This document shows, piece by piece, positions 1 to 64,000 of a stretch of DNA of 64,000 nucleotides. The notes under the pieces were generated by a model. The model did no database searches. It was not told the DNA's origin and saw nothing but the letters and a program-made list of their open reading frames with translations. Where the stretch lies: the NCBI GenBank assembly GCA_005862285.1, contig SZXW01000014.1, forward strand, positions 1 to 64,000. The letters are read 5' to 3'. Every line of letters starts with the position of its first letter. Position 1 is the stretch's first letter. Source of the stretch: Chlorobium sp. Lineage in GTDB: Bacteria > Bacteroidota > Chlorobiia > Chlorobiales > Chlorobiaceae. The position numbers and the translations under genes were made by a program.

Positions 1-207
1 GGAGGAGCGGAATATCGGTTAAATCATAATTGAAATAAATTATTGGTATTTCAGAAATGCCAACCATAATTCAGGAATTCTGCACATCAATCCCGGGGCT
101 GAAGAAAATGAGGGGTGGTGCCGCCATTTTTCCCGGTGCTGACACAACCGGCTACCAATATTCCGCCCCTCCGGGGCTATCCCATTCCCCATTACCCACT
201 ACCCAAT
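1..207. repeat. Partial composite repeat upstream of nth
   Basis: No gene is seen here. Bases 1-20 match the core of a palindromic GC-rich repeat (GGAGGAGYGGMATATCGGT) also found near 20813. Bases 135-179 carry the same core in the opposite orientation (GGCTACCAATATTCCG then CCCCTCCGGGGCT). Bases 181-207 are C-rich heptamer-like units (CCCATTC, CCCATTA, CCCACTA, CCCAAT) that run straight into the nth start codon. The left part of the element lies outside the window. The same parts recur at 6661-7160 and 20741-20955. Confidence 0.7.
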
Positions 208-840
208 ATGAAACCGAAAGAAAAAATAGCCGTCCTGAAAGAGGTGCTCGGGGCGAAGTTTCCCGATCCGAAAAGCGAACTGAAATTCGAGTCTCCTTTT
301 CAGCTGCTCGTAGCGACGATACTCGCCGCCCAGTCGACAGACAAACAGGTCAACATCATCACCGAAAAACTTTTCAAGGCAGCCCCTGACGCTGCAGGCA
401 TGTCCCGGCTGGACCTCGAAACCCTGAAAGACCATGTTCGATCGATCAACTATTTCAACAACAAGGCTAAAAACATTCTGGAGGTCAGCAGGATTCTCGT
501 CGAGCGGCACAACGGTCAGGTTCCCGATACGCGCGAAGGGCTCGAAAGCCTGCCCGGAGTCGGAAGAAAAACAGCGAACGTTGTCCTGAGCAATGCATTT
601 CGTCAGCCGGTCATGCCGGTCGATACCCATGTACACCGGGTAGCAAACCGCATCGGCCTTGTCAGGACACAGAAACCTGAAGAAACGGAAACGGAGCTTA
701 TGAAAATCATCCCTGAAGAGATGGTCATCGATTTCCATCACTACCTGCTGCTTCACGGGCGCTATACCTGCAAGGCAAAAAAACCCGATTGCGGTGTCTG
801 CGAGATCAGGGAGGTCTGTGATTTCCCTGAAAAAACCTAA
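208..840 (+). CDS. nth: Endonuclease III, DNA glycosylase/AP lyase
   Basis: Base-excision repair enzyme that removes oxidised pyrimidines and nicks the abasic site. The 210-residue product is the usual family length. It shows the helix-hairpin-helix LPGVGRKTANVV with the catalytic lysine, the catalytic aspartate in PVDTHVHRVANR, and the C-terminal [4Fe-4S] ligand pattern C-x6-C-x2-C-x5-C (CKAKKPDCGVCEIREVC). The start at 208 is chosen because homology begins there; the frame is open further upstream, but that stretch is translated repeat. No Shine-Dalgarno sequence precedes the ATG, since the C-rich heptamer repeat reaches the start codon. Its 3' end overlaps the convergent gene at 837 by 4 bases. 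Confidence 0.95.
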   Translation: MKPKEKIAVLKEVLGAKFPDPKSELKFESPFQLLVATILAAQSTDKQVNIITEKLFKAAPDAAGMSRLDLETLKDHVRSINYFNNKAKNILEVSRILVERHNGQVPDTREGLESLPGVGRKTANVVLSNAFRQPVMPVDTHVHRVANRIGLVRTQKPEETETELMKIIPEEMVIDFHHYLLLHGRYTCKAKKPDCGVCEIREVCDFPEKT

Positions 841-1304
841 CCGAGCTCTACCTTCCGGTCAACGGCATAGAGCCACTCCCCTTCGGGCCTCTGACGGTTT
901 CCGGCCCAGAGCTCGAGCGTTACCCCTTTTGCAGATGCGAGAGGAGATGTAAATATTTCAACCTGGTAATACAGTTCATCGAGCAGATCAATCCAGACTT
1001 TTTCCAGGCATGCCGTTCCGGATTCACCATTGCAAACGGGATGGAGACGATGCGGTTCGGCTGTATCGCATTTGAAATAGTCTGTGATGTAGATGAAACT
1101 GTCAGGCATGAGGAACCCGCCCCTGAAGGAACCGCGCGGCCGCTTTACACCGGGCACTTCCACCCAGAATTCAAGAAGGGAATCGCATGTCAACTTTCCA
1201 TCTCCTGCAAGCTTTTCGACAAGTTGCTGGACGGTCTGTCGGATGAGAGCTTTGTTATCGGCTGAAAGCTCGTGCAACTTAAAATCCGGAGTATGATCAC
1301 GCAT
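837..1304 (-). CDS. Hypothetical protein, 155 aa
   Basis: I do not recognise this family. The product is soluble, with no signal peptide or membrane segment. It has an N-terminal helical stretch (DNKALIRQTVQQLVEKLAG) followed by strand-rich sequence with aromatic runs (EFWVEVPGV, FIYITDYF, DELYYQVEIF). It contains two cysteines around PVCNGESGTACLEK, too few for a clear metal site. Coding use resembles its neighbours, and it lies convergent with nth and in the same direction as pabBC, 81 bases downstream of the pabBC stop. No function can be assigned from sequence. Confidence 0.65.
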   Translation of the reverse strand: MRDHTPDFKLHELSADNKALIRQTVQQLVEKLAGDGKLTCDSLLEFWVEVPGVKRPRGSFRGGFLMPDSFIYITDYFKCDTAEPHRLHPVCNGESGTACLEKVWIDLLDELYYQVEIFTSPLASAKGVTLELWAGNRQRPEGEWLYAVDRKVELG

Positions 1305-1385
1305 GGTAGTGGGCGGTGAATGATTGAGTGAATTGCATACTGCAAACTGAAATATACGGCACTTTTGTTGTTGTTACATAACCCG

Positions 1386-3245
1386 TTAAGCCGATATTTG
1401 ATCTCCTGTGAAAACTGCCTGTCTCAGACCGCGTACCGAATTGGCGATATAAACCGTATCGGCATCCCTCAAATCCTCGAAGGCCAAAACCTTTTCACGG
1501 GCAAAAGGCCGCGTTGCAAGGAAATAACACCGGAAAACCCCGTCGAGAAGACCGCATGAAACCGGCGGAGTATAAAAATACCGGTCTTTGCGGATAAATA
1601 TATTGCTGATGGCGCCTTCAGTCAACTCTCCACGCTCGTTGAGGAACAGCACTTCGGAATACCCGTTTTCTGTCGCCTTTCTGTAATAACGGTTGTAACG
1701 ATCCCTCGATGTGGTCTTATGGTAGAGAAACGCATCCGTTGAATCGACATGGTCACGAGCCAGACAAACCCTCACGGGGAGCATGGATGCATCATGAACG
1801 AAAGGTTCGAATGTCAAACCGGTCGATCCTTCACGGGACAAGGTCAGCCTCACCTTGAAACGGTGCCCGGAACGGCGCAGTGTTTCCTCGAGCCTCTCGA
1901 GATGAAGAAGGGTATCTGCTTTGCTCCAGCGAAACCCAAGCGATGCCGCGGATCTGCCGAGCCGTTCGAGATGATCCGCAGGCCAGAGGTACCTTCCGGT
2001 CCAGAGCATGGTTTCAAACAGCTCGAACCCTGTCCTGCCCGGATCAGCGATAATCTTCGCCTTGATCTGACACTCCCGGTACTCGTCAAGGGGGTCGGAA
2101 TCCCAAACAATTCCGCTGCCCGAACCGTAAACCCCTTCAGTACCTTTCAGCTCGACCGTACGGATAGCCACATTGAAAACCATCTCCCGGGCAGGAGTGA
2201 TAAATCCTGCAGTCCCTGTATAGATGCCTCTCGGATCATCCTCGAGTTTGCTGATCAGCTGCATTGCCCTGATCTTCGGTGCTCCGGTAACCGATCCCGA
2301 AGGGAAAAGCGCCCTGAAAAGGTCATAGAGCCCGATATTGTCCCGAAGTTCTCCATTGACCGTGGAAACCATCTGATGCAGGGTCGGGTAGGTTTCCGTC
2401 GTAAAAAGCTTTTTCGTTTCGACTGAACCAGGCTTGCAGATCCGGCCGAGATCGTTGCGCAGGAGATCGACAATCATGAGGTTTTCGGCACGGTTTTTCT
2501 CGCACCGGCCGAGATTTTCCTTTAAACGATCATCGGCAGCCCTGTCGATCCCTCTCGGGGCAGTGCCTTTCATCGGCATGGTTTCAATATACCGCCCATT
2601 GCACCTGAAAAAGAGTTCAGGGGAAAAAGAGAGGATCGCATGTTTGCCGTTGTTGAAATACGCCGTATAGGAATCAGGCTGTTCCAGGCGAAGCGATCTG
2701 AAGAGAGCGGCGGGATTTCCGTTGAAGGTAAACCGGTAACGCCCGGTAAAATTCACCTGGTATACATTGCCTGCGGCAATTTCCTCCTTCAGTGCCCGGA
2801 TCTTTTCCGAATATTCCTCCCGGGAAAGATTGAATGATAGGCCGGACAATTCCTCCTGTTCAATTGGAAAAAAAGTGTACCGCCGACTGAACAGCTCATC
2901 AACCTCAGCAGGCGAAAATTGTTCAGGCTCCCGGAAGATGCCAAACCAGGCAAGCGGTGAAGGAACACGGGAACCGTCAGAGGAGCTGACGAGCGACCGC
3001 TCAAATCCACGTCCCGCCTCATAGCCAAACCACCCTGCAAGGTAATAACCTTCATCGAGCTTCTCCTCGATGGACCTGAAAAATGCCTCGATCCCGGATA
3101 TCGACTCGAGGACAAGCTCTTCGAGCGGATTTGAAAAAAGCAGTGCTTCGCACCCGTGATTCCGGCAGAAAGCCGATTCGAACCAGAGCGTTCCGCGGCG
3201 CATAAAAAGACCGGCGGTGCGGTCCAGGTCAGCCGTTAGCTTCAT
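1386..3245 (-). CDS. pabBC: Fused aminodeoxychorismate synthase component I / lyase (PabB-PabC)
   Basis: Makes p-aminobenzoate for folate: the N-terminal part converts chorismate to 4-amino-4-deoxychorismate and the C-terminal part removes pyruvate. Residues 1 to about 390 are a chorismate-binding domain with AAGNVYQVNFTGRY and PSGSVTGAPKIRAM. From about 395 a PLP fold-type IV domain begins (FELFETMLW), with a lysine in LYHKTTSRDRYNR as probable PLP ligand and ELTEGAISNIFI as the family signature. The glutamine amidotransferase PabA is not beside it. The start at 3245 (MKLTADLD) follows the ppx stop by one base; a longer form from 3266 would overlap ppx by 20 bases. Probably co-transcribed with ppx. 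Confidence 0.9.
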   Translation of the reverse strand: MKLTADLDRTAGLFMRRGTLWFESAFCRNHGCEALLFSNPLEELVLESISGIEAFFRSIEEKLDEGYYLAGWFGYEAGRGFERSLVSSSDGSRVPSPLAWFGIFREPEQFSPAEVDELFSRRYTFFPIEQEELSGLSFNLSREEYSEKIRALKEEIAAGNVYQVNFTGRYRFTFNGNPAALFRSLRLEQPDSYTAYFNNGKHAILSFSPELFFRCNGRYIETMPMKGTAPRGIDRAADDRLKENLGRCEKNRAENLMIVDLLRNDLGRICKPGSVETKKLFTTETYPTLHQMVSTVNGELRDNIGLYDLFRALFPSGSVTGAPKIRAMQLISKLEDDPRGIYTGTAGFITPAREMVFNVAIRTVELKGTEGVYGSGSGIVWDSDPLDEYRECQIKAKIIADPGRTGFELFETMLWTGRYLWPADHLERLGRSAASLGFRWSKADTLLHLERLEETLRRSGHRFKVRLTLSREGSTGLTFEPFVHDASMLPVRVCLARDHVDSTDAFLYHKTTSRDRYNRYYRKATENGYSEVLFLNERGELTEGAISNIFIRKDRYFYTPPVSCGLLDGVFRCYFLATRPFAREKVLAFEDLRDADTVYIANSVRGLRQAVFTGDQISA

Positions 3246-3246
3246 T

Positions 3247-4803
3247 TCAGCAAGGCTCGATGACAATTGTTTTTTTCAGTACATTTTCCAGCAGCGGTTT
3301 CAAATGGTCGGCCGCCCATATTTCGATATCAGGTTCGAACCGGGCTTTCAGCCGAAGGACAATCCGGTCTCCATTCACTTCCGACTGAATGGACTCGATA
3401 TTCTGCCTGTGACCGCGCTCGAGACCGTTGGCAAGACGGAGAATGCCGGAAAGCACATCGACGATACGCCTGTTCATGGGACTGAGCGCGCTGTAGGCAC
3501 CATGTTTTTCCGTAGGTGGCGACTTGCGGTGATAACGCGCCACATTGCCGATAATGGCGATCTCTTCCGGGGAAAAACCGCGCAGGTCGCCATGAAGGAT
3601 GAGGTACTGGCTATGCTTGTGATGGGAAGGGATCGATATAAAGCAGCCGATATTATGGAGCAGTGAAGCGTATTCGAGCAGTTCCCTGCACGACTTGTCA
3701 AGCTGATGCAGATCGGCGAGGCTGTCGAAGAGCTGCATGCCGAGCCTTGCAACCTGTTCCGAATGCGCCCGGTTCCAGCCGCACCGGAATGCGAGCTCGT
3801 AAACGCTTTCCCGCCGGATATCCTGAGCCGGTTCGACTCCTTTGACGTTAGGATCGGGCAGGTTCTTCAGGTAGTGCAGGACCATGCCCTCCCGGAGCGC
3901 GGAATCCGAGACATAGATCTCCTTCAGGCCGAATAGCTTGAAAATCATATCGACAAGGATCAGACCGGGAATGATGAGGTCCACCCTTTTTTCATCGAGG
4001 CCAGTCATTTTTCTGCGTTCAGCTGCATCGAGGAGGATCACCGCTTTATACAGTGCTTTGAAATCCTTACGGGTGAATGCGCTGTTGTTCAGCGAAACGT
4101 CGCTTTCCACCCCCTTCATGGACCGGATCATCCGTGCGATATTCTGTGCCGTCCCTGATGATGCTATGGCACGTTTCACTCCAAGGGTTGCCGCTTTTTC
4201 AACCGCAGTAACCATTTCCGCTGCAAAAAACTGTTCAAGCAGGTTGATTTCATGGGTTGAAATCGGATCGGCCGTTACAAAACGTTCAATCATCCTGGCG
4301 ACACCGATTTTCCGGCTCTCGAGAAGCTGTATGCCCTCGCTGTCGACAATGACGAACTCAACCGATCCGCCGCCGATATCAAACAGAAGGTCAGGGCTCT
4401 GCCCGACAGTCACGGCGTTGCGGACCCCGTAATAGATAAATTCCGCTTCCTCCCTGCCGGATATGACCTTCACCTCGAGACCGGTTTCCTCCTTGACCCT
4501 CCGGAGAAAATCCTCCTTGTTTTTCGCTTCACGGATGGCACTGGTTGCAAATGCTATAACATTTTCAGGTAATACGCCATGCTGGGCGGCAAGAACAAGA
4601 AAGTTTTTCAGGGCTGCGATACCGGCCAGCATAGCTTCTTCATCGAGCATTTTGGATGAAATGCTGCCCCGGCCGATGCATATCATATCCTTGACCCGGT
4701 CAATCTCGACAATCCCTTTGTCCATGCTGTCCTCGACAACAATCATATGGAAGGAGTTCGTCCCGAGGTCAATAGCTGCTACCCTTAAATTAGGAGTCGT
4801 CAT
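3247..4803 (-). CDS. ppx: Ppx/GppA family exopolyphosphatase
   Basis: Hydrolyses terminal phosphates from polyphosphate or pppGpp; which substrate is not decided by sequence. The 518-residue protein has the ASKHA ATPase fold signature: phosphate-1 loop AIDLGTNSFHMIVV near the N-terminus, FATSAIREAKN, phosphate-2 loop DIGGGSVEFV (about residue 140), and ASSGTAQNIARM. The last 190 residues form an HD-like helical domain (LLHNIGCFISIPSHHKHS), as in long Ppx proteins; the usual HD pair reads HN here. It is the first gene of a leftward pair with pabBC, divergent from the kinase-like gene at 5035 across a 231-base gap that should hold both promoters. Confidence 0.9.
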   Translation of the reverse strand: MTTPNLRVAAIDLGTNSFHMIVVEDSMDKGIVEIDRVKDMICIGRGSISSKMLDEEAMLAGIAALKNFLVLAAQHGVLPENVIAFATSAIREAKNKEDFLRRVKEETGLEVKVISGREEAEFIYYGVRNAVTVGQSPDLLFDIGGGSVEFVIVDSEGIQLLESRKIGVARMIERFVTADPISTHEINLLEQFFAAEMVTAVEKAATLGVKRAIASSGTAQNIARMIRSMKGVESDVSLNNSAFTRKDFKALYKAVILLDAAERRKMTGLDEKRVDLIIPGLILVDMIFKLFGLKEIYVSDSALREGMVLHYLKNLPDPNVKGVEPAQDIRRESVYELAFRCGWNRAHSEQVARLGMQLFDSLADLHQLDKSCRELLEYASLLHNIGCFISIPSHHKHSQYLILHGDLRGFSPEEIAIIGNVARYHRKSPPTEKHGAYSALSPMNRRIVDVLSGILRLANGLERGHRQNIESIQSEVNGDRIVLRLKARFEPDIEIWAADHLKPLLENVLKKTIVIEPC

Positions 4804-5034
4804 GAAAAAAGTTTGTACACGATTTACAAAGCGCTTTAAAATATATGTTTTGAAAGGGAAATGGAAGTCTCCGGCAGGTTAAACATTCTCTCATGCATAT
4901 CGGCCAGATTTTGCAGCCTCATCTTCCGGCACATTTTTCTCTTACGAAGATTTACTTGTATATTCCAGCCAGAGCCGGCAGCCACCAGTCCTCCGGTGAG
5001 CATACATCTTCATTATCCTTTCGGCAAGATTGAC

Positions 5035-5691
5035 ATGGAAATCAACGACCGGCTTGACCTGCCTTATGAAATTGCAAGAAAAGCCATTCATCTCTCCTCT
5101 CTTTCCATACCGTTAATCTATTGTCATATCAGCAGGGACCTTGCCCTGACGATTCTCTTGCCGCTCTTTGCAGGTTTTTTAACCATCGACCTGATGAAAA
5201 ATTTTATCTCCCCGGTTTCCAAATGGTATCACGACACTTTCAGTTCCATTTTAAGGGAACATGAACTGGAGAGCAGGCACATTCAGTTCAACGGAGCAAC
5301 CTGCATCATGATGTCCGCGGTCTTCCTCGTGTTTTTCTTTCCCAAGGTCATCGCGGTTGCATGCTTTTCCATGGTCGCTGTTTCAGACACGTTTGCTTCC
5401 ATTGCCGGAAAAACAATAGGAAAACACCGTTTCGGGAAAAAAAGCCTGGAGGGCAGTATCGCTTTCCTGCTCTCCGCAATCATCATTGTCCTGTTCGTTC
5501 CCGGCCTCGATCCGCGAATCGGGATCCTCATGGCAGTCGCAGGCACCGTTACCGAAGCTTTCGTGGTTTCGATCGGCAGCTACAGGATCGATGACAATCT
5601 GACCATCCCTGCTGTGAGCGCTTCTCTGGGCATGCTCTTTTATCACCTCTTTCTGCCAGGAAAAATTGATCTGCTTGACTTCTGCCGCTAA
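5035..5691 (+). CDS. Phytol/dolichol-kinase-like integral membrane protein
   Basis: Member of the CTP-dependent lipid-alcohol kinase family (yeast Sec59, plant VTE5), often annotated as a phosphatidate cytidylyltransferase relative. The 218-residue protein has about six membrane segments. It carries the family core SDTFASIAGKTIGKHRFGKK followed by SLEGSIAF, the likely nucleotide-binding region. Homology starts at MEINDRLDLPYEIARK, so the ATG at 5035 is preferred over an upstream in-frame start at 4861. tsaC follows after 21 bases. In a bacteriochlorophyll producer a plausible substrate is phytol, geranylgeraniol or farnesol released from pigment, but that is inference. Confidence 0.75.
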   Translation: MEINDRLDLPYEIARKAIHLSSLSIPLIYCHISRDLALTILLPLFAGFLTIDLMKNFISPVSKWYHDTFSSILREHELESRHIQFNGATCIMMSAVFLVFFFPKVIAVACFSMVAVSDTFASIAGKTIGKHRFGKKSLEGSIAFLLSAIIIVLFVPGLDPRIGILMAVAGTVTEAFVVSIGSYRIDDNLTIPAVSASLGMLFYHLFLPGKIDLLDFCR

Positions 5692-5712
5692 TTATTCCCG
5701 ATTCCGGCAATT

Positions 5713-6660
5713 ATGAAAACCATAATCACCGATTCACCGGAAGAAGCCGCTGCTATCCTCAATGCAGGGAACATCGTCGCTTTTCCAACGGAAACCGTCT
5801 ACGGGCTCGGAGCCGGCATCTGTCATCCTGACGCGGTCAGCAAGATTTTCATTGCAAAAGAGCGCCCTTCCGACAACCCTCTCATCGTTCATGTTGCAGA
5901 TGTCGATCAGATAGGTGACGTTGCTGCCGAGCTCAATGAACATGCAAAAAAACTTGTCGAACGGTTTTTTCCGGGTCCACTCACACTGGTATTACGCAAA
6001 AATCCTCATATTCCCGTTTCGGTAACCGCCGGTCTTGACACGGTTGGCGTCAGATGCCCATCCAACCCCATTGCACACGAGTTCCTGAGAAGGGCCTGCT
6101 GCCCGGTTGCAGCACCATCAGCGAACATTTCGGGGGTACCAAGCTCCACCAACTGGGAAACGGTATACAAGGATCTTGCCGGAAAAATAAGCTGCATTCT
6201 TCGTGGTAATCCAAGTGAGATCGGCCTTGAATCAACTATTGTCGATTGTTCTGGGCCGGTACCGCTCCTGCTGAGAACAGGGGCCGTCACGCTCGAACAG
6301 CTGCAGGATGTCGTGCCGGAAACCATACCGGCCCCTCATACGGAAAAAAGTACCCCCCCGAAAAGCCCTGGGCTCAAGTATCCTCACTATGCTCCGGAAG
6401 CATCGATCGTTCTCATCCGACATGGTGAACCAGTAACCGCAGCCCCTCAATCTGCCTATATCGGACGCGGAGAAACCCCGGAGGGAGTTGCAGTCACAAA
6501 GAAATGCCGAAGCCTCGAAGAATACGGCAGAGAACTGTTCAGTTTCTTCAGACAGTGCGATGCCGAAGGCATCAGGGTGATCTATTGCGAACTTCCCGAA
6601 AACCGCGGGCTCGGCCGGGCTATCAGGGACAGACTGCAGCGCGCCGCGGGAGAGCACTAA
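5713..6660 (+). CDS. tsaC: Threonylcarbamoyl-AMP synthase (Sua5/YwlC type)
   Basis: Makes L-threonylcarbamoyl-AMP from threonine, bicarbonate and ATP, the first step of t6A37 modification of ANN-decoding tRNAs. At 315 residues it is the long Sua5 form: an N-terminal YrdC domain (GNIVAFPTETVYGLGAGI, KERPSDNPLIVHV, PSANISG) and a C-terminal Sua5 domain beginning at the linker SPGLKYPHYAPEA. The t6A-modifying methylthiotransferase mtaB lies elsewhere in the window (47123). The stop codon is followed directly by a composite repeat array. Confidence 0.93.
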   Translation: MKTIITDSPEEAAAILNAGNIVAFPTETVYGLGAGICHPDAVSKIFIAKERPSDNPLIVHVADVDQIGDVAAELNEHAKKLVERFFPGPLTLVLRKNPHIPVSVTAGLDTVGVRCPSNPIAHEFLRRACCPVAAPSANISGVPSSTNWETVYKDLAGKISCILRGNPSEIGLESTIVDCSGPVPLLLRTGAVTLEQLQDVVPETIPAPHTEKSTPPKSPGLKYPHYAPEASIVLIRHGEPVTAAPQSAYIGRGETPEGVAVTKKCRSLEEYGRELFSFFRQCDAEGIRVIYCELPENRGLGRAIRDRLQRAAGEH

Positions 6661-7164
6661 GAAGAAAGGGGAAAATGGGTAATAGGGAGTGGGCTCTGGG
6701 TACTGGGTACTGGGTACTGGGTACTGGGTACTGGGAAAAGATGTTATTACTCCGGCGATTAAGAGTATCAACTATCTTTCAGAATAAACTCCTTTTTTTG
6801 TCATTCTGAACGCAGTGAAGAATCCATATCTTTTCGTTTTACAGGAAGATGGATCCTTCACTGCGCTATGCTTCGTTCAGGATGACAGGAAAAAATCCGG
6901 GGCTGAAACCCCTCATGACCAACATGTCACCCCTCCGGGGCTGGACCCATTATTTTACACCTTTTCCAGGGGCTACACCCCTGGCTACCACTATCCCGCT
7001 CCTCCGGAGCTCTTTACATCCCACATCCCACCTCTTACCTCCCTCTCCCCAGTACCCAGTACCCATTACCCAGTACCCACTCAGTCCTCAGTCCTCAGCA
7101 CTCAGTCCTCAGTCCTCAGCACTCAGTCCTCCCACTACCCACTCCCCACTACCCAATCAGCCCC
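6661..7164. repeat. Composite repeat: heptamer arrays flanking palindromic elements
   Basis: A 504-base gene-free stretch made almost entirely of repeats. Five perfect copies plus four bases of the heptamer TGGGTAC occupy 6697-6735. An imperfect inverted repeat (arms 6800-6826 and 6849-6886, GTCATTCTGAACGCAGTGAAG type) follows. Bases 6898-7011 hold several small GC-rich palindromes, with the core GGCTACCACTATCCCGCTCC at 6983-7002. C-rich heptamers end the block: CCCAGTA units at 7048-7079 and seven consecutive CAGTCCT/CAGCACT units at 7082-7130. G-rich heptamers on one side and their complementary type on the other make the element inverted overall. It fills the space between the tsaC stop and the stop of the convergent gene at 7165. 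Confidence 0.9.
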
Positions 7165-9159
7165 TCAGAACTTGAGCATCGCTCCGAGATGAAATGAAGC
7201 CGGTGCACTGGTAAAACGCAGATCGTTACCGTCTCCATAGGTATCCCTGTCGCTGTACCATACCTTTTCAAATCTTGCAGCGAGCGAAAGCTGTTTCCAT
7301 GGCTTCAACGTGGCCAGCAGAATAAGAGATCTTCCTCTGCCGTTGTACATGCCCATATTGAACGTCAGCGGCAGGTCATCCTCGTAAACATAGACTGCGG
7401 CATCATAATCCTCGACGTTGAACACGGTAAAACGGGCTTTCATGTCCATGATCCCCCTTTTATAGCCAGCCTGCCCGCAGATCAGCTTTCCGTAGAAATC
7501 CTGATCTCCGGCAAGATATTTCCTAACAGCTCTTTTTATTTCCCCGAGCGCTCTAAAATGAAGATACCGGGAGATATCGATATCACAATCCAGACGGCAT
7601 CGATCGGTAATTTTCGGAAGGGCTGTCCATAACGGATATTTCGTTGTTCCCTGATTTTTCTGTTCCTCCTTGTATTTATGCTGCACCTGCAGATCCCAGG
7701 CCATTCCACCGGAGGGTTTCCATGTCAGGAATATTCTTGAATCATGCCCATCCGATGAGAACTGGCAGTGATCATCGAGCACCGGAAAACTGAACCAGTC
7801 GTAATAACCGCCTATCGAAAGGTTTTCAGCCAGCCTGACATTCAGTCCGGCATACACTCCTTTTTCATTGTCCGCATGATCGCCTCTTTCTGCGAAAGCA
7901 GATGCGAAGGGCGAATAGTAGCCCGTACCGTAATCACGCATTGTGACCAGGGCTGTAACACCATGCATCACTTCATAGTCGACGCCGATTTCCCATGACC
8001 GGTCAAATCCTGGTTTGTCAGTCCATGCCGCTTCCCCGAAAATGCCCAGTTTTCCAAAAGACAGATCGGCTTCAACTCCGCCAAGGTTGGCGGATGAATC
8101 GATACCTCCAAGAAATTTCAGCGGGATTCCGTAATCATAGTGCATCCAGGTCCCCCCTATTTTCCCGTTTATCGATGATGATTCAAGATTGCAGAGCAGA
8201 TTGCATCCGTAAACTTTCTCAGTCACATCATCCTTCCTGTTCCGTTCCGTCATGGTCCGATGATATCCCGATTCATCGAAACTGGTGATGATACCACTGG
8301 TTTTATTTATTATCGCATCGATGAGGTTCGCCGAATAGAACGCCGTCAATGCAAACGGCTTCAATTCTATCGTAGCTGCCGCACCCTGGAAAAAGCCATA
8401 CTCCGAACCGGATGCATAAGGAGATAGACGTTTGGACGAAAGCCTGATACTGCCGGAAAGGTCCGACCCACTCGTATAATATCGTCCTTGGCCGATAATG
8501 AGACCTTCACCGAAGTTCAATTCGTAATTGCCGACAACAAGATTTTTAACGATTCCGAGATCGGTTGCGCTAACGCTCATCGAGATGAAATCTGAAAATT
8601 CGGGTTCTCCTATATCTTTCTCATCGACGATACTGACTTTCCAGTTTGAATAGGCGAACTGCAGCCGATTATAGGTCTTGTAATTGTCCCCGGCATAATT
8701 ACCGTTGATAATCCCCTTCCTCGGCGGTGTTTCCCAAAGAACCCTGCTGTACAGGCTACCGCTGAATTCATCGAGGGATTTCGCTTCACGAACATCCGGT
8801 TCGGCAGCGAAACTGATGTATGGCACTATACTCTCGGCTTTTCGCCGGCCTATGATTTCGGCAAGCTGGTCAATTGAATCAATCGTTCGCTTTTTTCGTC
8901 TTTTGACTATACCGTGAATATCACTGCTGCCAAGCCACGGCAACAGGCGCAATTCATCAGGTACGGCACTGTTGATCCTTACCGGCTTCTGTTTCAAATC
9001 TTCCAGATCTTCGAAGAGTTTGTCGATATTCCCTGTAATCTCGCCTTTGTCAACAAGGTCTTCGATAGTATTCCCGGCAATACACGATACAGGGCGGAAA
9101 CATGCAGCGAGAAATAAAAAAACAAACGTCATGGCCGTTCTCAGGACATGACGTTTCAT
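7165..9159 (-). CDS. Helix-hairpin-helix protein with predicted outer-membrane beta-barrel
   Basis: The N-terminus MKRHVLRTAMTFVFLFLAAC is a signal peptide; LAAC could be a lipobox, or cleavage may fall later. Residues about 60-130 form ComEA-like HhH sequence (VRINSAVPDELRLLPWL, then IDSIDQLAEIIGRRKAESIV). The remaining ~500 residues are strand-rich with alternating aromatics and end in phenylalanine (HLGAMLKF), as outer-membrane barrels do. The start at 9159 puts the signal peptide at the N-terminus; two in-frame ATGs lie upstream (9180, 9186). It is last in the run hisH-hisA-scpB-rluB. The family is known in Bacteroidota/Chlorobiota but its function is not established; a DNA-related surface role is speculation from the HhH part. 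Confidence 0.8.
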   Translation of the reverse strand: MKRHVLRTAMTFVFLFLAACFRPVSCIAGNTIEDLVDKGEITGNIDKLFEDLEDLKQKPVRINSAVPDELRLLPWLGSSDIHGIVKRRKKRTIDSIDQLAEIIGRRKAESIVPYISFAAEPDVREAKSLDEFSGSLYSRVLWETPPRKGIINGNYAGDNYKTYNRLQFAYSNWKVSIVDEKDIGEPEFSDFISMSVSATDLGIVKNLVVGNYELNFGEGLIIGQGRYYTSGSDLSGSIRLSSKRLSPYASGSEYGFFQGAAATIELKPFALTAFYSANLIDAIINKTSGIITSFDESGYHRTMTERNRKDDVTEKVYGCNLLCNLESSSINGKIGGTWMHYDYGIPLKFLGGIDSSANLGGVEADLSFGKLGIFGEAAWTDKPGFDRSWEIGVDYEVMHGVTALVTMRDYGTGYYSPFASAFAERGDHADNEKGVYAGLNVRLAENLSIGGYYDWFSFPVLDDHCQFSSDGHDSRIFLTWKPSGGMAWDLQVQHKYKEEQKNQGTTKYPLWTALPKITDRCRLDCDIDISRYLHFRALGEIKRAVRKYLAGDQDFYGKLICGQAGYKRGIMDMKARFTVFNVEDYDAAVYVYEDDLPLTFNMGMYNGRGRSLILLATLKPWKQLSLAARFEKVWYSDRDTYGDGNDLRFTSAPASFHLGAMLKF

Positions 9160-9222
9160 GAAATAAGGAAGATGTTCCATAGCCATGATGGTTTTGTGTT
9201 TTCAACAAAACCGGATCAGGGC

Positions 9223-9966
9223 TCAGGGGTTTTCTACGAGTTTATAGAGTTCCCTAACTTCGTTACGGCTCAGATACCGCCATTCGCCCCGCCGGAGTTC
9301 TCCGGCCTGAAGGCCTGCATATGCAACCCTTTCAAGCCTTTTTACCGTAAAACCGAGGGTTTCGAACATTCTCCTTACCTGGTGATTCTTGCCTTCATGA
9401 ATGCTCAGGAGCACCTGCAGACCGTCATCAAGGATTTTTGCCCTGCAGGGACTGACTTTTTCCCCGGTGTCCTTCAATCGCATACCACCTGTCAATTGCA
9501 GCAGATGTTTTTGCGTAAATTTTTCGTCAAGCAGAGCAATATACTCTTTTTTTACATTTGACGAAGGATGGGTAAGTTTATTCGCAAGAATTCCGTCATT
9601 GGTCAGCAATAGAACTCCGGTTGTTTTTCTGTCCAGCCTTCCGACCGGAAAAACCCTCTCTTCGGAATCAATGCAATCGAGCACCGTTTCACGGTTTCTT
9701 TCATCACTGCTGGTTGTGATCACATTTCTCGGTTTATTGAGAAGGATGTAGACTTTCCGTTTTTCAGGACACGCAAACTCCTTGCCGTCGACGATAACTT
9801 CGTCACGGCCAGTATCTATTTTAAAACCGGGAGTGGATATCACCTTGCCGTTCACCATCACCCTTCCCTGAATGACAAGTTCGTCGGCCGCCCGCCGTGA
9901 GGCAATGCCGCACAATGCAAGGAAACGGTTGATCCTTACCTGGTCATCTTTACCGGTACTTTTCAT
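9223..9966 (-). CDS. rluB: rRNA pseudouridine synthase, RsuA/RluB family
   Basis: Isomerises a uridine in ribosomal RNA to pseudouridine. The 247-residue protein has an N-terminal S4 RNA-binding domain (RINRFLALCGIASRRAADELVIQGRVMVNG) and a catalytic domain with VFPVGRLDRKTTGVLLLTNDG, whose aspartate is the nucleophile. The C-terminal EGKNHQVRRMFETLGFTVKRLERV is typical of the RsuA/RluB branch; RluB is favoured because scpB-rluB is a common gene pair. It lies 22 bases downstream of scpB in the same direction. Confidence 0.9.
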   Translation of the reverse strand: MKSTGKDDQVRINRFLALCGIASRRAADELVIQGRVMVNGKVISTPGFKIDTGRDEVIVDGKEFACPEKRKVYILLNKPRNVITTSSDERNRETVLDCIDSEERVFPVGRLDRKTTGVLLLTNDGILANKLTHPSSNVKKEYIALLDEKFTQKHLLQLTGGMRLKDTGEKVSPCRAKILDDGLQVLLSIHEGKNHQVRRMFETLGFTVKRLERVAYAGLQAGELRRGEWRYLSRNEVRELYKLVENP

Positions 9967-9988
9967 AGGGTATCAATACTGATAATTC

Positions 9989-10615
9989 TCAGAATAGTAA
10001 TCGCTGTGCTTCGTCCTGATCGGACATGGCCGGTTTATCTTCCTGCTCCTGCATGATCTCCTTTATCTCGCGCAATTTCGGAAGATCCTTCAGGGAGGTC
10101 AGATGGAAAAGGTCGAGGAAATCCTTTGTCGTTACATACTGAAGGGGCTTGCCAGGAGAATCCGCCCGGCCGCACACTTCGATGAAGCCGCGGTTTAGAA
10201 GTTTCTCAAGGGCGTATTCAGGGCTTACTCCCCGGATCTGCTGGATTTCGCCTCTTGTTACCGGCTGATTGTATGCGACGACAGACAGTACTTCAAGCAC
10301 CGAGCGGGAGAGCCTTCTCCGTATTTTCGGGGCCAGGAGTTTTTTCAGGAGATCGGCAAACTCCGGGCTGGAAAGAAACCTGTACCCTCCTGCAATACGA
10401 TGGATACGAAAGCTTCTTCCTGTCTCCTCATATTCGGTGTTGAGCTTTTCAACAATCTCATGCAGCATTCCGGAATCGAGATTCCTGCCGGTAACCAGCC
10501 GGATGGTCTGGAGAGTCACTGCTTCCTCAGAAGCAAAAATGATCGCCTCGATCTGCTGCTGCAAAGGCAAATCTTCCTTCGTCACGTTTTCCGCCAGGTT
10601 TTCGGGTGATTGCAC
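9989..10615 (-). CDS. scpB: Segregation and condensation protein B
   Basis: Kleisin-associated subunit of the SMC-ScpAB condensin complex, needed for chromosome compaction and segregation. The 208-residue product contains two winged-helix domains; recognisable stretches are EAIIFASEEAVTLQTIRLVTG, FRIHRIAGGYRFLSSPEFADLL and SVVAYNQPVTRGEIQQIRGV. Translation appears to begin at a GTG (10613-10615) that overlaps the hisA stop by one base, suggesting coupling. scpA is not in the window. Confidence 0.92.
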   Translation of the reverse strand: MQSPENLAENVTKEDLPLQQQIEAIIFASEEAVTLQTIRLVTGRNLDSGMLHEIVEKLNTEYEETGRSFRIHRIAGGYRFLSSPEFADLLKKLLAPKIRRRLSRSVLEVLSVVAYNQPVTRGEIQQIRGVSPEYALEKLLNRGFIEVCGRADSPGKPLQYVTTKDFLDLFHLTSLKDLPKLREIKEIMQEQEDKPAMSDQDEAQRLLF

Positions 10616-11385
10616 TACTTTTTGCGGGCTGTCGAATAATTATGGTCGATGCAGATACCCGGCTCATAATGGTACCACAGCTTCTGGCAGGGAAAGTTGC
10701 ACTCGTAAAAAGCCTTGCCGATAATCACGGAATCGACACCAAGCGGTCGCAGGGATTCCAGCTTCATCAGATCTTTGAAACTGGTAACGCCTCCGGACGC
10801 GGTAATTTTCATACGGGCTTTTTCCGCAAATTTTTTTGTGCTTTCGTAACCGACACCCTGAAGCATACCATCCCGGCTGATATCGGTATATACAATACGT
10901 TCAACCCCCATTTCCTTCATCTGCAGGGCAAGATCGTAATCTTTCATACCGCTGCTTTCAGTCCATCCATTGATTTTCGGAACACCGTTTTCGGCATCGA
11001 TTCCTACCACGATCTGGGATGACCGGTATGTCTTGAGGACTTCTTCAATAAGTTTCGGGTTCGTAACAGCAGCCGAACCGATAACAACACGTCCTACCCC
11101 GATATCGAGGTACCGTTTCACGGCATCTGCTGTACGTATACCTCCCCCGACCTGTACCGGAATATCGAGTTCATCGACAATACCCCTGATTTTATCGAAA
11201 TTCGCCATCTCCCCTGTCAGGGCGGCATCGAGATCGACAATATGGAGCATCTTGGCATTCTGTTTGCGCCAGATAATCGCCATGTCCAATGGGTTGTCGA
11301 GATATATTTTCTCCTGGGCGAAATCTCCACGGGTCAGCCTTACACATTTCCCGTCCTTGATATCTATAGCTGGAATAATCAACAT
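10615..11385 (-). CDS. hisA: ProFAR isomerase
   Basis: Phosphoribosylformimino-5-aminoimidazole carboxamide ribotide isomerase, an Amadori rearrangement step of histidine synthesis. The 256-residue TIM barrel begins MLIIPAIDIKDGKCVRLTRG, with the catalytic aspartate in AIDI. It contains VQVGGGIRTADAVKRYLDIG, a second catalytic aspartate in YTDISRDGMLQGV, and ASGGVTSFKDLMKL. The start at 11385 is set by homology. hisH lies 22 bases upstream in the same operon; hisI is elsewhere (23233). Confidence 0.95.
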   Translation of the reverse strand: MLIIPAIDIKDGKCVRLTRGDFAQEKIYLDNPLDMAIIWRKQNAKMLHIVDLDAALTGEMANFDKIRGIVDELDIPVQVGGGIRTADAVKRYLDIGVGRVVIGSAAVTNPKLIEEVLKTYRSSQIVVGIDAENGVPKINGWTESSGMKDYDLALQMKEMGVERIVYTDISRDGMLQGVGYESTKKFAEKARMKITASGGVTSFKDLMKLESLRPLGVDSVIIGKAFYECNFPCQKLWYHYEPGICIDHNYSTARKK

Positions 11386-11407
11386 ATGTAATAATAGAAA
11401 AACGTTT

Positions 11408-12013
11408 TCAGCACCCTGCAAAGTTTTTCAGGACCTGCAATCCTGCGTCCGAGCTCTTCTCAGGGTGAAACTGCACAGCAAAAATACCATTTTTTTCAAT
11501 GGCTGAACAAAAGTTTTTTCCCGCAAAATGGGTGGTTGCAGCGACGAAATCCGGGGAATCCGGTAAACAGTAATATGAATGCACGAAATAGAAAAAGGAA
11601 TGATCGGGAATCCCCCTGAAAAGCAAACTCTCTTTCTGCTGGTCTACAGAGTTCCATCCTATCTGGGGAATTTTATCGGTTTCGCTCCTGAAACGGAGAA
11701 CTTTACCCGGAATCAGGTTCAACCCTTTGTTGTCACCCATTTCTTCGCTTTCGGTTAAAAGCAGCTGCATACCGAGGCAGATCCCGAACATTTGTCCGCC
11801 TTTATCGATAAACTCGAGCAACGCTTCGGAAAAGCCGGATGCATTGAGGGAAGCAATCGCCTGTCCGAACGCTCCCACGCCGGGAAGCAGTACTTTTCCA
11901 TGTCCTTTAAGTTTCAATGGATCGCTGCTGACAACAGTCCTGATCCCGAGATATTCAAATGCCTTGACAACCGATCGAAGATTTCCGGCACCGTAATCAG
12001 CAATAAAAACCAT
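11408..12013 (-). CDS. hisH: Imidazole glycerol phosphate synthase, glutaminase subunit
   Basis: Class I glutamine amidotransferase that supplies ammonia to HisF in histidine synthesis. The 201-residue protein begins VFIADYGAGNLRSVVKAFEY. It has the nucleophile cysteine in GICLGMQLLL and the catalytic His-Glu in AVQFHPEKSS near the C-terminus. The start at 12013 is chosen over an upstream in-frame ATG because the family begins at this point. First gene of the leftward hisH-hisA-scpB-rluB run and divergent from nfnA. The partner hisF is not in this window. Confidence 0.95.
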   Translation of the reverse strand: MVFIADYGAGNLRSVVKAFEYLGIRTVVSSDPLKLKGHGKVLLPGVGAFGQAIASLNASGFSEALLEFIDKGGQMFGICLGMQLLLTESEEMGDNKGLNLIPGKVLRFRSETDKIPQIGWNSVDQQKESLLFRGIPDHSFFYFVHSYYCLPDSPDFVAATTHFAGKNFCSAIEKNGIFAVQFHPEKSSDAGLQVLKNFAGC

Positions 12014-12036
12014 GAAAAAATATTTTAAAATTGCAT

Positions 12037-12058
12037 GTAATGTTCCGCAAAACATTAC
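12037..12058. promoter_or_regulatory. Perfect inverted repeat in the hisH/nfnA divergent promoter region
   Basis: GTAATGTT and AACATTAC form perfect 8-base arms around the 6-base spacer CCGCAA. It sits 24 bases upstream of the hisH start and 122 bases upstream of nfnA. The shape suits a dimeric regulator binding site or a small hairpin in the hisH leader. No regulator is identified. Confidence 0.4.
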
Positions 12059-12180
12059 GGAAAGTTCGAATTCCGGTTTTCGAATGATTTTTTTTATTGA
12101 AATAAATTAGCTATCATGAATACTTTTTAGCCTTACCTGAAACCGGCATATTTCCATTATCATACGAAACCGAAGAACCA

Positions 12181-13026
12181 ATGTATAAAATTGTTTCTGC
12201 AATTTTTTTAGCTGAAAATATCAAAAAAATTGAAATAGAGGCCCCGAGGATCGCAAAAAAAAGAAAGGCCGGTCAGTTTGTCATGTTAAGGGTCAACGAA
12301 AACGGGGAACGGGTACCGCTCACCATAGCCGGTTCCGATCCTGAAAAAGGAACCATTTCCATCATTGTACAGGGAATGGGAAAAACGACAAGAGAGCTGA
12401 ACAGCAAAGAAGCCGGTGATACGATCAGCGATATTGTAGGCCCGCTCGGAACTCCTTCACACATCGAAAATTTCGGTACAGCTGTCAGCATCGGCGGTGG
12501 TGTCGGTACGGCTATCGCATACCCGACTGCCGTGGCACTGAAGGAAGCAGGTAATTATGTCATTACCATCAACGGTGCCAGGACAAAAGACCTCGTGATA
12601 CTTGAAAACGAGATGAAAGCTGTCAGCGATGAAGCTTATATCACAACTGATGACGGGTCATACGGTTTTCACGGATTCGTGACTCAGAAGCTGCAGGAGC
12701 TGATAGATTCCGGAAAAAAGATCGATTTCGTGCTCGCTATCGGTCCTATCCCGATGATGAAAGCTGTCGCCGAGGTCACCCGGCCTTATGGCATCAGGAC
12801 GGTGGTCAGCCTTAACCCTGTCATGATAGACGGCACCGGAATGTGCGGCGGATGCAGGGTCACTGTTGGTGGAGAAACCAGATTCGCCTGTGTCGACGGA
12901 CCTGAGTTCGATGCCCATCAGGTCGACTTCAGGAACCTTTCGGACAGAAACAAGCTTTACCTCGCTGAAGAAAAGCAGTCGAACGAAACATTTTCACACC
13001 GTTGCCGGCTTGGCGACAGGAATTGA
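12181..13026 (+). CDS. nfnA: Ferredoxin/NAD(P)H oxidoreductase small subunit (NfnA/SudB type)
   Basis: FAD- and [2Fe-2S]-containing subunit of the NADH-dependent ferredoxin:NADP oxidoreductase family, also annotated as sulfide dehydrogenase SudB. The 281-residue protein has a ferredoxin-reductase FAD domain (GQFVMLRVNENGERVPLTIA), an NAD domain (SIGGGVGTAIAYPTAVAL), and a C-terminal cysteine motif for the cluster (GTGMCGGCRVTVGGETRFAC). nfnB follows after 101 bases. In a green sulfur bacterium the pair would move electrons between photosynthetically reduced ferredoxin, NADH and NADPH; whether it bifurcates cannot be read from sequence. Confidence 0.88.
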   Translation: MYKIVSAIFLAENIKKIEIEAPRIAKKRKAGQFVMLRVNENGERVPLTIAGSDPEKGTISIIVQGMGKTTRELNSKEAGDTISDIVGPLGTPSHIENFGTAVSIGGGVGTAIAYPTAVALKEAGNYVITINGARTKDLVILENEMKAVSDEAYITTDDGSYGFHGFVTQKLQELIDSGKKIDFVLAIGPIPMMKAVAEVTRPYGIRTVVSLNPVMIDGTGMCGGCRVTVGGETRFACVDGPEFDAHQVDFRNLSDRNKLYLAEEKQSNETFSHRCRLGDRN

Positions 13027-13127
13027 TACCGGATTTTCCGGGCACCGGGCCATCAGGTTAACTGCCGGACCATCTCTTTCCTTATGGCTTTTTTGCAGGA
13101 ATAAACACTTTTCAAGTACAACAGCAT

Positions 13128-14576
13128 ATGAGCGAAAAAAAAATCACGGCCAAAGAACGTCTTGCCATACCCCGTCAGGAAATGCCTGCCCAGAATCCGG
13201 CGGAGCGTATTCACAACTTCAACGAAGTTCATCTCGGATATTCGCCTGAAACGGCACAGATGGAAGCGATGCGCTGTATTCAGTGCAAAGACCCCGTCTG
13301 TATCAAGGGATGTCCGGTCAACATCAAGATCGACCAGTTCATCAAGCTGATCGCTGAAGGCGACTTTCTCGGCGCTGCCCGAAAAATCAAGGAAGACAAT
13401 GTGCTTCCCGCAATATGCGGCAGGGTCTGCCCACAGGAAGACCAGTGTGAAAAGACCTGTGTTCTCACCAAAAAATACACACCGGTCGCTATCGGCAACC
13501 TCGAGCGGTTTGCCGCGGACTACGAGCGCGAAAGCGGCAATGTCGAACTGCCGCTGGTTAAACCCTCAACAGGAAAGAAAGTTGCCGTGATCGGCAGCGG
13601 CCCTGCGGGACTGAGCTGCGCAAACGATTTGATCCAGCTGGGACATGCGGTCACGGTTTTCGAGGCATTGCACGAACTCGGCGGCGTTCTCATGTATGGT
13701 ATTCCCGAGTTCCGGCTCCCAAAGGAAATTGTCAGGGCTGAGCTTGAAGGGCTGAAAAAACTGGGTGTACAGTTTGTCACCAATTCCGTTGTAGGCCGAT
13801 CGGTAACCGTAGACGAACTTTTTGAAGAAGAGGGTTTCGATGCCGTTTTCATCGGCGTAGGCGCAGGCCTGCCATGGTTCATGGGCATTGCGGGTGAAAA
13901 CCTCCTCGGGGTTTACTCGGCGAATGAGTTCCTGACAAGGGTTAACCTGATGAAATCATATGACTTCCCCGTGCATGACACGCCGGTATTCAACTGCAAG
14001 GGAAAGAACGTTGCGGTTTTCGGCGGCGGAAACACGGCAATGGATGCGGTACGCACGGCAAAAAGGCTTGGCGCAGAACACGCCTATATCGTTTACCGCA
14101 GGTCGTTAGCTGAAATGCCTGCCAGGGAGGAAGAAATCCACCATGCACAGAAGGAAGGAATCGAGTTCATGCTCCTCATGAACCCGGTCGAGTTCATCGG
14201 AAACGATCAGCAGTGGCTCACCGGCGTGAAGCTCCTGAGGATGGAACTTGGCGAACCCGACGATTCAGGACGGCGCAAGCCGGTTCCGGTCCCAGGCTCG
14301 GAGTTAATACTGCCGATCGACATGGCAGTCATCTCTATCGGTAACGGTTCCAACCCGCTCATCAAGCAGACAACCCCGGACATCGAGGTCAGCAGGAAAG
14401 ATACTATCGTTGTCGATATCAATACCATGGCGACGTCCAAGGAGAACGTCTATGCAGGTGGCGATATCGTTACCGGCGGAGCGACGGTCATTCTTGCAAT
14501 GGGTGCCGGCCGGACCGCAGCAAAAGCGATCCATGAGAAACTGATGGGAACATCTCAAGGTTTCGAGGAGTGGTAG
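13128..14576 (+). CDS. nfnB: Ferredoxin/NAD(P)H oxidoreductase large subunit (NfnB/SudA, GltD-like)
   Basis: GltD-like flavoprotein that partners NfnA. The first 110 residues carry two [4Fe-4S] cysteine sets (CIQCKDPVCIKGCPVNIKID, then CGRVCPQEDQCEKTC). An FAD site follows at about residue 150 (VIGSGPAGLSCANDL), then an NADPH site (FGGGNTAMDAVRTAKRLGA), and a C-terminal FAD stretch (YAGGDIVTGGATVILAMGAG). The 482-residue length fits NfnB and homotetrameric GltA-type proteins. The adjacent NfnA favours the Nfn assignment over a stand-alone glutamate synthase subunit. A strong terminator hairpin follows at 14625. Confidence 0.88.
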   Translation: MSEKKITAKERLAIPRQEMPAQNPAERIHNFNEVHLGYSPETAQMEAMRCIQCKDPVCIKGCPVNIKIDQFIKLIAEGDFLGAARKIKEDNVLPAICGRVCPQEDQCEKTCVLTKKYTPVAIGNLERFAADYERESGNVELPLVKPSTGKKVAVIGSGPAGLSCANDLIQLGHAVTVFEALHELGGVLMYGIPEFRLPKEIVRAELEGLKKLGVQFVTNSVVGRSVTVDELFEEEGFDAVFIGVGAGLPWFMGIAGENLLGVYSANEFLTRVNLMKSYDFPVHDTPVFNCKGKNVAVFGGGNTAMDAVRTAKRLGAEHAYIVYRRSLAEMPAREEEIHHAQKEGIEFMLLMNPVEFIGNDQQWLTGVKLLRMELGEPDDSGRRKPVPVPGSELILPIDMAVISIGNGSNPLIKQTTPDIEVSRKDTIVVDINTMATSKENVYAGGDIVTGGATVILAMGAGRTAAKAIHEKLMGTSQGFEEW

Positions 14577-14624
14577 CAGTCACCCCTGTGAGATTCAGGA
14601 GATTGACGGATTTTTTCGATATTG

Positions 14625-14648
14625 AAGGGCGAACCGGTTTTCGCCCTT
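14625..14648 (+). terminator. Hairpin terminator after nfnB
   Basis: Perfect 9-base stem AAGGGCGAA/TTCGCCCTT with the 6-base loop CCGGTT, followed by a T-rich stretch. It separates nfnAB from nikR, whose start codon lies 31 bases further on. Confidence 0.65.
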
Positions 14649-14678
14649 TACTTTATTTATTATCTGGCATACAGCATC

Positions 14679-15086
14679 ATGAGCGACCTCTACCGTTTCG
14701 GTGTTTCTCTTGAAAAACAGCTGATCGAGGCTTTTGATCGGCACATCAATGCCCAGCATTACAAAACCCGGTCCGAGGCAATCAGGGACCTGATACGCGA
14801 GGAACTGGTAAGAAAACAATGGATTGAAGGAGGAACTGTAGCAGGAGCGATCGTGATGACCTATGATCATCACAAACGCGAGCTGGTCAATCTGCTCCTT
14901 GATATTCAGCATGATTTCCAGGAAACCATCATTTCAACGCAGCACGTTCACCTCGATCATCACCACTGCCTTGAAATCCTTGCAGTAAAAGGAAAAGCTG
15001 CAGACGTCGATAAACTTGCGACGACACTCAAAGTTCAGGTTGGCGTCAAGCATCTCAGTCTGAGCATCACATCATCAACTGAGTGA
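14679..15086 (+). CDS. nikR: Nickel-responsive transcriptional regulator NikR
   Basis: Ribbon-helix-helix DNA-binding protein with a C-terminal ACT-like nickel-sensing domain, 135 residues. The N-terminal LYRFGVSLEKQLIEAFDRHI is the RHH part. The high-affinity nickel ligands of Escherichia coli NikR (His76, His87, His89, Cys95) correspond here to His78 (IQHDF), His89, His91 and Cys97 in QHVHLDHHHC, all present. The start is set by homology; an in-frame upstream start lies inside the terminator hairpin. Its likely targets are the dyads at 15736 and 16629, upstream of the channel gene and of nikMN, which supports nickel rather than cobalt as the transported metal. Confidence 0.95.
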   Translation: MSDLYRFGVSLEKQLIEAFDRHINAQHYKTRSEAIRDLIREELVRKQWIEGGTVAGAIVMTYDHHKRELVNLLLDIQHDFQETIISTQHVHLDHHHCLEILAVKGKAADVDKLATTLKVQVGVKHLSLSITSSTE

Positions 15087-15269
15087 GAATCGCAAAGATC
15101 GGAAGAAACGCGGAATCACCCTGAGAAGAGAATAACTGATTTTACCGCAGGCTTATTTTGAATCCCCCTGTATCATGAAATACCGTTAATACAGGAAAAA
15201 ATGTCGTGCGCTCCAGCATTGAGAAACGGCAGAAAACTCGAACGCACGGCGGTGCATCATGAAAAAAAC

Positions 15270-15524
15270 TTATTCTTTGTTGCTGTAGGTACGAATACTC
15301 GCTATCGAATCGATATCGTAATAAGTGTTTATTGAAACCCCGCCCTCGTCTTCGGTAACCCTGAGAAAAAGATCGCTGATGAACAGGACAGCTTCTTCGT
15401 AAATTTTCCCCTCGTTAATCTGTAGTTTAACCCCTTTCCTGATTTTTCTCGACATCGTCCCGTGTAACGGCACCGAAGCATATTCGAGAACTTTTTCCCA
15501 GGTTTGCAGTGTATTACCAGCCAT
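15270..15524 (-). CDS. Small hypothetical protein, 84 aa
   Basis: Not recognised. The start at 15524 is supported by a good Shine-Dalgarno sequence (GGAG six bases upstream). The product is soluble and mixed helix/strand (LQTWEKVLEYASVPLHGTMS, EAVLFISDLFLRVTEDEGGV, YYDIDSIASIRTY), with no membrane segment. It is transcribed away from the channel gene at 15803, and nikR lies downstream convergently, so it interrupts the nickel block. A link to nickel is not supported by its sequence. Confidence 0.65.
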   Translation of the reverse strand: MAGNTLQTWEKVLEYASVPLHGTMSRKIRKGVKLQINEGKIYEEAVLFISDLFLRVTEDEGGVSINTYYDIDSIASIRTYSNKE

Positions 15525-15735
15525 CTTATCTCCTTTTTCAATAAATTCGAAAGTATATTGTATAAATTGGGGGGATCCGACAAAATCCCTTAATTTATCA
15601 GGTAAATAAAGGTTTTTATTAAACAATAAACAATATTTTTCTTTATTCCAGAAAAATATTGAAGCCAAATACCTTCAGATCTCAATCAACCGGAGGCAAA
15701 CGAAATATTGCCCTGCCGGGATTTCTTGCAATTCA

Positions 15736-15762
15736 GTGGCACTATTTTTATTTTTGTGCTAT
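15736..15762. promoter_or_regulatory. Candidate NikR operator upstream of the outer-membrane channel gene
   Basis: GTGGCAC, 13 AT-rich bases, then GTGCTAT, a dyad centred about 54 bases before the start codon at 15803. The left half and AT-rich spacer closely match the dyad at 16629 before nikMN. From memory, NikR sites outside enterobacteria follow GTGTTAC-N13/14-GTAACAC; the left half differs from that at two positions and the right half is poor. Confidence 0.45.
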
Positions 15763-15802
15763 TACACAGGGAAGTCTATCCATCTGATCCGCTATTGTCG
15801 CT

Positions 15803-16582
15803 ATGATGAAAAAAATCACCTGTCTTGCCGTTGCATTGCTCATTTCCGGAAACGCCTATGCAACACATCCGCTCATCACCGATGATACGGGAACCCAGGG
15901 CACCGGAAAATTTCAGATCGAGCTCAACGGCGAATTATCGAATGACAGGAATTCATCTTTCAGTCAGACAAGCGGCCGGACCACAGCAATGCTTTCATTC
16001 GGTATCAACGACACCATTGACCTGATCATCGGTTTGCCTTATCAATGGTATACGCTCAAGAATTCGGGAATTACCGTTGCCGATAATAACGGTATAGGGG
16101 ATATGAGCGTGGAAATGAAATTGCAATTCCTTCATTCCGAAGACACCGGTCTCAGTTTCGCATTGAAACCCGGTGTTTCAATGCCAACAGGAAGTGAAGA
16201 TAACGGGTTTGGAAACGGGGCTGTATCAGGATGGTTAATGCTGATTGCAACCCATGAGGGAAGGCTGGGTAAAGTCCACTGCAACCTCGGTTACAGCCAT
16301 AATGAATACGGTACAGAAGCAACCCGAACTATATCGAGAAACAATATATGGCATGCTTCGGCTGCCGGAGAGCTCAACATGACACAATCCCTCCGTGCTG
16401 TTGCCGACATAGGTATTGAAACAAATCCGGATAAATCCTCGGATTCACACCCCGCTTTTTTAATCGGCGGTGTTATTTACGGTGTTTCAAAGAGTATGGA
16501 CCTTGACATCGGGTTGAAGCGTGGTCTTAACAATGCCTCAACCGATAACGCATTCCTTGGCGGAGTTACCGCCAGATTTTAA
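15803..16582 (+). CDS. Predicted outer-membrane channel protein in the nickel block
   Basis: 259 residues with a clear signal peptide (MMKKITCLAVALLISGNAYA, cleavage before THPLITDD). The rest is amphipathic strand-rich sequence ending in phenylalanine (GGVTARF), as in outer-membrane barrels. It resembles the MetA-pathway/phenol-degradation-like transporter family (start ATHPLITDDTGTQGTGKFQI, repeated FQIELNGEL and DLIIGLPYQW-type strands). It has no TonB box or plug domain. Position between nikR and nikMNQO, and the dyad at 15736, suggest a NikR-controlled nickel channel. The family also sits beside other substrates' transporters, so the metal is inferred from context only. Confidence 0.75.
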   Translation: MMKKITCLAVALLISGNAYATHPLITDDTGTQGTGKFQIELNGELSNDRNSSFSQTSGRTTAMLSFGINDTIDLIIGLPYQWYTLKNSGITVADNNGIGDMSVEMKLQFLHSEDTGLSFALKPGVSMPTGSEDNGFGNGAVSGWLMLIATHEGRLGKVHCNLGYSHNEYGTEATRTISRNNIWHASAAGELNMTQSLRAVADIGIETNPDKSSDSHPAFLIGGVIYGVSKSMDLDIGLKRGLNNASTDNAFLGGVTARF

Positions 16583-16628
16583 CAAACTATGCTATGATCC
16601 GGTGATAATACATATACATTGCATCGCA

Positions 16629-16655
16629 GTGGCACAATTATTATTTTTATAACAC
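16629..16655. promoter_or_regulatory. Candidate NikR operator upstream of nikMN
   Basis: GTGGCAC, 13 AT-rich bases, then ATAACAC, ending 50 bases before the nikMN start. Compared with the remembered GTGTTAC-N13/14-GTAACAC form it differs at two positions on the left and one on the right. It shares CAGTGGCAC plus an AT-rich spacer with the dyad at 15736. Confidence 0.55.
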
Positions 16656-16705
16656 TGAAGAGCTGAAAAAACAGCAGTTTCATCAATAATAAGCTGAAAG
16701 CGGTC

Positions 16706-17719
16706 ATGCACATGTCGGATGCACTGCTGTCGCCGGTTACCGGCGGCGCTTTCTGGGTTGTAAGCGGTTCGCTCGTTGCCATTTCGGCAAAAAAAATCGC
16801 CAGCGAAAACGACCACTTCAAAACACCACTCATGGGAGTGCTCGGAGCATTTGTTTTTGCTGCGCAGATGATCAACTTTTCCATTCCGGGAACCGGTTCG
16901 AGCGGGCATATCGGCGGAGGTCTGCTGCTTACCGTTCTGCTCGGCCCTTACCGTGCATTCATTACAATGGCATCGGTGCTGATCATCCAATGCCTGTTTT
17001 TTGCCGACGGCGGTCTTCTCGCCCTTGGTTGCAATATGTTCAATCTTGCATTTTTTCCGGCTTTCATCGCATACCCGTTCATTTTTTCAAAAATTGCAGG
17101 AGGCAGGAAGAGCCCGTCGAAGCTCGGTACGGCAAGCATCAGCGCTGCTGCCGCCGGCCTGCTTATGGGCGCTTTTTCCGTTGTCGTCCAGACGCTCCTT
17201 TCCGGTATAACGGAACTGCCGTTCACCACATTCGTTCTGTTCATGCTCCCTGTTCACCTTGCAATCGGTATTGTCGAAGGGCTTGTAACCTGGGGAGTGC
17301 TTGCGTTTGTTCAAAGAACAGAACCAACCCTGCTACTTTCTGCAAAACCGGCAGAATTTCCGCGCCTGACCATTGCGGTATTTACTGTCACAGCAATGCT
17401 TACCGGCGGAATTATCAGCTGGTTTGCATCGGCGGACCCTGACGGCCTCGAATGGTCGATGGCAAAAACAACCGGCCACGAAGCGTTTTCCGGGAAAAAG
17501 GACACCGTCAAGGAATTCCTCGAGGGCCTTCAGGAAAAAACCGCATTCCTTCCCGATTACAGCTTCAAATCCGCAACGGAAGCAACAGCTACAACTGGAT
17601 CGCATGTCAATGCCGGCACAAGCCTCTCGGGCATCGTTGGCTCACTGTCCGTCCTTGCGGCGGCCGGTATCACAGGAGCGGTTCTGGGAAGAAAGCGAAG
17701 ATCCGGTGATACTGCATGA
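16706..17719 (+). CDS. nikMN: Nickel ECF transporter substrate-binding protein, NikM-NikN (CbiM/CbiN-like) fusion
   Basis: Integral membrane substrate component of an energy-coupling-factor nickel/cobalt transporter. It starts MHMSDALLSPVTGG; family structures use the N-terminal Met-His as metal ligand, so this ATG must be the start. Residues 1 to about 215 are the CbiM-like part with six to seven membrane segments (SSGHIGGGLLLTVLLGPYRA, GGLLALGCNMFNLAFFP). From about 225 a second part has two membrane segments around SADPDGLEWSMAK, the PDGLE domain that replaces NikN. Cobalt is possible, but adjacent nikR favours nickel. Its last four bases overlap the nikQ start. Confidence 0.88.
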   Translation: MHMSDALLSPVTGGAFWVVSGSLVAISAKKIASENDHFKTPLMGVLGAFVFAAQMINFSIPGTGSSGHIGGGLLLTVLLGPYRAFITMASVLIIQCLFFADGGLLALGCNMFNLAFFPAFIAYPFIFSKIAGGRKSPSKLGTASISAAAAGLLMGAFSVVVQTLLSGITELPFTTFVLFMLPVHLAIGIVEGLVTWGVLAFVQRTEPTLLLSAKPAEFPRLTIAVFTVTAMLTGGIISWFASADPDGLEWSMAKTTGHEAFSGKKDTVKEFLEGLQEKTAFLPDYSFKSATEATATTGSHVNAGTSLSGIVGSLSVLAAAGITGAVLGRKRRSGDTA

Positions 17720-18486
17720 CAAGTACCTTCGACAATGCCTATGGATCCCTCCCGGACTTACAGGGGCGGCATGCAATGATATCTACTCTTCTTGGCAGTG
17801 ACCGTTCAGCACTTCTGGTTACATTTTCCTTTATTCTCTGTGTTCTGACAGTACCCAAATACCGGTTTTTCGAAGTTTTGCCATTCGCTTCCTACCCACT
17901 GTTTCTCACCGGTGCGGCAAAACTTCCCGCCAGGCTGATCATCAGGCAACTCCTGAAGCTTTCTCCTTTCATTTTGTTTATGGCGTCTGCCAATCTTTTT
18001 TTCGACCGTATTGCAGCTTTTTCTATCCTGGGGTTCGGAGTTACCGGCGGAATGCTGTCAGCAGGAGTGATTGTTGCAAAAACGTTCATCTCTGCAGCCG
18101 CTCTTCTCACGCTGACTTCCGCAGTTCCTTTCCACAGGATATGCCGGGCACTGATTTCGTTCCATGTCCCGGAAGTGCTGGTTACCCAGCTTATGCTTGT
18201 TTACCGCTACGGCACGGTCCTGCAGGAGGAAGCCCGGTCAATGCAGAAAGCGAGGGATTTGCGCTCTTTCAGGGGGAAAGGCATAAGCATCCGCGCCACA
18301 GCCCCCCTGATAGGGTCCCTGCTGCTGAGAAGTACCGGGCGGGCGGAACGGATCTATCGTGCAATGATCGCACGCGGCTTCCAGGGCAACATGAGCGGCA
18401 GATTGAAAGAAAAACTGACCGTTTCGGATATTATTGTCACTTCCCTGTGGACATCAGGTTTCATCACTCTGCGCATACTGTTTTAA
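17716..18486 (+). CDS. nikQ: Nickel ECF transporter transmembrane component (CbiQ/NikQ family)
   Basis: T-component that couples the ATPase to NikM. The 256-residue protein has about five membrane segments and the C-terminal coupling-helix motifs ARDLRSFRGKG and ERIYRAMIARGFQGN that contact the ATPase. The ATG overlaps the nikMN stop (ATGA), so translation is probably coupled. nikO follows after 9 bases. Confidence 0.88.
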   Translation: MTSTFDNAYGSLPDLQGRHAMISTLLGSDRSALLVTFSFILCVLTVPKYRFFEVLPFASYPLFLTGAAKLPARLIIRQLLKLSPFILFMASANLFFDRIAAFSILGFGVTGGMLSAGVIVAKTFISAAALLTLTSAVPFHRICRALISFHVPEVLVTQLMLVYRYGTVLQEEARSMQKARDLRSFRGKGISIRATAPLIGSLLLRSTGRAERIYRAMIARGFQGNMSGRLKEKLTVSDIIVTSLWTSGFITLRILF

Positions 18487-18495
18487 AGAGACTCC

Positions 18496-19245
18496 ATGAT
18501 AAGAATCGAAAGGCTCGGATTCACCTACCCTGATGGTACCAGGGCTCTCGACAATATTTCGCTCAGTTTCGAGGATGGTTCGTCAACCGGTATAATCGGG
18601 GCAAACGGCGCGGGGAAATCCACTCTTGTAAACCACCTCAACGGGTACTTCCTCCCCATGGAAGGATCTGTTTCGATCGACGGGATGATCTACTGTAAAA
18701 ACAATATCGACTGTATTCATCAACAAGTCGGCCTTCTCTTTCAGAACCCTGATGATCAGCTTTTCATGGCGAGGCTATATGACGATATCACTTTCGGCCC
18801 GGAAAACCTTGGAATGAATGCCGGTGAGATTAAAACGCTGGCAGAAGAAACCCTCCTTGAGCTGAACCTCTGGGAGCTTAAAGATAAACCCCCGTCCCAC
18901 CTTTCTCAGGGACAGAAACGGTTTGCCGCTTTTGCAACGATACTCGTTATGGATCCGCAGGTGATCGTCATGGACGAGCCGACTTCTGACCTCGATCCGA
19001 AAAACCGGAGAAAACTGATAAATCTTGTCAGGTCCCTGCACAAAACAAGAATTACGGTCTCACACGATCTTGATTTTATCTGGGACACCTGCGAGCGAGT
19101 GTGTATTATAAACAATGGTCGAATTGCGGCAGAAGGAACGGCAAGGGAGATTCTGTCTCAGAGCGATCTTCTGGAATCGAACAACCTGGAACTGCCACTT
19201 CGACTGCAAGGAACGTTAGACCGGTACCTTGTCCGCCCGGGTTGA
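18496..19245 (+). CDS. nikO: Nickel ECF transporter ATP-binding protein (CbiO/NikO family)
   Basis: ATPase that powers nickel uptake through NikMN-NikQ. The 249-residue protein shows Walker A GANGAGKSTL (about residue 36), Q-loop LLFQNPDDQLF, the ECF-type signature HLSQGQKRFAAFATIL, Walker B VIVMDEPTSDLD and switch histidine VSHDLDF. It ends the transporter operon and is convergent with the DUF1499 gene, with only 5 bases between stops and no obvious terminator. Confidence 0.92.
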   Translation: MIRIERLGFTYPDGTRALDNISLSFEDGSSTGIIGANGAGKSTLVNHLNGYFLPMEGSVSIDGMIYCKNNIDCIHQQVGLLFQNPDDQLFMARLYDDITFGPENLGMNAGEIKTLAEETLLELNLWELKDKPPSHLSQGQKRFAAFATILVMDPQVIVMDEPTSDLDPKNRRKLINLVRSLHKTRITVSHDLDFIWDTCERVCIINNGRIAAEGTAREILSQSDLLESNNLELPLRLQGTLDRYLVRPG

Positions 19246-19250
19246 AATAC

Positions 19251-19700
19251 TCACTCTTTCAGGGCCATGATCAAAGCTGCACGCAGCTGATCGACCCTTG
19301 CGCGGTTCACATTGAGATCATAAAACCCGAACCTTGCGGCAGAACGGACATGAATGACACCTTCATCTTCGGCAAGACGAAACTCGACATCGTCGATGTA
19401 CCCGAAAACCGGTATAAGAAACGTCGACCAGAGATACTTCGGCTGTTCATCCTGAATGGTCCCGCCCTCCCGGACTATCAACTCTTTCAGTGCCGCCCAG
19501 GCCAGGTTAGGTTCACCGCTGAATGCAAGCGGATCGACATGATGCACAATATCGCAGCTTTCACTGCTAACACAGTTCGGGGTCCATTGGCAAGGCCTGA
19601 GCTTCCCATCAATCAGGACTGGTTTTTCTGAAGGTGTTTGAGGCCAAAGTCCCGATAACTGGCCTGTAACCGCATCGACAGCACTTTTCAGCAGATCCAT
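19251..19700 (-). CDS. DUF1499 domain protein
   Basis: 149-residue protein of the DUF1499 family, widespread in phototrophs and proteobacteria, with no assigned biochemical role. Visible family features are PNCVSSESC near the middle, followed by an LAWAALKELIVREGGTIQDE helix and DDVEFRLAEDEGVIHVRSAA, then the FGFYDLNVNRARVDQLRAAL tail. No signal peptide or membrane segment is seen. It sits downstream of the NYN gene in the same direction, 26 bases away, so the two may be co-transcribed. Confidence 0.8.
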   Translation of the reverse strand: MDLLKSAVDAVTGQLSGLWPQTPSEKPVLIDGKLRPCQWTPNCVSSESCDIVHHVDPLAFSGEPNLAWAALKELIVREGGTIQDEQPKYLWSTFLIPVFGYIDDVEFRLAEDEGVIHVRSAARFGFYDLNVNRARVDQLRAALIMALKE

Positions 19701-19726
19701 ATAAAGGCCTCCTGTATTTTAATTAG

Positions 19727-20599
19727 TTAACCTGCAATTCTTGAGGCAAGCTCTTCCGACATCCTTCTGTCTGCAAGCTTAACCGTAATTTCTGCAATGT
19801 CCCTTGAAGTGTTGACCTGAAAAACCACCACATCAAAAACATCGGTCATCCTGACTATCGCCGTCAAATCGCTGACATATTTTGTAATACCAAGAAAACT
19901 CAGGGGTAAAAGGCATTTCGCATGATAGGGATTGCTCAGAAAAACACCGTATGGAGCAACTTTAAGCACTGTCCCTGTGAACAACTCGCCGATATCGGGC
20001 AGACGTACAGGATGATCCTCCCCACTGCTGCCTATGACAGCTGATGTTCGTACGGATTCACCTGGCCTGACCTGCCCTATCCATTCACGGAACCCGGCAA
20101 GGTCAATAAAAGCGATACCCGTTTCAGACAGGAGTTCCCTCGCGCTCAAGCCCTGGGTCGAATAAACAATCACCTCTTTTCCTTTCTCCTTCAACGCCCT
20201 CAGAAGAGGAATAAAATCGCTGTCACCGCTGAACAGAATAAAAGTATCATAGTTGTCAACCGCGCACAACGCATCGACGACGAGCTCGACGTCAAGGTTT
20301 CCTTTCATGACCACATCGCCAGTCTCCTTGTTGACAATTTTTTTGACAGGTTTCGATGTGATGCGAAAGCCATGGGCTTTCAGTACCCTGGTAAAGGCCG
20401 CATTTTCCTCGGAAACAGGCTCCGATGCCGGAACATAGTAATTAGCCTGCACTGATGCATATGCAGAAAGAAAATATGCCATGAGGCGTGAAAAATCTAT
20501 CTGCCATCCCAGATGGCGCTGCGTAAAAAAAAGGTTCGCCCCATCAATGAAAATCGCCGCTTGTTTCTTTTTCTCTTCTTCGGTCTTGTAACTGTTCAT
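19727..20599 (-). CDS. NYN-domain protein with C-terminal S1-like domain
   Basis: The N-terminal 165 residues form a NYN (PIN-like) nuclease domain of the LabA/DUF88 type: AIFIDGANLFF gives the first acidic residue, KGNLDVELVVDAL the second, and FILFSGDSDFIPLLRALKEKGKEVIVY the third. After a linker, residues about 205-275 read as an S1-like OB fold (IGELFTGTVLKVAPYGVFLSN). NYN plus OB suggests an RNA-directed nuclease, though the exact substrate is unknown. The start at 20599 (MNSYKTEE) is preferred because the upstream extension is not family-like. The composite repeat at 20741 lies upstream. Confidence 0.8.
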   Translation of the reverse strand: MNSYKTEEEKKKQAAIFIDGANLFFTQRHLGWQIDFSRLMAYFLSAYASVQANYYVPASEPVSEENAAFTRVLKAHGFRITSKPVKKIVNKETGDVVMKGNLDVELVVDALCAVDNYDTFILFSGDSDFIPLLRALKEKGKEVIVYSTQGLSARELLSETGIAFIDLAGFREWIGQVRPGESVRTSAVIGSSGEDHPVRLPDIGELFTGTVLKVAPYGVFLSNPYHAKCLLPLSFLGITKYVSDLTAIVRMTDVFDVVVFQVNTSRDIAEITVKLADRRMSEELASRIAG

Positions 20600-20740
20600 C
20601 TTTTTCCGTTCAGTAAGACAAGCTTCAAAAACTGTCTTTGAAAGAATAACAAACAATAAATAACCAAACGTTCATATCATAATTTTTACGCATGCAGAGC
20701 CCCTCAGCCTGAAAAAATATGGTTGACAAGCGCCGTTATT

Positions 20741-20955
20741 GCTACTGAGGTAATGGGAGGTGGGAGGACTGAGTGGGTAATGGTTACTGGGGATTGGGTG
20801 TCTTTAGCTCCGGAGGAGTGGCATATCGGTAGCCGAGGGCGTAAGCCCCAGGGTCAATACATTATATATTCATTGGGTTCAGTCCTTAGTCCTCAGCACT
20901 CAGTACTCAGTCCACCCTCTTTCCACTCCCCAATTCCCATTACCCATTACCCAGT
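20741..20955. repeat. Composite heptamer-palindrome repeat between NYN and ferrochelatase-like genes
   Basis: G-rich heptamer-like units (TAATGGG, AGTGGGTAATGG, TTGGGTG) occupy about 20751-20800. The GC palindrome core GGAGGAGTGGCATATCGGT lies at 20813-20831. C-rich units follow: CAGTCCT, TAGTCCT, CAGCACT, CAGTACT, CAGTCCA in register at 20880-20914, then CCCATTACCCATTACCCAGT. The final units overlap the last codons and the stop of the gene at 20940. The 340 bases from 20600 to 20939 otherwise hold only the NYN gene leader. Confidence 0.85.
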
Positions 20956-21983
20956 TCATTGCTCATACAAGTGATCTGTTCGACAGCGCTGACAACTTTT
21001 AACGCGAGGTAAGAGGTAAAGAGCTGCGAATTGTTCAGACAGGGAATGTTGTAAACTGAACTGTCCGGAACTTCCGATATAAGCTCCGCTGCGCGATGGA
21101 TCGTTTCATTTCCATCGGCAAAATAGCCGCATGCGAAAATATCGACAGATTCGGCCTGTTCTTTCTTCAGATCGAAGCATATTTCTTCAAACGAAGGTTT
21201 TGTCCATTCACCGCCAACATTATGATTCAGGTAAGCCGTTCTCACTGATCTGTATGGATTGTCCGGGTGTGCGACGATCATGCTCCGAAGCCGGTCGGCA
21301 AAAATCATGGTCGCGTCAAGACCGGTACGGAATTTCGGCGTATCTCCTGTTTTATCGGTAACCAGCGTTCCATGATGAAGAAGAAGAAGCATCCGTTTTT
21401 TATCTCCTGACGTTCTGCTGAACCGGCTGTTTTGCAGGAGATGATCGAGAATTACGAAATAAAGCTGTTCATCGCTCCAGAAACGACTTAGTACCTTTAC
21501 TTTTGAAAGTTCCTGTACGCTGAACGACGATGCAAGATAGCTGCATAGCATACCGCATGAAAGAGTGCTGTCCACAGGAGACATTGAAACGATCACCTGG
21601 GCATCCGAACAACGGGTTTTTTCGATTACCTTTTCAACATTTGGTTCCGAGGCTGAAAAAGCCGCGTGAACCTCAAAATCGAACTGACCGGCAAGTAATG
21701 ATGAGTTCAGTTGGCGGTTTAATTCATCCCCCTGTTCGCGGGTGATCCTGTTATGGGGTGATGCCTGTGCATTTGAAAACGAACGGACCCGTTTTCTGAT
21801 CGAAGAGGTAACGGCAATAAACTGCTGCAGAGGCAAGGGAATTGGCATGACCATGGATGCATGTCCCAGTGTCAGCATGGTTACCCTGTAGTTTTCAAGA
21901 ATACCTGTTGTTTCGGCTTCGCCGTGAGCTGCGAGAATGACTGCGATCTTTCTTTTTACCGGCAAAGCTGCCTCCGACTGCAT
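20940..21983 (-). CDS. Ferrochelatase-family (HemH-like) protein, divergent
   Basis: 347 residues. The N-terminus KIAVILAAHGEAETTGILEN corresponds to the start of ferrochelatases. LLLLHHGTLV takes the place of the SAHSxP motif with its catalytic histidine. ACGYFADGNETIHRAAE matches the GFxxDCLETLxE region with its glutamate, and NIPCLNNSQLF matches the C-terminal PCLNDSxxF. Sequence is far from canonical HemH, so metal insertion into protoporphyrin is likely but not certain; another tetrapyrrole chelation role is possible. Its start shares one base with the stop of the membrane-fusion gene upstream (TGATG), indicating coupling. The heptamer repeat encodes its last residues. Confidence 0.7.
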   Translation of the reverse strand: MQSEAALPVKRKIAVILAAHGEAETTGILENYRVTMLTLGHASMVMPIPLPLQQFIAVTSSIRKRVRSFSNAQASPHNRITREQGDELNRQLNSSLLAGQFDFEVHAAFSASEPNVEKVIEKTRCSDAQVIVSMSPVDSTLSCGMLCSYLASSFSVQELSKVKVLSRFWSDEQLYFVILDHLLQNSRFSRTSGDKKRMLLLLHHGTLVTDKTGDTPKFRTGLDATMIFADRLRSMIVAHPDNPYRSVRTAYLNHNVGGEWTKPSFEEICFDLKKEQAESVDIFACGYFADGNETIHRAAELISEVPDSSVYNIPCLNNSQLFTSYLALKVVSAVEQITCMSNELGNG

Positions 21984-23065
21984 CAGGACTTTCCTGTTTT
22001 GACAATCCTCACATCCATACCCTCATGGAGATTCTCCCTGGGGACAAGTACAAACTTGTCACCTTTCCTCAGCCCGGAAAGCACCTCGATAAAAGTCATA
22101 TCGTTCGCGCCCGGGCGGATAAGCTGTTTTTTCAGCCGGCCATTGTCGATTTTCCAGACATAGCTCTGGTGGTTTTCTTCGAACACCGAGCTTTTCCTGA
22201 CAAGAATTGCATTCGGCCTTGTATTGTAGATAATATTTGCAGTAGCCGTCATACCTGCCTGGATATTATTTGTCGGATTGACAAGGGTGAGATAGATTTT
22301 CGATGTTTTAGTAATCTTATCTGTTCTGGGAACGATACGGGTTACCGTTGCAGACAGCCGCTGTTCAGGGTAGGCATCCAGCGCAACTGTTGCAGGCTGG
22401 CCGAGCCGGATACGAGGAATGTCAAGTTCATCGACCTCTACACAGATATTGTAATTTGCCGGATCGACAACGGTTGCAACAACCGTATTTGCCTGAACAT
22501 AATCGCCTTTCTTGACATTCTGCATGGCAAGTATCCCGGAAAAAGGAGCCCTTACCGTAAGTTTTTTCATGTCCTCTTCCCGCAGCTTCACCTGCATCGA
22601 CTTCTGCTGGAGCAATTCTTCTGACTGTATCCTGTTTTTTTGAGCATCATCGAGTTCCTGCCGGGAGATGGCTCCTTCCCTGAACAGGTTTCCCTTTCTG
22701 ATATACATGCGCCTGTTGTTATCGGCAAAGGCCTGCTGTTCCGAATATGCCGCCCGTGCTTCCCGAACGGAAAACTCGGGACGAGGGCTGTCGAATTCAA
22801 GAATTTTCTGACCGGTGGTTACTTTCTGGCCCTCAAGAGCAGCGACATATTTCACGGTCCCCGAAAATTCGGCACTGAGGTTGGCTATCCCGTCAGCTTC
22901 GACAAATCCCGTAGCGTAAATAGCCTGGACAAGTTCGGAGCTGGTAACCTCCCCCGCAGCGATATCGACTGTATTGCCTTTGAAAATCAGAAAAAGGACG
23001 GTACCGAGAAAAACAAGGGCAAGTGCGATGGAATATTTCGGCAGAAATTTCTGAAGGGATTTCAT
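21983..23065 (-). CDS. Membrane-fusion (HlyD/RND adaptor) protein
   Basis: Periplasmic adaptor of tripartite efflux systems, 360 residues. One N-terminal anchor (YSIALALVFLGTVLFLIF) is followed by a lipoyl half (FSGTVKYVAALEGQKVTTGQ), a helical hairpin (REARAAYSEQQAF to KMQVKLREEDMKKL region), the second lipoyl half (VRAPFSGILAMQNVKKGDYV), and a beta-barrel domain (GQPATVALDAYPEQRLSATV). No permease or outer-membrane factor is adjacent; its only operon partner is the ferrochelatase-like gene. An ABC ATPase lies 6 kb away in another transcript. Confidence 0.87.
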   Translation of the reverse strand: MKSLQKFLPKYSIALALVFLGTVLFLIFKGNTVDIAAGEVTSSELVQAIYATGFVEADGIANLSAEFSGTVKYVAALEGQKVTTGQKILEFDSPRPEFSVREARAAYSEQQAFADNNRRMYIRKGNLFREGAISRQELDDAQKNRIQSEELLQQKSMQVKLREEDMKKLTVRAPFSGILAMQNVKKGDYVQANTVVATVVDPANYNICVEVDELDIPRIRLGQPATVALDAYPEQRLSATVTRIVPRTDKITKTSKIYLTLVNPTNNIQAGMTATANIIYNTRPNAILVRKSSVFEENHQSYVWKIDNGRLKKQLIRPGANDMTFIEVLSGLRKGDKFVLVPRENLHEGMDVRIVKTGKS

Positions 23066-23232
23066 TAGTGCATTCTTTATGAATTCGTCACATGGAAGTT
23101 AAAAGTTTTGAACTTTTTCTCCATTCAAAGCTTGGTATTTCCAGATTTTTATCAATCTTTAGATTCATTTTTCATTCATGCGGTCCCGGGACATGCATGA
23201 TCACATCAAAAGACTGTTAATCTATACCAACG

Positions 23233-23643
23233 ATGGGCGATAAGCAAGATACATCCAAAAGCTTTCTTGAAACAGTAAAATTCGATTCAAACGGACTCGT
23301 TCCGGCAATAGTTCAGGACCATGAAACAGGAAAGGTGCTCATGATGGCATGGATGAACCTCGAAAGCCTCCAGATGACGCTGCAGAGAAGGAAAGCCTGT
23401 TACTGGAGCAGAAGCAGAAAAGAACTTTGGCTGAAAGGTGAATCTTCAGGCAATATGCAGGATGTTCACGATATCATGATCGATTGTGACGGTGACACCC
23501 TTCTCCTGAAAGTTTCCCAGACAGGGGGAGCATGCCATGTTGGCTATCACTCCTGCTTTTACCGGAAAGTCAATGACGATCTTTCGATGGAAATCTGCGA
23601 CACACTGATGTTCAACCCGGAAGAAGTCTATGGCAAAAAATGA
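23233..23643 (+). CDS. hisI: Phosphoribosyl-AMP cyclohydrolase
   Basis: Opens the purine ring of phosphoribosyl-AMP in histidine synthesis. The 136-residue protein has [34 protein letters not shown], the Mg-binding [11 protein letters not shown] and the zinc motif [14 protein letters not shown]. The HisE pyrophosphohydrolase domain is absent, so hisE must be separate. Its last 14 bases overlap menG. The 167-base divergent gap upstream contains the inverted repeat AAAAGTT-TTG-AACTTTT. Confidence 0.95.
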
Positions 23644-24379
23644 TAATTTTGCGGCAAGCCCTTCCAGGCAAAGTGCCGAGTCACTGAACCAGACGAAATC
23701 GCGGTCATCTATACGTTCGATGTTTGACGATGTCGCACCTACTTACGATTTCCTGAACCATCTGCTCAGCCTCGGGATCGACAACTACTGGCGGGCAAGG
23801 GCTACGCATACGGCAAAACAACTGACAGGCGGCAATCCTGCCCCGCGGATCCTCGATGTCGCAACCGGTACAGGCGACCTTGCTGCTTCGATGGCGAAAA
23901 TACCCGGCGCAAAGGTTACAGCCCTCGACTTGTCTCCGGAAATGCTTGTCATCGCAAGAAAAAAATACCCTGATATCACATTTCTCGAGGGATATGCCGA
24001 AAAACTGCCCTTCGACAATGCGAGTTTCGATATTGTCAGCGCAGGTTTCGGTGTCCGGAACTTCGAAGAGCTCGACAAAGGAATGCGCGAATTTAATCGT
24101 GTGCTAAAGCCGGGAGGCCATGCGATCATCATCGAACCGATGATACCGCGCAATCCATTGATGAAAAACCTCTACCTGGTGTACTTCAAGAAAGTGCTTC
24201 CGAAAATCGCCGGATTGTTCAGCAAATCCACCTTTGCCTACGATTACCTGCCGCATTCGGTAGAGCAGTTTCCGCAGGCGGAAGCATTCACCGCGATCCT
24301 GAAAAAAAACGGATTCAAAACAGCGGTCTACTATCCGATGACGCTTGATACCTCGATTCTCTACGTCGCCGGAAAATGA
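23630..24379 (+). CDS. menG: Demethylmenaquinone methyltransferase
   Basis: UbiE/MenG SAM-dependent methyltransferase that completes menaquinone. Menaquinone is the main quinone of green sulfur bacteria and the substrate of the PetCB complex encoded at 38-40 kb. The 249-residue protein has the UbiE entry motif [23 protein letters not shown] motif [15 protein letters not shown], and the family motif [20 protein letters not shown]. It overlaps hisI by 14 bases, so translation is probably coupled. Confidence 0.93.
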
Positions 24380-24401
24380 GGCATTGTTTTGATGCCCTCT
24401 T

Positions 24402-24788
24402 TCAATTCTCCCTGTTCCACCGGAATTTCAAAACCGGTATTCGGATCAGGAGGGGTATGGAAAACTGATAGAGTATAATGCCAAGCACGTCGGCAATAAA
24501 ATCGACAAGATCGCAATCCCTGAAAACAACGAAGAGCTGAGCGACTTCGATTCCTGCACCGTAAAGGAGCAGCAGGATTATTTTGTGCAGATTGAACGGC
24601 TTTTCTGGAAAAGCGAAATCGAGCAGAAGCGAGAGGACCAGGAACGCAAATACATGCTCGAATTTGTCATGCCAGGTAAATCCGTATTCGCAGACACCCG
24701 GGGTCATTGACGTGTTATTGATATACAGCACTGCAAGAAACAGCAACAATCGTGCTTCGATTGCAAGAAGCCGTTTTGCGTGTTTCAC
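24402..24788 (-). CDS. VanZ-like membrane protein
   Basis: 128 residues with four predicted membrane segments and the VanZ family pattern: [52 protein letters not shown]. No enzymatic activity is established for the family; VanZ itself affects glycopeptide sensitivity. Its start overlaps the LOG-family stop by 4 bases, and it ends a leftward run that begins with the ABC ATPase at 29824. A weak hairpin (GGCAT/ATGCC, 24380-24396) separates it from menG. Confidence 0.8.
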
Positions 24789-25441
24789 TTCAAGGAAGAA
24801 TCAGTCGTGTGCTTTCTGTCCTGCTCATTCTGCAGCGCTATGCGGTATTTCGAAAAATTCCTGCAGGCATGTTCCTGCTGCAGCCGGTCGTCATGGATTT
24901 TCTTGATGAGCCCGACAACCTGTTCCGGCTCCATGACATGAAAAATCATGTGCATGTCTCCCTTACTGAAAAGCTGTCGGGGCATCACTTCCGTTTCGAG
25001 CCAGAGAAGAAGGCTAGTCCAGATTTCACCGAAAAGAATGATGGGAGTTTCACAGATATGTTCGACCTGCACAAGCTGCCACGCATAAAATAGTTCGAGC
25101 AGGGTGCCGATCCCGCCAGGGGCGACAACGACCGCATCGGAAAGCGTCATGAAGGTGTCGAGACGGCTGCTGAAGATTGAAAACTCCTCTTTGATATCGA
25201 GAAAAGGGTTGGGCTGCTGCTCCTTGGGCAGCTTGATGTTCAGGCCGATTGAACGGCTTTGCGACTTTGCCTTTTGTGTCCCGGAGTTGGCCGCCTGCAT
25301 CAGTCCGGGCCCGCCGCCGGTCACGATATCGAATCCGTATTCAGCCAGTCCTTTGGCGATAGTGAACACATTATGGTAGTCGGCATCGCCTTCCTGTATG
25401 CGTGCAGATCCGAATATCGCCACTCTGTAATGAAGATCCAT
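24785..25441 (-). CDS. LOG-family (TIGR00730) nucleotide hydrolase-like protein
   Basis: Rossmann-fold protein of the family that includes cytokinin-activating LOG enzymes and bacterial nucleosidases such as PpnN. Both family signatures are present in the 218-residue product: [17 protein letters not shown] and [18 protein letters not shown], the latter carrying the catalytic glutamate. A role in hydrolysing nucleoside monophosphates is likely. It lies between ligA (38 bases upstream) and vanZ (4-base overlap). Confidence 0.88.
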
Positions 25442-25478
25442 CCTGTTTTAACTTGTTGTTTTCTGATTATTCTCTTTT

Positions 25479-29055
<3,577 letters not shown>

Positions 29056-29104
29056 AACAGTGGAATATGAAAAATAGTGATCCCCGGCCTGTATTATGTA
29101 TCAG

Positions 29105-29824
29105 TCAGAACCCTTGAACGGCCTCGTTCCGGAGAGTGATGTCGCTCTCGATCGTACCGTCGACAAGATGAATTCTCCGGCCTGCCCTGTTGGCGAAATC
29201 CTCATCATGCGTTACGATGATAATTGTCTGATTGTTTTCACGATTAAGCTTGTCGAACAGCTCATAAACATTGCCGGCCGATTTAGAATCAAGATTTCCC
29301 GTTGGTTCGTCGCCAAGCAGCACCTTGGGTTCATTGGCAAGGGCTCTGGCAATAGCAACCCGTTGCTGCTGCCCTCCTGAAAGCTGACTTGGTTTGTTTG
29401 AATACTTGTTCGACATTCCGACCGTGTCGAGCAGCATCATGGCTCTTTCCCTGATCTCCTTTCGACTGCGGGAACCATTGATCATCATCGGCATACTGAC
29501 GTTTTCAACTGCACTGAATTCGGGCAGAAGAAAATGAAACTGATAAATAAACCCTATTTTCTCGTTGCGGATCCGCGTCATTTCCGCCTCGCTTTTATCC
29601 GTAATCTCCTCTCCGTCGATCCAGACTTTGCCGAACGTGGGCTTGTCAAGACCGCCCATGATATAAAGCAATGTCGACTTTCCTGATCCGGACGGCCCGG
29701 TGATCGCAACAAACTCGCCCGTTTTTACTTCAAAAGAAAGGTTGGGAATGATAGTCTGGAGGACATCCCTGGACAGTTCAAGTTCTCTGCGGATATTTTC
29801 GAGTTTGAGAATCGTGTCTGCCAT
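29105..29824 (-). CDS. ABC transporter ATP-binding protein, LolD/MacB type
   Basis: 239-residue ATPase of the LolD/MacB/FtsE branch, acting in lipoprotein release or efflux. It shows Walker [20 protein letters not shown]-loop [20 protein letters not shown], signature [20 protein letters not shown], Walker [16 protein letters not shown] and the H-loop in [13 protein letters not shown]. The start at 29824 ([11 protein letters not shown]) is favoured over an upstream frame extension. The matching permease is not adjacent, unusual for LolD. The cruA-like gene follows after 49 bases. Confidence 0.88.
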
Positions 29825-30094
29825 CAGAAGCCTGAAACCTGTTGCAAAAAAACCATCCAACAAACATCATTGAAAGATCATGAAACGACAAAGGATTATT
29901 ATAAGAAAAAAGCCGTTAAACCGGGAGAGATATCTCCGGATAAGGAACCGCAAAAACTCTCAGGGATAACCTGTGGATAAAAATCAGAAAGCAAGAATGA
30001 AATACAGATGAAAAAAAACTGTTACATCAGAAAAAACTTGTACTTTTGTGTAATATGCCGCAAGGTTCCTGTCTTTTTCTGATAAGGATAAGCC

Positions 30095-30775
30095 ATGTTG
30101 ATTCCTTTTGTAAGGTCCGATCTTGAACGGAATGACAGATTTTCTTTCTCCTGCAATCGCTGCAAGCTATGCTGCCGTGCAAAAAAAATCCAGGTCAATC
30201 CTTACGAAATTGCCCGTATTGCAGGAAACCTCGGCATTTCAACAACCGATTGCATCCGGAAATACACGGTTGAAAACGGTTCATACCTGAAATTCGATGA
30301 AAACGACACCTGTCTTTTCCTCGGCCCGGAAGGCTGTGCCATCCATCGTGACCGGCCGCTGGTATGCAGGCTGTACCCTCTGGCAAGACATGTGAACGAC
30401 AGGGATATCGAATGGTTCTCGGAAATGGAACGGGAACGTGAATGCAGGGGCGTGTGCGGAACGGCTGCAACCATAGAAGAATATCTCGACGAACAGGACA
30501 CCTGCAATTATATACAGACGGCGAACCGTTACCTGAAAGTGCTCTGGGAAATGATGCATGTTCTCGATGAATCTAGGGCTTCCGAAAACAACCCTGATGA
30601 ACCCGATGAAAACGGTGCCATGGAAAACCAACCGGATGAAAACACCGTATGGACGGATATGGATGCGGCTGTAAAAAAATATTGCATGGAAACCCGCTCA
30701 GCTGTTCCGTCGAGTATTGAGGAAAAAATGCGCATGCACCTCGATGCGCTGCTCTTATGGACTAAACCATCATAA
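30095..30775 (+). CDS. YkgJ-family CxxCxxCC cysteine-cluster protein
   Basis: 226 residues. The N-terminal 125 carry the YkgJ/CxxCxxCC signature: C20-x2-C23-x2-C26-C27 (FSCNRCKLCC), then C73, and C81-x9-C91 with the typical RPLVCRLYP ending, plus C117 and C121. The family binds an iron-sulfur cluster or zinc and includes FliB, the lysine N-methylase of flagellin. The C-terminal 80 residues are acidic and low-complexity (ENNPDEPDENGAMENQPDEN), then helical. The next gene starts 15 bases downstream behind a strong Shine-Dalgarno and encodes a lysine-periodic secreted peptide, so a modifier-substrate pair is possible. That is inference. Confidence 0.82.
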   Translation: MLIPFVRSDLERNDRFSFSCNRCKLCCRAKKIQVNPYEIARIAGNLGISTTDCIRKYTVENGSYLKFDENDTCLFLGPEGCAIHRDRPLVCRLYPLARHVNDRDIEWFSEMERERECRGVCGTAATIEEYLDEQDTCNYIQTANRYLKVLWEMMHVLDESRASENNPDEPDENGAMENQPDENTVWTDMDAAVKKYCMETRSAVPSSIEEKMRMHLDALLLWTKPS

Positions 30776-30790
30776 AAGGAGGATCGGCAC

Positions 30791-31069
30791 ATGAACAAAA
30801 CGACAAAAAAGGCTATGGCTCTCGCTGCGGCTGTAACTTCGCTCGCCACTTCGCTCGGAGTAGGCACACTGGAATCCCAGGCGGCTGTTGATCAGGCAAA
30901 TCAGCAGGGAGAACAGGAAAAACTGTCAAACAATCACAAACTTCCCACCCAGGGCAAGCTCTCGACCCAGCACAAAATTTCAAGCCAGCACAAAACATCC
31001 AGCTTTCTGAAAACATCGAACCAGCAGAAGACATCAAACCAGATAAAGTGGGAACAGCAGGGGAAATAA
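30791..31069 (+). CDS. Secreted lysine-hexad repeat protein, 92 aa
   Basis: Not recognised. Preceded by an AAGGAGG Shine-Dalgarno at 30776-30782, 8 bases from the ATG, unusually strong for this window. Residues 1-32 form a signal peptide (basic NKTTKK, hydrophobic ALAAAVTSLATSLGVG, likely cleavage near SQAA). From residue 44 the chain is a degenerate hexapeptide repeat with lysine at 44, 50, 56, 62, 68, 74, 80, 86 and 92: KLSNNH, KLPTQG, KLSTQH, KISSQH, KTSSFL, KTSNQQ, KTSNQI, KWEQQG. Other positions are Ser/Thr/Gln/His rich; there is no cysteine. It is probably co-expressed with the YkgJ gene 15 bases upstream. Confidence 0.75.
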   Translation: MNKTTKKAMALAAAVTSLATSLGVGTLESQAAVDQANQQGEQEKLSNNHKLPTQGKLSTQHKISSQHKTSSFLKTSNQQKTSNQIKWEQQGK

Positions 31070-31379
31070 GCCTGAACAGCAAACTCCGGAACCGGCCTTC
31101 AGGCAGGGAAACGGTTCCGGAGGATTGACTTGCTTCCGTTCCATCCTGTTTTATTCACATCTGCAAACCAGGCTATCCGCTCTCTTCTCAACAGCTGAAA
31201 ACTTCATATTTTACCTTTCACAGCAAATAAAAATATCATCACACAATAATCAGTATTAATATCGTTAAAATATTCAAACTAATCCCTAAATTAATTAGGT
31301 TATAGAGATGGATTTCTTATAATAGCAACTCATTCCGTCTCGTAAAGAGATAAAAACAAACAGCTAAACACCCAGTCCG
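31070..31379. other. Gene-free interval with a strong inverted repeat
   Basis: No coding sequence is seen. CTCCGGAACCG at 31084-31094 and CGGTTCCGGAG at 31112-31122 form perfect 11-base arms with a 17-base loop just after the lysine-hexad gene; there is no T-tract, so it may be an mRNA 3' stabiliser or weak terminator. The rest (31190-31330) is AT-rich and contains the short palindrome CCTAA-ATTAA-TTAGG near 31285, probably the modD promoter region. Confidence 0.55.
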
Positions 31380-32237
31380 ATGCTTTACCGGTTATCAGCT
31401 AACGAAATTGACCGTTTGATCGAAGAAGACGTTCCGTATGGAGATCTGACGACAACATTGCTCGGTATAGGTGACCGGGATGCTGAAATTCTTTTCAGAA
31501 CCCGGGAAAACACGGTTGTGTGCTGTACGGAAGAAGCCGCGCTCGTTCTCGAGCGATGCGGCGCATCAGTAACGTTCCTCCTGAAAAGCGGTACGCCCGT
31601 CAACCCGGGAGAAACCATCCTTTCCGCGAAAGGAACAGCCCAAAGCCTGCATTCGGGCTGGAAAGTGGCATTGAACCTGCTTGAATATGCCTCCGGCATC
31701 GCTACACGGACAAAGGAAACTATCGCGAGGGCAAAAGAGGTCAATCCCGAGATTGCCGTTGTCACAACCCGCAAATCATTTCCAGGCACAAAAAGAATTG
31801 CCCTGAAAGCCATCATGGCCGGAGGTGCAATGCCTCACCGGCTCGGCCTGTCGGAAACCATCCTTGTGTTCAGGGAACACACTCGTTTTCTCGATAACCG
31901 CAACAGTTTTTCAGAAACCGTCGGATTGCTGAAAAAAAGTTCTCCGGAACATAAGATCATAGCAGAAGCGGATTCTACAGATGATGCTTTGTATTTAGCC
32001 GCTGCCGGGGTCGATATCGTTCAGGTAGACAAGTTACAGCCTGAAGAACTGCATGACCTTACAACGAAAATAAAAAAGAAATTTCCCGGCATTACGGTTT
32101 CAGCTGCGGGGGGAATCAACAGGGATAATGCTGCTGCATACGCAGCAACAGGGATTGACATCATTGTGATCTCGTCGGTTTATTTCGGCAAACCGTCCGA
32201 TATAGGTGTTTTGTTGCAACCATATCAATCGTGTTAA
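31380..32237 (+). CDS. modD: ModD-like quinolinate phosphoribosyltransferase homologue
   Basis: 285 residues of the ModD group, related to NadC and named for its occurrence in molybdate transport operons; its reaction is not established. The diagnostic N-terminus DRLIEEDVPYGDLTTTLLGI is present, then NLLEYASGIATRTKE, TTRKSFPGTKRIALKA (phosphate-binding region) and ISSVYFGKPSDIGV. There is no modABC beside it, so the transport link is unsupported here and a phosphoribosyl-transfer role on another acid is possible. The gene downstream at 32485 is a short-chain dehydrogenase. Confidence 0.78.
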   Translation: MLYRLSANEIDRLIEEDVPYGDLTTTLLGIGDRDAEILFRTRENTVVCCTEEAALVLERCGASVTFLLKSGTPVNPGETILSAKGTAQSLHSGWKVALNLLEYASGIATRTKETIARAKEVNPEIAVVTTRKSFPGTKRIALKAIMAGGAMPHRLGLSETILVFREHTRFLDNRNSFSETVGLLKKSSPEHKIIAEADSTDDALYLAAAGVDIVQVDKLQPEELHDLTTKIKKKFPGITVSAAGGINRDNAAAYAATGIDIIVISSVYFGKPSDIGVLLQPYQSC

Positions 32238-32484
32238 ACAAAAGCTGCGGAAATATGAACCTGTTTCTGTTGGCATGCTGCCGCTGACACCGGAAGATCT
32301 GCCGGCTGTCGGCCTGTCCATGAAAGTGACCTTTACCGCCAGGAATTAAAGGAAAACTGCCATGAACATCAGATCGATCTTCAAACATTACCGCTTGTGG
32401 CTGAACTGAAGATTCCTGTCAACTTTTTATCGGGTCCTGTTGTTCAATAAAAAGTTACGGGAAAAGAAATTAAACGTTTCATCG

Positions 32485-33222
32485 ATGAAACCTTCAGGCA
32501 GAAAAGTTTGCTTCATGACGGGAGCATCGGGAAAACTCGGCAGCGAAATAGCTCTTTCCATAGCCGGACAGGGTTATACCCTCTGTTTCACCTGGCACTC
32601 TTCGGAAGAAAAAGCATCCCGGCTCCTTGAAAAAATCCGGTGGATCAGTCCGGAATCGTCAATGATACAATGCGACGTTTCGCAAATCGGTGAAATCCGG
32701 AACGCCTTTGCTGCTTTCAGGAAGCAGTATGACCGGCTTGACCTCCTTTTAGCAAGTGCATCAAATTTTTACAGAACAACTCTCCCTGATGTATCGGAAG
32801 AGGAATGGAACAGCCTGGTCGATACAAATCTCAAAGGAACATTCTTTACGATGCAGGAAGCTGTAAAAATCATGCGGCATCAGTCATTTATTTCCCGGAT
32901 TATCACCATGAGCGACATTTCGGCAGGCCTTGTCTGGCAGAATTTTGCTCCCTATACAGTTTCAAAAGCGGGTGTTCAGCACCTGACAAGAATTTTCGCG
33001 AAAAAGTATGCACCAGGTATCCTGGTCAACTCGATAGCACCGGGAACCTTTACGATCAATCCCGACAAGGAGGCTGATGCCGAAGAAGATATGATCGGTA
33101 AAATACCGCTTAAAAGGTATGGAGACCCTCTCGACATCATCAGAACCATCATTTTTCTTCTTGAAAACGATTATATCACCGGACAGGTTATCAATGTCGA
33201 CGGAGGAAGGCTTCTTCAATAA
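32485..33222 (+). CDS. Short-chain dehydrogenase/reductase, pteridine-reductase-like
   Basis: NAD(P)-dependent Rossmann oxidoreductase, 245 residues from MKPSGRKVC. Motifs are cofactor site TGASGKLGSEIALSI, LASASNFYRTTLPDVSEEEW, catalytic Ser in ITMSDISAGL, and YxxxK in YTVSKAGVQHL. The ASNFYRTTL stretch and ending TGQVINVDGGRLL resemble pteridine reductase/FolM more than FabG, but substrate prediction is weak. An in-frame ATG at 32440 would add 15 non-family residues. The 247 bases after modD contain short open frames without a recognisable gene. Confidence 0.82.
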   Translation: MKPSGRKVCFMTGASGKLGSEIALSIAGQGYTLCFTWHSSEEKASRLLEKIRWISPESSMIQCDVSQIGEIRNAFAAFRKQYDRLDLLLASASNFYRTTLPDVSEEEWNSLVDTNLKGTFFTMQEAVKIMRHQSFISRIITMSDISAGLVWQNFAPYTVSKAGVQHLTRIFAKKYAPGILVNSIAPGTFTINPDKEADAEEDMIGKIPLKRYGDPLDIIRTIIFLLENDYITGQVINVDGGRLLQ

Positions 33223-33336
33223 ACCATACGTGAAGGCCCGTATGTCACGAGAGAGTTCAATATAAAGATCGATATTGTTTTCATATATTATTTGTCGTGC
33301 AGGCTTTTCAAACCAATACATACCGTTCATTGTACT

Positions 33337-33612
33337 ATGGAACAGGAAGTCCCGGTTATCATTCACAGCGGCGAAAAAAAAGAACCCGTACAGGAACCGC
33401 AGCAGGAAACCCGAATTCCCGAACAGATAAAGGAGATCGGCGAAACACTTTCCGAAGTAGTATCTTCGTTCAGGGAAAGCGAATCTTATGAACAGATTGA
33501 AAAAGCCATTGAGCAGGCCAAGGATTATATCAGGAAAAAACCGACCCAGGCAATGCTTTACTCACTCGGAGCCGGTGCCCTGTTAGGTCTTCTCATGAGA
33601 AAAAGACGTTAA
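33337..33612 (+). CDS. YqjD/ElaB-like (DUF883) C-tail-anchored protein
   Basis: 91 residues. An N-terminal charged region is followed by an amphipathic helix (ESESYEQIEKAIEQAKDYIRKKP) and a single C-terminal membrane segment (AMLYSLGAGALLGLLMRKRR), the layout of the YqjD/ElaB family, which in Escherichia coli tethers ribosomes at the inner membrane. The start at 33337 is an ATG with a family-like beginning. It is first in a three-gene rightward cluster resembling yqjD-yqjE-yqjK. Confidence 0.75.
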   Translation: MEQEVPVIIHSGEKKEPVQEPQQETRIPEQIKEIGETLSEVVSSFRESESYEQIEKAIEQAKDYIRKKPTQAMLYSLGAGALLGLLMRKRR

Positions 33613-33642
33613 CAGGCTTCGAGCCGGAATAACAGAATTGAC

Positions 33643-34032
33643 ATGCAAAAAGAGGTTAACCAGCCATCGGTGAAAAAACAGAAGAAGCAGGGAATTACGC
33701 ATCTTCTCGAAGATACGGTTACATCGACTTATGCCGATATAACGGCCATTATTGAAGCAAAAATCGAGCTGCTCAAGATTGAGCTCACCGAAAAGATAGC
33801 GCAGATATCCGTCATTGTTATTCTCGGGGTAATTCTTATTATCGGTCTCGCATACCTTATAACCACTTTCGCTCTCCTTGCTGGAGAACTACTCGGACAT
33901 CCGTTCCTTGGGTATCTGCTTGTCAGTCTCGTTTTTCTTGCATGTTTTACGTTTTTCACGAAATTAAAACCATTTTTTCTTAAAAATCTGATTCAGAACA
34001 TTCTCTTATCGGTCCATGACTACAAAAAATGA
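33643..34032 (+). CDS. YqjE/phage-holin-superfamily membrane protein
   Basis: 129 residues with an N-terminal helix (TYADITAIIEAKIELLKIEL) and two membrane segments (ISVIVILGVILIIGLAYLIT and FLGYLLVSLVFLACFTFF), the YqjE/DUF1469 pattern. No lytic function is implied. It lies 30 bases after the DUF883 gene and overlaps the next gene by 17 bases. Confidence 0.75.
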   Translation: MQKEVNQPSVKKQKKQGITHLLEDTVTSTYADITAIIEAKIELLKIELTEKIAQISVIVILGVILIIGLAYLITTFALLAGELLGHPFLGYLLVSLVFLACFTFFTKLKPFFLKNLIQNILLSVHDYKK

Positions 34033-34429
34033 TTCTTTGCACAGCATTCGCACACGAATTGAAGAGCTGCAGAACACCATTGCTGAAAAAGAAAAACAGA
34101 TAAAAGCGAGAACACGCCATCTTAAAGAAGATATCGCAGAAGAACTCTCTCCCGAGGAAATAGTCCGAAAACATCCATTCCTTGCTGCTGGAACAACCTT
34201 CACAGCCGGCCTGATCCTTACAAAAACGATCGGCGGACGTAAAAAACGAAGCCCGGTCGACAAACCGGAAACAAAGGCACTGCCGCAACCGGTCTCATCA
34301 CAGCGCAGAAGCGTACTCTACACGGTGGGGCTCGATGTATTTCACTCCCTGAAGGATATTGGATTCGGGTACCTTCAGCATTATCTGGAAAACAAGTTCA
34401 GGAAACCGGAACAGTCTGAAAAACATTGA
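34016..34429 (+). CDS. YqjK-like or hypothetical coiled-coil protein
   Basis: 137 residues. It has an N-terminal coiled coil (SLHSIRTRIEELQNTIAEKE), a short hydrophobic stretch (HPFLAAGTTFTAGLILTKTI) that may span the membrane, and a basic C-terminal half without known motif (GLDVFHSLKDIGFGYLQHYL). Position as third gene behind the DUF883 and YqjE-like genes suggests an envelope-stress cluster. I cannot assign a function. Confidence 0.65.
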   Translation: MTTKNDSLHSIRTRIEELQNTIAEKEKQIKARTRHLKEDIAEELSPEEIVRKHPFLAAGTTFTAGLILTKTIGGRKKRSPVDKPETKALPQPVSSQRRSVLYTVGLDVFHSLKDIGFGYLQHYLENKFRKPEQSEKH

Positions 34430-34607
34430 CCTTACAGGAAAACAAAGCCTACGCCGCTGTTTCCTTTCCGGAATCCAGTCGATTTTCGGAAGGGCGTAAA
34501 GTCGATAATTTCTGTACTTTACCGACGTTTTTAAAAAGTTTCGGCAAAACCTGGGAACAGAATCAGGCTATACAAAATGATTCGAAGCCCTGTTTTGCGT
34601 TCCCGCT

Positions 34608-37600
34608 ATGAAAACCAAGCAAAACCATCCCGTGTTTCAGAATAAAGAACATTTTTATGTCAACCGCTGCGCCAGAGAGCTTTTTCATCTGACTGATCCC
34701 GATTTCCTTGCCTTGAACCTGTCCGCAAAGGAAAGCTTTTTAAAGACGGAAAAACAAGCTTCCATTATCAACGATTTTCTGAAAAAACGGAAAGGAACGG
34801 ATACAAAGCCTGTTCTTCCTGCCCAGCTGCACGGCATGAAACTGCTGCATGAGCTGTTCCACTATATTTTATCCATATCGCTCTCTGCAAAGCAGCCTGA
34901 TCTTCTTGACCGTGTCAACACCATGATGATCCAGGAACTTTCAGAAGAAAAGTCTGCGGAATACCTCAAAAAATTTCTCACTTCTTTTCCTCCCCTGAAT
35001 GTCTTTCAGGAAAAAGTATCTCCTGAAAACTGGCTGCAGCGTGACAAAAGCCGGACCGATGTCATAGAAGAATCTTTTCTGGTCTGGCTCAACAAACAGA
35101 ACCCTGCCCTTGAACAGTTTTCCGATTTTCTGTCCGATCAGGAAATAATGCATGCCGAGGCGTTCGGTAAACTGATCAGGAATTTGCAGAACGCCATGCA
35201 TGCTATGGGACCTGTCGGATCCGGTGATGCCGATCTCGTGGAGCTCCTCTTCAGGCCGATCAGACATTCCCCATCATCGGTTCTTGAACAGCTTCGCTAT
35301 ATCAGGTTGAACTGGGGAGATCTTCTCAAGGATTCGCCGTTCTGGGGACAGCTCGCAGGAGCCATAGAATTTATCGAAGACGAAGATAAATACCTGTTTT
35401 TTGAAAAGATCACCCGTGAAGAAGGGCGTCAGGATGGCCACTGGTTTGAGAAAAAAGCCCAGATACCGGATTACACCTCACTCGATTACGATAACGCGCC
35501 GGCTCATTATTCACTTGACTCGTCTTGGATGCCTGAAGTTGTCATGCTTGCAAAAAGCACCTATGTCTGGCTCGACCAGCTCAGCAAACGATACAGGAGA
35601 GCGGTAAACCGGCTGCAGGATATTCCCGACGAGGAACTCGACCGGATGGCCGAACGCGGTTTTACTGCACTCTGGCTGATCGGCCTCTGGCAAAGAAGCA
35701 CGGCATCTCAGAAAATCAAGCAGATGCAGGGAAACCCTGAAGCGAAGGCTTCCGCCTATGCGCTTGAAAAATATGATATCTCGGATGACATCGGCGGTTA
35801 CGAAGGATACGAAAACCTGAGGAACCGTGCCAGGCTCCGCGGGATCAGGCTTGCAAGCGATATGGTGCCGAATCATACAGGAATGGACTCGGAGCTGGTG
35901 AGAAACCAGCCTGACTGGTTTCTTTCAGCAGCAGAACCTCCCTATTTCAATTACACCTATACCGGCCCCAACCTGAGCAGCGATCAGCGTTACGGGATTT
36001 TCCTCGAAGATGGCTACTGGAACCGTTCAGATGCTGCCGTCACTTTCAAACGTGTCGATTACATGAACGGCGACACCCGTTATATCTACCACGGCAACGA
36101 TGGAACGAACATGCCCTGGAACGATACTGCGCAACTCAATTTTCTCAGCGCCGAAGTCAGGGAAGGGGTGATCCAGCAGATACTGCATGTCGCAAGGATG
36201 TTTCCCGTCATTCGCTTCGATGCAGCAATGGTCCTTGCAAAACGGCATATCCAGCGCCTGTGGTTCCCGCTCCCCGGGCACAGTGCCTCTGTACCTTCAC
36301 GCTCAGGTTATGCCATGAGCATGTCTGATTTCGATGCCGCGATACCGGAAGAGTTCTGGCGCGAAGTTGTTGATCGTATCCAGAAAGAGGTTCCGGATAC
36401 CCTTCTGCTCGCGGAGGCATTCTGGATGCTCGAAGGCTATTTCGTAAGAACACTCGGCATGCATCGTGTTTACAACAGTGCGTTCATGCACATGCTGAAG
36501 AAAGAGGACAACACCGGCTACCGCTACCTGATCAAAAACACTCTCGAATTCGATCCGGAAATCCTCAAGCGGTATGTGAATTTCATGAACAACCCTGACG
36601 AGGACACCGCGATCGCACAATTCGGACGTGGTGACAAATATTTCGGGGTCTGTATGATGATGATCACCATGCCCGGCCTGCCAATGTTCGGCCACGGCCA
36701 GGTGGAGGGGTTCACCGAAAAATACGGCATGGAATACGCCAAGGCCTATTACGACGAGCAACCCGATGAACACCTTGTCGAAAGGCACTACAGAGAGATC
36801 TTCCCGATCCTGAAAAAACGCCCGCTTTTTGCCGAAGTCCACAATTTCTTCCTCTACGACGTCTTTTCACCTGAAGGGGCGGTCAATGAAAACATTTTCG
36901 CCTATTCCAACCGTCGTGAACATGAAACCGCCCTCGTTGTGTTCAACAATTCGTTCGAACGGGCTCTGGGCTGGATCAGAACATCGGTCGGTTACCTGCG
37001 TGACGGCAGGATTATGCAATGCTCGCTCGGCGATGGTCTGAACCTGGAAAACAGAGATAACTCCTTCGTCATTTTCAGGGACCACGCAAGCAGTCTCGAG
37101 TTTATCCGCCCGGTAAGGGATATCCATGAAAAAGGCCTTCTTGTAGCCCTCGAAGGTTACAAGTACAACGTTTTTCTCAACTTCCGCGTCGTTCAACCTT
37201 CCAGGTTCAGACCTTACGGCCGGCTTTGCCATGAACTGAACGGCAGCGGGACTGCATCGATCGAACGGGCAGCCCTTGAAATGAGTTTCGCGCCTTTTCA
37301 CCGAAGCGTTGTCGAAGCACTTGGAACCCTTCCGCAGGTAATGAAAATCGCAGCACTGCAGGAAGAGGAAACCATGAACGCTTTCGGGGAATCGGTCGCT
37401 TCACTGCTCGAAAAGGCAGCTCTTCAACTCGGTGAATTCATCGAAAACCCTCTTGAAGTTACTCCTGAACTTGTATCACGCGCACCCTCGATGCTTAAGA
37501 AAGCGGCATCGGCCGCTGTCGCTCTCTCGCAGCAGCCTGAAAACCGTAAATTACTCGCTGCGCTCGGATTATCCGCAACCGGCGACAAGGAATTGCCTCA

Positions 37601-38114
37601 ACTGCTCATGCACTGGATCCTGCTCGGTTCACTCCAGGAACTGCTTGCAGGTGCGGAAGCGCTCAGTTCTAACATCATCGACGACTGTCTGCTGCATGAC
37701 GCCCTCGCCATATGCTATCCGGAAAAAGGTCTTGCAGGAATTCGTGCCGGAAACATCCCGGATCTTCTCGCCTGCCTTTTGTCTCTAAAACCTGTACCTG
37801 AGAGCGTCGGCCCGGATGAAGAAATTCTTGCTGTCCTCGAAAATCTCCACAGGGAAAACCGTGCTCATCTCCATAGCCTTCTTCTGTTCGACGAACGCCA
37901 CGGCAGAACCTGGTTCCGCGAACATCCGTTTATGGTTCTTGTCTCATGGATTGCCCTTCATCAGTTCATCCAGACACAACAGATGTCTGATGACACGCAG
38001 AAGAACGTTTCCGAAATGACTGCCCGTAAATGGATAGAAGCTATCGTCAACATTGAAATGAGAGCCTTCCTTGCCGGCTATGAAACCGGTGAATTTTTCG
38101 GAAAACCGCTCTGA
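34608..38114 (+). CDS. Large GH13 alpha-amylase-family protein, 1168 aa
   Basis: Glycoside hydrolase family 13 catalytic domain set between long flanks. Conserved regions: I DMVPNHTGM (Asp418), II VIRFDAAMVLAK (nucleophile Asp538), III LLLAEAFWMLEG (acid/base Glu603) and IV NFMNNPDEDT (Asp664). Residues 1-270 are helical with no known motif, and the last ~330 (from about 840) are mostly helical and unassigned. No signal peptide is present, so it acts in the cytoplasm, probably on glycogen or maltodextrin. An ATG at 34608 starts the frame. It follows the YqjD-like cluster and is convergent with petB. Confidence 0.85.
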   Translation: MKTKQNHPVFQNKEHFYVNRCARELFHLTDPDFLALNLSAKESFLKTEKQASIINDFLKKRKGTDTKPVLPAQLHGMKLLHELFHYILSISLSAKQPDLLDRVNTMMIQELSEEKSAEYLKKFLTSFPPLNVFQEKVSPENWLQRDKSRTDVIEESFLVWLNKQNPALEQFSDFLSDQEIMHAEAFGKLIRNLQNAMHAMGPVGSGDADLVELLFRPIRHSPSSVLEQLRYIRLNWGDLLKDSPFWGQLAGAIEFIEDEDKYLFFEKITREEGRQDGHWFEKKAQIPDYTSLDYDNAPAHYSLDSSWMPEVVMLAKSTYVWLDQLSKRYRRAVNRLQDIPDEELDRMAERGFTALWLIGLWQRSTASQKIKQMQGNPEAKASAYALEKYDISDDIGGYEGYENLRNRARLRGIRLASDMVPNHTGMDSELVRNQPDWFLSAAEPPYFNYTYTGPNLSSDQRYGIFLEDGYWNRSDAAVTFKRVDYMNGDTRYIYHGNDGTNMPWNDTAQLNFLSAEVREGVIQQILHVARMFPVIRFDAAMVLAKRHIQRLWFPLPGHSASVPSRSGYAMSMSDFDAAIPEEFWREVVDRIQKEVPDTLLLAEAFWMLEGYFVRTLGMHRVYNSAFMHMLKKEDNTGYRYLIKNTLEFDPEILKRYVNFMNNPDEDTAIAQFGRGDKYFGVCMMMITMPGLPMFGHGQVEGFTEKYGMEYAKAYYDEQPDEHLVERHYREIFPILKKRPLFAEVHNFFLYDVFSPEGAVNENIFAYSNRREHETALVVFNNSFERALGWIRTSVGYLRDGRIMQCSLGDGLNLENRDNSFVIFRDHASSLEFIRPVRDIHEKGLLVALEGYKYNVFLNFRVVQPSRFRPYGRLCHELNGSGTASIERAALEMSFAPFHRSVVEALGTLPQVMKIAALQEEETMNAFGESVASLLEKAALQLGEFIENPLEVTPELVSRAPSMLKKAASAAVALSQQPENRKLLAALGLSATGDKELPQLLMHWILLGSLQELLAGAEALSSNIIDDCLLHDALAICYPEKGLAGIRAGNIPDLLACLLSLKPVPESVGPDEEILAVLENLHRENRAHLHSLLLFDERHGRTWFREHPFMVLVSWIALHQFIQTQQMSDDTQKNVSEMTARKWIEAIVNIEMRAFLAGYETGEFFGKPL

Positions 38115-38131
38115 TTGCAAAAATATGACCG

Positions 38132-38160
38132 ATCGGTCCTATCAGTCCGATTGGACCGAT
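38132..38160. repeat. Inverted repeat linked to a terminator
   Basis: ATCGGTCC and GGACCGAT form perfect arms around 13 bases; the 12-base palindrome GACCGATCGGTC overlaps the left arm. The entry sequence TATGACCGATC (38124-38134) is repeated at 51431-51441, again just before a GCTGCCCC terminator. Confidence 0.55.
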
Positions 38161-38166
38161 AAAAAC

Positions 38167-38203
38167 AAAAGCTGCCCCAGAAACAAACTGAGGCAGCTTT
38201 TTT
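38167..38203. terminator. Bidirectional terminator between the GH13 gene and petB
   Basis: AAAAGCTGCC and GGCAGCTTTT form a stem with a loop of about 15 bases and a run of T on the + strand and A on the left, serving both convergent genes. Confidence 0.75.
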
Positions 38204-38233
38204 GCTTGATGCTAGTTAGTTTATGCGGTACGC

Positions 38234-39493
38234 TTACCAGCCATACTCGAGATAGACACGGAATGTGTTGATCAGGAGAAAGGTTAGAACCAGAAGACCG
38301 AAGATCGTGAATACCGGGCTTTTTTCTTCTCTCGAAGCCTGGCGATCGAAGAACGGCACAAGCATCCAGACAAGACCGCCGACAGTCAGTGAAATGATAG
38401 CGAGCAGTTCGCCGCCCTCGAACTTGAGATCCTTGAGCAGCTGGAACTGAGCCCAGAAATACCATTCCGGTTTGATGCCAAGAGGTGCCGGGGTAAGCGG
38501 ATCAGCTTTTACTCCAATATGCCACGGGAAAGCCCATGCAAGGTATACAAGGAGGGCGAAACCGATCATCCAGCCGATACCGTCCTTAGCAAGGAAGGTC
38601 GGGAAAAATTTTTCATATCCTTTGATCATTCCGGTATTCTTGTAACCGATCGGTGCCGAAGTGCCAAGAACCTGAACCAGCATGAGGTGTGCGGAAAGTA
38701 CCAGCATGAGAAGGCCCGGAAGCAATACGACGTGCAGCGAGAACATGCGGGTAAGTGTTTCACCGGAAACTTCTTCACCTCCACGCAGGATGTCCACAAG
38801 GAAAGCACCTCCCGGAGCGACTTTCGGAACTTCTGTACCCACCTGTGTAGCGAAGAATGCCAGTTCGTTCCATGGCAGAAGGTAACCGGTAAAGCCGAAT
38901 CCAAGGCTGATGACAAGAAGGAGGAAACCGCTGACCCACATGAGTTCACGTGGTTTCCGGTAGGATTTCATGAAGAACGTACTGAACATATGGATAAAGG
39001 CCATGAGAACCATGAGGTTGGCCGACCAGGCATGGATCTGGCGGATAAGCCAGCCAAAGGGAACATGCTTCTGGATGAAAACGAATGAAGCGAAGGCTTC
39101 AGCCTCTGTCGGTTTGTAATACTGAAGAAGCAGAAGACCGGTCACGATCTGGATAATGAAGAAGAAAAGGGCAAGTCCACCGAAATAATACCAGAAAGAG
39201 AGACGATGTTTCGGAACCTCTTTTTTCTTCAGGTAATCAATAACAGGAACAAGAACGTAAAAGCGCTCCTGGAACCATGCGGCCAGATCACTGACCTTTG
39301 TATCCTTGTATGGATTCGGATCCGGACGTTCTACCGGCGGTTTGAAGACACCGCCTGAAGATGATGCCGGGGTGGATGCCGCCGGCTTGGCAGGTGCCGG
39401 TTTAGCTGGGGCCGGCTTGGCAGCAGCCGGTGCAGCGGGTTTTGGCTTGGCAGGAGCTGTTCCCGCCGCAGCATTTTTATTGTTTTCAGCCAT
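38234..39493 (-). CDS. petB: Cytochrome b of the Rieske/cytochrome b complex
   Basis: Quinol-oxidising membrane subunit, 419 residues, joining b6-like and subunit IV-like parts in one chain. Residues 1-60 are an unusual Ala/Pro/Lys-rich linker (repeats of PAKPA). Helices then follow with haem-ligand histidines in [12 protein letters not shown] and [20 protein letters not shown] and the Qo-site PEWY motif in GIKPEWYFW. Green sulfur bacteria have no cytochrome c1 in this operon, and none is seen here. The complex passes electrons from menaquinol toward the reaction centre. petC lies 35 bases upstream. Confidence 0.95.
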
Positions 39494-39528
39494 ATTTCCT
39501 GACTCCGTTGGTTTTCAAGAATTTGATG

Positions 39529-40056
39529 TTAAGCTTTTGATATAACGAGGTTTTCCCCGTCAACTTTTACTTTAAATGATTTTAAAGCCTGAGGCTGGGG
39601 CCCGGAAATGATTTCACCGGTCTGTTTGTATTTGGCGCCATGGCAGGGACAGGCAATCTGGCCCGCTGCGCTCTCCCAGTGAACAAGGCAGCCAAGGTGG
39701 GTACAAACGGCACTGCATGCGGTGAGTTTTCCGTTATCGTTGATAACCAGTACCTTGTCCTTGTTGAACTGAAAAATCTTGAAACCTTTTTGAGGGACAT
39801 CGGAAGCTTTCCCTACAACCAGTTCGTTTGCTTCTTTAAGTGAACTGGATGGCGGAATGATATACTTTACTATGGGAAAAAGCGTTGAAATTGCTACAGC
39901 GGCACCGACACCGCCGACAACTTTTCCCAGAAAACTGCGGCGCTCGAAATCAACGCTCTTGGACTCCTGACCTGCACCGCCGGACGATGAGGCAGAAGAA
40001 CCTTCTCCAAGTGTGCCCATCCTCGAAGGGCTCTTGAAATTAGTTTGTAGTGCCAT
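39529..40056 (-). CDS. petC: Rieske iron-sulfur protein
   Basis: 175 residues. A Ser/Gly-rich N-terminus precedes one membrane anchor (VVGGVGAAVAISTLFPIVKY). The [2Fe-2S] ligands occur in CTHLGC (residues about 118-123) and CPCHGAKY (about 136-143). A GGAG Shine-Dalgarno sits upstream of the ATG. It works with PetB; crtC lies 153 bases upstream, and from memory the order crtC-petC-petB is also found in Chlorobaculum tepidum. Confidence 0.95.
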   Translation of the reverse strand: MALQTNFKSPSRMGTLGEGSSASSSGGAGQESKSVDFERRSFLGKVVGGVGAAVAISTLFPIVKYIIPPSSSLKEANELVVGKASDVPQKGFKIFQFNKDKVLVINDNGKLTACSAVCTHLGCLVHWESAAGQIACPCHGAKYKQTGEIISGPQPQALKSFKVKVDGENLVISKA

Positions 40057-40209
40057 TACAATCTATCTCCTTTTTTAAAGCTATTGTTATAAAATCAATT
40101 TCTGACCTCTCCGGCCATGAAGCGTTGAAAACCGTTCAAGAGAACCTTGAAAAGCCGTCAGGTACCCGCAATTAATGCCGACTCATACAAACTCATAATT
40201 TATACTTTT

Positions 40210-41340
40210 TCATCTATTCTTCCAATCCAAAGTACGTTTAATATTATTATAGGTATCGTACATCAGTGATTCCTCCCCATCCCGCCATATCCGGCTTTGG
40301 GTAAAAAAACGCATGAAACGGGAGTTGAGCCTCGTCGGATCGAGATATTCCGAAATCCCCTCCATTGGTTCATGTCTGTTCCCGTGCATTTCAAGAACCA
40401 TGCTTGATGTGAAACGAAGATAGAAAGGGCCGGCATCAAGCACTCGCCGATGATCGATTTTCAAGCAGATGTTTTCATGCCGCAATTCAAGCTTCCTGCT
40501 GTGAAGAGGGGAAAAAAGTCCTCTTCTGAAATTGCTTTCAGTAAGGACTGCCCGGTCAAGAAAAGTGTTTTCCCCGGTGGTGTTATCCTGAAGTATGATC
40601 AGGGTAAGGGGTTTGCTGACCGCATTTTTGAAAAAAATCAGATAATAGACAAGATTGAAACGGCCGGAAAAAGCCCTCCCCCAGTGCCAGCGGGTAATAT
40701 GGTCCTGCATGGGCACAAATCCTGAATTATGATCATGATATCCTGAAGCTTTAACCGGAATAGTACGTACCTTTTTTTTCTGCTGATCATAAATTTCAAT
40801 CTCCCCTTCAACATCAGCCCTTGGAACACTTAACACCCACTGGTGCCTGTAACCGGAACCGGCATCATTCTGATCCTTTTTTTCGTAAACCAGGCGCTGT
40901 AAACCCTTGAACAGAAGGGATACCTTGACCTCTTTGAAACGTGCGGGAAAAGAAAAGTCAATGTCAAGGATATATTCATTCCTCTGCTCATCATAGCTGA
41001 AACGGTTTTTTTCGAAACGTGCCCCGATATTCGACGAGTTGCTTTCGAACAGGCCGTTGCGACCCTCCCTGATAAAATTCAGGGTTTCACGATCATTTTC
41101 ATACAACTGGAAACTGAATCCGGAATAATCCGAAGGAACAGGGGCACAGGTTACAACCCGGTTTTTCCAGTCCTCATAATGATTCATGTAATAGGGAGAA
41201 AAGGGAAAACCGGCGAACCAGATAATCACGAAAGACAAGTCACTTTCCTTATCTTCGGCATCAAAATACCACCATTCGTATGAACCTGGCTCCTGCATGT
41301 CATGCCAGATTTCTTGATTTCTTTCGGTAGTGATATTCAT
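40210..41340 (-). CDS. crtC: Carotenoid 1,2-hydratase
   Basis: Adds water to the psi end group of carotenoids; in green sulfur bacteria it gives hydroxychlorobactene-type pigments. The 376-residue lipocalin-like protein has the family motif EPGSYEWWYFDAED near residue 20, ASGYHDHNSGFVP in the middle and HWGRAFSGRFNLVYYL. No signal peptide is obvious. It stands downstream of tRNA-Phe and upstream of petCB in the same direction, and pairs functionally with the cruA-like gene at 27517. Confidence 0.9.
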   Translation of the reverse strand: MNITTERNQEIWHDMQEPGSYEWWYFDAEDKESDLSFVIIWFAGFPFSPYYMNHYEDWKNRVVTCAPVPSDYSGFSFQLYENDRETLNFIREGRNGLFESNSSNIGARFEKNRFSYDEQRNEYILDIDFSFPARFKEVKVSLLFKGLQRLVYEKKDQNDAGSGYRHQWVLSVPRADVEGEIEIYDQQKKKVRTIPVKASGYHDHNSGFVPMQDHITRWHWGRAFSGRFNLVYYLIFFKNAVSKPLTLIILQDNTTGENTFLDRAVLTESNFRRGLFSPLHSRKLELRHENICLKIDHRRVLDAGPFYLRFTSSMVLEMHGNRHEPMEGISEYLDPTRLNSRFMRFFTQSRIWRDGEESLMYDTYNNIKRTLDWKNR

Positions 41341-41480
41341 TCAGATATTCGGTGTGGTTCAAACCGCGGGATAAGTCCGCATGCAATGCAGGCTATGCTT
41401 ATAACGGTATTGGGAAAAGCAGGATAACCGGAAGCGGAAATACATGTTACTGCCGCAGGGCAGAACCGGGTTGAACAGTG

Positions 41481-41553
41481 TGGACAGAGAGGGAATCGAA
41501 CCCCCGACACAAGGATTTTCAGTCCTTTGCTCTACCAACTGAGCTATCTGTCC
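41481..41553 (-). tRNA. tRNA-Phe (GAA)
   Basis: 73 bases on the minus strand with a 7-base acceptor stem GGACAGA/TCTGTCC, D arm GCTCAGTTGGTAGAGC, anticodon stem AAGGA/TCCTT with loop CTGAAAA (anticodon GAA), and T arm around GGTTCGATTCC. Discriminator base is A and the 3' CCA is not encoded. It lies between gltX and crtC. Confidence 0.95.
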
Positions 41554-41647
41554 ATTGAAGTTGAGGCGAAATATATGAATAATATTTTTTACATCAAAAG
41601 GAAAACGCAACAACTCATCATACCTGCAAATCAAAAAAAATGAGACA

Positions 41648-43156
41648 TCAAACCGGAACCGCGATTTTTTCAATACCGCTCAGAATTCGCCTTATAACCG
41701 TTTCCTTTCCAAGAACTTCCAGCATATGATAGAGGCTTGGCCCGAAACTCAATCCGGAAGTAAGAATCCTCAACGGATGGATAAGTGCTGCCGCCTTGAG
41801 TCCTTTGGGCGCGACAAATTCCTTCAGTTTCGTTTCGATAAGTTCCGTACTGAACTCTTCGAGTGATTCAAGTTCAATTACAAAATCGCGCAGAAGGTCA
41901 TTGGTATCGGCATTCCAGCGTTTTTTCACTCCCTCTTCTTCAAAGGTTTCCGGTTCGAAAAAGAAATATGAAGAGAATGTGACAAATTCATGCTCGAACC
42001 CGACCCGTTCACGCATCAGTTCGATCACCTGCAAAAGGTAATCGTCACTGGTAATTACTTCCCGTTGCTGAAGGCTTGTCCTCTTTTCAAGTTCTGCAAG
42101 GAGAAGCGGTTTGATAACCTGAATGATCTTTTCAGCGGGACGGTTCTTGATATACTGTTTTTCGAGCCAGTTGAGTTTGTCGATATTGAAAACCGCCCCG
42201 GCTTTGCCTACACGCTCGAGAGAGAACTTTTCGATGAGTTCTTCCATGCTGTATACTTCCTTTTCGCTTCCCTCCCCTTCGTTCCAGCCGAGCAGTGCCA
42301 CAAAGTTCACAATGGCTTCGCTGCTGTAACCTTTTCGGATATAATCCTCAACAGCCACATCTCCCTGGCGCTTGCTGAGTTTCGACCGATCGGGATTCAG
42401 AAGCAGAGGCAGATGAGCGACTTTAGGAGGCTCCCAACCGAAAAACTCATAAAGAAGCAGGTGTTTCGGCATTGAAGAAAGCCATTCCTCGCCTCTGATG
42501 ATATGTGTAAACTCCATCAGATGGTCATCGATGACACTTGCAAAATGATAGGTTGGAAATCCATCTGATTTCATCAGCACCTGGTCATCTATCGTCGATG
42601 AATCAAATTCTATAGGACCTCTGATAATATCTTCGAACCAGACTGACACATAGTCGGGCACTTTCATGCGTATGACGTAAGGTGCGCCCGATTCCATTTT
42701 TTTTCTGATTTCGCTGGAAGGCATCGATCCGCCGATTTCCTCGGGCAGCCATTTCCGGTTGTATTTCGGCTGCAGGCCCTGCTTTATTTGAAGCTGACGG
42801 TTTTCCTCGAGTTCTTCGGGGGTGGAGAAACAATAATAGGCGTTCTTGTCTTCAAGAAGCTGCTGGCAGTATTGATTATAGATGTGCAAACGTTCGGACT
42901 GCACATAAGGACCATAATCGCCACCATGTTCCGGGCTCTCGTCAGCCACGATCCCCGCCCATTCAAGTGTTTTTATCAGGTTCTGCTGAGCTCCTTCAAC
43001 TTTCCTGCTCTGATCGGTATCTTCGATCCTGATGATGAAGTCCCCTTTCATTTTTTTAGCGAACAGGTAATTGTACAAGGCAGTTCTCAAACCGCCAACG
43101 TGAAGGTATCCAGTTGGAGAAGGTGCAAACCTGGTTCTAACCCTTTGACCGGCCAT
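41648..43156 (-). CDS. gltX: Glutamyl-tRNA synthetase
   Basis: Charges tRNA-Glu for protein synthesis and also for tetrapyrrole synthesis by the C5 pathway, which green sulfur bacteria use for bacteriochlorophyll. The 502-residue class I enzyme starts [20 protein letters not shown], containing the HIGH-type motif, and has the KMSKS-type motif [14 protein letters not shown]. The start at 43156 agrees with the family; an upstream ATG at 43198 adds 14 non-conserved residues. Divergent from ftsH. Confidence 0.96.
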
Positions 43157-43407
43157 AATGCGAATCGTACTGTTAAATAAAATTATAAGGAGTAACAAGA
43201 GGATGGAATTTAAAAAAAACTCACTGCTTTTCAGCCAGAAGAATGAAAAACTTTATAGTGAAAATCATTAAAAAGGTTTAAAAAATGGAGCTCCCTGTCG
43301 GCCAAGCCATACAATCCGGTAAACTTTTTATTTTTTCTTACGGTTCTTACAATTAATTACTTTTAATGTCGTAACTTACAATTGAACCCTTACACGAAGT
43401 ACTTTAT

Positions 43408-45393
43408 ATGGCTGATGATCCTGTAAAAAATTCAGGAAAAGAAAATCCACGAAATAAATTCAAGCCGGTAAAAGATGATGATCGCTCTCCCGGCTGGTTT
43501 AACGGAAACAGTGAAAACTCGCAGAGCAAACTGCCCGGTTTTATCTTTTTCATCATGGCGGCAGTACTCATGTTGTTCCTCCTGCAACGGTTCTTTTCGG
43601 GCTCTGACAACCTGGAGATATCGTACAATGAATACAAAACGGTTCTCACCAGGGGACTGATAAGCGAGGCAATCGTCAAGACACTGGATGACAAGTCGGC
43701 AGTAATGAACGGAAAACTGAAAACCGTCACCACTCTTCATCTTGTCAATAAAACGAATATCGAAGCCGACCATTTTACGGTCAGAATTCCATCTTTCGGC
43801 ACTGATCAGGCTGACCTCCTTTCCGATAAAGGAATTCAGGTCAAGGTTGAAAATGGATCGGGCAATCTGAACAATTTTCTATTCCTCTTCGCCCCCTGGA
43901 TTATCTTCGGTTTTGTATATTTCTTCCTGTTCAGGCGAATAAACATGCAAAACGGTACCCAGGCAAAAAACATATTCAGCTTCAGCAAAAGCCGGGCTAA
44001 AATGGTCAGCGAATTTGACGTCAAAGTCACTTTCAAGGATGTCGCTGGTGTTGATGAAGCTGTCGAAGAGCTTCAGGAAACCGTTGAATTCCTGACCAGT
44101 CCCGAACGTTTTCACAAAATAGGAGGGAAGATTCCAAAAGGAGTATTGCTGCTTGGGCCTCCTGGAACCGGAAAGACACTTCTTGCCAAGGCAATTGCCG
44201 GTGAAGCCAAAGTACCGTTTTTTTCCATTTCAGGCGCCGATTTCGTTGAAATGTTTGTCGGAGTCGGGGCTGCCAGGGTTCGTGATCTTTTCGAACAGGC
44301 AAAGAAAAACTCCCCATGCATTGTCTTTATAGATGAAATCGATGCGGTCGGCCGCAGTCGCGGAGCGGGCCTTGGAGGAGGGCATGATGAAAGAGAACAG
44401 ACACTCAATCAGCTCCTGGTTGAAATGGACGGGTTCACTACCAGTGAGAATGTCATACTGATTGCAGCTACAAACAGACCGGATGTGCTCGACAGTGCGC
44501 TTCTTCGCCCGGGACGTTTCGACCGGCAGATCACTATAGATAAACCTGACATCAGAGGACGCGAAGCCATTTTGAAAATTCATACCCGCAAGACACCGCT
44601 CGATACAAGTGTCGATATCGGTATACTTGCAAAAAGCACACCGGGATTTTCAGGCGCTGATCTTGCAAATCTTGTCAATGAAGCAGCCCTTCTTGCATCC
44701 CGTAACGATCAACAGATTATTACCAGCGATAATTTTGAACAGGCCCGTGATAAAATTCTAATGGGACCTGAACGAAAAAGCATGTTCATTTCAGATGAGC
44801 AGAAAAAACTCACTGCTTATCACGAAGCTGGCCATGTGCTCGTTGCCTCCTTTACCAAGGGATCGGATCCAATACATAAAGTTTCGATCATCCCCAGAGG
44901 AAGAAGTCTCGGGGTAACAGCTTATCTACCCCTTGAAGATCGCTACACCCATAACAGGGAATATCTGCTTGCGATGATAACGTATGCGCTCGGCGGCAGA
45001 GTTGCCGAAGAACTCGTTTTTCATGAAACCAGCACCGGCGCTGCAAACGATATAGAAAAGGCTACCGAAATAGCCCGGAGAATGGTTCGTCAGTGGGGCA
45101 TGAGTGAAAAACTGGGCCCCATCAACTACGGAGACTCGAACAAGGAAGTTTTTCTCGGAAAGGATTACTCGCATATCCGGGAGTACAGCGAGGAAACAGC
45201 ATTGCAGATAGATGTCGAAGTGCGGAATATCATAATGTCATGCATGGAAAATGCAAAGAACATTCTCGAAAAACATGCCGAAACCCTTCGTAAACTCGCT
45301 GAAATGCTGATAGAAAAAGAGTCTCTGAATGCTGATGAGATCAAGGATATCATAGGTAATGGGCAAGTCGCTGCTGTACCGGCAGCGACATAA
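43408..45393 (+). CDS. ftsH: ATP-dependent zinc metalloprotease FtsH
   Basis: Membrane-bound AAA protease for quality control, 661 residues. Two membrane segments flank a periplasmic part ([20 protein letters not shown] and [19 protein letters not shown]). AAA domain: Walker [19 protein letters not shown], Walker [20 protein letters not shown] region [20 protein letters not shown]. The protease domain has the zinc motif [11 protein letters not shown] (HEAGH) and a downstream acidic ligand around [19 protein letters not shown] 251-base AT-rich gap separates it from divergent gltX. Confidence 0.96.
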
Positions 45394-45413
45394 AGTCAAC
45401 CGTCAGGATGATC

Positions 45414-45785
45414 ATGAATCTCTTGCAGGTACTTTCATTGATTTCTGTCGGTATAAGAACCGGTATGCCGTCAGGGATATTAGGAATTGGAGGTGGTGTC
45501 ATCATCGTTCCCTTACTCATGCCGGTATTCTACATGAACCAGCTGAGTGCCGTGGGGATTTAATTGATTACGCTTCTTTTGCCAGTCGGCCTTACAGGAA
45601 TCATCGAATATTATAACACTGGAAAAATCAGGGTGAAAAATTATCTGGCACGGACTTCTGATCGCAACAGGAATTCTTTCGGGATCTTTTTTTTGGTGCA
45701 AGAATAGCACTGCACCTCCAATATTCTCCAAAAAACTTTTGCGGTTTTTTTAGGAATTGTTGCACTCCGTTTATGGTTTAAATAA
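45414..45785 (+). pseudogene. Decayed TauE/SafE-type (DUF81) half-size permease
   Basis: Frame 45414 reads MNLLQVLSLISVGIRTGMPS, then GILGIGGGVIIVPLLMPVFY, stops at a TAA after AVGI, and continues in frame as LLLPVGLTGIIEYYNTGKIR. The rest needs frame changes: ATGILSGSFF, then GARIALHLQYSP after the run of T, then KTFAVFLGIVALRLWFK to a TAA at 45783 after the run of A. Put together it reads like a complete small TauE/SafE-family permease of about 120 residues. One stop and at least three shifts at homopolymers show an inactive gene, unless the shifts are sequencing errors. Confidence 0.7.
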
Positions 45786-45820
45786 ATACATAGATTACAA
45801 CAACCTAAGCCTACACCACC

Positions 45821-46129
45821 ATGGGAAACACAACCACAAAAGCTGATCTGGTCAATGTTATTGCCCACAGAACAGGCCTGACAAAAAATGAAACGGAATC
45901 TGTGGTTGATTGCCTGTTCGAAAGCATCATTGACTCACTGAAGGCCGGAAAAAGGATCGAAATCAGAGGTTTCGGGTCATTCAACATCAGGTATAAGAAC
46001 CTGCGTCAGGCAAGAAACCCGAGAACAGGCGAAAAAGTGACCGTAGATCCTAAAAACGTCCCGACGTTTAAAATATCGAAGGAATTCAAGCACGCCGTCA
46101 GCGAAAGCCTGAAAGGCGGCTCAGATTAA
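45821..46129 (+). CDS. HU/IHF-family DNA-binding protein
   Basis: 102-residue nucleoid protein. It has the family fold: TTKADLVNVIAHRTGLTKNE, VVDCLFESIIDSLKAGKRIE, and the DNA-arm region IRGFGSFNIRYKNLRQARNP followed by TGEKVTVDPKNVPTFKISKE. RNPRTGE is the arm tip whose proline inserts into DNA. Cannot be divided into HU or IHF from sequence alone. The pseudogene lies upstream and a 411-base gene-free interval downstream. Confidence 0.92.
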   Translation: MGNTTTKADLVNVIAHRTGLTKNETESVVDCLFESIIDSLKAGKRIEIRGFGSFNIRYKNLRQARNPRTGEKVTVDPKNVPTFKISKEFKHAVSESLKGGSD

Positions 46130-46540
46130 CCTATACTCCCCGTATAGACTGTAAACGTCAGGACTGGAGATCAAAAGGATTTGCTGATTGTCTGGTTATA
46201 CTCTTTCCGGTAATTCCTGAAAGAAACATGTATATAATGTTATTCCTGTCATACAGCATTCACTGAAAAGGACCCAATAGTTTTCAGTGGAATGGATGGT
46301 GTGTTGCGCCCGCATTTATACCCTATTTTCCTGTACCGGCATATTTCTCCCGAATATCGCAGTGTTATTATTTTTTTCTTCCCTTAAGCCGTTATAAACG
46401 AAAATACCGGAAACGACAGTCAAGTCCTTGTGACAACTCTTTTCTATCCAGATACCATTTATATTGTAATTAAAAAAGGCTGGCTAATAATCGACTTATG
46501 AGCCGGCCTTTTTAGATATCATGATATAAGTTTTCCGAGA
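46130..46540. other. Gene-free interval between HU and apt
   Basis: 411 bases without a supported gene. CACTGAAAA (46261-46269) and TTTTCAGTG (46281-46289) form a perfect 9-base inverted repeat with an 11-base loop. A convergent terminator lies at its right end (46473). The middle has no clear coding signal; a small RNA is possible but nothing decisive is seen. Confidence 0.5.
46473..46513. terminator. Bidirectional terminator before apt
   Basis: AAAAAGGCTGGCT and AGCCGGCCTTTTT pair with one G-T wobble around a loop of about 15 bases. A-run on the left and T-run on the right allow use by both the HU side and the leftward apt gene. Confidence 0.7.
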
Positions 46541-47074
46541 CTACTCTCCTTCAAACTCGGTCAGAGCGAAAACATTGTACCCTTTTTCCCGGATTTTTCT
46601 TTCACCGCCGATATCAGGCAGATTCACAATGAATGCCATTTCCGAAACAATACCGCCAACTTTTTCGACCAATGCTGCAGCAGCAAGCGCAGTCCCACCG
46701 GTTGCAAGCAGATCATCGACAAGCAGCACCTTCTTGCCTGGTTCAAGCGCGTCGAGGTGAATTTCAATCTTGTCGGTTCCATATTCAAGCTCGTATTCCT
46801 GGGAAACGACATCAGCCGGAAGCTTTCCCGGCTTTCTAACAGGAACGAACCCTTTACCGAGTGTATAGGACAATGCGCCGCCAATGATAAAACCTCTGGC
46901 CTCGATACCGACAATCACATCAAAATCAACACCATTGAGAAGATAGTGCTGGGTTAAATTGTCAATCACCAGTCTGAAACCAACCGGATCCTTTATCAGT
47001 GTGGTAATGTCACGAAAAAGAATCCCTTTTTTCGGATAATCGGGAATCGAACGGATACGGGATTTAATTGGCAT
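46541..47074 (-). CDS. apt: Adenine phosphoribosyltransferase
   Basis: Purine salvage: adenine plus PRPP to AMP. The 177-residue protein begins with RIRSIPDYPKKGILFRDITT, includes GFIIGGALSYTLGKGFVPVR and the PRPP-binding loop VLLVDDLLATGGTALAA. Leftward and 48 bases downstream of the mtaB start region's transcript: mtaB (47123-48466) precedes it in the same direction, so both may share a promoter. Confidence 0.95.
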   Translation of the reverse strand: MPIKSRIRSIPDYPKKGILFRDITTLIKDPVGFRLVIDNLTQHYLLNGVDFDVIVGIEARGFIIGGALSYTLGKGFVPVRKPGKLPADVVSQEYELEYGTDKIEIHLDALEPGKKVLLVDDLLATGGTALAAAALVEKVGGIVSEMAFIVNLPDIGGERKIREKGYNVFALTEFEGE

Positions 47075-47122
47075 GGAATAAAAAGGTTAAGTTACTGAGA
47101 AGGCATTACGGGAAAACGAAAA

Positions 47123-48466
47123 TCAAGATAACAGTCTCCCTTTTAAAATCAAATCATCACAGGCTCGCTCTATTTTTACCGGCATTTCCGTTCCAGTTAG
47201 ATTTGTTTCACTTTCAACCGACACTCTGAGATAGTTCCGGGTATAACCGCTGCACTCGTAGACACCGCATCGAACCTCTTTGCAATCCTCGAAAAGCACA
47301 TCCATAATCCTGCCGGCATACCGGTTATTGAACCTGGCTTCCTTTTTCTTTCCAAGCCTCGCAATTTCGTGATATCTCCGTGCAATTTCATCCGGATGAA
47401 CGGCTTTGCGCTCCTTGTTTGCAACTTGTCTCGAAAGCAAAGTCCCGGGGCGGATGGAACAGCTGAAAACATGAAGATAAGCTACCGGAAGCTCTTCAAT
47501 AAACCGGCATATCTCAAGAAAATCAGTTTCCGTTTCACCCGGATATCCAACCATCACATCGGCTCCTATCGCACAATCAGTAATACTTTCAACTGCTTTA
47601 TATATCCTTTCACGGTAGAGATCAGTGTCATAACGTCTCTGCATCGCCCGAAGTATGGCGTTGGAACCGCTTTGAAGCGGAACATGAAAATGGGGTACTA
47701 TTTTTTCAGAATTTCCGACTAACGAGATCATCGTATCATCAAGAAATTCCGGTTCGATCGAACTGATACGCAGACGGCTGACATCAACCGTCTCAAGCAA
47801 TCGCAACAGATCGGATAACATCATTCCGTTATATCGGTAATCACCTATATTAACACCGGTTATAACTATTTCCATATACCCGTTCCTTGAAAGATTGCAT
47901 GCCTGTTCAACAATTTGCGCATCAGACAAAGACCTTGACTTTCCTCTTGCCTCCGGAATGGCGCAATATGAACAACCGAAATCACAACCATCCTGTATTT
48001 TTAAAAAAGCACGAGTTCTTTCTTTGCTTTCTTCAGAATACAATGAATATCCTTCATGAATATCTTTAAATGTACAAGCAGGAGAAACTTTGACAAGCGG
48101 TTCTACTGATACATGTTCACCTGTATCATGATACCATTCAAGATTATACTTTTCGTTGTTGCCCAGAATAGCATCGACTCCCTCTATACTTGCAAGTATT
48201 TCCGAATTCAGTTGTGAATAACAGCCTATAACCGCTATACGGCTCGAAGGATTTTTTCTGATTATTCTTCTGATTTTCTGACGACATTTCTGTTCGGCCT
48301 GTTTTGTTACCGCACAGGTATGAATAATTATAAGTTCTGCCCCATCCTCTATGGAAGATATCTGCCAGCCCTCTTTACTCAACTTGTCAAGAATAGAAGA
48401 CGTTTCCGCATAATTGAGTTTACAGCCAAGTGTTACTGCCGCTACAGTTTTTGTATTTATATTCAT
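47123..48466 (-). CDS. mtaB: tRNA t6A37 methylthiotransferase MtaB
   Basis: Radical SAM enzyme that turns t6A37 into ms2t6A37, acting after TsaC (5713). The 447-residue protein has the N-terminal UPF0004 domain with cysteines in VTLGCKLNYAE, IIHTCAVTKQAE and IGCYSQLN; the radical SAM motif CDFGCSYCAIPEARGK; and a C-terminal TRAM-like domain. CKLN in place of the MiaB-type CQMN fits MtaB rather than MiaB or RimO. Confidence 0.92.
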   Translation of the reverse strand: MNINTKTVAAVTLGCKLNYAETSSILDKLSKEGWQISSIEDGAELIIIHTCAVTKQAEQKCRQKIRRIIRKNPSSRIAVIGCYSQLNSEILASIEGVDAILGNNEKYNLEWYHDTGEHVSVEPLVKVSPACTFKDIHEGYSLYSEESKERTRAFLKIQDGCDFGCSYCAIPEARGKSRSLSDAQIVEQACNLSRNGYMEIVITGVNIGDYRYNGMMLSDLLRLLETVDVSRLRISSIEPEFLDDTMISLVGNSEKIVPHFHVPLQSGSNAILRAMQRRYDTDLYRERIYKAVESITDCAIGADVMVGYPGETETDFLEICRFIEELPVAYLHVFSCSIRPGTLLSRQVANKERKAVHPDEIARRYHEIARLGKKKEARFNNRYAGRIMDVLFEDCKEVRCGVYECSGYTRNYLRVSVESETNLTGTEMPVKIERACDDLILKGRLLS

Positions 48467-48634
48467 ATTAAACTTTTACCTTATTCCCATACTCTGAAAA
48501 CACTCGTCAATATTATTTCAGACCTTTTAATATTGCGAAAACAAACAAACAATATTATTTTGGATAGATACTTCATTTATTATATATTTTATTAGTTAAT
48601 CACGTCAGTATAAAAAACATTAATATTGGAAAAC

Positions 48635-49096
48635 ATGAGCGCATTAAAAAAGGATATTGGATCCCCTGACAAGTATGATCTTTTCATTCAAAAAATTGAT
48701 CATTTTCAAACACTCGTAGAAGAAAAAAAGAAACTTCAGGCCAAAATAGCTGAAACTCAAAGTGAATTCCAGGAGAAAATAAAGCCACTTGAAGATGAAC
48801 TGAACAGTATTATAAAAAAGCTCGAGTCAAATCTTTCGAAACTTGAAGGCACAGCACCTGCAGAAACAACTGTCACTTCAAAGTTCGGACGTGGTCAGCT
48901 TGGTGCTGCAATCAAGAATCTGCTCCGTTCAAACCCTGATAAAACCTTCAAACCAAGGGATATCGGAGAAGCTCTCAACACAAAAGGAACAACTGTCAGC
49001 CTCTGGTTCAACAAATACGGAGCTACGGATCCTGAAATTGAACGTGTTCCCGCAGGAAAGGATGGCAAGCGTTTTGTTTACCAGATAAAAAGGTAA
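48635..49096 (+). CDS. Hypothetical coiled-coil protein with C-terminal helical domain
   Basis: 153 residues, not recognised. A coiled coil spans about residues 15-75 (LVEEKKKLQAKIAETQSEFQ, PLEDELNSIIKKLESNLSKL). After a linker, FGRGQLGAAIKNLLRSNPDK and TFKPRDIGEALNTKGTTVSL with WFNKYGA suggest a small winged-helix-like fold. A TTG three codons upstream (48626) is an alternative start. It is monocistronic, divergent from mtaB, and ends at a perfect bidirectional terminator. Confidence 0.75.
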   Translation: MSALKKDIGSPDKYDLFIQKIDHFQTLVEEKKKLQAKIAETQSEFQEKIKPLEDELNSIIKKLESNLSKLEGTAPAETTVTSKFGRGQLGAAIKNLLRSNPDKTFKPRDIGEALNTKGTTVSLWFNKYGATDPEIERVPAGKDGKRFVYQIKR

Positions 49097-49132
49097 GCAT
49101 TCCGAACGCATTCAATTCATGACTGCTCTGTC

Positions 49133-49170
49133 AATCAAAAAAAGCGCATTTCGATGCGCTTTTTTTGATT
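49133..49170. terminator. Perfect bidirectional terminator with UUCG loop
   Basis: Arms of 17 bases (AATCAAAAAAAGCGCAT and its complement) enclose the tetraloop TTCG. The A7 and T7 runs make it usable from both sides, for the gene at 48635 and for leftward rodA. Confidence 0.9.
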
Positions 49171-49180
49171 TCGCTTGTTT

Positions 49181-50422
49181 TTAATACCCAAGAAGCCGTT
49201 TGTTCCTATAAAAGTTCATTGCAAGTCCAACCATGATCATATTGCCCAGCAGAGAGGAGCCGCCATAAGAAACAAATGGAAGAGGAACACCTATTACCGG
49301 AAACAAGCCTATAGTCATACCAATATTGACGACAACATGTGTAAATAAAAGTGATATGAAGCCTGTCAATGTCAATTCAACAAATTTATTTTTTATTACA
49401 GCAACTGCCCCTGCCAATCTGAGTATCAGTGCAAGGTAAAATATTATTAATAAAGCTGTTAAAATAAAACCGAATTCTTCGGCTATTACACAGAATATGA
49501 AATCAGTCCATTGAGCGGGAATAAAACGCAACTGGGTCTGTGTCCCATGAAGAAACCCTTTCCCGAATAACCCTCCTGAAGTTATTGCAATTTTAGCCTG
49601 CAACACATTGTATCCGGCACCTTGAGGATCAGACATGGGGTCAAGAAATATCTGGATCCTTTTCATCTGGTGTGGTAAAAGGATCTTACCTGCATATTTA
49701 TTAGTAAAAAAGCCGGCAATCAAGCCTGAGGTCATGATAAAAACCTGATGTATTTTGAATCCTTTTTTCCAGATAACAAGTGCTATGAATCCCAATAATG
49801 AAATAAAAATAATAAAGTTGATACCGAAAAAACCCGATATCAGCGTAAGCAGCGGAAAGGAAATAAGCATAAGTATATAGATATCAAATCCGGCAACAAT
49901 GATCATCGGGATGACAAAAGACATACAGGTGATTGTTGTTCCCATATCTCCCTGTAAGGCAATGAGTAGTGCAGGAACCATAGGAATTGCCAGCGCGATC
50001 ATTAAATTCTTAATTGAATCAATTTTAGTTTCATCATCTGAAAGAAATTTGCCAAGCGCGAGTATCGTCGCATGCTTAACAATTTCTGAAGGCTGAAAAC
50101 TGAAAAACCCGATTCTGAACCAGCTCGCATGACCACCAACTTTCTTGCCAACAATCAAAACTCCTATAAGCAAAATTACTCCTATTGCATAAAAGATATA
50201 GGAGTTATCTCGTATAAAACGTATATCGTTGAAAATTATAAACCCCACTAACGCTACGCCAATCAAAGCCCAGGTCAGTTGTCGGAAGAAAAGACCCGTT
50301 TCACCAGTTCCATTTGTTGCGCTGTAAATGGCCATCAATCCAAAAACAATAATCCCTAACATCGGGATTAGAAGCCAGAAATCGATATTTGAGTTCGAAT
50401 TGATTCTGTTTTCCATTATCAT
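49181..50422 (-). CDS. rodA: Rod-shape-determining protein RodA (SEDS glycosyltransferase)
   Basis: Peptidoglycan polymerase of cell elongation, 413 residues, about ten membrane segments. SEDS features are seen in [14 protein letters not shown] near the N-terminus, [35 protein letters not shown], and the C-terminal [20 protein letters not shown]. RodA is preferred over FtsW by overall fit, although no mreC or pbp2 gene is adjacent. Two ATGs (50422 and 50416) are equally possible. Divergent from era. Confidence 0.9.
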
Positions 50423-50512
50423 AAAATCAATACATTACCCTTTTAGTTATTACCAGAGGTAAATATTTGCTATAGTTCCCTGAAAACTGACTGAACAAAT
50501 TTTAAACTGTAT

Positions 50513-51430
50513 ATGGAGAATACAACCTATTCCTGCGGCTTTGCGGTTATTGCCGGTCCTCCTAATGCAGGCAAATCCACGCTGCTTAACGAACTGCTCG
50601 ACTATAAGCTTTCCATAGTAACACCAAAACCGCAAACAACAAGAAAAAAAATCACAGGAATATACCACAAGGACAATTGCCAGATCATTTTTCTTGATAC
50701 TCCGGGAATAATGGACCCGGAACAGAAGCTGCATGAATCGATGCTCGCGATCGTGCGTGAAACTCTAAAAGAGGCCGACGTCGTGATTGCACTTCTGCCT
50801 TATTCGAAAAAAAATAATCTTTTTGACCGTGAATTTGCTGAGGAACTTTTTAATAAATGGCTGAAACATGCCCGAAAACCGGTAATTGCCGTACTCAATA
50901 AATGCGATCTTGTCAGCTGTGAACAGCAGGACGAGGCTGAAGAAATCATAAGAAATACCTGGCATCCGGATGCCGTCCTTTCGGTTTCCGCCCTGAAAAG
51001 AACCAACCTCGACACTCTTGTCAAAACAATAGAGCCATTTCTGCCTGCATCCCCGCCGTTATATCCTGAAGATATAATCAGTACTGCACCCGAACGGTTT
51101 TTCGCGAGCGAAATCATCCGTGAAAAAATATTTCTGTTTTACGGACAGGAGATCCCCTATTCAACCGAGGTTGTGGTCGACGAGTTCAGGGAACAGCATG
51201 AAGCCGATCCTTCCAGAAAAGACCTCATCCGCTGCTCGATTATCGTTGAACGTGAAAGCCAGAAACAGATCCTGATCGGACAGAAAGGCGCTGCCCTGAA
51301 AAAACTGGGGCAGTCGGCGAGAAAAGATATTGAGGAAATGCTTGGAAGACCGGTATTCCTTGAACTGTTTGTGAAAATCCGCCCTGACTGGCGAAAGAAA
51401 CACAATCTGCTGAAAAGTTATGGTTACTGA
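50513..51430 (+). CDS. era: GTPase Era
   Basis: Ribosome-assembly GTPase acting on the 16S rRNA 3' end. The 305-residue product has G1 [18 protein letters not shown]3 [15 protein letters not shown]4 LNKCDLV, and a C-terminal KH domain ([20 protein letters not shown]). The stop is followed at 51431 by the short repeat TATGACCGATC and a strong terminator shared with rpsA. Confidence 0.96.
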
Positions 51431-51462
51431 TATGACCGATCCGTCCGATCCGTCCAATCAAA

Positions 51463-51502
51463 AAAAAAGCTGCCCCGGTTTTGCATCCGGGGCAGCTTTT
51501 TT
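51463..51502. terminator. Perfect bidirectional terminator between era and rpsA
   Basis: Arms of 16 bases (AAAAAAGCTGCCCCGG and complement) enclose TTTTGCAT. The core AAGCTGCCCC is shared with the terminator at 38167, and both are preceded by TATGACCGATC. Confidence 0.9.
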
Positions 51503-51526
51503 CATTATCGGACTTCAAAAAAGCGC

Positions 51527-53311
51527 TTATTTCTCGGCAGCTTTTTCCCCGCCTCTCTTGTCTGAGGATTTGAAAGGAGGCTCCAGTTCAGCTGATGCAG
51601 CCTCGATCTCCTTTTTCTCGTTGGGATGGGCCTGCAGATACGCCTCGATCTCTTCCCTGCTCTTGTCCTTGAAATATTCAAGTGCGGAAAGAATGATACG
51701 CTTGTTCTCCTTGTCGAACTCGATGACACGAAGAGGCAGTTCATCACCGATCTTGAACGATGAATGGATATCCTTCACACCGCCCTGAAGGAGGTGCGAC
51801 ACAGGAACAAAGCCATCAACATCGCCTGGAAGAATCACGATGACTCCCTTTTCGATGATCTGTGAGATCTGACCAGGAGTTTCAGCACCAACGGCATACT
51901 TCTGTTCGAATTCATCCCACGGGTCCTGGTTGATCTGTTTGTGACCGAGCGCTATCCTGCGGGCATGGACATCAAACTTGAGAACCTTGACTTCAAGTTC
52001 CTGGTTCTTTTTGACCAGTTCGCTCGGATGGCGGATTTTCTTGGTCCATGAAAGGTCGGAAATATGAACAAGGCCGTCGACACCGGGCTCGAGCTCGACG
52101 AAAACGCCGAAATCGGTGATATTGCTGACGGTGCCTTTATGCAGTGAACCTTCGACATATTTCTCGGAAAGAGCGATCCATGGATCCTCGTTCACCCGCT
52201 TCATGGAAAGTGAAAGCTTGGTGTGGTCCTTGTCGATGTTGAGGATGACACACTCGACTTCCTGCCCGAGCGTGACGAACTGACCCGGATGCTTGATATG
52301 CTGTGTCCAGCTCATTTCGGAAATATGAACAAGGCCTTCGATACCTTTCTCGATTTCGACGAAGGCGCCGTAATCGGTGATCGATACGACACGGCCCTGG
52401 GCTTTCGAGCCGACCGGATATTTGAGCTCGATATTTTCCCATGGATGTGATTCGAGCTGCTTCATGCCGAGAGAGACACGCTTGGTGTTCTCGTCGAATC
52501 CGACAACAACAACCTTGATAGGCTGATCAAGCTCCACAACTTCCGAAGGATGATTGATCCTGCCCCAGGTGATGTCGGTAATGTGGACAAGGCCGTCGAG
52601 ACCGCCGAGATCGACAAAAATACCGAAATCGGTGATATTCTTGACGGTACCTTCGAGCACCATACCCACCTTGATGTTGGCGAGCATCTCTTCGCGGCGT
52701 GCGGCATAAGCCTCTTCAAGAATGACTTTATGGCTGACGACAATATTCTGTGTGACCGGATTGATCTTGACAACCCTGAAGTCCATGGTCTGGCCGACAA
52801 GGGCATCAAAGTCACGGACCGGTTTGACATCGATCTGGGATCCCGGAAGGAAGGCTTCCACACCGGAAAGCGAAACGGTCATACCGCCTTTGACGCGGTT
52901 GATGATCTTGCCGGTAATAATGGTATCGTTTTCGATCGAATCGTAAATCTTGTCCCAGATTCTCAGGACATCCGCCTTCTTCTTTGAAAGAATGAGCTGT
53001 CCCATCTTGTCCTCGATGTTCTCGAGGTATACTTCAACATCATCTCCAACCTTTACCTCATCATCAGCCCTGAACTCGAGGAGCGGCACGATACCTTCCG
53101 ACTTGAAACCGACATCGATCGTGACATCCTTGTTGGATATCGAGACAATCCTGCCTTTGATAATCTCGTTTTCGGTGATTTCATTGAGCGTGCTGGTGTA
53201 AAGCTGCTCCATCTGCGCAAGTTCGGCCGGCTCGTAAAGAGCAAAAACCTTGATTTTTTTCCTCGCAGGTCTTTCCTTGACCTTTTTGTCCTGTGTGAAT
53301 GCTTCTGCCAT
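51527..53311 (-). CDS. rpsA: 30S ribosomal protein S1
   Basis: mRNA-binding ribosomal protein, 594 residues with six S1 OB folds. They begin at [100 protein letters not shown] and [20 protein letters not shown]. Repeats three to five are closest to each other and carry GLVHI motifs. The C-terminal tail is charged. cmk lies 108 bases upstream in the same direction, a common cmk-rpsA pairing. Confidence 0.96.
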
Positions 53312-53419
53312 TAATTGTTTCCTTCCTCTCTTGAATTTACCTGTCTGCCGCGAGAGATTTCAGCAGGAGGGTTTGTGGTTAATGAAAAAAAATATTGAAA
53401 CCTGTCATCGTACCGCTGT

Positions 53420-54133
53420 TTATCGGTCGTCCTTCAGTAATGAAAATGCAAGCTCATATACTTTCTGAACCTGCTGCTCAACGGTAAGATCCGATGTATC
53501 GATTTCCATCGCATCAGGATGTTTCCTCAGGGGAGCATGCTCCCGTTCAGCATCGGCCCTGTCCCTTTCCCTTATCTCTTCTTCAAGCTCCTCGATGCCT
53601 GGAAGTCCGGATGCGCTATTCGACTTTGCCTTCAATTCCGCATACCGCCGTTCAGCTCTTTCGCGGGCATCGGCCACCAGAAATATCTTCAGTTCGGCAT
53701 CAGGAAAAACAATGGTCCCGATATCTCTTCCGTCCATGACCACTCCGCGCAGTTTTCCAAGTTCCTGCTGCATCTGTCTCAGCCTGTCACGAACCGGTTT
53801 GAGCGAACTGATAAAACTCACTTCACGGCTGACACGGTTATCCCTGATCGCTTCCGTGACATCGGTACCGTCGAGGAAAACATGGTCACCGTCAAAACGG
53901 ATAGTGATATCCTCCAATAAAGCAACAACGCTCTCTGGAGAGCGCCGTAAGTCATCGATAACGTTCCTGCGTATGGCTTTCAGGGTTACTGAGCGGTACA
54001 TCGCTCCGGTATCGATATAGGTATAACCCAGCATTCTGGCCACTTTCCGGGCTGTTGTACTTTTTCCGGAAGCCGCCGGGCCATCTATGGCAATAATGAT
54101 ACGATTCGTTCTGATACCCTGCTCCACGTGCAT
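53420..54133 (-). CDS. cmk: Cytidylate kinase
   Basis: Phosphorylates CMP and dCMP. The 237-residue protein has P-loop [37 protein letters not shown], and [20 protein letters not shown], followed by the lid region [14 protein letters not shown]. Leftward, divergent from ychF with a 112-base gap holding both promoters, and upstream of rpsA. Confidence 0.95.
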
Positions 54134-54245
54134 TTTACATTAGCCCGCTATTTTATAAAAATAATTTGCTTTTTCCAAACATATTGTTTAGATGTTAGCC
54201 TTGAATGTACTTGAGAGCGGCAACTTCACTTAAAACCATTATTCT

Positions 54246-55337
54246 ATGTCTCTTCGCTGCGGCATTGTCGGGCTCCCGAACGTAGGGAAATCGACGCTTT
54301 TCAACGCCATCACGGCAAAACAGGCAGAAGCCGCCAACTATCCTTTCTGTACCATCGAGCCGAATGTCGGAACCGTGCTTGTTCCGGATGAAAGAATGCA
54401 ACTGATCGCCGATGTTGTGAAAACACCGACACTGGTCCCGGCAGCACTTGAAATAGTCGATATAGCCGGACTGGTTAAAGGTGCAAGCAAGGGAGAAGGC
54501 CTCGGCAACCAGTTTCTCTCCCATATCAGGGAAGTCGATGCAATCGTTCACGTCGTCCGGTGTTTTGATGACGAAAATATCATCCATGTTGAAGGGAAAA
54601 TCAACCCTGCCGCCGACATTGAAACCATCGAAACCGAATTGATGCTGGCCGACCTCGATAGCATGGAGCGCCGGCTCGACAGGCTGAAAAAAAATGCAAG
54701 AAAGGAAAAAGAGCTGATCCAGCAGGTCGAGCTTGCTGAAAAAATAATAAAAGGCCTTGGTGAAGGCATCCCGGTCCGCAGGATAGTCGAGACCCCGGAA
54801 GAACAGGCAACTGCAAGGCAGTTTTTCCTGCTCTCTTTCAAGCCGGTTCTTTTTGCAGCCAATGTTGCTGAGTCGGATCTGCCAAATGGAAACAGTTATA
54901 CGGAAAAAGTAGCTGAGATTGCGGCCGCATCAGGTGCCAAAATGCTGATCATCAGCGCCAGAGCCGAGGCCGATATCGCAGAACTTCCCGAAGAAGAACG
55001 TCCGGAATTTCTGGAAAGCCTCGGACTGAAAATGTCCGGACTTGACCGGCTGATCCAGACAGCATATGACCTGCTCGGGCTCCAGACCTACTTCACGGCC
55101 GGTGAAAAGGAAGTCCATGCATGGACCATTCGCAAAGGTGCCGCCGCTCCTGAAGCTGCAGGCGCGATACATTCAGATTTCGAAAAAGGGTTCATCCGTG
55201 CCGAAGTAATGTTCTACAAGGATCTGATCGATCTCGGTTCCGAACAGAAAGTCAGGGAAGCGGGAAAACTCCGCTCCGAGGGACGGGATTACATCGTCAG
55301 GGACGGCGACGTGATCGTTTTCCGTTTCAACGTTTAA
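54246..55337 (+). CDS. ychF: Redox-regulated ATPase YchF (Obg-like)
   Basis: Translation-associated Obg-family P-loop ATPase, 363 residues. It has G1 [31 protein letters not shown]3 [20 protein letters not shown], and a C-terminal TGS domain ending [19 protein letters not shown]. First gene of a rightward series with murI (20 bases later). Confidence 0.95.
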
Positions 55338-55357
55338 TTTTTTAACACCGGCCTGAC

Positions 55358-56173
55358 ATGCACCATAAAGTTACAACTGACAGCCCCATCGGTATTTTCG
55401 ATTCGGGTATCGGGGGACTGACTGTCGTCAAAGCGATCCGGGCCGCTCTGCCTTTCGAAAAAATCATCTATTTCGGAGATACGGCGAGAGTTCCCTATGG
55501 CACTAAATCCCAGGTTACCATTCGTAAATATGCGGCTGATGATACAGCCATTCTCATGCGGTACCAGCCCAAATTGATCATTGTAGCGTGCAACACCGTT
55601 TCAGCTCTCGCTCTCGATGTGGTTGAAAAAGTATGCGGCAGCATACCGGTGATCGGCGTACTGAAAGCCGGTGCGGGTCTTGCTGTGGAGGCAACCTCCA
55701 ATAACCGGATCGGCGTCATCGGAACACAGGCGACGATATGCTCGAATGCCTACGCATGCACCATCAATGAGCTTGATCCCGATATACATGTGGTTTCGAA
55801 GGCATGCCCGCTTTTCGTTCCCCTTGCCGAGGAGGGACTCATCGACCATGATGCGACAAGGCTCATTGCGAGGGACTACCTTGCAGGAATCATCAATCAG
55901 GATATTGACACGCTGGTCCTCGGCTGCACACATTATCCAATCCTGCGAAGAATAATCGAGGAAACGATCGGGACGGCAATCCGCATCATAGATTCGGCCG
56001 AAGCGGTTGCCCTGCGGACAAGGGAACTTCTCGAGGAATCCGGACTGTTGAACAATTCGGGAGAGAATGCTTTACCACACTTGATGGTAAGCGACCTTCC
56101 CCAGAAGTTCAGCATGATATACAAGCTCTTCCTCGGATCGGAACTGCCTGACGTCGAGCTGGTGGAAGTGTAA
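55358..56173 (+). CDS. murI: Glutamate racemase
   Basis: Supplies D-glutamate for peptidoglycan. The 271-residue protein has [17 protein letters not shown] and [13 protein letters not shown] near the N-terminus. The catalytic cysteine pair lies in [13 protein letters not shown] and [15 protein letters not shown]. Follows ychF by 20 bases, ispH follows after 70. Confidence 0.95.
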
Positions 56174-56243
56174 TACCATAAATTGAGAATCCCTGGCTTT
56201 TTCTGCCAGGTATGTTACATATTATTGTTTTAACCGGTTCATT

Positions 56244-57236
56244 GTGAAAGTTAACCTTGACAGAACTTCCTCGGGTTTCTGCATCGGTGTGCAGGGCACC
56301 ATTCATGTCGCAGAAGAAAAACTGCGGGAAAATGGCGTGCTGTACTCTCTCGGTGATGTCGTCCACAACGAAGTCGAGGTGAAAAGGCTCGAGTCGCTCG
56401 GCCTGATCACCATCGACGATGAAAGGCTCGATGAGCTGGAAAACGCTCCCGTGCTGATAAGGGCACACGGCGAGCCGCCTTCGACATACAGAACAGCCGA
56501 ACAAAACAATCTGGCGGTGACAGACACAACCTGTCCGGTCGTTTCAAGGCTTCAGCGCACTGTCCGGCTCCTGCATCAGCTCGGTTACCAGATCATCATT
56601 TACGGCAAGCGGGCCCACCCGGAGGTTATCGGTATCAACGGACAATGCGGCAACAGCGCCGTTATCATCAAACATGCCGACCTGTCGGACCCGGAAGAAA
56701 CGAAAGCGCTGGACCTCACGAAAAAATCAGCGCTGATTTCCCAGACTACCATGGATGTTCCGGGTTTTTACGAGCTCAAGGCCAATCTCGAAAAACTCTT
56801 CGCCCCATCGGAAACAGATGGAAATAAGCCCTGGATGGCAATCCGGGACATCGACATAACGGCGGAAATCACCGGTGTCCGCCCCATGCCCTCTCACGTA
56901 TACAAGGATACCATCTGCGTCCAGGTATCGAGCCGCAACCGGAAGCTGCATGACTTTGCTCTTGCCAATGCTTGCATCGTTTTTGTCGCCGGCAAGAAAA
57001 GCTCGAACGGACAGGTGCTTTACAATATCTGCAGGGAAGCAAATCCACGAAGCTATTTCATCGAAGATACCAGCGATCTCGATGAGCGGTGGTTCACAGA
57101 AAGTGACGGAACAGCCGTCACGAGTGTCGGCGTCTGCGGTGCTACTTCGACACCGATGTGGCTGCTCGAAAAAGTCGCTGCCTATATCGAGGCAACCTTC
57201 GGAAAATCGCCGGAAGCCGGAAACAAGGAACAATAA
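56244..57236 (+). CDS. ispH: HMBPP reductase (IspH/LytB)
   Basis: Last step of the MEP isoprenoid pathway, giving IPP and DMAPP. This supplies carotenoids, menaquinone and chlorophyll tails in this organism. The [4Fe-4S] enzyme has its three cysteines in [29 protein letters not shown] and [16 protein letters not shown]. The 330-residue frame starts at GTG (56244), since homology begins [12 protein letters not shown]. The ferredoxin-flavoprotein gene starts 14 bases downstream. Confidence 0.95.
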
Positions 57237-57250
57237 CGCTGTTTAGCCTT

Positions 57251-59215
57251 ATGAAACCACTTTCAATGATCATCAACGGAAAAGCCGTCGAGGCCGAACC
57301 CGGAATGTCCATTCTTGATGCCGCAAGGTCGGCAGATATTTTCATTCCGACGCTCTGTTTTGAAAAATCCCTTGAAATAACCGGAGCATGCTGGATATGC
57401 ATCGTTGAAATCAAGGGGAAGAACCGGTTTGTTCCGGCCTGCAGCACAAAAATTTCCGACGGCATGGTCATTGAAACGGACAATGACGAACTGAACGTGA
57501 TGAGGCGCCAGAACCTCGAACGTATCATAAGCAGGCACTGCGGCGACTGTCTGGGTCCATGTGAACGGTCATGCCCGGCAGGGTGCGACATTCCTGATTT
57601 CATTGCCGCCATAGCGCGCAACGATGACCGCGAAGCCCTGAGAATCATCAAGGAAACCATTCCTCTGCCGGGCATACTCGGAAGGATCTGCCCGGCTCCC
57701 TGCGAGGACGAGTGCAGAAGGCGTGGAATTGAAGATGCAGTTTCCATCTGTGCCCTGAAACGTTATGCTGCAGACAGCGAAATGCAGCGCCAGGAGCGCC
57801 TGCTACCGGAAATCGCTGCTGAAACCGGGAAAAAAATCGCCGTGATCGGTTCAGGGCCTGCAGGCCTGACGGCTGCCTATTTCCTCCGCTGCAAAGGCCA
57901 TGACGTGACGATTTTCGAAAAAGACAGCAAAGCCGGGGGAATGATGCGTTACGGCATACCCAGCTTTCGGCTTCCTGAACAGGTTATTGACAATGACTTA
58001 GCAGCCCTTGCTGATATGGGCGTCAATTTCCGTTTCGGCACCGCCTTCGGCAGGGACATAACGGCTGAAAACCTTAAAAGCGCCTTCGATGCGCTCTTTC
58101 TCGCCGTGGGAGCACAAAAGTCCGCTGTGATGGGCGTCGATGGTGAAGACCTGACAGACGTCATCAGCGGCATTGATTTTCTCCGGAATACAGCTTCCGG
58201 CATGACTCTGCAACCCGGTGAAAAGGTCGTAGTGACTGGCGGCGGCAATACGGCCATCGATGCAGCAAGAACCGCTCTGAGGCTCGGGGCATCGAACGTG
58301 ACCATTCTCTACCGTCGATCAAAAGAGGATATGCCGGCAAACAGGCATGAAATCGAAGAGGCCCTTGCTGAAGGAATTCTTCTTGTCGAACATGCAGCGC
58401 CTCTTGCGATAAATAATGAAACGAATAACCTTGCAATAACTGCCATCCGTATGAAGCCCGGCGAACCTGACGGCAGCGGTCGCCGCAGGCCGGTGCCGGT
58501 CGAGGGCTCCGAATTCACGTTGCAAGCCGGAACGCTCATCTCGGCAATCGGTCAGGAGGTCGATCCGGAAGCCGCTCGCAGCATCGGAACAGGAACAGCG
58601 GACGCAGGCAGGCTACAGGTAAACCCGCAAACCCTGCAATCTGAAATTCCATGGGTATTCGCCGGAGGGGACTGCGTTACAGGCGCCGATATCGCGATCC
58701 GGGCAATTGAGCAGGGAAAAAGGGCCGCACATTCCATCGATCTCTTTGTAAGCGGCAAAAGCGTTACCGCTCCGGCTGCCGATTTCAATTCATCCTATGG
58801 AGCGACTGGCGATATCCCGGAAACATTTTATACAGGAACTGCACCCTCGGCAAGAGTCCCGGTTCCCGAACATCCCGCTTCCGAACGGGTAAAAAGCTTC
58901 ATTGAAGTTTCATCCGGTTATACGCAGCAACTCGCCCGCGAGGAAGCGCTCAGGTGCCTCAAATGCCGCTGCACAGCTGTCGGCGAATGCAGGCTGCGTG
59001 ATCTTGCATCACGCTATCTTCCCACTTTCGCACCCGAACATCAGGAACATGATGGATTTTACAAGGCAGTGAACAGCGATATCTGCATGGAACGGGAAAA
59101 ATGTGTGGACTGCGGCATCTGTGTGCGCAGTATCGAACAGCTCGATGCGGAAACAGATATCGATTTTCCGTCGCTGATCGAATGCTGTCCTACCGGAGCG
59201 CTATCAAGGAGTTAA
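57251..59215 (+). CDS. Ferredoxin-fused GltD-type FAD oxidoreductase, 654 aa
   Basis: Multidomain electron-transfer protein. Residues 1-80 are a [2Fe-2S] ferredoxin fold with C36, C47, C50 and C64. Residues 95-170 contain further cysteine sets (C97, C100, C104, C108, C112 and C147, C151, C155) typical of NuoG/GltD-like clusters. An FAD site AVIGSGPAGLTAAYFLRCKG starts near residue 197, an NAD(P) site VTGGGNTAIDAARTALRLGA near 323, and a C-terminal cluster domain shows CVDCGICV near residue 620. The start at 57251 is taken because an upstream frame overlaps ispH. Exact substrates are unknown. It could deliver electrons to IspH. Confidence 0.85.
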   Translation: MKPLSMIINGKAVEAEPGMSILDAARSADIFIPTLCFEKSLEITGACWICIVEIKGKNRFVPACSTKISDGMVIETDNDELNVMRRQNLERIISRHCGDCLGPCERSCPAGCDIPDFIAAIARNDDREALRIIKETIPLPGILGRICPAPCEDECRRRGIEDAVSICALKRYAADSEMQRQERLLPEIAAETGKKIAVIGSGPAGLTAAYFLRCKGHDVTIFEKDSKAGGMMRYGIPSFRLPEQVIDNDLAALADMGVNFRFGTAFGRDITAENLKSAFDALFLAVGAQKSAVMGVDGEDLTDVISGIDFLRNTASGMTLQPGEKVVVTGGGNTAIDAARTALRLGASNVTILYRRSKEDMPANRHEIEEALAEGILLVEHAAPLAINNETNNLAITAIRMKPGEPDGSGRRRPVPVEGSEFTLQAGTLISAIGQEVDPEAARSIGTGTADAGRLQVNPQTLQSEIPWVFAGGDCVTGADIAIRAIEQGKRAAHSIDLFVSGKSVTAPAADFNSSYGATGDIPETFYTGTAPSARVPVPEHPASERVKSFIEVSSGYTQQLAREEALRCLKCRCTAVGECRLRDLASRYLPTFAPEHQEHDGFYKAVNSDICMEREKCVDCGICVRSIEQLDAETDIDFPSLIECCPTGALSRS

Positions 59216-59289
59216 ATAACCGTATAAACCTGTTCTTAAAAGCTTTTCGAACCCATCAGAAAATTCGGGAATGGACCGAAAGGCTGACT

Positions 59290-59571
59290 TCACTGCTTTT
59301 TTGAAGATTTCAGCAGTTCCAGAAGTGAAGAAAAGAGACCGGCAAAGAAATGAATCACGGCATTGAACGACTGTTCTATCCGCACGAAAGCTGCATGGAT
59401 ATCACCCCCGGTAAAATGCAGGTAAGCCGCATACAGCACCAGAATGGCCGCTATAAGAACGACGAGCCTTATCAATTTTTTCAGGGAAGAAAACAGTACC
59501 ATCACGGCAATGATGATGGCTATGACAAACAGCACAGGGTGACTGATCAGGTAGTTTATCGCTTGTTCCAT
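59290..59571 (-). CDS. Small membrane protein downstream of lpxB
   Basis: 93 residues from MEQAINYLISHPVLF. Two membrane stretches (VLFVIAIIIAVMVLFSSL and LIRLVVLIAAILVLYAAYLH) are followed by an amphipathic helix (FVRIEQSFNAVIHFFAGLFS) and a basic end. It starts 17 bases after lpxB and is read in the same direction, probably one transcript. Not recognised. Confidence 0.65.
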   Translation of the reverse strand: MEQAINYLISHPVLFVIAIIIAVMVLFSSLKKLIRLVVLIAAILVLYAAYLHFTGGDIHAAFVRIEQSFNAVIHFFAGLFSSLLELLKSSKKQ

Positions 59572-59587
59572 GTTAACTGCTCCATTT

Positions 59588-60730
59588 TCATAAATATTCC
59601 TGTAATATGCCGGCGATTTTCTGTGACGGGGAACTGCCGCCAAGCCTTGCCCTCGCTTCGAGCAACTCCCTTCGCATCTTTGCCGCAAGAACCGGATCAT
59701 CAAGAATCGCTGCGGCCTGCCTGAATATCTCCTCTCCGGTTGCGTTGTCCTGCAGAAGCTCCGGAACGAGCTGCTCACTGCTTACCAGACCTTTGGTCAC
59801 GATATTGGCAAGTGATATGTTGTTCAGTTTTACAAGCCGCCGGGCTATCTGGTAATTCAACCATCCGGTCCGGTATACGACAATCATCGGAGCGCCGAAA
59901 CAGAGACATTCGAGTGTCGCGGTGCCGGAAGTCACCAGCACAAGATCGCTGTATTGCATAACTTCGTATGCCGGACATTCGATGACGGAAAGTTCCGGAA
60001 ATTCCGAGAGTATCGAAAAACACTCGCCCGGCAGGGCAGGCGCCTTGCCGAGAAGAAACACTGTGCGGTAACGTCCGCCGAGAAGACGTGCCGCCTTCAG
60101 CATTTCCGGCAGAATAGAGACAAGTTCCTGCCTTCGGCTTCCCGGGAGAAGACCGATCAATTTTATGCCGGGTTCAATGTCATGTTTTTTTGCAAAAACT
60201 TCGGCTGATGGAAAAGTGTGTGCGGCAAGTTCTTCGACAACCGGATGGCCGACAAATTCAGCCTGGATCTGATGCTTCCGGTAAAAATCCACCTCGAAGT
60301 CGAAGATAACGAGCATCCGGTCGATATAACGGCGAATAGCCTTGACACGCCCCTCTTTCCAGGCCCATACCTGCGGAGAAACATAATAGATAACCGGAAT
60401 TCCCTGCTCATGGAAAAATTTTGCCATCATCAGGTTCAAGCCCGGATAATCCACCAGAAAAGCCGCTGATGGCTTTTCACGTCTGACCGCTCTTTTAAGA
60501 TCGCGTATCACTCTCCTCAGAAAGCCCGCATGTTTGAGGACATCGACAAAACCCATGATACTCATCTGGCGGGTATCGTACATCAGCTCCGTACCAAGAG
60601 AACGCAGTCTTTCACCTCCTATGCCGAAAACCTTTATGTCGGGCCTCGCTTTCAGCAATTCAGAAACGGCGCCGGCGGCGTGCATATCCCCGGAAACCTC
60701 TCCAGCCAGAACGAAAAGCTTCTTTGACAT
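59588..60730 (-). CDS. lpxB: Lipid-A-disaccharide synthase
   Basis: Joins UDP-diacylglucosamine with lipid X to form the lipid A disaccharide. The 380-residue GT-B protein starts KKLFVLAGEVSGDMHAAGAV, then PGLNLMMAKFFHEQGIPVIY, YYVSPQVWAWKEGRVKAIRR, GLLPGSRRQELVSILPEMLK, and VTSGTATLECLCFGAPMIVV. Leftward, divergent from the phosphohexomutase gene at 60840. Confidence 0.95.
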   Translation of the reverse strand: MSKKLFVLAGEVSGDMHAAGAVSELLKARPDIKVFGIGGERLRSLGTELMYDTRQMSIMGFVDVLKHAGFLRRVIRDLKRAVRREKPSAAFLVDYPGLNLMMAKFFHEQGIPVIYYVSPQVWAWKEGRVKAIRRYIDRMLVIFDFEVDFYRKHQIQAEFVGHPVVEELAAHTFPSAEVFAKKHDIEPGIKLIGLLPGSRRQELVSILPEMLKAARLLGGRYRTVFLLGKAPALPGECFSILSEFPELSVIECPAYEVMQYSDLVLVTSGTATLECLCFGAPMIVVYRTGWLNYQIARRLVKLNNISLANIVTKGLVSSEQLVPELLQDNATGEEIFRQAAAILDDPVLAAKMRRELLEARARLGGSSPSQKIAGILQEYL

Positions 60731-60839
60731 CTATCGAGTGAAATAATTTGACGAACGACAGGGAAACTGTATTTTTGGGTTTGTCAGTATATTCAAGCTT
60801 ACCGAAGGTAAGTTTTCATTATATCAAAATCACCATAGA

Positions 60840-62222
60840 ATGCAAGTTAAATTCGGTACTGATGGATGGCGTGCAATTATTGCAAAGGATTATACATTCG
60901 ATAACCTGAAACTTGCAGCCCTGGCATCGGCCCGGTACTTTCTGTGTCATCCCGACAGCGAAAATGGCGTCTGTATCGGTTACGACACCCGTTTCATGTC
61001 GAAAGAATTTGCTGAATTTACCGCTGAAGTACTCTCATCACAGGGATTGAAAGTTTTTCTTTCCGACAGTTTTGTTTCAACACCCGCTGTTTCCCTGTTT
61101 ACAAAAGCGAAACAGCTTGCAGGCGGCATCGTCATTACAGCATCCCATAACCCGGCCATTTACAACGGCTTCAAAATAAAGGCATCCTATGGCGGACCGG
61201 CCCATCCGGAGGTTATCGCTGAAATTGAAAAAAACCTTCCGCTTGTGGACCCTGGAACGGTAATTACCACAGACAGGAAGCTCATCGAGCTGGTGGATAT
61301 GAAAGCTTTTTATTTGAATTATCTGAAAAGCAGGATAAATCTCCAGCTGATCAGTGAATCTCAGATAAAAATCGCCCACAATGCCATGTTCGGTGCGGGG
61401 CAGGACCTCATCACGAAGCTCTTCGACGAATCGATGGTGAACTGCTACCACTGCTCGATAAATCCCGGATTTGGCGGCATCAATCCTGAACCGATGCCCC
61501 AGTATATCGAAGAGTTCGTTGAATTCTTCAAGGAAGTTGAAACCGATGTCGCAATCATAAACGACGGTGATGCCGACAGGATAGGCATGCTTGACGAACA
61601 AGGCAGATTCGTGGATTCACATAAATTGTTCGCCATCATTCTCAAGGATCTCGTCGAGCACCAGCAGAAGAGAGGCGAAGTGGCAAAAACATTCGCACTT
61701 ACCGATATCATCGACAAAATCTGCCGGAAAAACAACCTCACCATGCATGAACTTCCGGTCGGCTTCAAGTATGTGAGCCGACTCATGACCACCAACGATA
61801 TCCTCATGGGTGGTGAAGAATCGGGCGGCATCGGCATTACTTCTTTCCTTCCAGAACGCGACGGCGTCTATACCGGCCTACTGATTCTCGAAATGATGAC
61901 CCGGCGGCAGAAAACCCTGTCACAGCTTATCGAAGAGCTTTACGATGAGTATGGCTTCTTCTGCTACAACAGGCTCGATCTGCACGTCAGCGACGAAAGG
62001 AAAAAGGCAATCATCGACCGAGCTGCCGGAGGAAACCTTGAAACAATCGCCGGATACAATGTACAGGGCTTCAATAATCTTGACGGTTACAAATATCATT
62101 TCGAGGGCGGCTGGATGCTGATCCGGCCATCCGGAACGGAACCGATACTGCGGTTGTATTGCGAAGCGGATTCCCAGGAAAAAGTTGACAAGGTACTTGC
62201 GTTTGCATCAAAACTCGCCTGA
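60840..62222 (+). CDS. Phosphoglucomutase/phosphomannomutase family protein
   Basis: Alpha-D-phosphohexomutase superfamily, 460 residues. It starts MQVKFGTDGWRAIIAKDYTF. The active-site phosphoserine is in VITASHNPAIYNGFK, the metal-binding loop in INDGDADRIGMLD, the sugar-binding loop in GGEESGGIGI, and the phosphate-binding loop in IRPSGTEPILRLY. Whether it uses glucose, mannose or glucosamine phosphate is not decided. A terminator-like hairpin follows. Confidence 0.93.
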   Translation: MQVKFGTDGWRAIIAKDYTFDNLKLAALASARYFLCHPDSENGVCIGYDTRFMSKEFAEFTAEVLSSQGLKVFLSDSFVSTPAVSLFTKAKQLAGGIVITASHNPAIYNGFKIKASYGGPAHPEVIAEIEKNLPLVDPGTVITTDRKLIELVDMKAFYLNYLKSRINLQLISESQIKIAHNAMFGAGQDLITKLFDESMVNCYHCSINPGFGGINPEPMPQYIEEFVEFFKEVETDVAIINDGDADRIGMLDEQGRFVDSHKLFAIILKDLVEHQQKRGEVAKTFALTDIIDKICRKNNLTMHELPVGFKYVSRLMTTNDILMGGEESGGIGITSFLPERDGVYTGLLILEMMTRRQKTLSQLIEELYDEYGFFCYNRLDLHVSDERKKAIIDRAAGGNLETIAGYNVQGFNNLDGYKYHFEGGWMLIRPSGTEPILRLYCEADSQEKVDKVLAFASKLA

Positions 62223-62558
62223 TCATAGCGTTATCCGGAGATTTGCCTTATGATTTCCCGAGGCAAAGCCTTTTTTCAGGAAGCTGGTAACATGAATTAA
62301 TCATTGGACTTAACATACATCAAGAAAATTAACTGAATCAAAGAGCAAGATTTTATCATGTTTGTCGTCATATAAAGGTCTGGGTGAAGTGCACGGGGAA
62401 GCGTATTCCTGTTCTTGACACACACTACGATAGAATCCATGAAAACCAGACGGAATGAAAGAATACAGAAGGATTGCAAGTGCCAGTAAATGATATCGAC
62501 GATCGTGTAAAAAAATTCAGGAACGGTGACTTTATCAGCACATCAAGTAAGTGCCCTG
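62223..62558. other. Interval between phosphohexomutase and sigma-factor genes
   Basis: 336 bases. TTTGCCT (62242-62248) and AGGCAAA (62261-62267) followed by GCCTTTTTT make a likely terminator for the gene upstream. The rest is AT-rich without a supported gene and should hold the sigma-factor promoter; a TTGACA hexamer occurs at 62415, but no -10 hexamer at proper spacing is clear. Confidence 0.5.
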
Positions 62559-63134
62559 ATGGGCAACAATAAGGGCATTGCAAAATCGGGTATGACCTCA
62601 CAGGAAGAATTGTTCAGGAATCTTGTTATCGAACACCAGGAAATGGTGATCAATACCTGTTACCGTTTTGTTTTCAACCGTGAAGATGCCGAAGATCTCG
62701 CCCAGGAAGTATTTGTTGAAGTTTTCCGTTCTCTTGACCGATTCAGGGAAGAGGCGAAAATGTCAACATGGATTTACAGAATAGCCGTCAGCAAGTCACT
62801 TGATCACCTGCGGCGAATGAAAAGAAAAAAAAGGTTCGGTTCATTGAAAAGATTGATCGGTTCTGAGGATCCCGGTGAAGATATCGCGGCTTCTTTGTCT
62901 GATACGCCCGCTGAAACGTACGTTGGACAGGAAAGGATGAAAATTCTGCAGGATGCTCTCGATACCCTGCCTGACAGCCAGAAAACGGCCTTTCTGCTCA
63001 GTAAACAGGAAGGATTCAGCAACCAGGAAATTGCCGATATACTTAAAACATCCGTATCAGCAGTCGAATCACTGGTCCACAGAGCTAAAAAGAATCTTCA
63101 CGATAAACTTTATGCTTACTATGCAAATAACTGA
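62559..63134 (+). CDS. ECF-type RNA polymerase sigma factor
   Basis: Sigma-70 family factor of the extracytoplasmic-function type. Region 2 is seen in [20 protein letters not shown] and [20 protein letters not shown], region 4 in [20 protein letters not shown] and [20 protein letters not shown]. Start is uncertain: ATGs at 62559 and 62592 or a GTG at 62526 are in frame; the core homology begins near residue 15 from 62559. It forms a unit with the membrane anti-sigma-like gene at 63198 and the Spy-like gene at 63713. Confidence 0.88.
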
Positions 63135-63197
63135 TTTTTATCCAGGCACAAAAGTTTTTCCAAAACCTGTCGTCAAATGTATAAACGGGAGTCAACG

Positions 63198-63587
63198 ATG
63201 AAAAAGAGTAACGTAAACATTGAGACCGAGATCGACAGGACGTTGAACCTGCTTGATGAAATGAAACCACTTGAGGTAAATCACTTTTTCAGGGTCAGGC
63301 TGATGCAAAGGATAGAACAGGAATCTGAACAGCGTTCAAACAAACTTGCCATCGGCCGGGGGGTGGGCAAGATCGATTTAAGATTTGCTTTCATGGCCTT
63401 GCTCATAATCATCAATGTAGCTTCTGCCATTGTCTCACTCATACATACCGACAGCCCAGTAAGGGCAGGTATCAGTGAAATGCTCGACTCTCAGGGTTAT
63501 GATTATGCAAGACCTGCATATGCCTATTATGACCCGACCGGAACGTTTCCGTCAGATGCGGAAACAAACAGCAACAAGAATCCCTGA
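63198..63587 (+). CDS. Putative anti-sigma factor, single-pass membrane protein
   Basis: 129 residues. A cytoplasmic N-terminal helical part (DRTLNLLDEMKPLEVNHFFR) is followed by one membrane segment (FAFMALLIIINVASAIVSLI) and a short periplasmic tail rich in Tyr and Pro (YARPAYAYYDPTG). No zinc-binding HxxxCxxC motif is present. Position right after an ECF sigma gene supports an anti-sigma role; sequence alone does not. The start at 63198 (MKKSN) is preferred. Confidence 0.65.
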   Translation: MKKSNVNIETEIDRTLNLLDEMKPLEVNHFFRVRLMQRIEQESEQRSNKLAIGRGVGKIDLRFAFMALLIIINVASAIVSLIHTDSPVRAGISEMLDSQGYDYARPAYAYYDPTGTFPSDAETNSNKNP

Positions 63588-63712
63588 GCCCAGCGAATGA
63601 TTTTCACAAAAAAATGATCGAATAAACACTTTTTAACGATACACAAGTTTCGAATCCCCGGAGCTTTCAATACACCATGTATTAAAACCTGGGTAACCTG
63701 ACCGGTAAAAAC

Positions 63713-64000
63713 ATGAATTTGCTGACCTCAAAAAAATTCGTAACAACAGCTCTCATTCTTCTTGTCCTGCTCAATGTCACACTTCTTGGCGTTCTCTGGT
63801 GGCAGAACATGGTTAAAAGCGAATACCAGCACGTTACCATAACACGGCAGATAAACCGCCAGCTTTCTTTGTCAGGTCCGCTTGCTTTAAGTGAATCGCA
63901 ATCAGCCAGTTTCCAGAAATTGCGCAAGGAGCACTTTGAAAAAGTTCTTCCTGAAATAGAGGCGATCAACGGGCAGAAAAAAATTATCATTGAAGAATCA
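63713..64000 (+). CDS. Spy/CpxP-like periplasmic protein, truncated by window end
   Basis: Open frame of 96 codons running off the window. It begins MNLLTSKKFVTTALILLVLL, a signal anchor or signal peptide, and continues with LSLSGPLALSESQSASFQKL and RKEHFEKVLPEIEAINGQKK, the helical LxLSxxQxxxFxxLRxxHF style of Spy/CpxP/ZraP chaperones and metal-resistance proteins. Third gene of the sigma/anti-sigma unit, a common place for such a stress sensor. Confidence 0.6.
   Translation, partial: MNLLTSKKFVTTALILLVLLNVTLLGVLWWQNMVKSEYQHVTITRQINRQLSLSGPLALSESQSASFQKLRKEHFEKVLPEIEAINGQKKIIIEES

Follow-up and report, generated by a model that had tools for sequence, protein, structure and literature searches.

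The stretch of DNA analysed here, referred to as the window, comprises 64,000 nucleotides and corresponds to bases 1-64000 of contig C7 of a Chlorobium genome (G000, the own genome in what follows) of 2.61 Mb in 15 contigs. Within the window, two ORFs converge, 5713-6660 on the plus strand and 7165-9186 on the minus strand, and the gap between their stop codons is exactly the 504 bases 6661-7164. The left neighbour is a Sua5/YrdC-type gene, and the large ORF on the right had no Pfam match. From left to right, the gap contains G-rich heptamers, a 62-base spacer, two facing TGTC-tagged palindromes, GTAG-tagged palindromes (one worn copy, then one better copy) and C-rich heptamers, with the palindromes beyond the TGTC pair spanning 6897-7010. 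The coordinates of these features, and of the two further copies in the window, are given in Table 1.

Table 1. Repeat features of the window, with coordinates counted from its first base.
Feature	Position	Strand	Remarks
Module A (GTAG) of the copy truncated at the contig end	152..175	-	
C-rich heptamers	181..204	+	directly before the in-frame ATG (208) of an endonuclease III-type gene
G-rich heptamer array, left arm: TGGGTAA, TAGGGAG, then TGGGTAC x5	6676..6735	+	
TGGGTAC x5	6697-6731		within the left G-rich array
62-base spacer	6736..6797	+	recurs with the following TGTC part in other copies
Left TGTC-tagged palindrome (TGTC-ATTCT..AGAAT-CCA)	6799..6826	+	by eye, against the CGTC/TGTC description in the available part of PMC3733652
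Right TGTC-tagged palindrome, inverted partner of the left one	6850..6887	-	inverted repeat I9 and by eye
Degenerate GTAG palindrome module, tag region worn	6897..6950	-	the two copies cross-match
Second hairpin of the GTAG module (CCAGGGG..CCCCTGG)	6966..6984	-	read from the sequence
GTAG module form A, minus-strand reading AGCTCCGGAGGAGCG-GGATAGT-GGTAG	6985..7011	-	
C-rich heptamer array, right arm: CCCAGTA, CAGTCCT, CAGCACT, CCCACTA	7048..7155	+	
G-rich heptamers, short and worn, second composite	20750..20798	-	laxer caller
GTAG module A and second hairpin, second composite	20806..20850	+	
C-rich heptamers, second composite	20877..20955	+	overlap the end of the ferrochelatase ORF 20940-21983 (-)

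The preliminary description of this DNA had read the gap as a composite inverted repeat in which palindromes separate G-rich from C-rich heptamers, and this structure is present: a period-7 scan found 4 arrays in the window versus a mean of 0 in 20 single-base shuffles, and the inverted-repeat arm I2 of the gap measures 40 nt with 90% complementarity. It had also suggested that the arrays could form a long hairpin, with which the predicted RNA fold of the composite agrees (-205.6 kcal/mol versus -139 +- 7 for 100 shuffles, z = -9.4, 0/100 as good), the two arrays being paired as arms that enclose the palindromes. An Rfam search of the whole window at gathering thresholds returned one tRNA and nothing else. 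The composite was also considered as an intrinsic terminator, a reading that was dropped, as a hairpin followed by a T run was not above chance at window positions 6500-7300 (1 found versus 0.7 expected).

The same order of parts had been claimed for 20741-20955. This second composite does hold one GTAG module and C-rich heptamers, but its G arm is short and worn and the TGTC pair is absent from it. The stricter array caller misses this G arm and scores the gap as C arrays only, and the DNA fold of the composite is weakly better than that of shuffled sequences (z = -1.88, 9/200 as good). At 1-207, where the right part of the composite had been recognised, module A and C-rich heptamers are indeed found, and only this part is seen because contig C7 ends at window base 1, cutting off the left side. 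The heptamers of this copy, at window 181-210, end no more than three bases before the in-frame ATG of the endonuclease III-type gene; were that ATG the start codon, an ordinary ribosome-binding site would not fit in between. The situation in another genome of the genus, G008, is similar.

When the 504-base composite was searched against the own genome, at least 87 matches were obtained at E <= 0.01 (the best 40 of 95 candidates were scored). The whole order is closely copied at C3:10989-11467 and, reversed, at C6:135-482, and partial copies lie at C3:9695, C3:35461 and C9:45481. Over 93 bases, the TGTC part shows 100% identity among C7, C3:11135 and C6:288, and the 62-base spacer matches C3:11073 (98% over 62 bases) and C6:382 (100% over 46 bases), whereas the heptamers beside these parts differ among C7, C3 and C6 (TAC, TAT, mixed). 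TGTC-type palindromes also occur without heptamers, for example at C9:163489, C12:80773, C14:67815 and C15:18888. Contigs C7, C3 and C9 start inside such repeats or no more than about 60 bases away from one, and the copies may therefore be undercounted.

The heptamers themselves are far more numerous than expected from backward controls. Allowing at most one mismatch, the heptamer pattern gave 80+121 matches in the own genome versus 15+30 for the backward control, and in the stretches of a first survey of GTAG cores a caller of short runs found 127 runs versus 28 in the same sequence reversed, so that some of the short runs are chance or read-backward arrays. In our genus sample 17/61 genomes carry the pattern, very unevenly, with 125 matches in the own genome, 188 in G008, 132 in G047, 117 in G058, 45 in G032 and at most 18 in any other. 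Across the phylum, 51/394 genomes (genus included) carry it, and genomes of other families can be rich in matches (G159, 227; G382, 138; G257, 46). The unit is of the GGGNANT type, neighbouring units varying by 0.36 and 0.35 at two of the seven positions versus 0.12-0.26 elsewhere; these figures come from period-only calling of 45 arrays, another unit table being biased by its search pattern, and as the own-genome stretches were chosen mostly by matches, these 45 period-7 arrays are not an unbiased genome sample. Dense arrays lie between 30 and 50 kb of C9 (L074, L075), among genes that by eye resemble toxin-antitoxin and sugar-metabolism genes, and up to about 45.5 kb nearly all arrays of this cluster are G-rich on one strand. 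Other heptamer words form arrays or arms at gene ends as well, namely CAATGAG, TGCTTGA and GTCTAGC (L082 11710-11790; L192; L187). In G159 (L178-L183), several C-rich arrays adjoin what by eye resemble CGTC-type palindromes, and no palindrome shared beside the arrays of G382 was seen.

The palindromes of the composite are REP-like and carry TGTC and GTAG tags. The GTAG module reads as a hairpin, a few bases with ATAT, GGTAG and then, in most copies, a second hairpin, and it exists as form A (GCYCC..GGRGC) or form B (ATCCC..GGGAT), the two pairing as inverted dimers. With at most one mismatch, the module pattern occurs in 24/61 genus genomes, and the backward control gave 0 in all 61. In the own genome it found 24 copies (backward control 0), all of which were checked for nearby heptamers by counting heptamer runs of at least 10 bases within 80 bp upstream. 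This census was used instead of a first survey of 41 GTAG cores (upstream 26 G, 6 C and 9 none, a few of the cores being due to chance); a narrower module pattern, which found 3 copies versus 1 in the control, was likewise set aside.

The orientation of the heptamers relative to the palindrome core, which the preliminary description had proposed to survey, depends on the form of the module. Among form A copies, a G-rich run lies on the hairpin side in 16/17 and there is none in the remaining one (C1:231733 being counted as form A by its hairpin), and among form B copies the run is C-rich in 5/7 (one of these also having a G-rich run further off), G-rich in one and missing in one. The module at 6985-7011 has, by eye, 2 mismatches to the census pattern and falls outside the 24 counted copies; its heptamers are on the same side and strand as in the counted form A copies, with the right array of the gap on its hairpin side. 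No module B was found on the far side of this array, nor any complete B-A dimer within 6661-7164.

The stretches examined contained 18 dimers with different linkers, all of them B-A and five of them in the own genome. Outside G015, a sister genome described below, there are 12 (5 in G000, 6 in G008 and 1 in G034), and the linker contains heptamer units in 9/12, two of these nine linkers holding only one full unit; the heptamers are G-rich on the B-to-A strand in all nine, and the other three dimers have no heptamer of the GGGNANT kind in their linker. The G015 dimers have a 32-35 base A/T-rich linker free of heptamers in 6/6. The dimer linker in the own genome and a close relative usually contains GGGNANT-type heptamers, on the same strand each time, and the dimers explain the opposite heptamer sense at A and B, since the array occupies the linker of B(-)-linker-A(+) and is G-rich when read from B to A. 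The treatment of heptamers and palindromes as one composite holds as far as their polarity is fixed, but the parts are separable and each occurs alone in other genus genomes: G032 has 45 array matches and 0 modules, and G007 has 33 modules and 0 array matches.

A genome-wide order and orientation of the heptamers, on which the preliminary description had staked its reading, is largely kept. We examined 52 gaps with arrays from G000, G008, G047 and G058, some of them orthologous, with ORFs called by a simple hexamer score. The edge counts cover arrays that lie outside called ORFs (8 arrays in this first set and 15 in a second lie inside, some of these ORFs being poor) and that have a called gene on both sides. 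Many counts throughout this analysis rest on copies of shared descent. At stop codons (distance at most 60 bp) the strand with the G is the coding strand in 35/36 arrays; upstream of starts, over the same distance, it is the template strand in 9/9. Both statements are contained in a single geometric rule that ignores gene direction, in which the left edge of a gap is G-rich and the right edge C-rich: it is obeyed by 45/46 arrays within 60 bp of a gene, namely 22/23 in convergent, 19/19 in tandem and 4/4 in divergent gaps. In gaps with both kinds of array, G-rich precedes C-rich in 17/17. The rule is much weaker further than 60 bp from a gene, where 32/51 arrays point inward. In the second set, 19/24 arrays point inward (G159 4/4, G382 11/15, further members of the own family 4/5) and 5/24 break the rule, and G precedes C in 2/2 gaps with both kinds. 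For arrays that lie inside called ORFs, the coding strand is the C-rich one in 7/8 (first set) and 12/15 (second set).

Shared sites in related genomes differ in both the length and the type of their arrays. At the window site, a close relative (L081) shares the left part, with 11 perfect TGGGTAC units instead of 5, and carries different sequence on the right. In L082 the site holds a hairpin built of another heptamer, CAATGAG, and in another relative a GGACTGA array starts before the contig ends. The comparison of insertion sites across strains, as originally proposed, thus yielded a filled site in L081 and empty ones in three more distant relatives (L083, L085, L086), in which the two flanking genes end tens of bases apart where the window has a 504-base spacer, but the empty sites are too diverged for a base-exact junction. 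After a putative dihydropteroate synthase gene (C5:2649-3557, assigned by eye), the heptamer type is not the same in the two close genomes. A hairpin element with GGGCACC at its ends and TTGA flanking it on each side lies at about 6230-6310 of L108 (G008 C8) and is absent from C5:964 of the own genome.

A transposase gene accompanies the module in sister genomes. G015, a genome without any heptamer match, carries a gene for a 157-aa Y1 transposase with B-A dimers on both sides, several in tandem on one. The module adjoins the gene in the three closest homologues of this transposase (G015, 99% identity; G054, 77%; G058, 64%), on both sides in G015 and G058 and on one side in G054, and the modules beside it in G058 are of the form with the second hairpin, as in the window genome. 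No module was found around the next two homologues (41% and 39% identity). A stricter core pattern placed a module at only 1/12 of the Y1 loci examined (L087-L098), and the G054 module was missed by it and seen only with a looser one. All three transposases (3/3) pass the cut-off of the IS200/IS605 model NF033573, their scores with the REP-associated model NF047646 (41.8, 29.8 and 34.1) are below its cut-off of 80, and the closest solved structures, 2xm3 among them, are entries that bear the name transposase.

The own genome gave 0 matches to this transposase, which is also absent from G008 and G047, and its modules are therefore orphans. Its two Y1-type genes have no module and no inverted repeat beside them, and for this reason they were dropped as candidate mobilisers. 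A transposase flanked by REPs in the same genome, the arrangement that defines a REPtron, was thus seen in G015, G054 and G058 and not in the own genome. Any Y1 transposase is found in 8/8 genomes with at least 10 array matches versus 36/53 others (Fisher p = 0.06), and array matches correlate with Y1 genes by rank (0.46, p = 0.0002, uncorrected for kinship or assembly quality), which is no more than suggestive of a link of the arrays to any Y1 transposase and was set aside. Close to one of the own-genome Y1-type genes lies a CRISPR-like array with a 28-base repeat, as judged by eye (L097; C1, about 219830-220690).

The heptamers resemble the cyanobacterial STRR, to which they had been likened from the start. 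Heptameric G-quadruplex repeats have been described with the units GGGAATC in Xanthomonas and GGGGAYT in Nostoc (PMC4692102, available part), and the likeness to filamentous cyanobacterial heptamers is supported to the extent that GGGNANT covers the Nostoc unit; the Xanthomonas unit GGGANTN is in another register. The repeats of both bacteria share with ours a 7-bp unit with free positions, many copies, a mostly intergenic location, inverted pairs and the same strand rule near starts and stops, and inverted pairs number 70 and 75 in two Xanthomonas genomes and are few in Nostoc. The available text of that article names REPs and MITEs only as other repeat classes, whereas here the arrays fill REP dimers and adjoin REPs. 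In the P6b stem of the Nostoc tRNA-Leu intron, too, complementary seven-base motifs occupy two arms in varying copy number, but these arms lie within an intron RNA, have the motifs TDNGATT and NNTGAGT and come with no mention of REPs in the part of the source at hand (PMC4476775).

The palindromes likewise belong to known kinds. With BIMEs, GTAG REPs and REPtrons the module shares the GTAG tag by a palindrome, inverted dimers with a linker and dispersed copies, and the Y1 transposase gene beside copies in the sister genomes recalls REPtrons; unlike in GTAG REPs, most copies have a hairpin on each side of the tag, the linker is made of heptamers and the transposases fit an IS200/IS605 model (PMC8266576, PMC3733652, as far as available). 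In those same portions GTAG repeats are recorded from Proteobacteria, Cyanobacteria, Chloroflexi and PVC and not from Chlorobi, and REPs tagged CGTC/TGTC from five phyla with Chlorobi among them (PMC3733652). The pair at 6799-6887 matches the latter by description, with the TGTC tag, a stem starting AT, a CCA tail and an inverted dimer all present by eye, but differs in its 62-base spacer and, in several copies, in the adjoining G-rich heptamers. Among the open-access papers retrieved (titles and abstract starts) we recognised no account of these arrays or of the module in Chlorobiaceae, and found none of the place of heptamer arrays in REP dimers. The parts are of known kinds, and their fixed assembly is a variant that we did not find described.

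The reading that we favour, with a probability of roughly 0.6, is that the stretch is a non-autonomous, BIME-like mosaic of REP-like elements whose linkers and outer arms are putative G-quadruplex-type heptamer arrays. Forms A and B of the GTAG module pair as inverted dimers around a linker that usually holds heptamers, and half-dimers would come to lie at gene borders, as appears to be the case in the window, with the array next to the gene and the palindrome inward, which would account for both the inward-pointing rule and the G-to-C inverted repeat. The right arm of the gap may be such a half-dimer; its left G array adjoins the TGTC spacer and not a dimer. Half-dimers could also be the source of single arrays. 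Judging from the gene neighbourhood in the sister genomes, the module probably owes its dispersal to a single-strand transposase of the IS200/IS605 type that acted on its hairpins, and an ancestor of the G015-type transposase gene may have moved the modules of the own genome. Units would then duplicate and recombine into mosaics, and arrays lengthen or shorten, as the 5 versus 11 perfect units at one shared site show, probably by slippage. The 504-base spacer, predicted to fold into one long hairpin, may insulate converging transcription, though its main explanation would be persistence as a repeat.

Selection could instead have shaped the arrays as regulatory elements, with heptamers acting as putative G-quadruplexes or hairpins at transcript ends (insulators, terminators or mRNA protectors) and their orientation set relative to transcription, independently of REPs. 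The strand counts near stops (35/36) and starts (9/9) are in keeping with this, as are the same strand rule in Xanthomonas and Nostoc (PMC4692102, in its available part), the long predicted hairpin and the hairpin of a different heptamer that L082 carries at the window site. Yet the two transcription rules collapse to one direction-blind geometric rule, obeyed by 45/46 arrays, and at 6500-7300 intrinsic terminators are no more frequent than chance; we regard a selected regulatory origin as rather unlikely. That the arrays are plain microsatellites, which arise by slippage anywhere and merely share the small intergenic space with REPs, seems to us more improbable still. Their orientation would then stem from the common descent of a few copies and from stop codons on the G-rich strand, and arrays in ORFs are indeed C-rich on the coding strand (7/8 and 12/15), as expected from a stop-codon filter. 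But most edge arrays start after the stop codon, beyond the reach of that filter, and nevertheless obey the rule. Array length and unit type change fast, as slippage would have it, and the G382 arrays have no shared palindrome that we could see beside them; orientation, however, follows the REP form, being opposite for A and B, and the inward rule is also seen, in a less strict form, in further genomes, some of them from other families of the phylum (19/24).

If the REP-like mosaic is extended beyond this genus, bacterial heptamer G-quadruplex arrays would at least partly be linker tracts of palindromic elements moved by IS200-type single-strand transposases, and the strand rule would be an insertion footprint; we put this forward as a conjecture that may well prove wrong. 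Were it true, the published start/stop strand preference would be one rule, with arrays pointing inward from both gap edges, and a rule so far related to transcription could be recast as a possible footprint of element ends. The polarity of the arrays matches the remnant expected if each host-side end received a G-rich 3' tract. In the available portions of the literature, heptamer arrays are described as free-standing microsatellites, and REPs and heptameric G4 repeats are treated apart. These are two repeat classes of unexplained spread, found here in fixed mutual polarity, which together with the palindrome-flanked transposase in sister species offers a testable origin for the arrays. The composites, moreover, change fast enough to suggest themselves as loci for strain typing, and they probably account for breaks in assemblies.

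Heptamer-derived sequence is also found within a coding region. The gene at C9:48997-50010 (L075:8997-10010), which resembles that of a GDP-L-fucose synthase, has two in-frame heptamer-derived inserts at otherwise conserved positions. The first makes it 9-12 codons longer than 19/19 homologues at that place; the second adds 8 codons relative to 15/19 homologues, and the other 4/19 have 6-8 extra codons there, in some resembling heptamer-coded peptides.

Follow-up and report, generated by a model that had tools for sequence, protein, structure and literature searches.

A CxxCxxCC protein and an exported-looking lysine-hexad peptide form a candidate RiPP-like unit in Chlorobiaceae

Introduction

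FliB is a [4Fe-4S] SAM lysine methyltransferase that acts on flagellin in the cytosol before export, and its CX4CX3CC motif binds the [4Fe-4S] cluster (PMC8598068). Bufferins are RiPP precursors that bear Sec signals (PMC12452194). Proteins of the PF03692 type are widespread (9 of the 14 bacterial and archaeal control genomes contain them), yet they are almost uncharacterised: in the literature searched, FliB is the only such protein with a described biochemistry, and no paper linking CxxCxxCC or YkgJ proteins to RiPPs or peptides was found. Here we describe a two-gene locus in the window, the whole 64,000-nucleotide stretch of Chlorobium sp. DNA that was analysed, in which a gene for a CxxCxxCC protein is followed by a gene for a small peptide with a lysine at every sixth residue. 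We put the probability at about 0.55 that the two genes form a RiPP-like unit in which the CxxCxxCC protein covalently modifies the hexad lysines of its partner before Sec export.

Organisation of the two-gene unit

The CxxCxxCC gene occupies positions 30095 to 30775 of the forward strand and encodes a protein of 226 amino acids with the motif CNRCKLCC (PF03692, E 4.3e-12). As the initial annotation had stated, it ends 15 bases before the peptide gene, and the gap between the two open reading frames (30776 to 30790) contains the strong Shine-Dalgarno sequence AAAAGGAGG that had been assigned to the peptide gene. The peptide gene (30791 to 31069, same strand) encodes an exported-looking product of 92 amino acids, in which the leader or putative Sec signal (30791 to 30883, residues 1 to about 31) is the most conserved stretch of the family and the lysine-hexad core extends from 30920 to 31066 (residues 44 to 92). 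The inverted repeat with 11-base arms that was said to close the unit is located on the forward strand at 31084 to 31122, with its arms at 31084 to 31094 and 31112 to 31122. Inspection of this hairpin 3' of the peptide gene reveals no T tail; its folding z is -2.05, and its arms are partly kept in the sister genome (G301, locus L002). The unit is flanked by genes for an ABC ATPase and a quinolinate phosphoribosyltransferase. A 512-residue open reading frame (27517 to 29055) that lies upstream of the ABC ATPase gene resembles by eye an FAD-dependent oxidoreductase and has no Pfam match at E 0.001.

The lysine-hexad peptide

The nine lysines of the peptide stand at residues 44, 50, 56, 62, 68, 74, 80, 86 and 92, at the exact spacing of six that had been claimed, and every lysine of the 60-residue mature part falls in one phase of six, with none outside it. 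In 200,000 shuffles of the mature part, runs reach six at most, and at none of the periods from 3 to 12 do the other open frames of the 64-kb window give a run longer than four. The hexad consensus is [ST][NST]Q[xIH]Kx, and the C-terminal sequence is SNQIKWE. TRF finds no tandem repeat in the DNA, and so the DNA repeats are too diverged for a tandem-repeat call and the phase is kept at the protein level; an origin of the periodicity in a fresh DNA tandem-repeat expansion is thereby rejected. The N-terminus resembles a Sec signal in its K-rich n-region, its hydrophobic h-region and SQA↓A, in keeping with the signal peptide read earlier from the sequence, and the family leader MNKxTKKAxALAAAVTSLGASLGVA is well conserved in an eight-row alignment. 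An AlphaFold model of the peptide is disordered (mean pLDDT 54), with a leader helix at residues 3 to 21 of low confidence, and it shows no solenoid fold. The peptide has no match above cut-off in NCBIfam or Pfam.

The repeat is conserved in relatives. In the eight-row alignment (A1), the only invariant residues of the mature part are K68, K74, K80 and K86 and the W87-E88 pair that follows the last of these four hexad lysines. At position -2 of the hexad lysines, glutamine is more frequent than any other residue, though variable, and the core varies in copy number and length across the family, whole peptides measuring 75 to 137 amino acids. The mature parts of 11 peptides together contain 118 K and 5 R, no Cys and 0 to 4 His each; the partner enzymes at ten of these 11 loci contain 87 K and 163 R, and for large proteins encoded nearby in the window the counts are 198 K and 213 R. 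Since arginine would serve for charge, a K:R ratio of 118:5 argues that lysine itself is selected, and the lysine epsilon-amine thus seems to be needed. Among features readable from the sequence, this bias is the strongest hint that the lysines are chemically used.

The CxxCxxCC protein

The window protein passes the curated cut-off of PF03692 with 47 bits against 23, seven relatives from two clades score 43 to 51 bits, and it is the sole PF03692 protein of its genome. Alignment of the Chlorobiaceae subfamily gives eight invariant cysteines, C20, C23, C26, C27, C73, C81, C91 and C117, with C197 listed besides them. A C-terminal extension carries a DMD..P..H..W motif, and D188, D190, P205, H215 and other residues of this extension are common to the second clade described below. 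The AlphaFold model is confident (mean pLDDT 84), and a search of the PDB by sequence and by fold gave no solved relative and no detectable SAM-binding fold. By analogy with FliB, the protein is probably a small iron-sulphur enzyme. Between the window and its closest relative (G301), dN/dS is about 0.4 for both genes, a substitution pattern by which purifying selection is acting on the enzyme and the peptide alike.

Pairing and inheritance in Chlorobiaceae

The window's GTDB family (Chlorobiaceae) was surveyed in 86 genomes with a peptide profile built from eight homologues. The profile matches in 13 genomes, one of which (G114) holds a relic, and so 12 genomes carry the peptide; in one of them (G264) a frameshift or sequencing error interrupts the gene and the repeats continue in another frame. 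Each of the 12 peptide genes immediately follows, on the same strand, a gene belonging to a single PF03692 subfamily (A2, E < 1e-100), with gaps of 13 to 25 bp where measured and a G-rich Shine-Dalgarno sequence in the relatives, and none of the 12 genomes has a peptide homologue lacking the cysteine-cluster neighbour. Conversely, a near-full-length enzyme is present in 14 of the 86 genomes, 12 of which also have the peptide; the other two are G145, with an intact enzyme, and G201, with a C-terminally truncated one. The co-occurrence has a Fisher p of 6e-13, calculated with relatedness ignored.

Some losses affect both genes together. In G114 and G090 a single deletion at each relic locus (L044, 1354 to 1707; L063, 1381 to 1557) has removed the middle of both genes and fused the enzyme's N-terminus to the peptide's C-terminus, and in G090 the junction is in frame; G305 retains a relic of the enzyme. 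The distance matrices of enzyme and peptide correlate with r 0.81, a value reached in 0 of 1000 permutations, which vertical descent of both genes would equally yield. The enzyme and the peptide are strictly paired, co-inherited and co-lost. The flanking genes, named in part by eye, differ among genomes (an FkbM methyltransferase and a peptidase, or a lysozyme-like gene, with a glycosyltransferase adjoining the relic loci), indicating that the pair persists as its surroundings vary. At six loci (L005, L006, L008, L009, L025 and L041) the unit faces a gene for an ACR3-like transporter of the SBF family, behind which an ArsC-like gene lies wherever the locus extends far enough; the window has no ACR3-like neighbour. 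Features of the RiPP type are thus present, namely a short precursor gene adjacent to and inherited with a putative modifying-enzyme gene, a conserved leader, and a core that varies in copy number and length.

A second clade and wider searches

The homology surveys covered one phylum, collections of plasmids, phages and viral sequences, and one pattern scan of species genomes. The subfamily is also found in family f44, from a different class of this phylum, where three genomes contain four loci (E 1e-35 to 2e-49), and at all four loci a different short leader-bearing protein is encoded directly 5' of the CxxCxxCC gene. These clade-2 peptides have the leader (S/T)RRESLK(R/K)xAGALALGxGAP and an invariant FYK. 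A third, weak copy of the leader peptide lies in G231 (L102, C1:3861459-3861731, E 2e-10). G355 contains a fifth strong copy of the clade-2 peptide, around which no CxxCxxCC gene occurs up to a distance of 1.5 kb. There, on the minus strand of L103 (4027 to 7350), the leader peptide (SRRESLKR...) is followed by genes for an Asn synthase (PF00733, E 3e-48) and an HPr-kinase-like protein, with a short open reading frame between them. This short frame looks by eye like a lasso precursor (DLGTLHTLTEGG; PAVMDLGTLHTLTEGGG). The combination of Asn synthase, precursor-like frame and HPr-kinase-like gene is the make-up of a lasso-peptide cluster. Since a clade-2 peptide may be accompanied by a CxxCxxCC protein or by a RiPP cyclase, the CxxCxxCC protein may likewise be a peptide maturase, and the recurrence of the subfamily beside other exported-looking peptides, together with the lasso-like context, points to a role in peptide maturation. 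Comparison of the leaders gave no support for homology between the Chlorobiaceae and clade-2 families. Given this result, and because the clade-2 peptides lack the hexad, the two clades may differ in chemistry.

Plasmids, phages and viral contigs yielded just generic or weak PF03692 relatives; one match on a Klebsiella 'plasmid' has redox-enzyme-like genes around it, and no small peptide was seen there. The phylum-wide peptide search gave only weak low-complexity matches outside the family, such as a KDQQQN repeat. A longer cysteine-cluster protein of about 256 amino acids with CX5CX3CC recurs in Chlorobiaceae (L045 to L056) as a separate subfamily, near frames that look by eye like DsrE and a respiratory membrane subunit.

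Proposed mechanism and alternative explanations

From these observations we infer a course of events that runs from the partner as substrate and lysine as target, through the cluster type, SAM use and the methyl group, to the final function. The cytoplasmic CxxCxxCC protein would bind a metal cluster, probably of the [4Fe-4S] type if FliB is a guide, and would recognise the newly made peptide through its conserved leader or signal region. It would then covalently modify the side chains of the core lysines, most likely by N-methylation with SAM, the modified peptide would be exported by Sec with removal of its signal, and the decorated polycationic peptide would act at or outside the cell surface. 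The parts of this scheme differ in strength: the hexad peptide is probably the substrate of the CxxCxxCC protein, the balance tips slightly towards lysine modification, and methylation, favoured by the FliB precedent, is the more tentative choice.

Maintenance of the pair in several different genomic contexts, in the same order and on the same strand, counts for an enzyme-substrate unit. The earlier proposal that the first gene modifies the lysines of the second product is therefore retained as the best explanation of the 12/12 pairing, the hexad conservation and the selection of lysine and not charge; methylation is its more conjectural part, the protein lying far below the FliB cut-off. Several observations count against a RiPP-like unit: the intact enzyme without a peptide in G145, the lack of a dedicated protease or exporter within the unit and, where lysine modification is concerned, clade-2 peptides that are not lysine-repeat proteins. 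The lack of a detectable SAM-binding fold and the weak FliB match count against SAM methylation of the peptide.

It is possible, if unlikely, that the CxxCxxCC protein modifies the peptide with a different chemistry or on different residues, as in lysine hydroxylation or in cross-linking to give a cross-linked or cyclised peptide. The glutamine preference at position -2 makes a K-Q cross-link a candidate, and the invariant KWE end offers another site; the fold of the CxxCxxCC protein is without a known relative, and the clade-2 enzymes have partner peptides of different sequence, which leaves room for a reaction other than lysine methylation. On the other hand, the invariant mature residues are limited to lysine and W-E while the glutamine position varies, and the one characterised cysteine-cluster relative, FliB, methylates lysine (PMC8598068). 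The two genes could instead be operon partners only, with an unmodified cationic peptide that is antimicrobial or binds surface polysaccharide and a CxxCxxCC protein that aids, for example, its folding or export. This is a doubtful reading: a polycationic, low-complexity peptide without a fold and a patchy distribution with losses fit it, but charge alone would permit arginine, and the same enzyme subfamily recurs next to other exported-looking peptides. Least probable is the metal-handling pair that the initial annotation offered as its alternative, with the CxxCxxCC protein as a carrier or sensor in metal or stress handling and the peptide as a cationic accessory, perhaps in arsenic export, since this reading is weakened by peptides without any Cys and with 0 to 4 His, leaves the selection of K over R unexplained and lacks ars-like neighbours in other contexts, the window included, despite the name of PF03692 (putative zinc- or iron-chelating domain) and the ACR3-like SBF transporter and ArsC-like protein that adjoin the unit in several relatives.

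If the unit does alter the lysines of its peptide before export, the modification would be of a type new to bacterial peptides, RiPPs would gain a lysine-based, cysteine-free, Sec-exported class, and green sulphur bacteria would turn out to export a modified peptide that had so far escaped notice. Given a small dedicated substrate whose gene lies 15 bp off, two short genes would suffice to test the reaction of the fold.

Comparison with known systems

The chances are about even that the subfamily represents a new class of RiPP maturase and that the product of the Chlorobiaceae unit is a Sec-exported peptide in which every sixth residue is a modified lysine. Among PF03692/YkgJ-type proteins, the window protein clearly belongs to the domain family (E 4e-12), but its subfamily is distinct in having the C-terminal extension and in being tied to a secreted peptide; the generic PF03692-like proteins of Chlorobiaceae differ from it in length (256 to 258 amino acids), in their CX5CX3CC motif and in their neighbours. 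The unit resembles lasso clusters through the G355 homologue of the clade-2 partners, which adjoins the Asn synthase, the HPr-kinase-like gene and the lasso-precursor-like frame, but the Chlorobiaceae unit has no Asn synthase and other chemistry is expected. With bufferins and other MNIO RiPPs it shares a short precursor, a Sec-signal N-terminus that probably doubles as a recognition leader, and an adjoining metalloenzyme. Bufferin-type precursors are, however, Cys-based, whereas the mature hexad peptides have no Cys, and no MNIO (DUF692) or DUF2063 gene stands beside the window unit between its ABC ATPase and quinolinate phosphoribosyltransferase flanks; membership in this group is rejected for lack of an MNIO neighbour and of Cys motifs in the precursor.

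FliB had been named among the CxxCxxCC proteins, but its motif is CX4CX3CC (PMC8598068), in contrast to the CX2CX2CC of the window protein and its relatives. The FliB model (NF038110) has 373 positions against the 226 amino acids of the window protein, and at a cut-off of 85 bits the window protein gives no match and one relative reaches 13.5 bits, in the cysteine domain only; the window protein, being shorter, with other Cys spacing and far below cut-off, is not a FliB. The FliB substrate is flagellin, and the Chlorobiaceae unit contains none. The likeness to FliB lies in a cysteine-cluster enzyme with eight conserved cysteines and, by analogy, in a substrate that would be exported after modification of its lysines in the cytosol.
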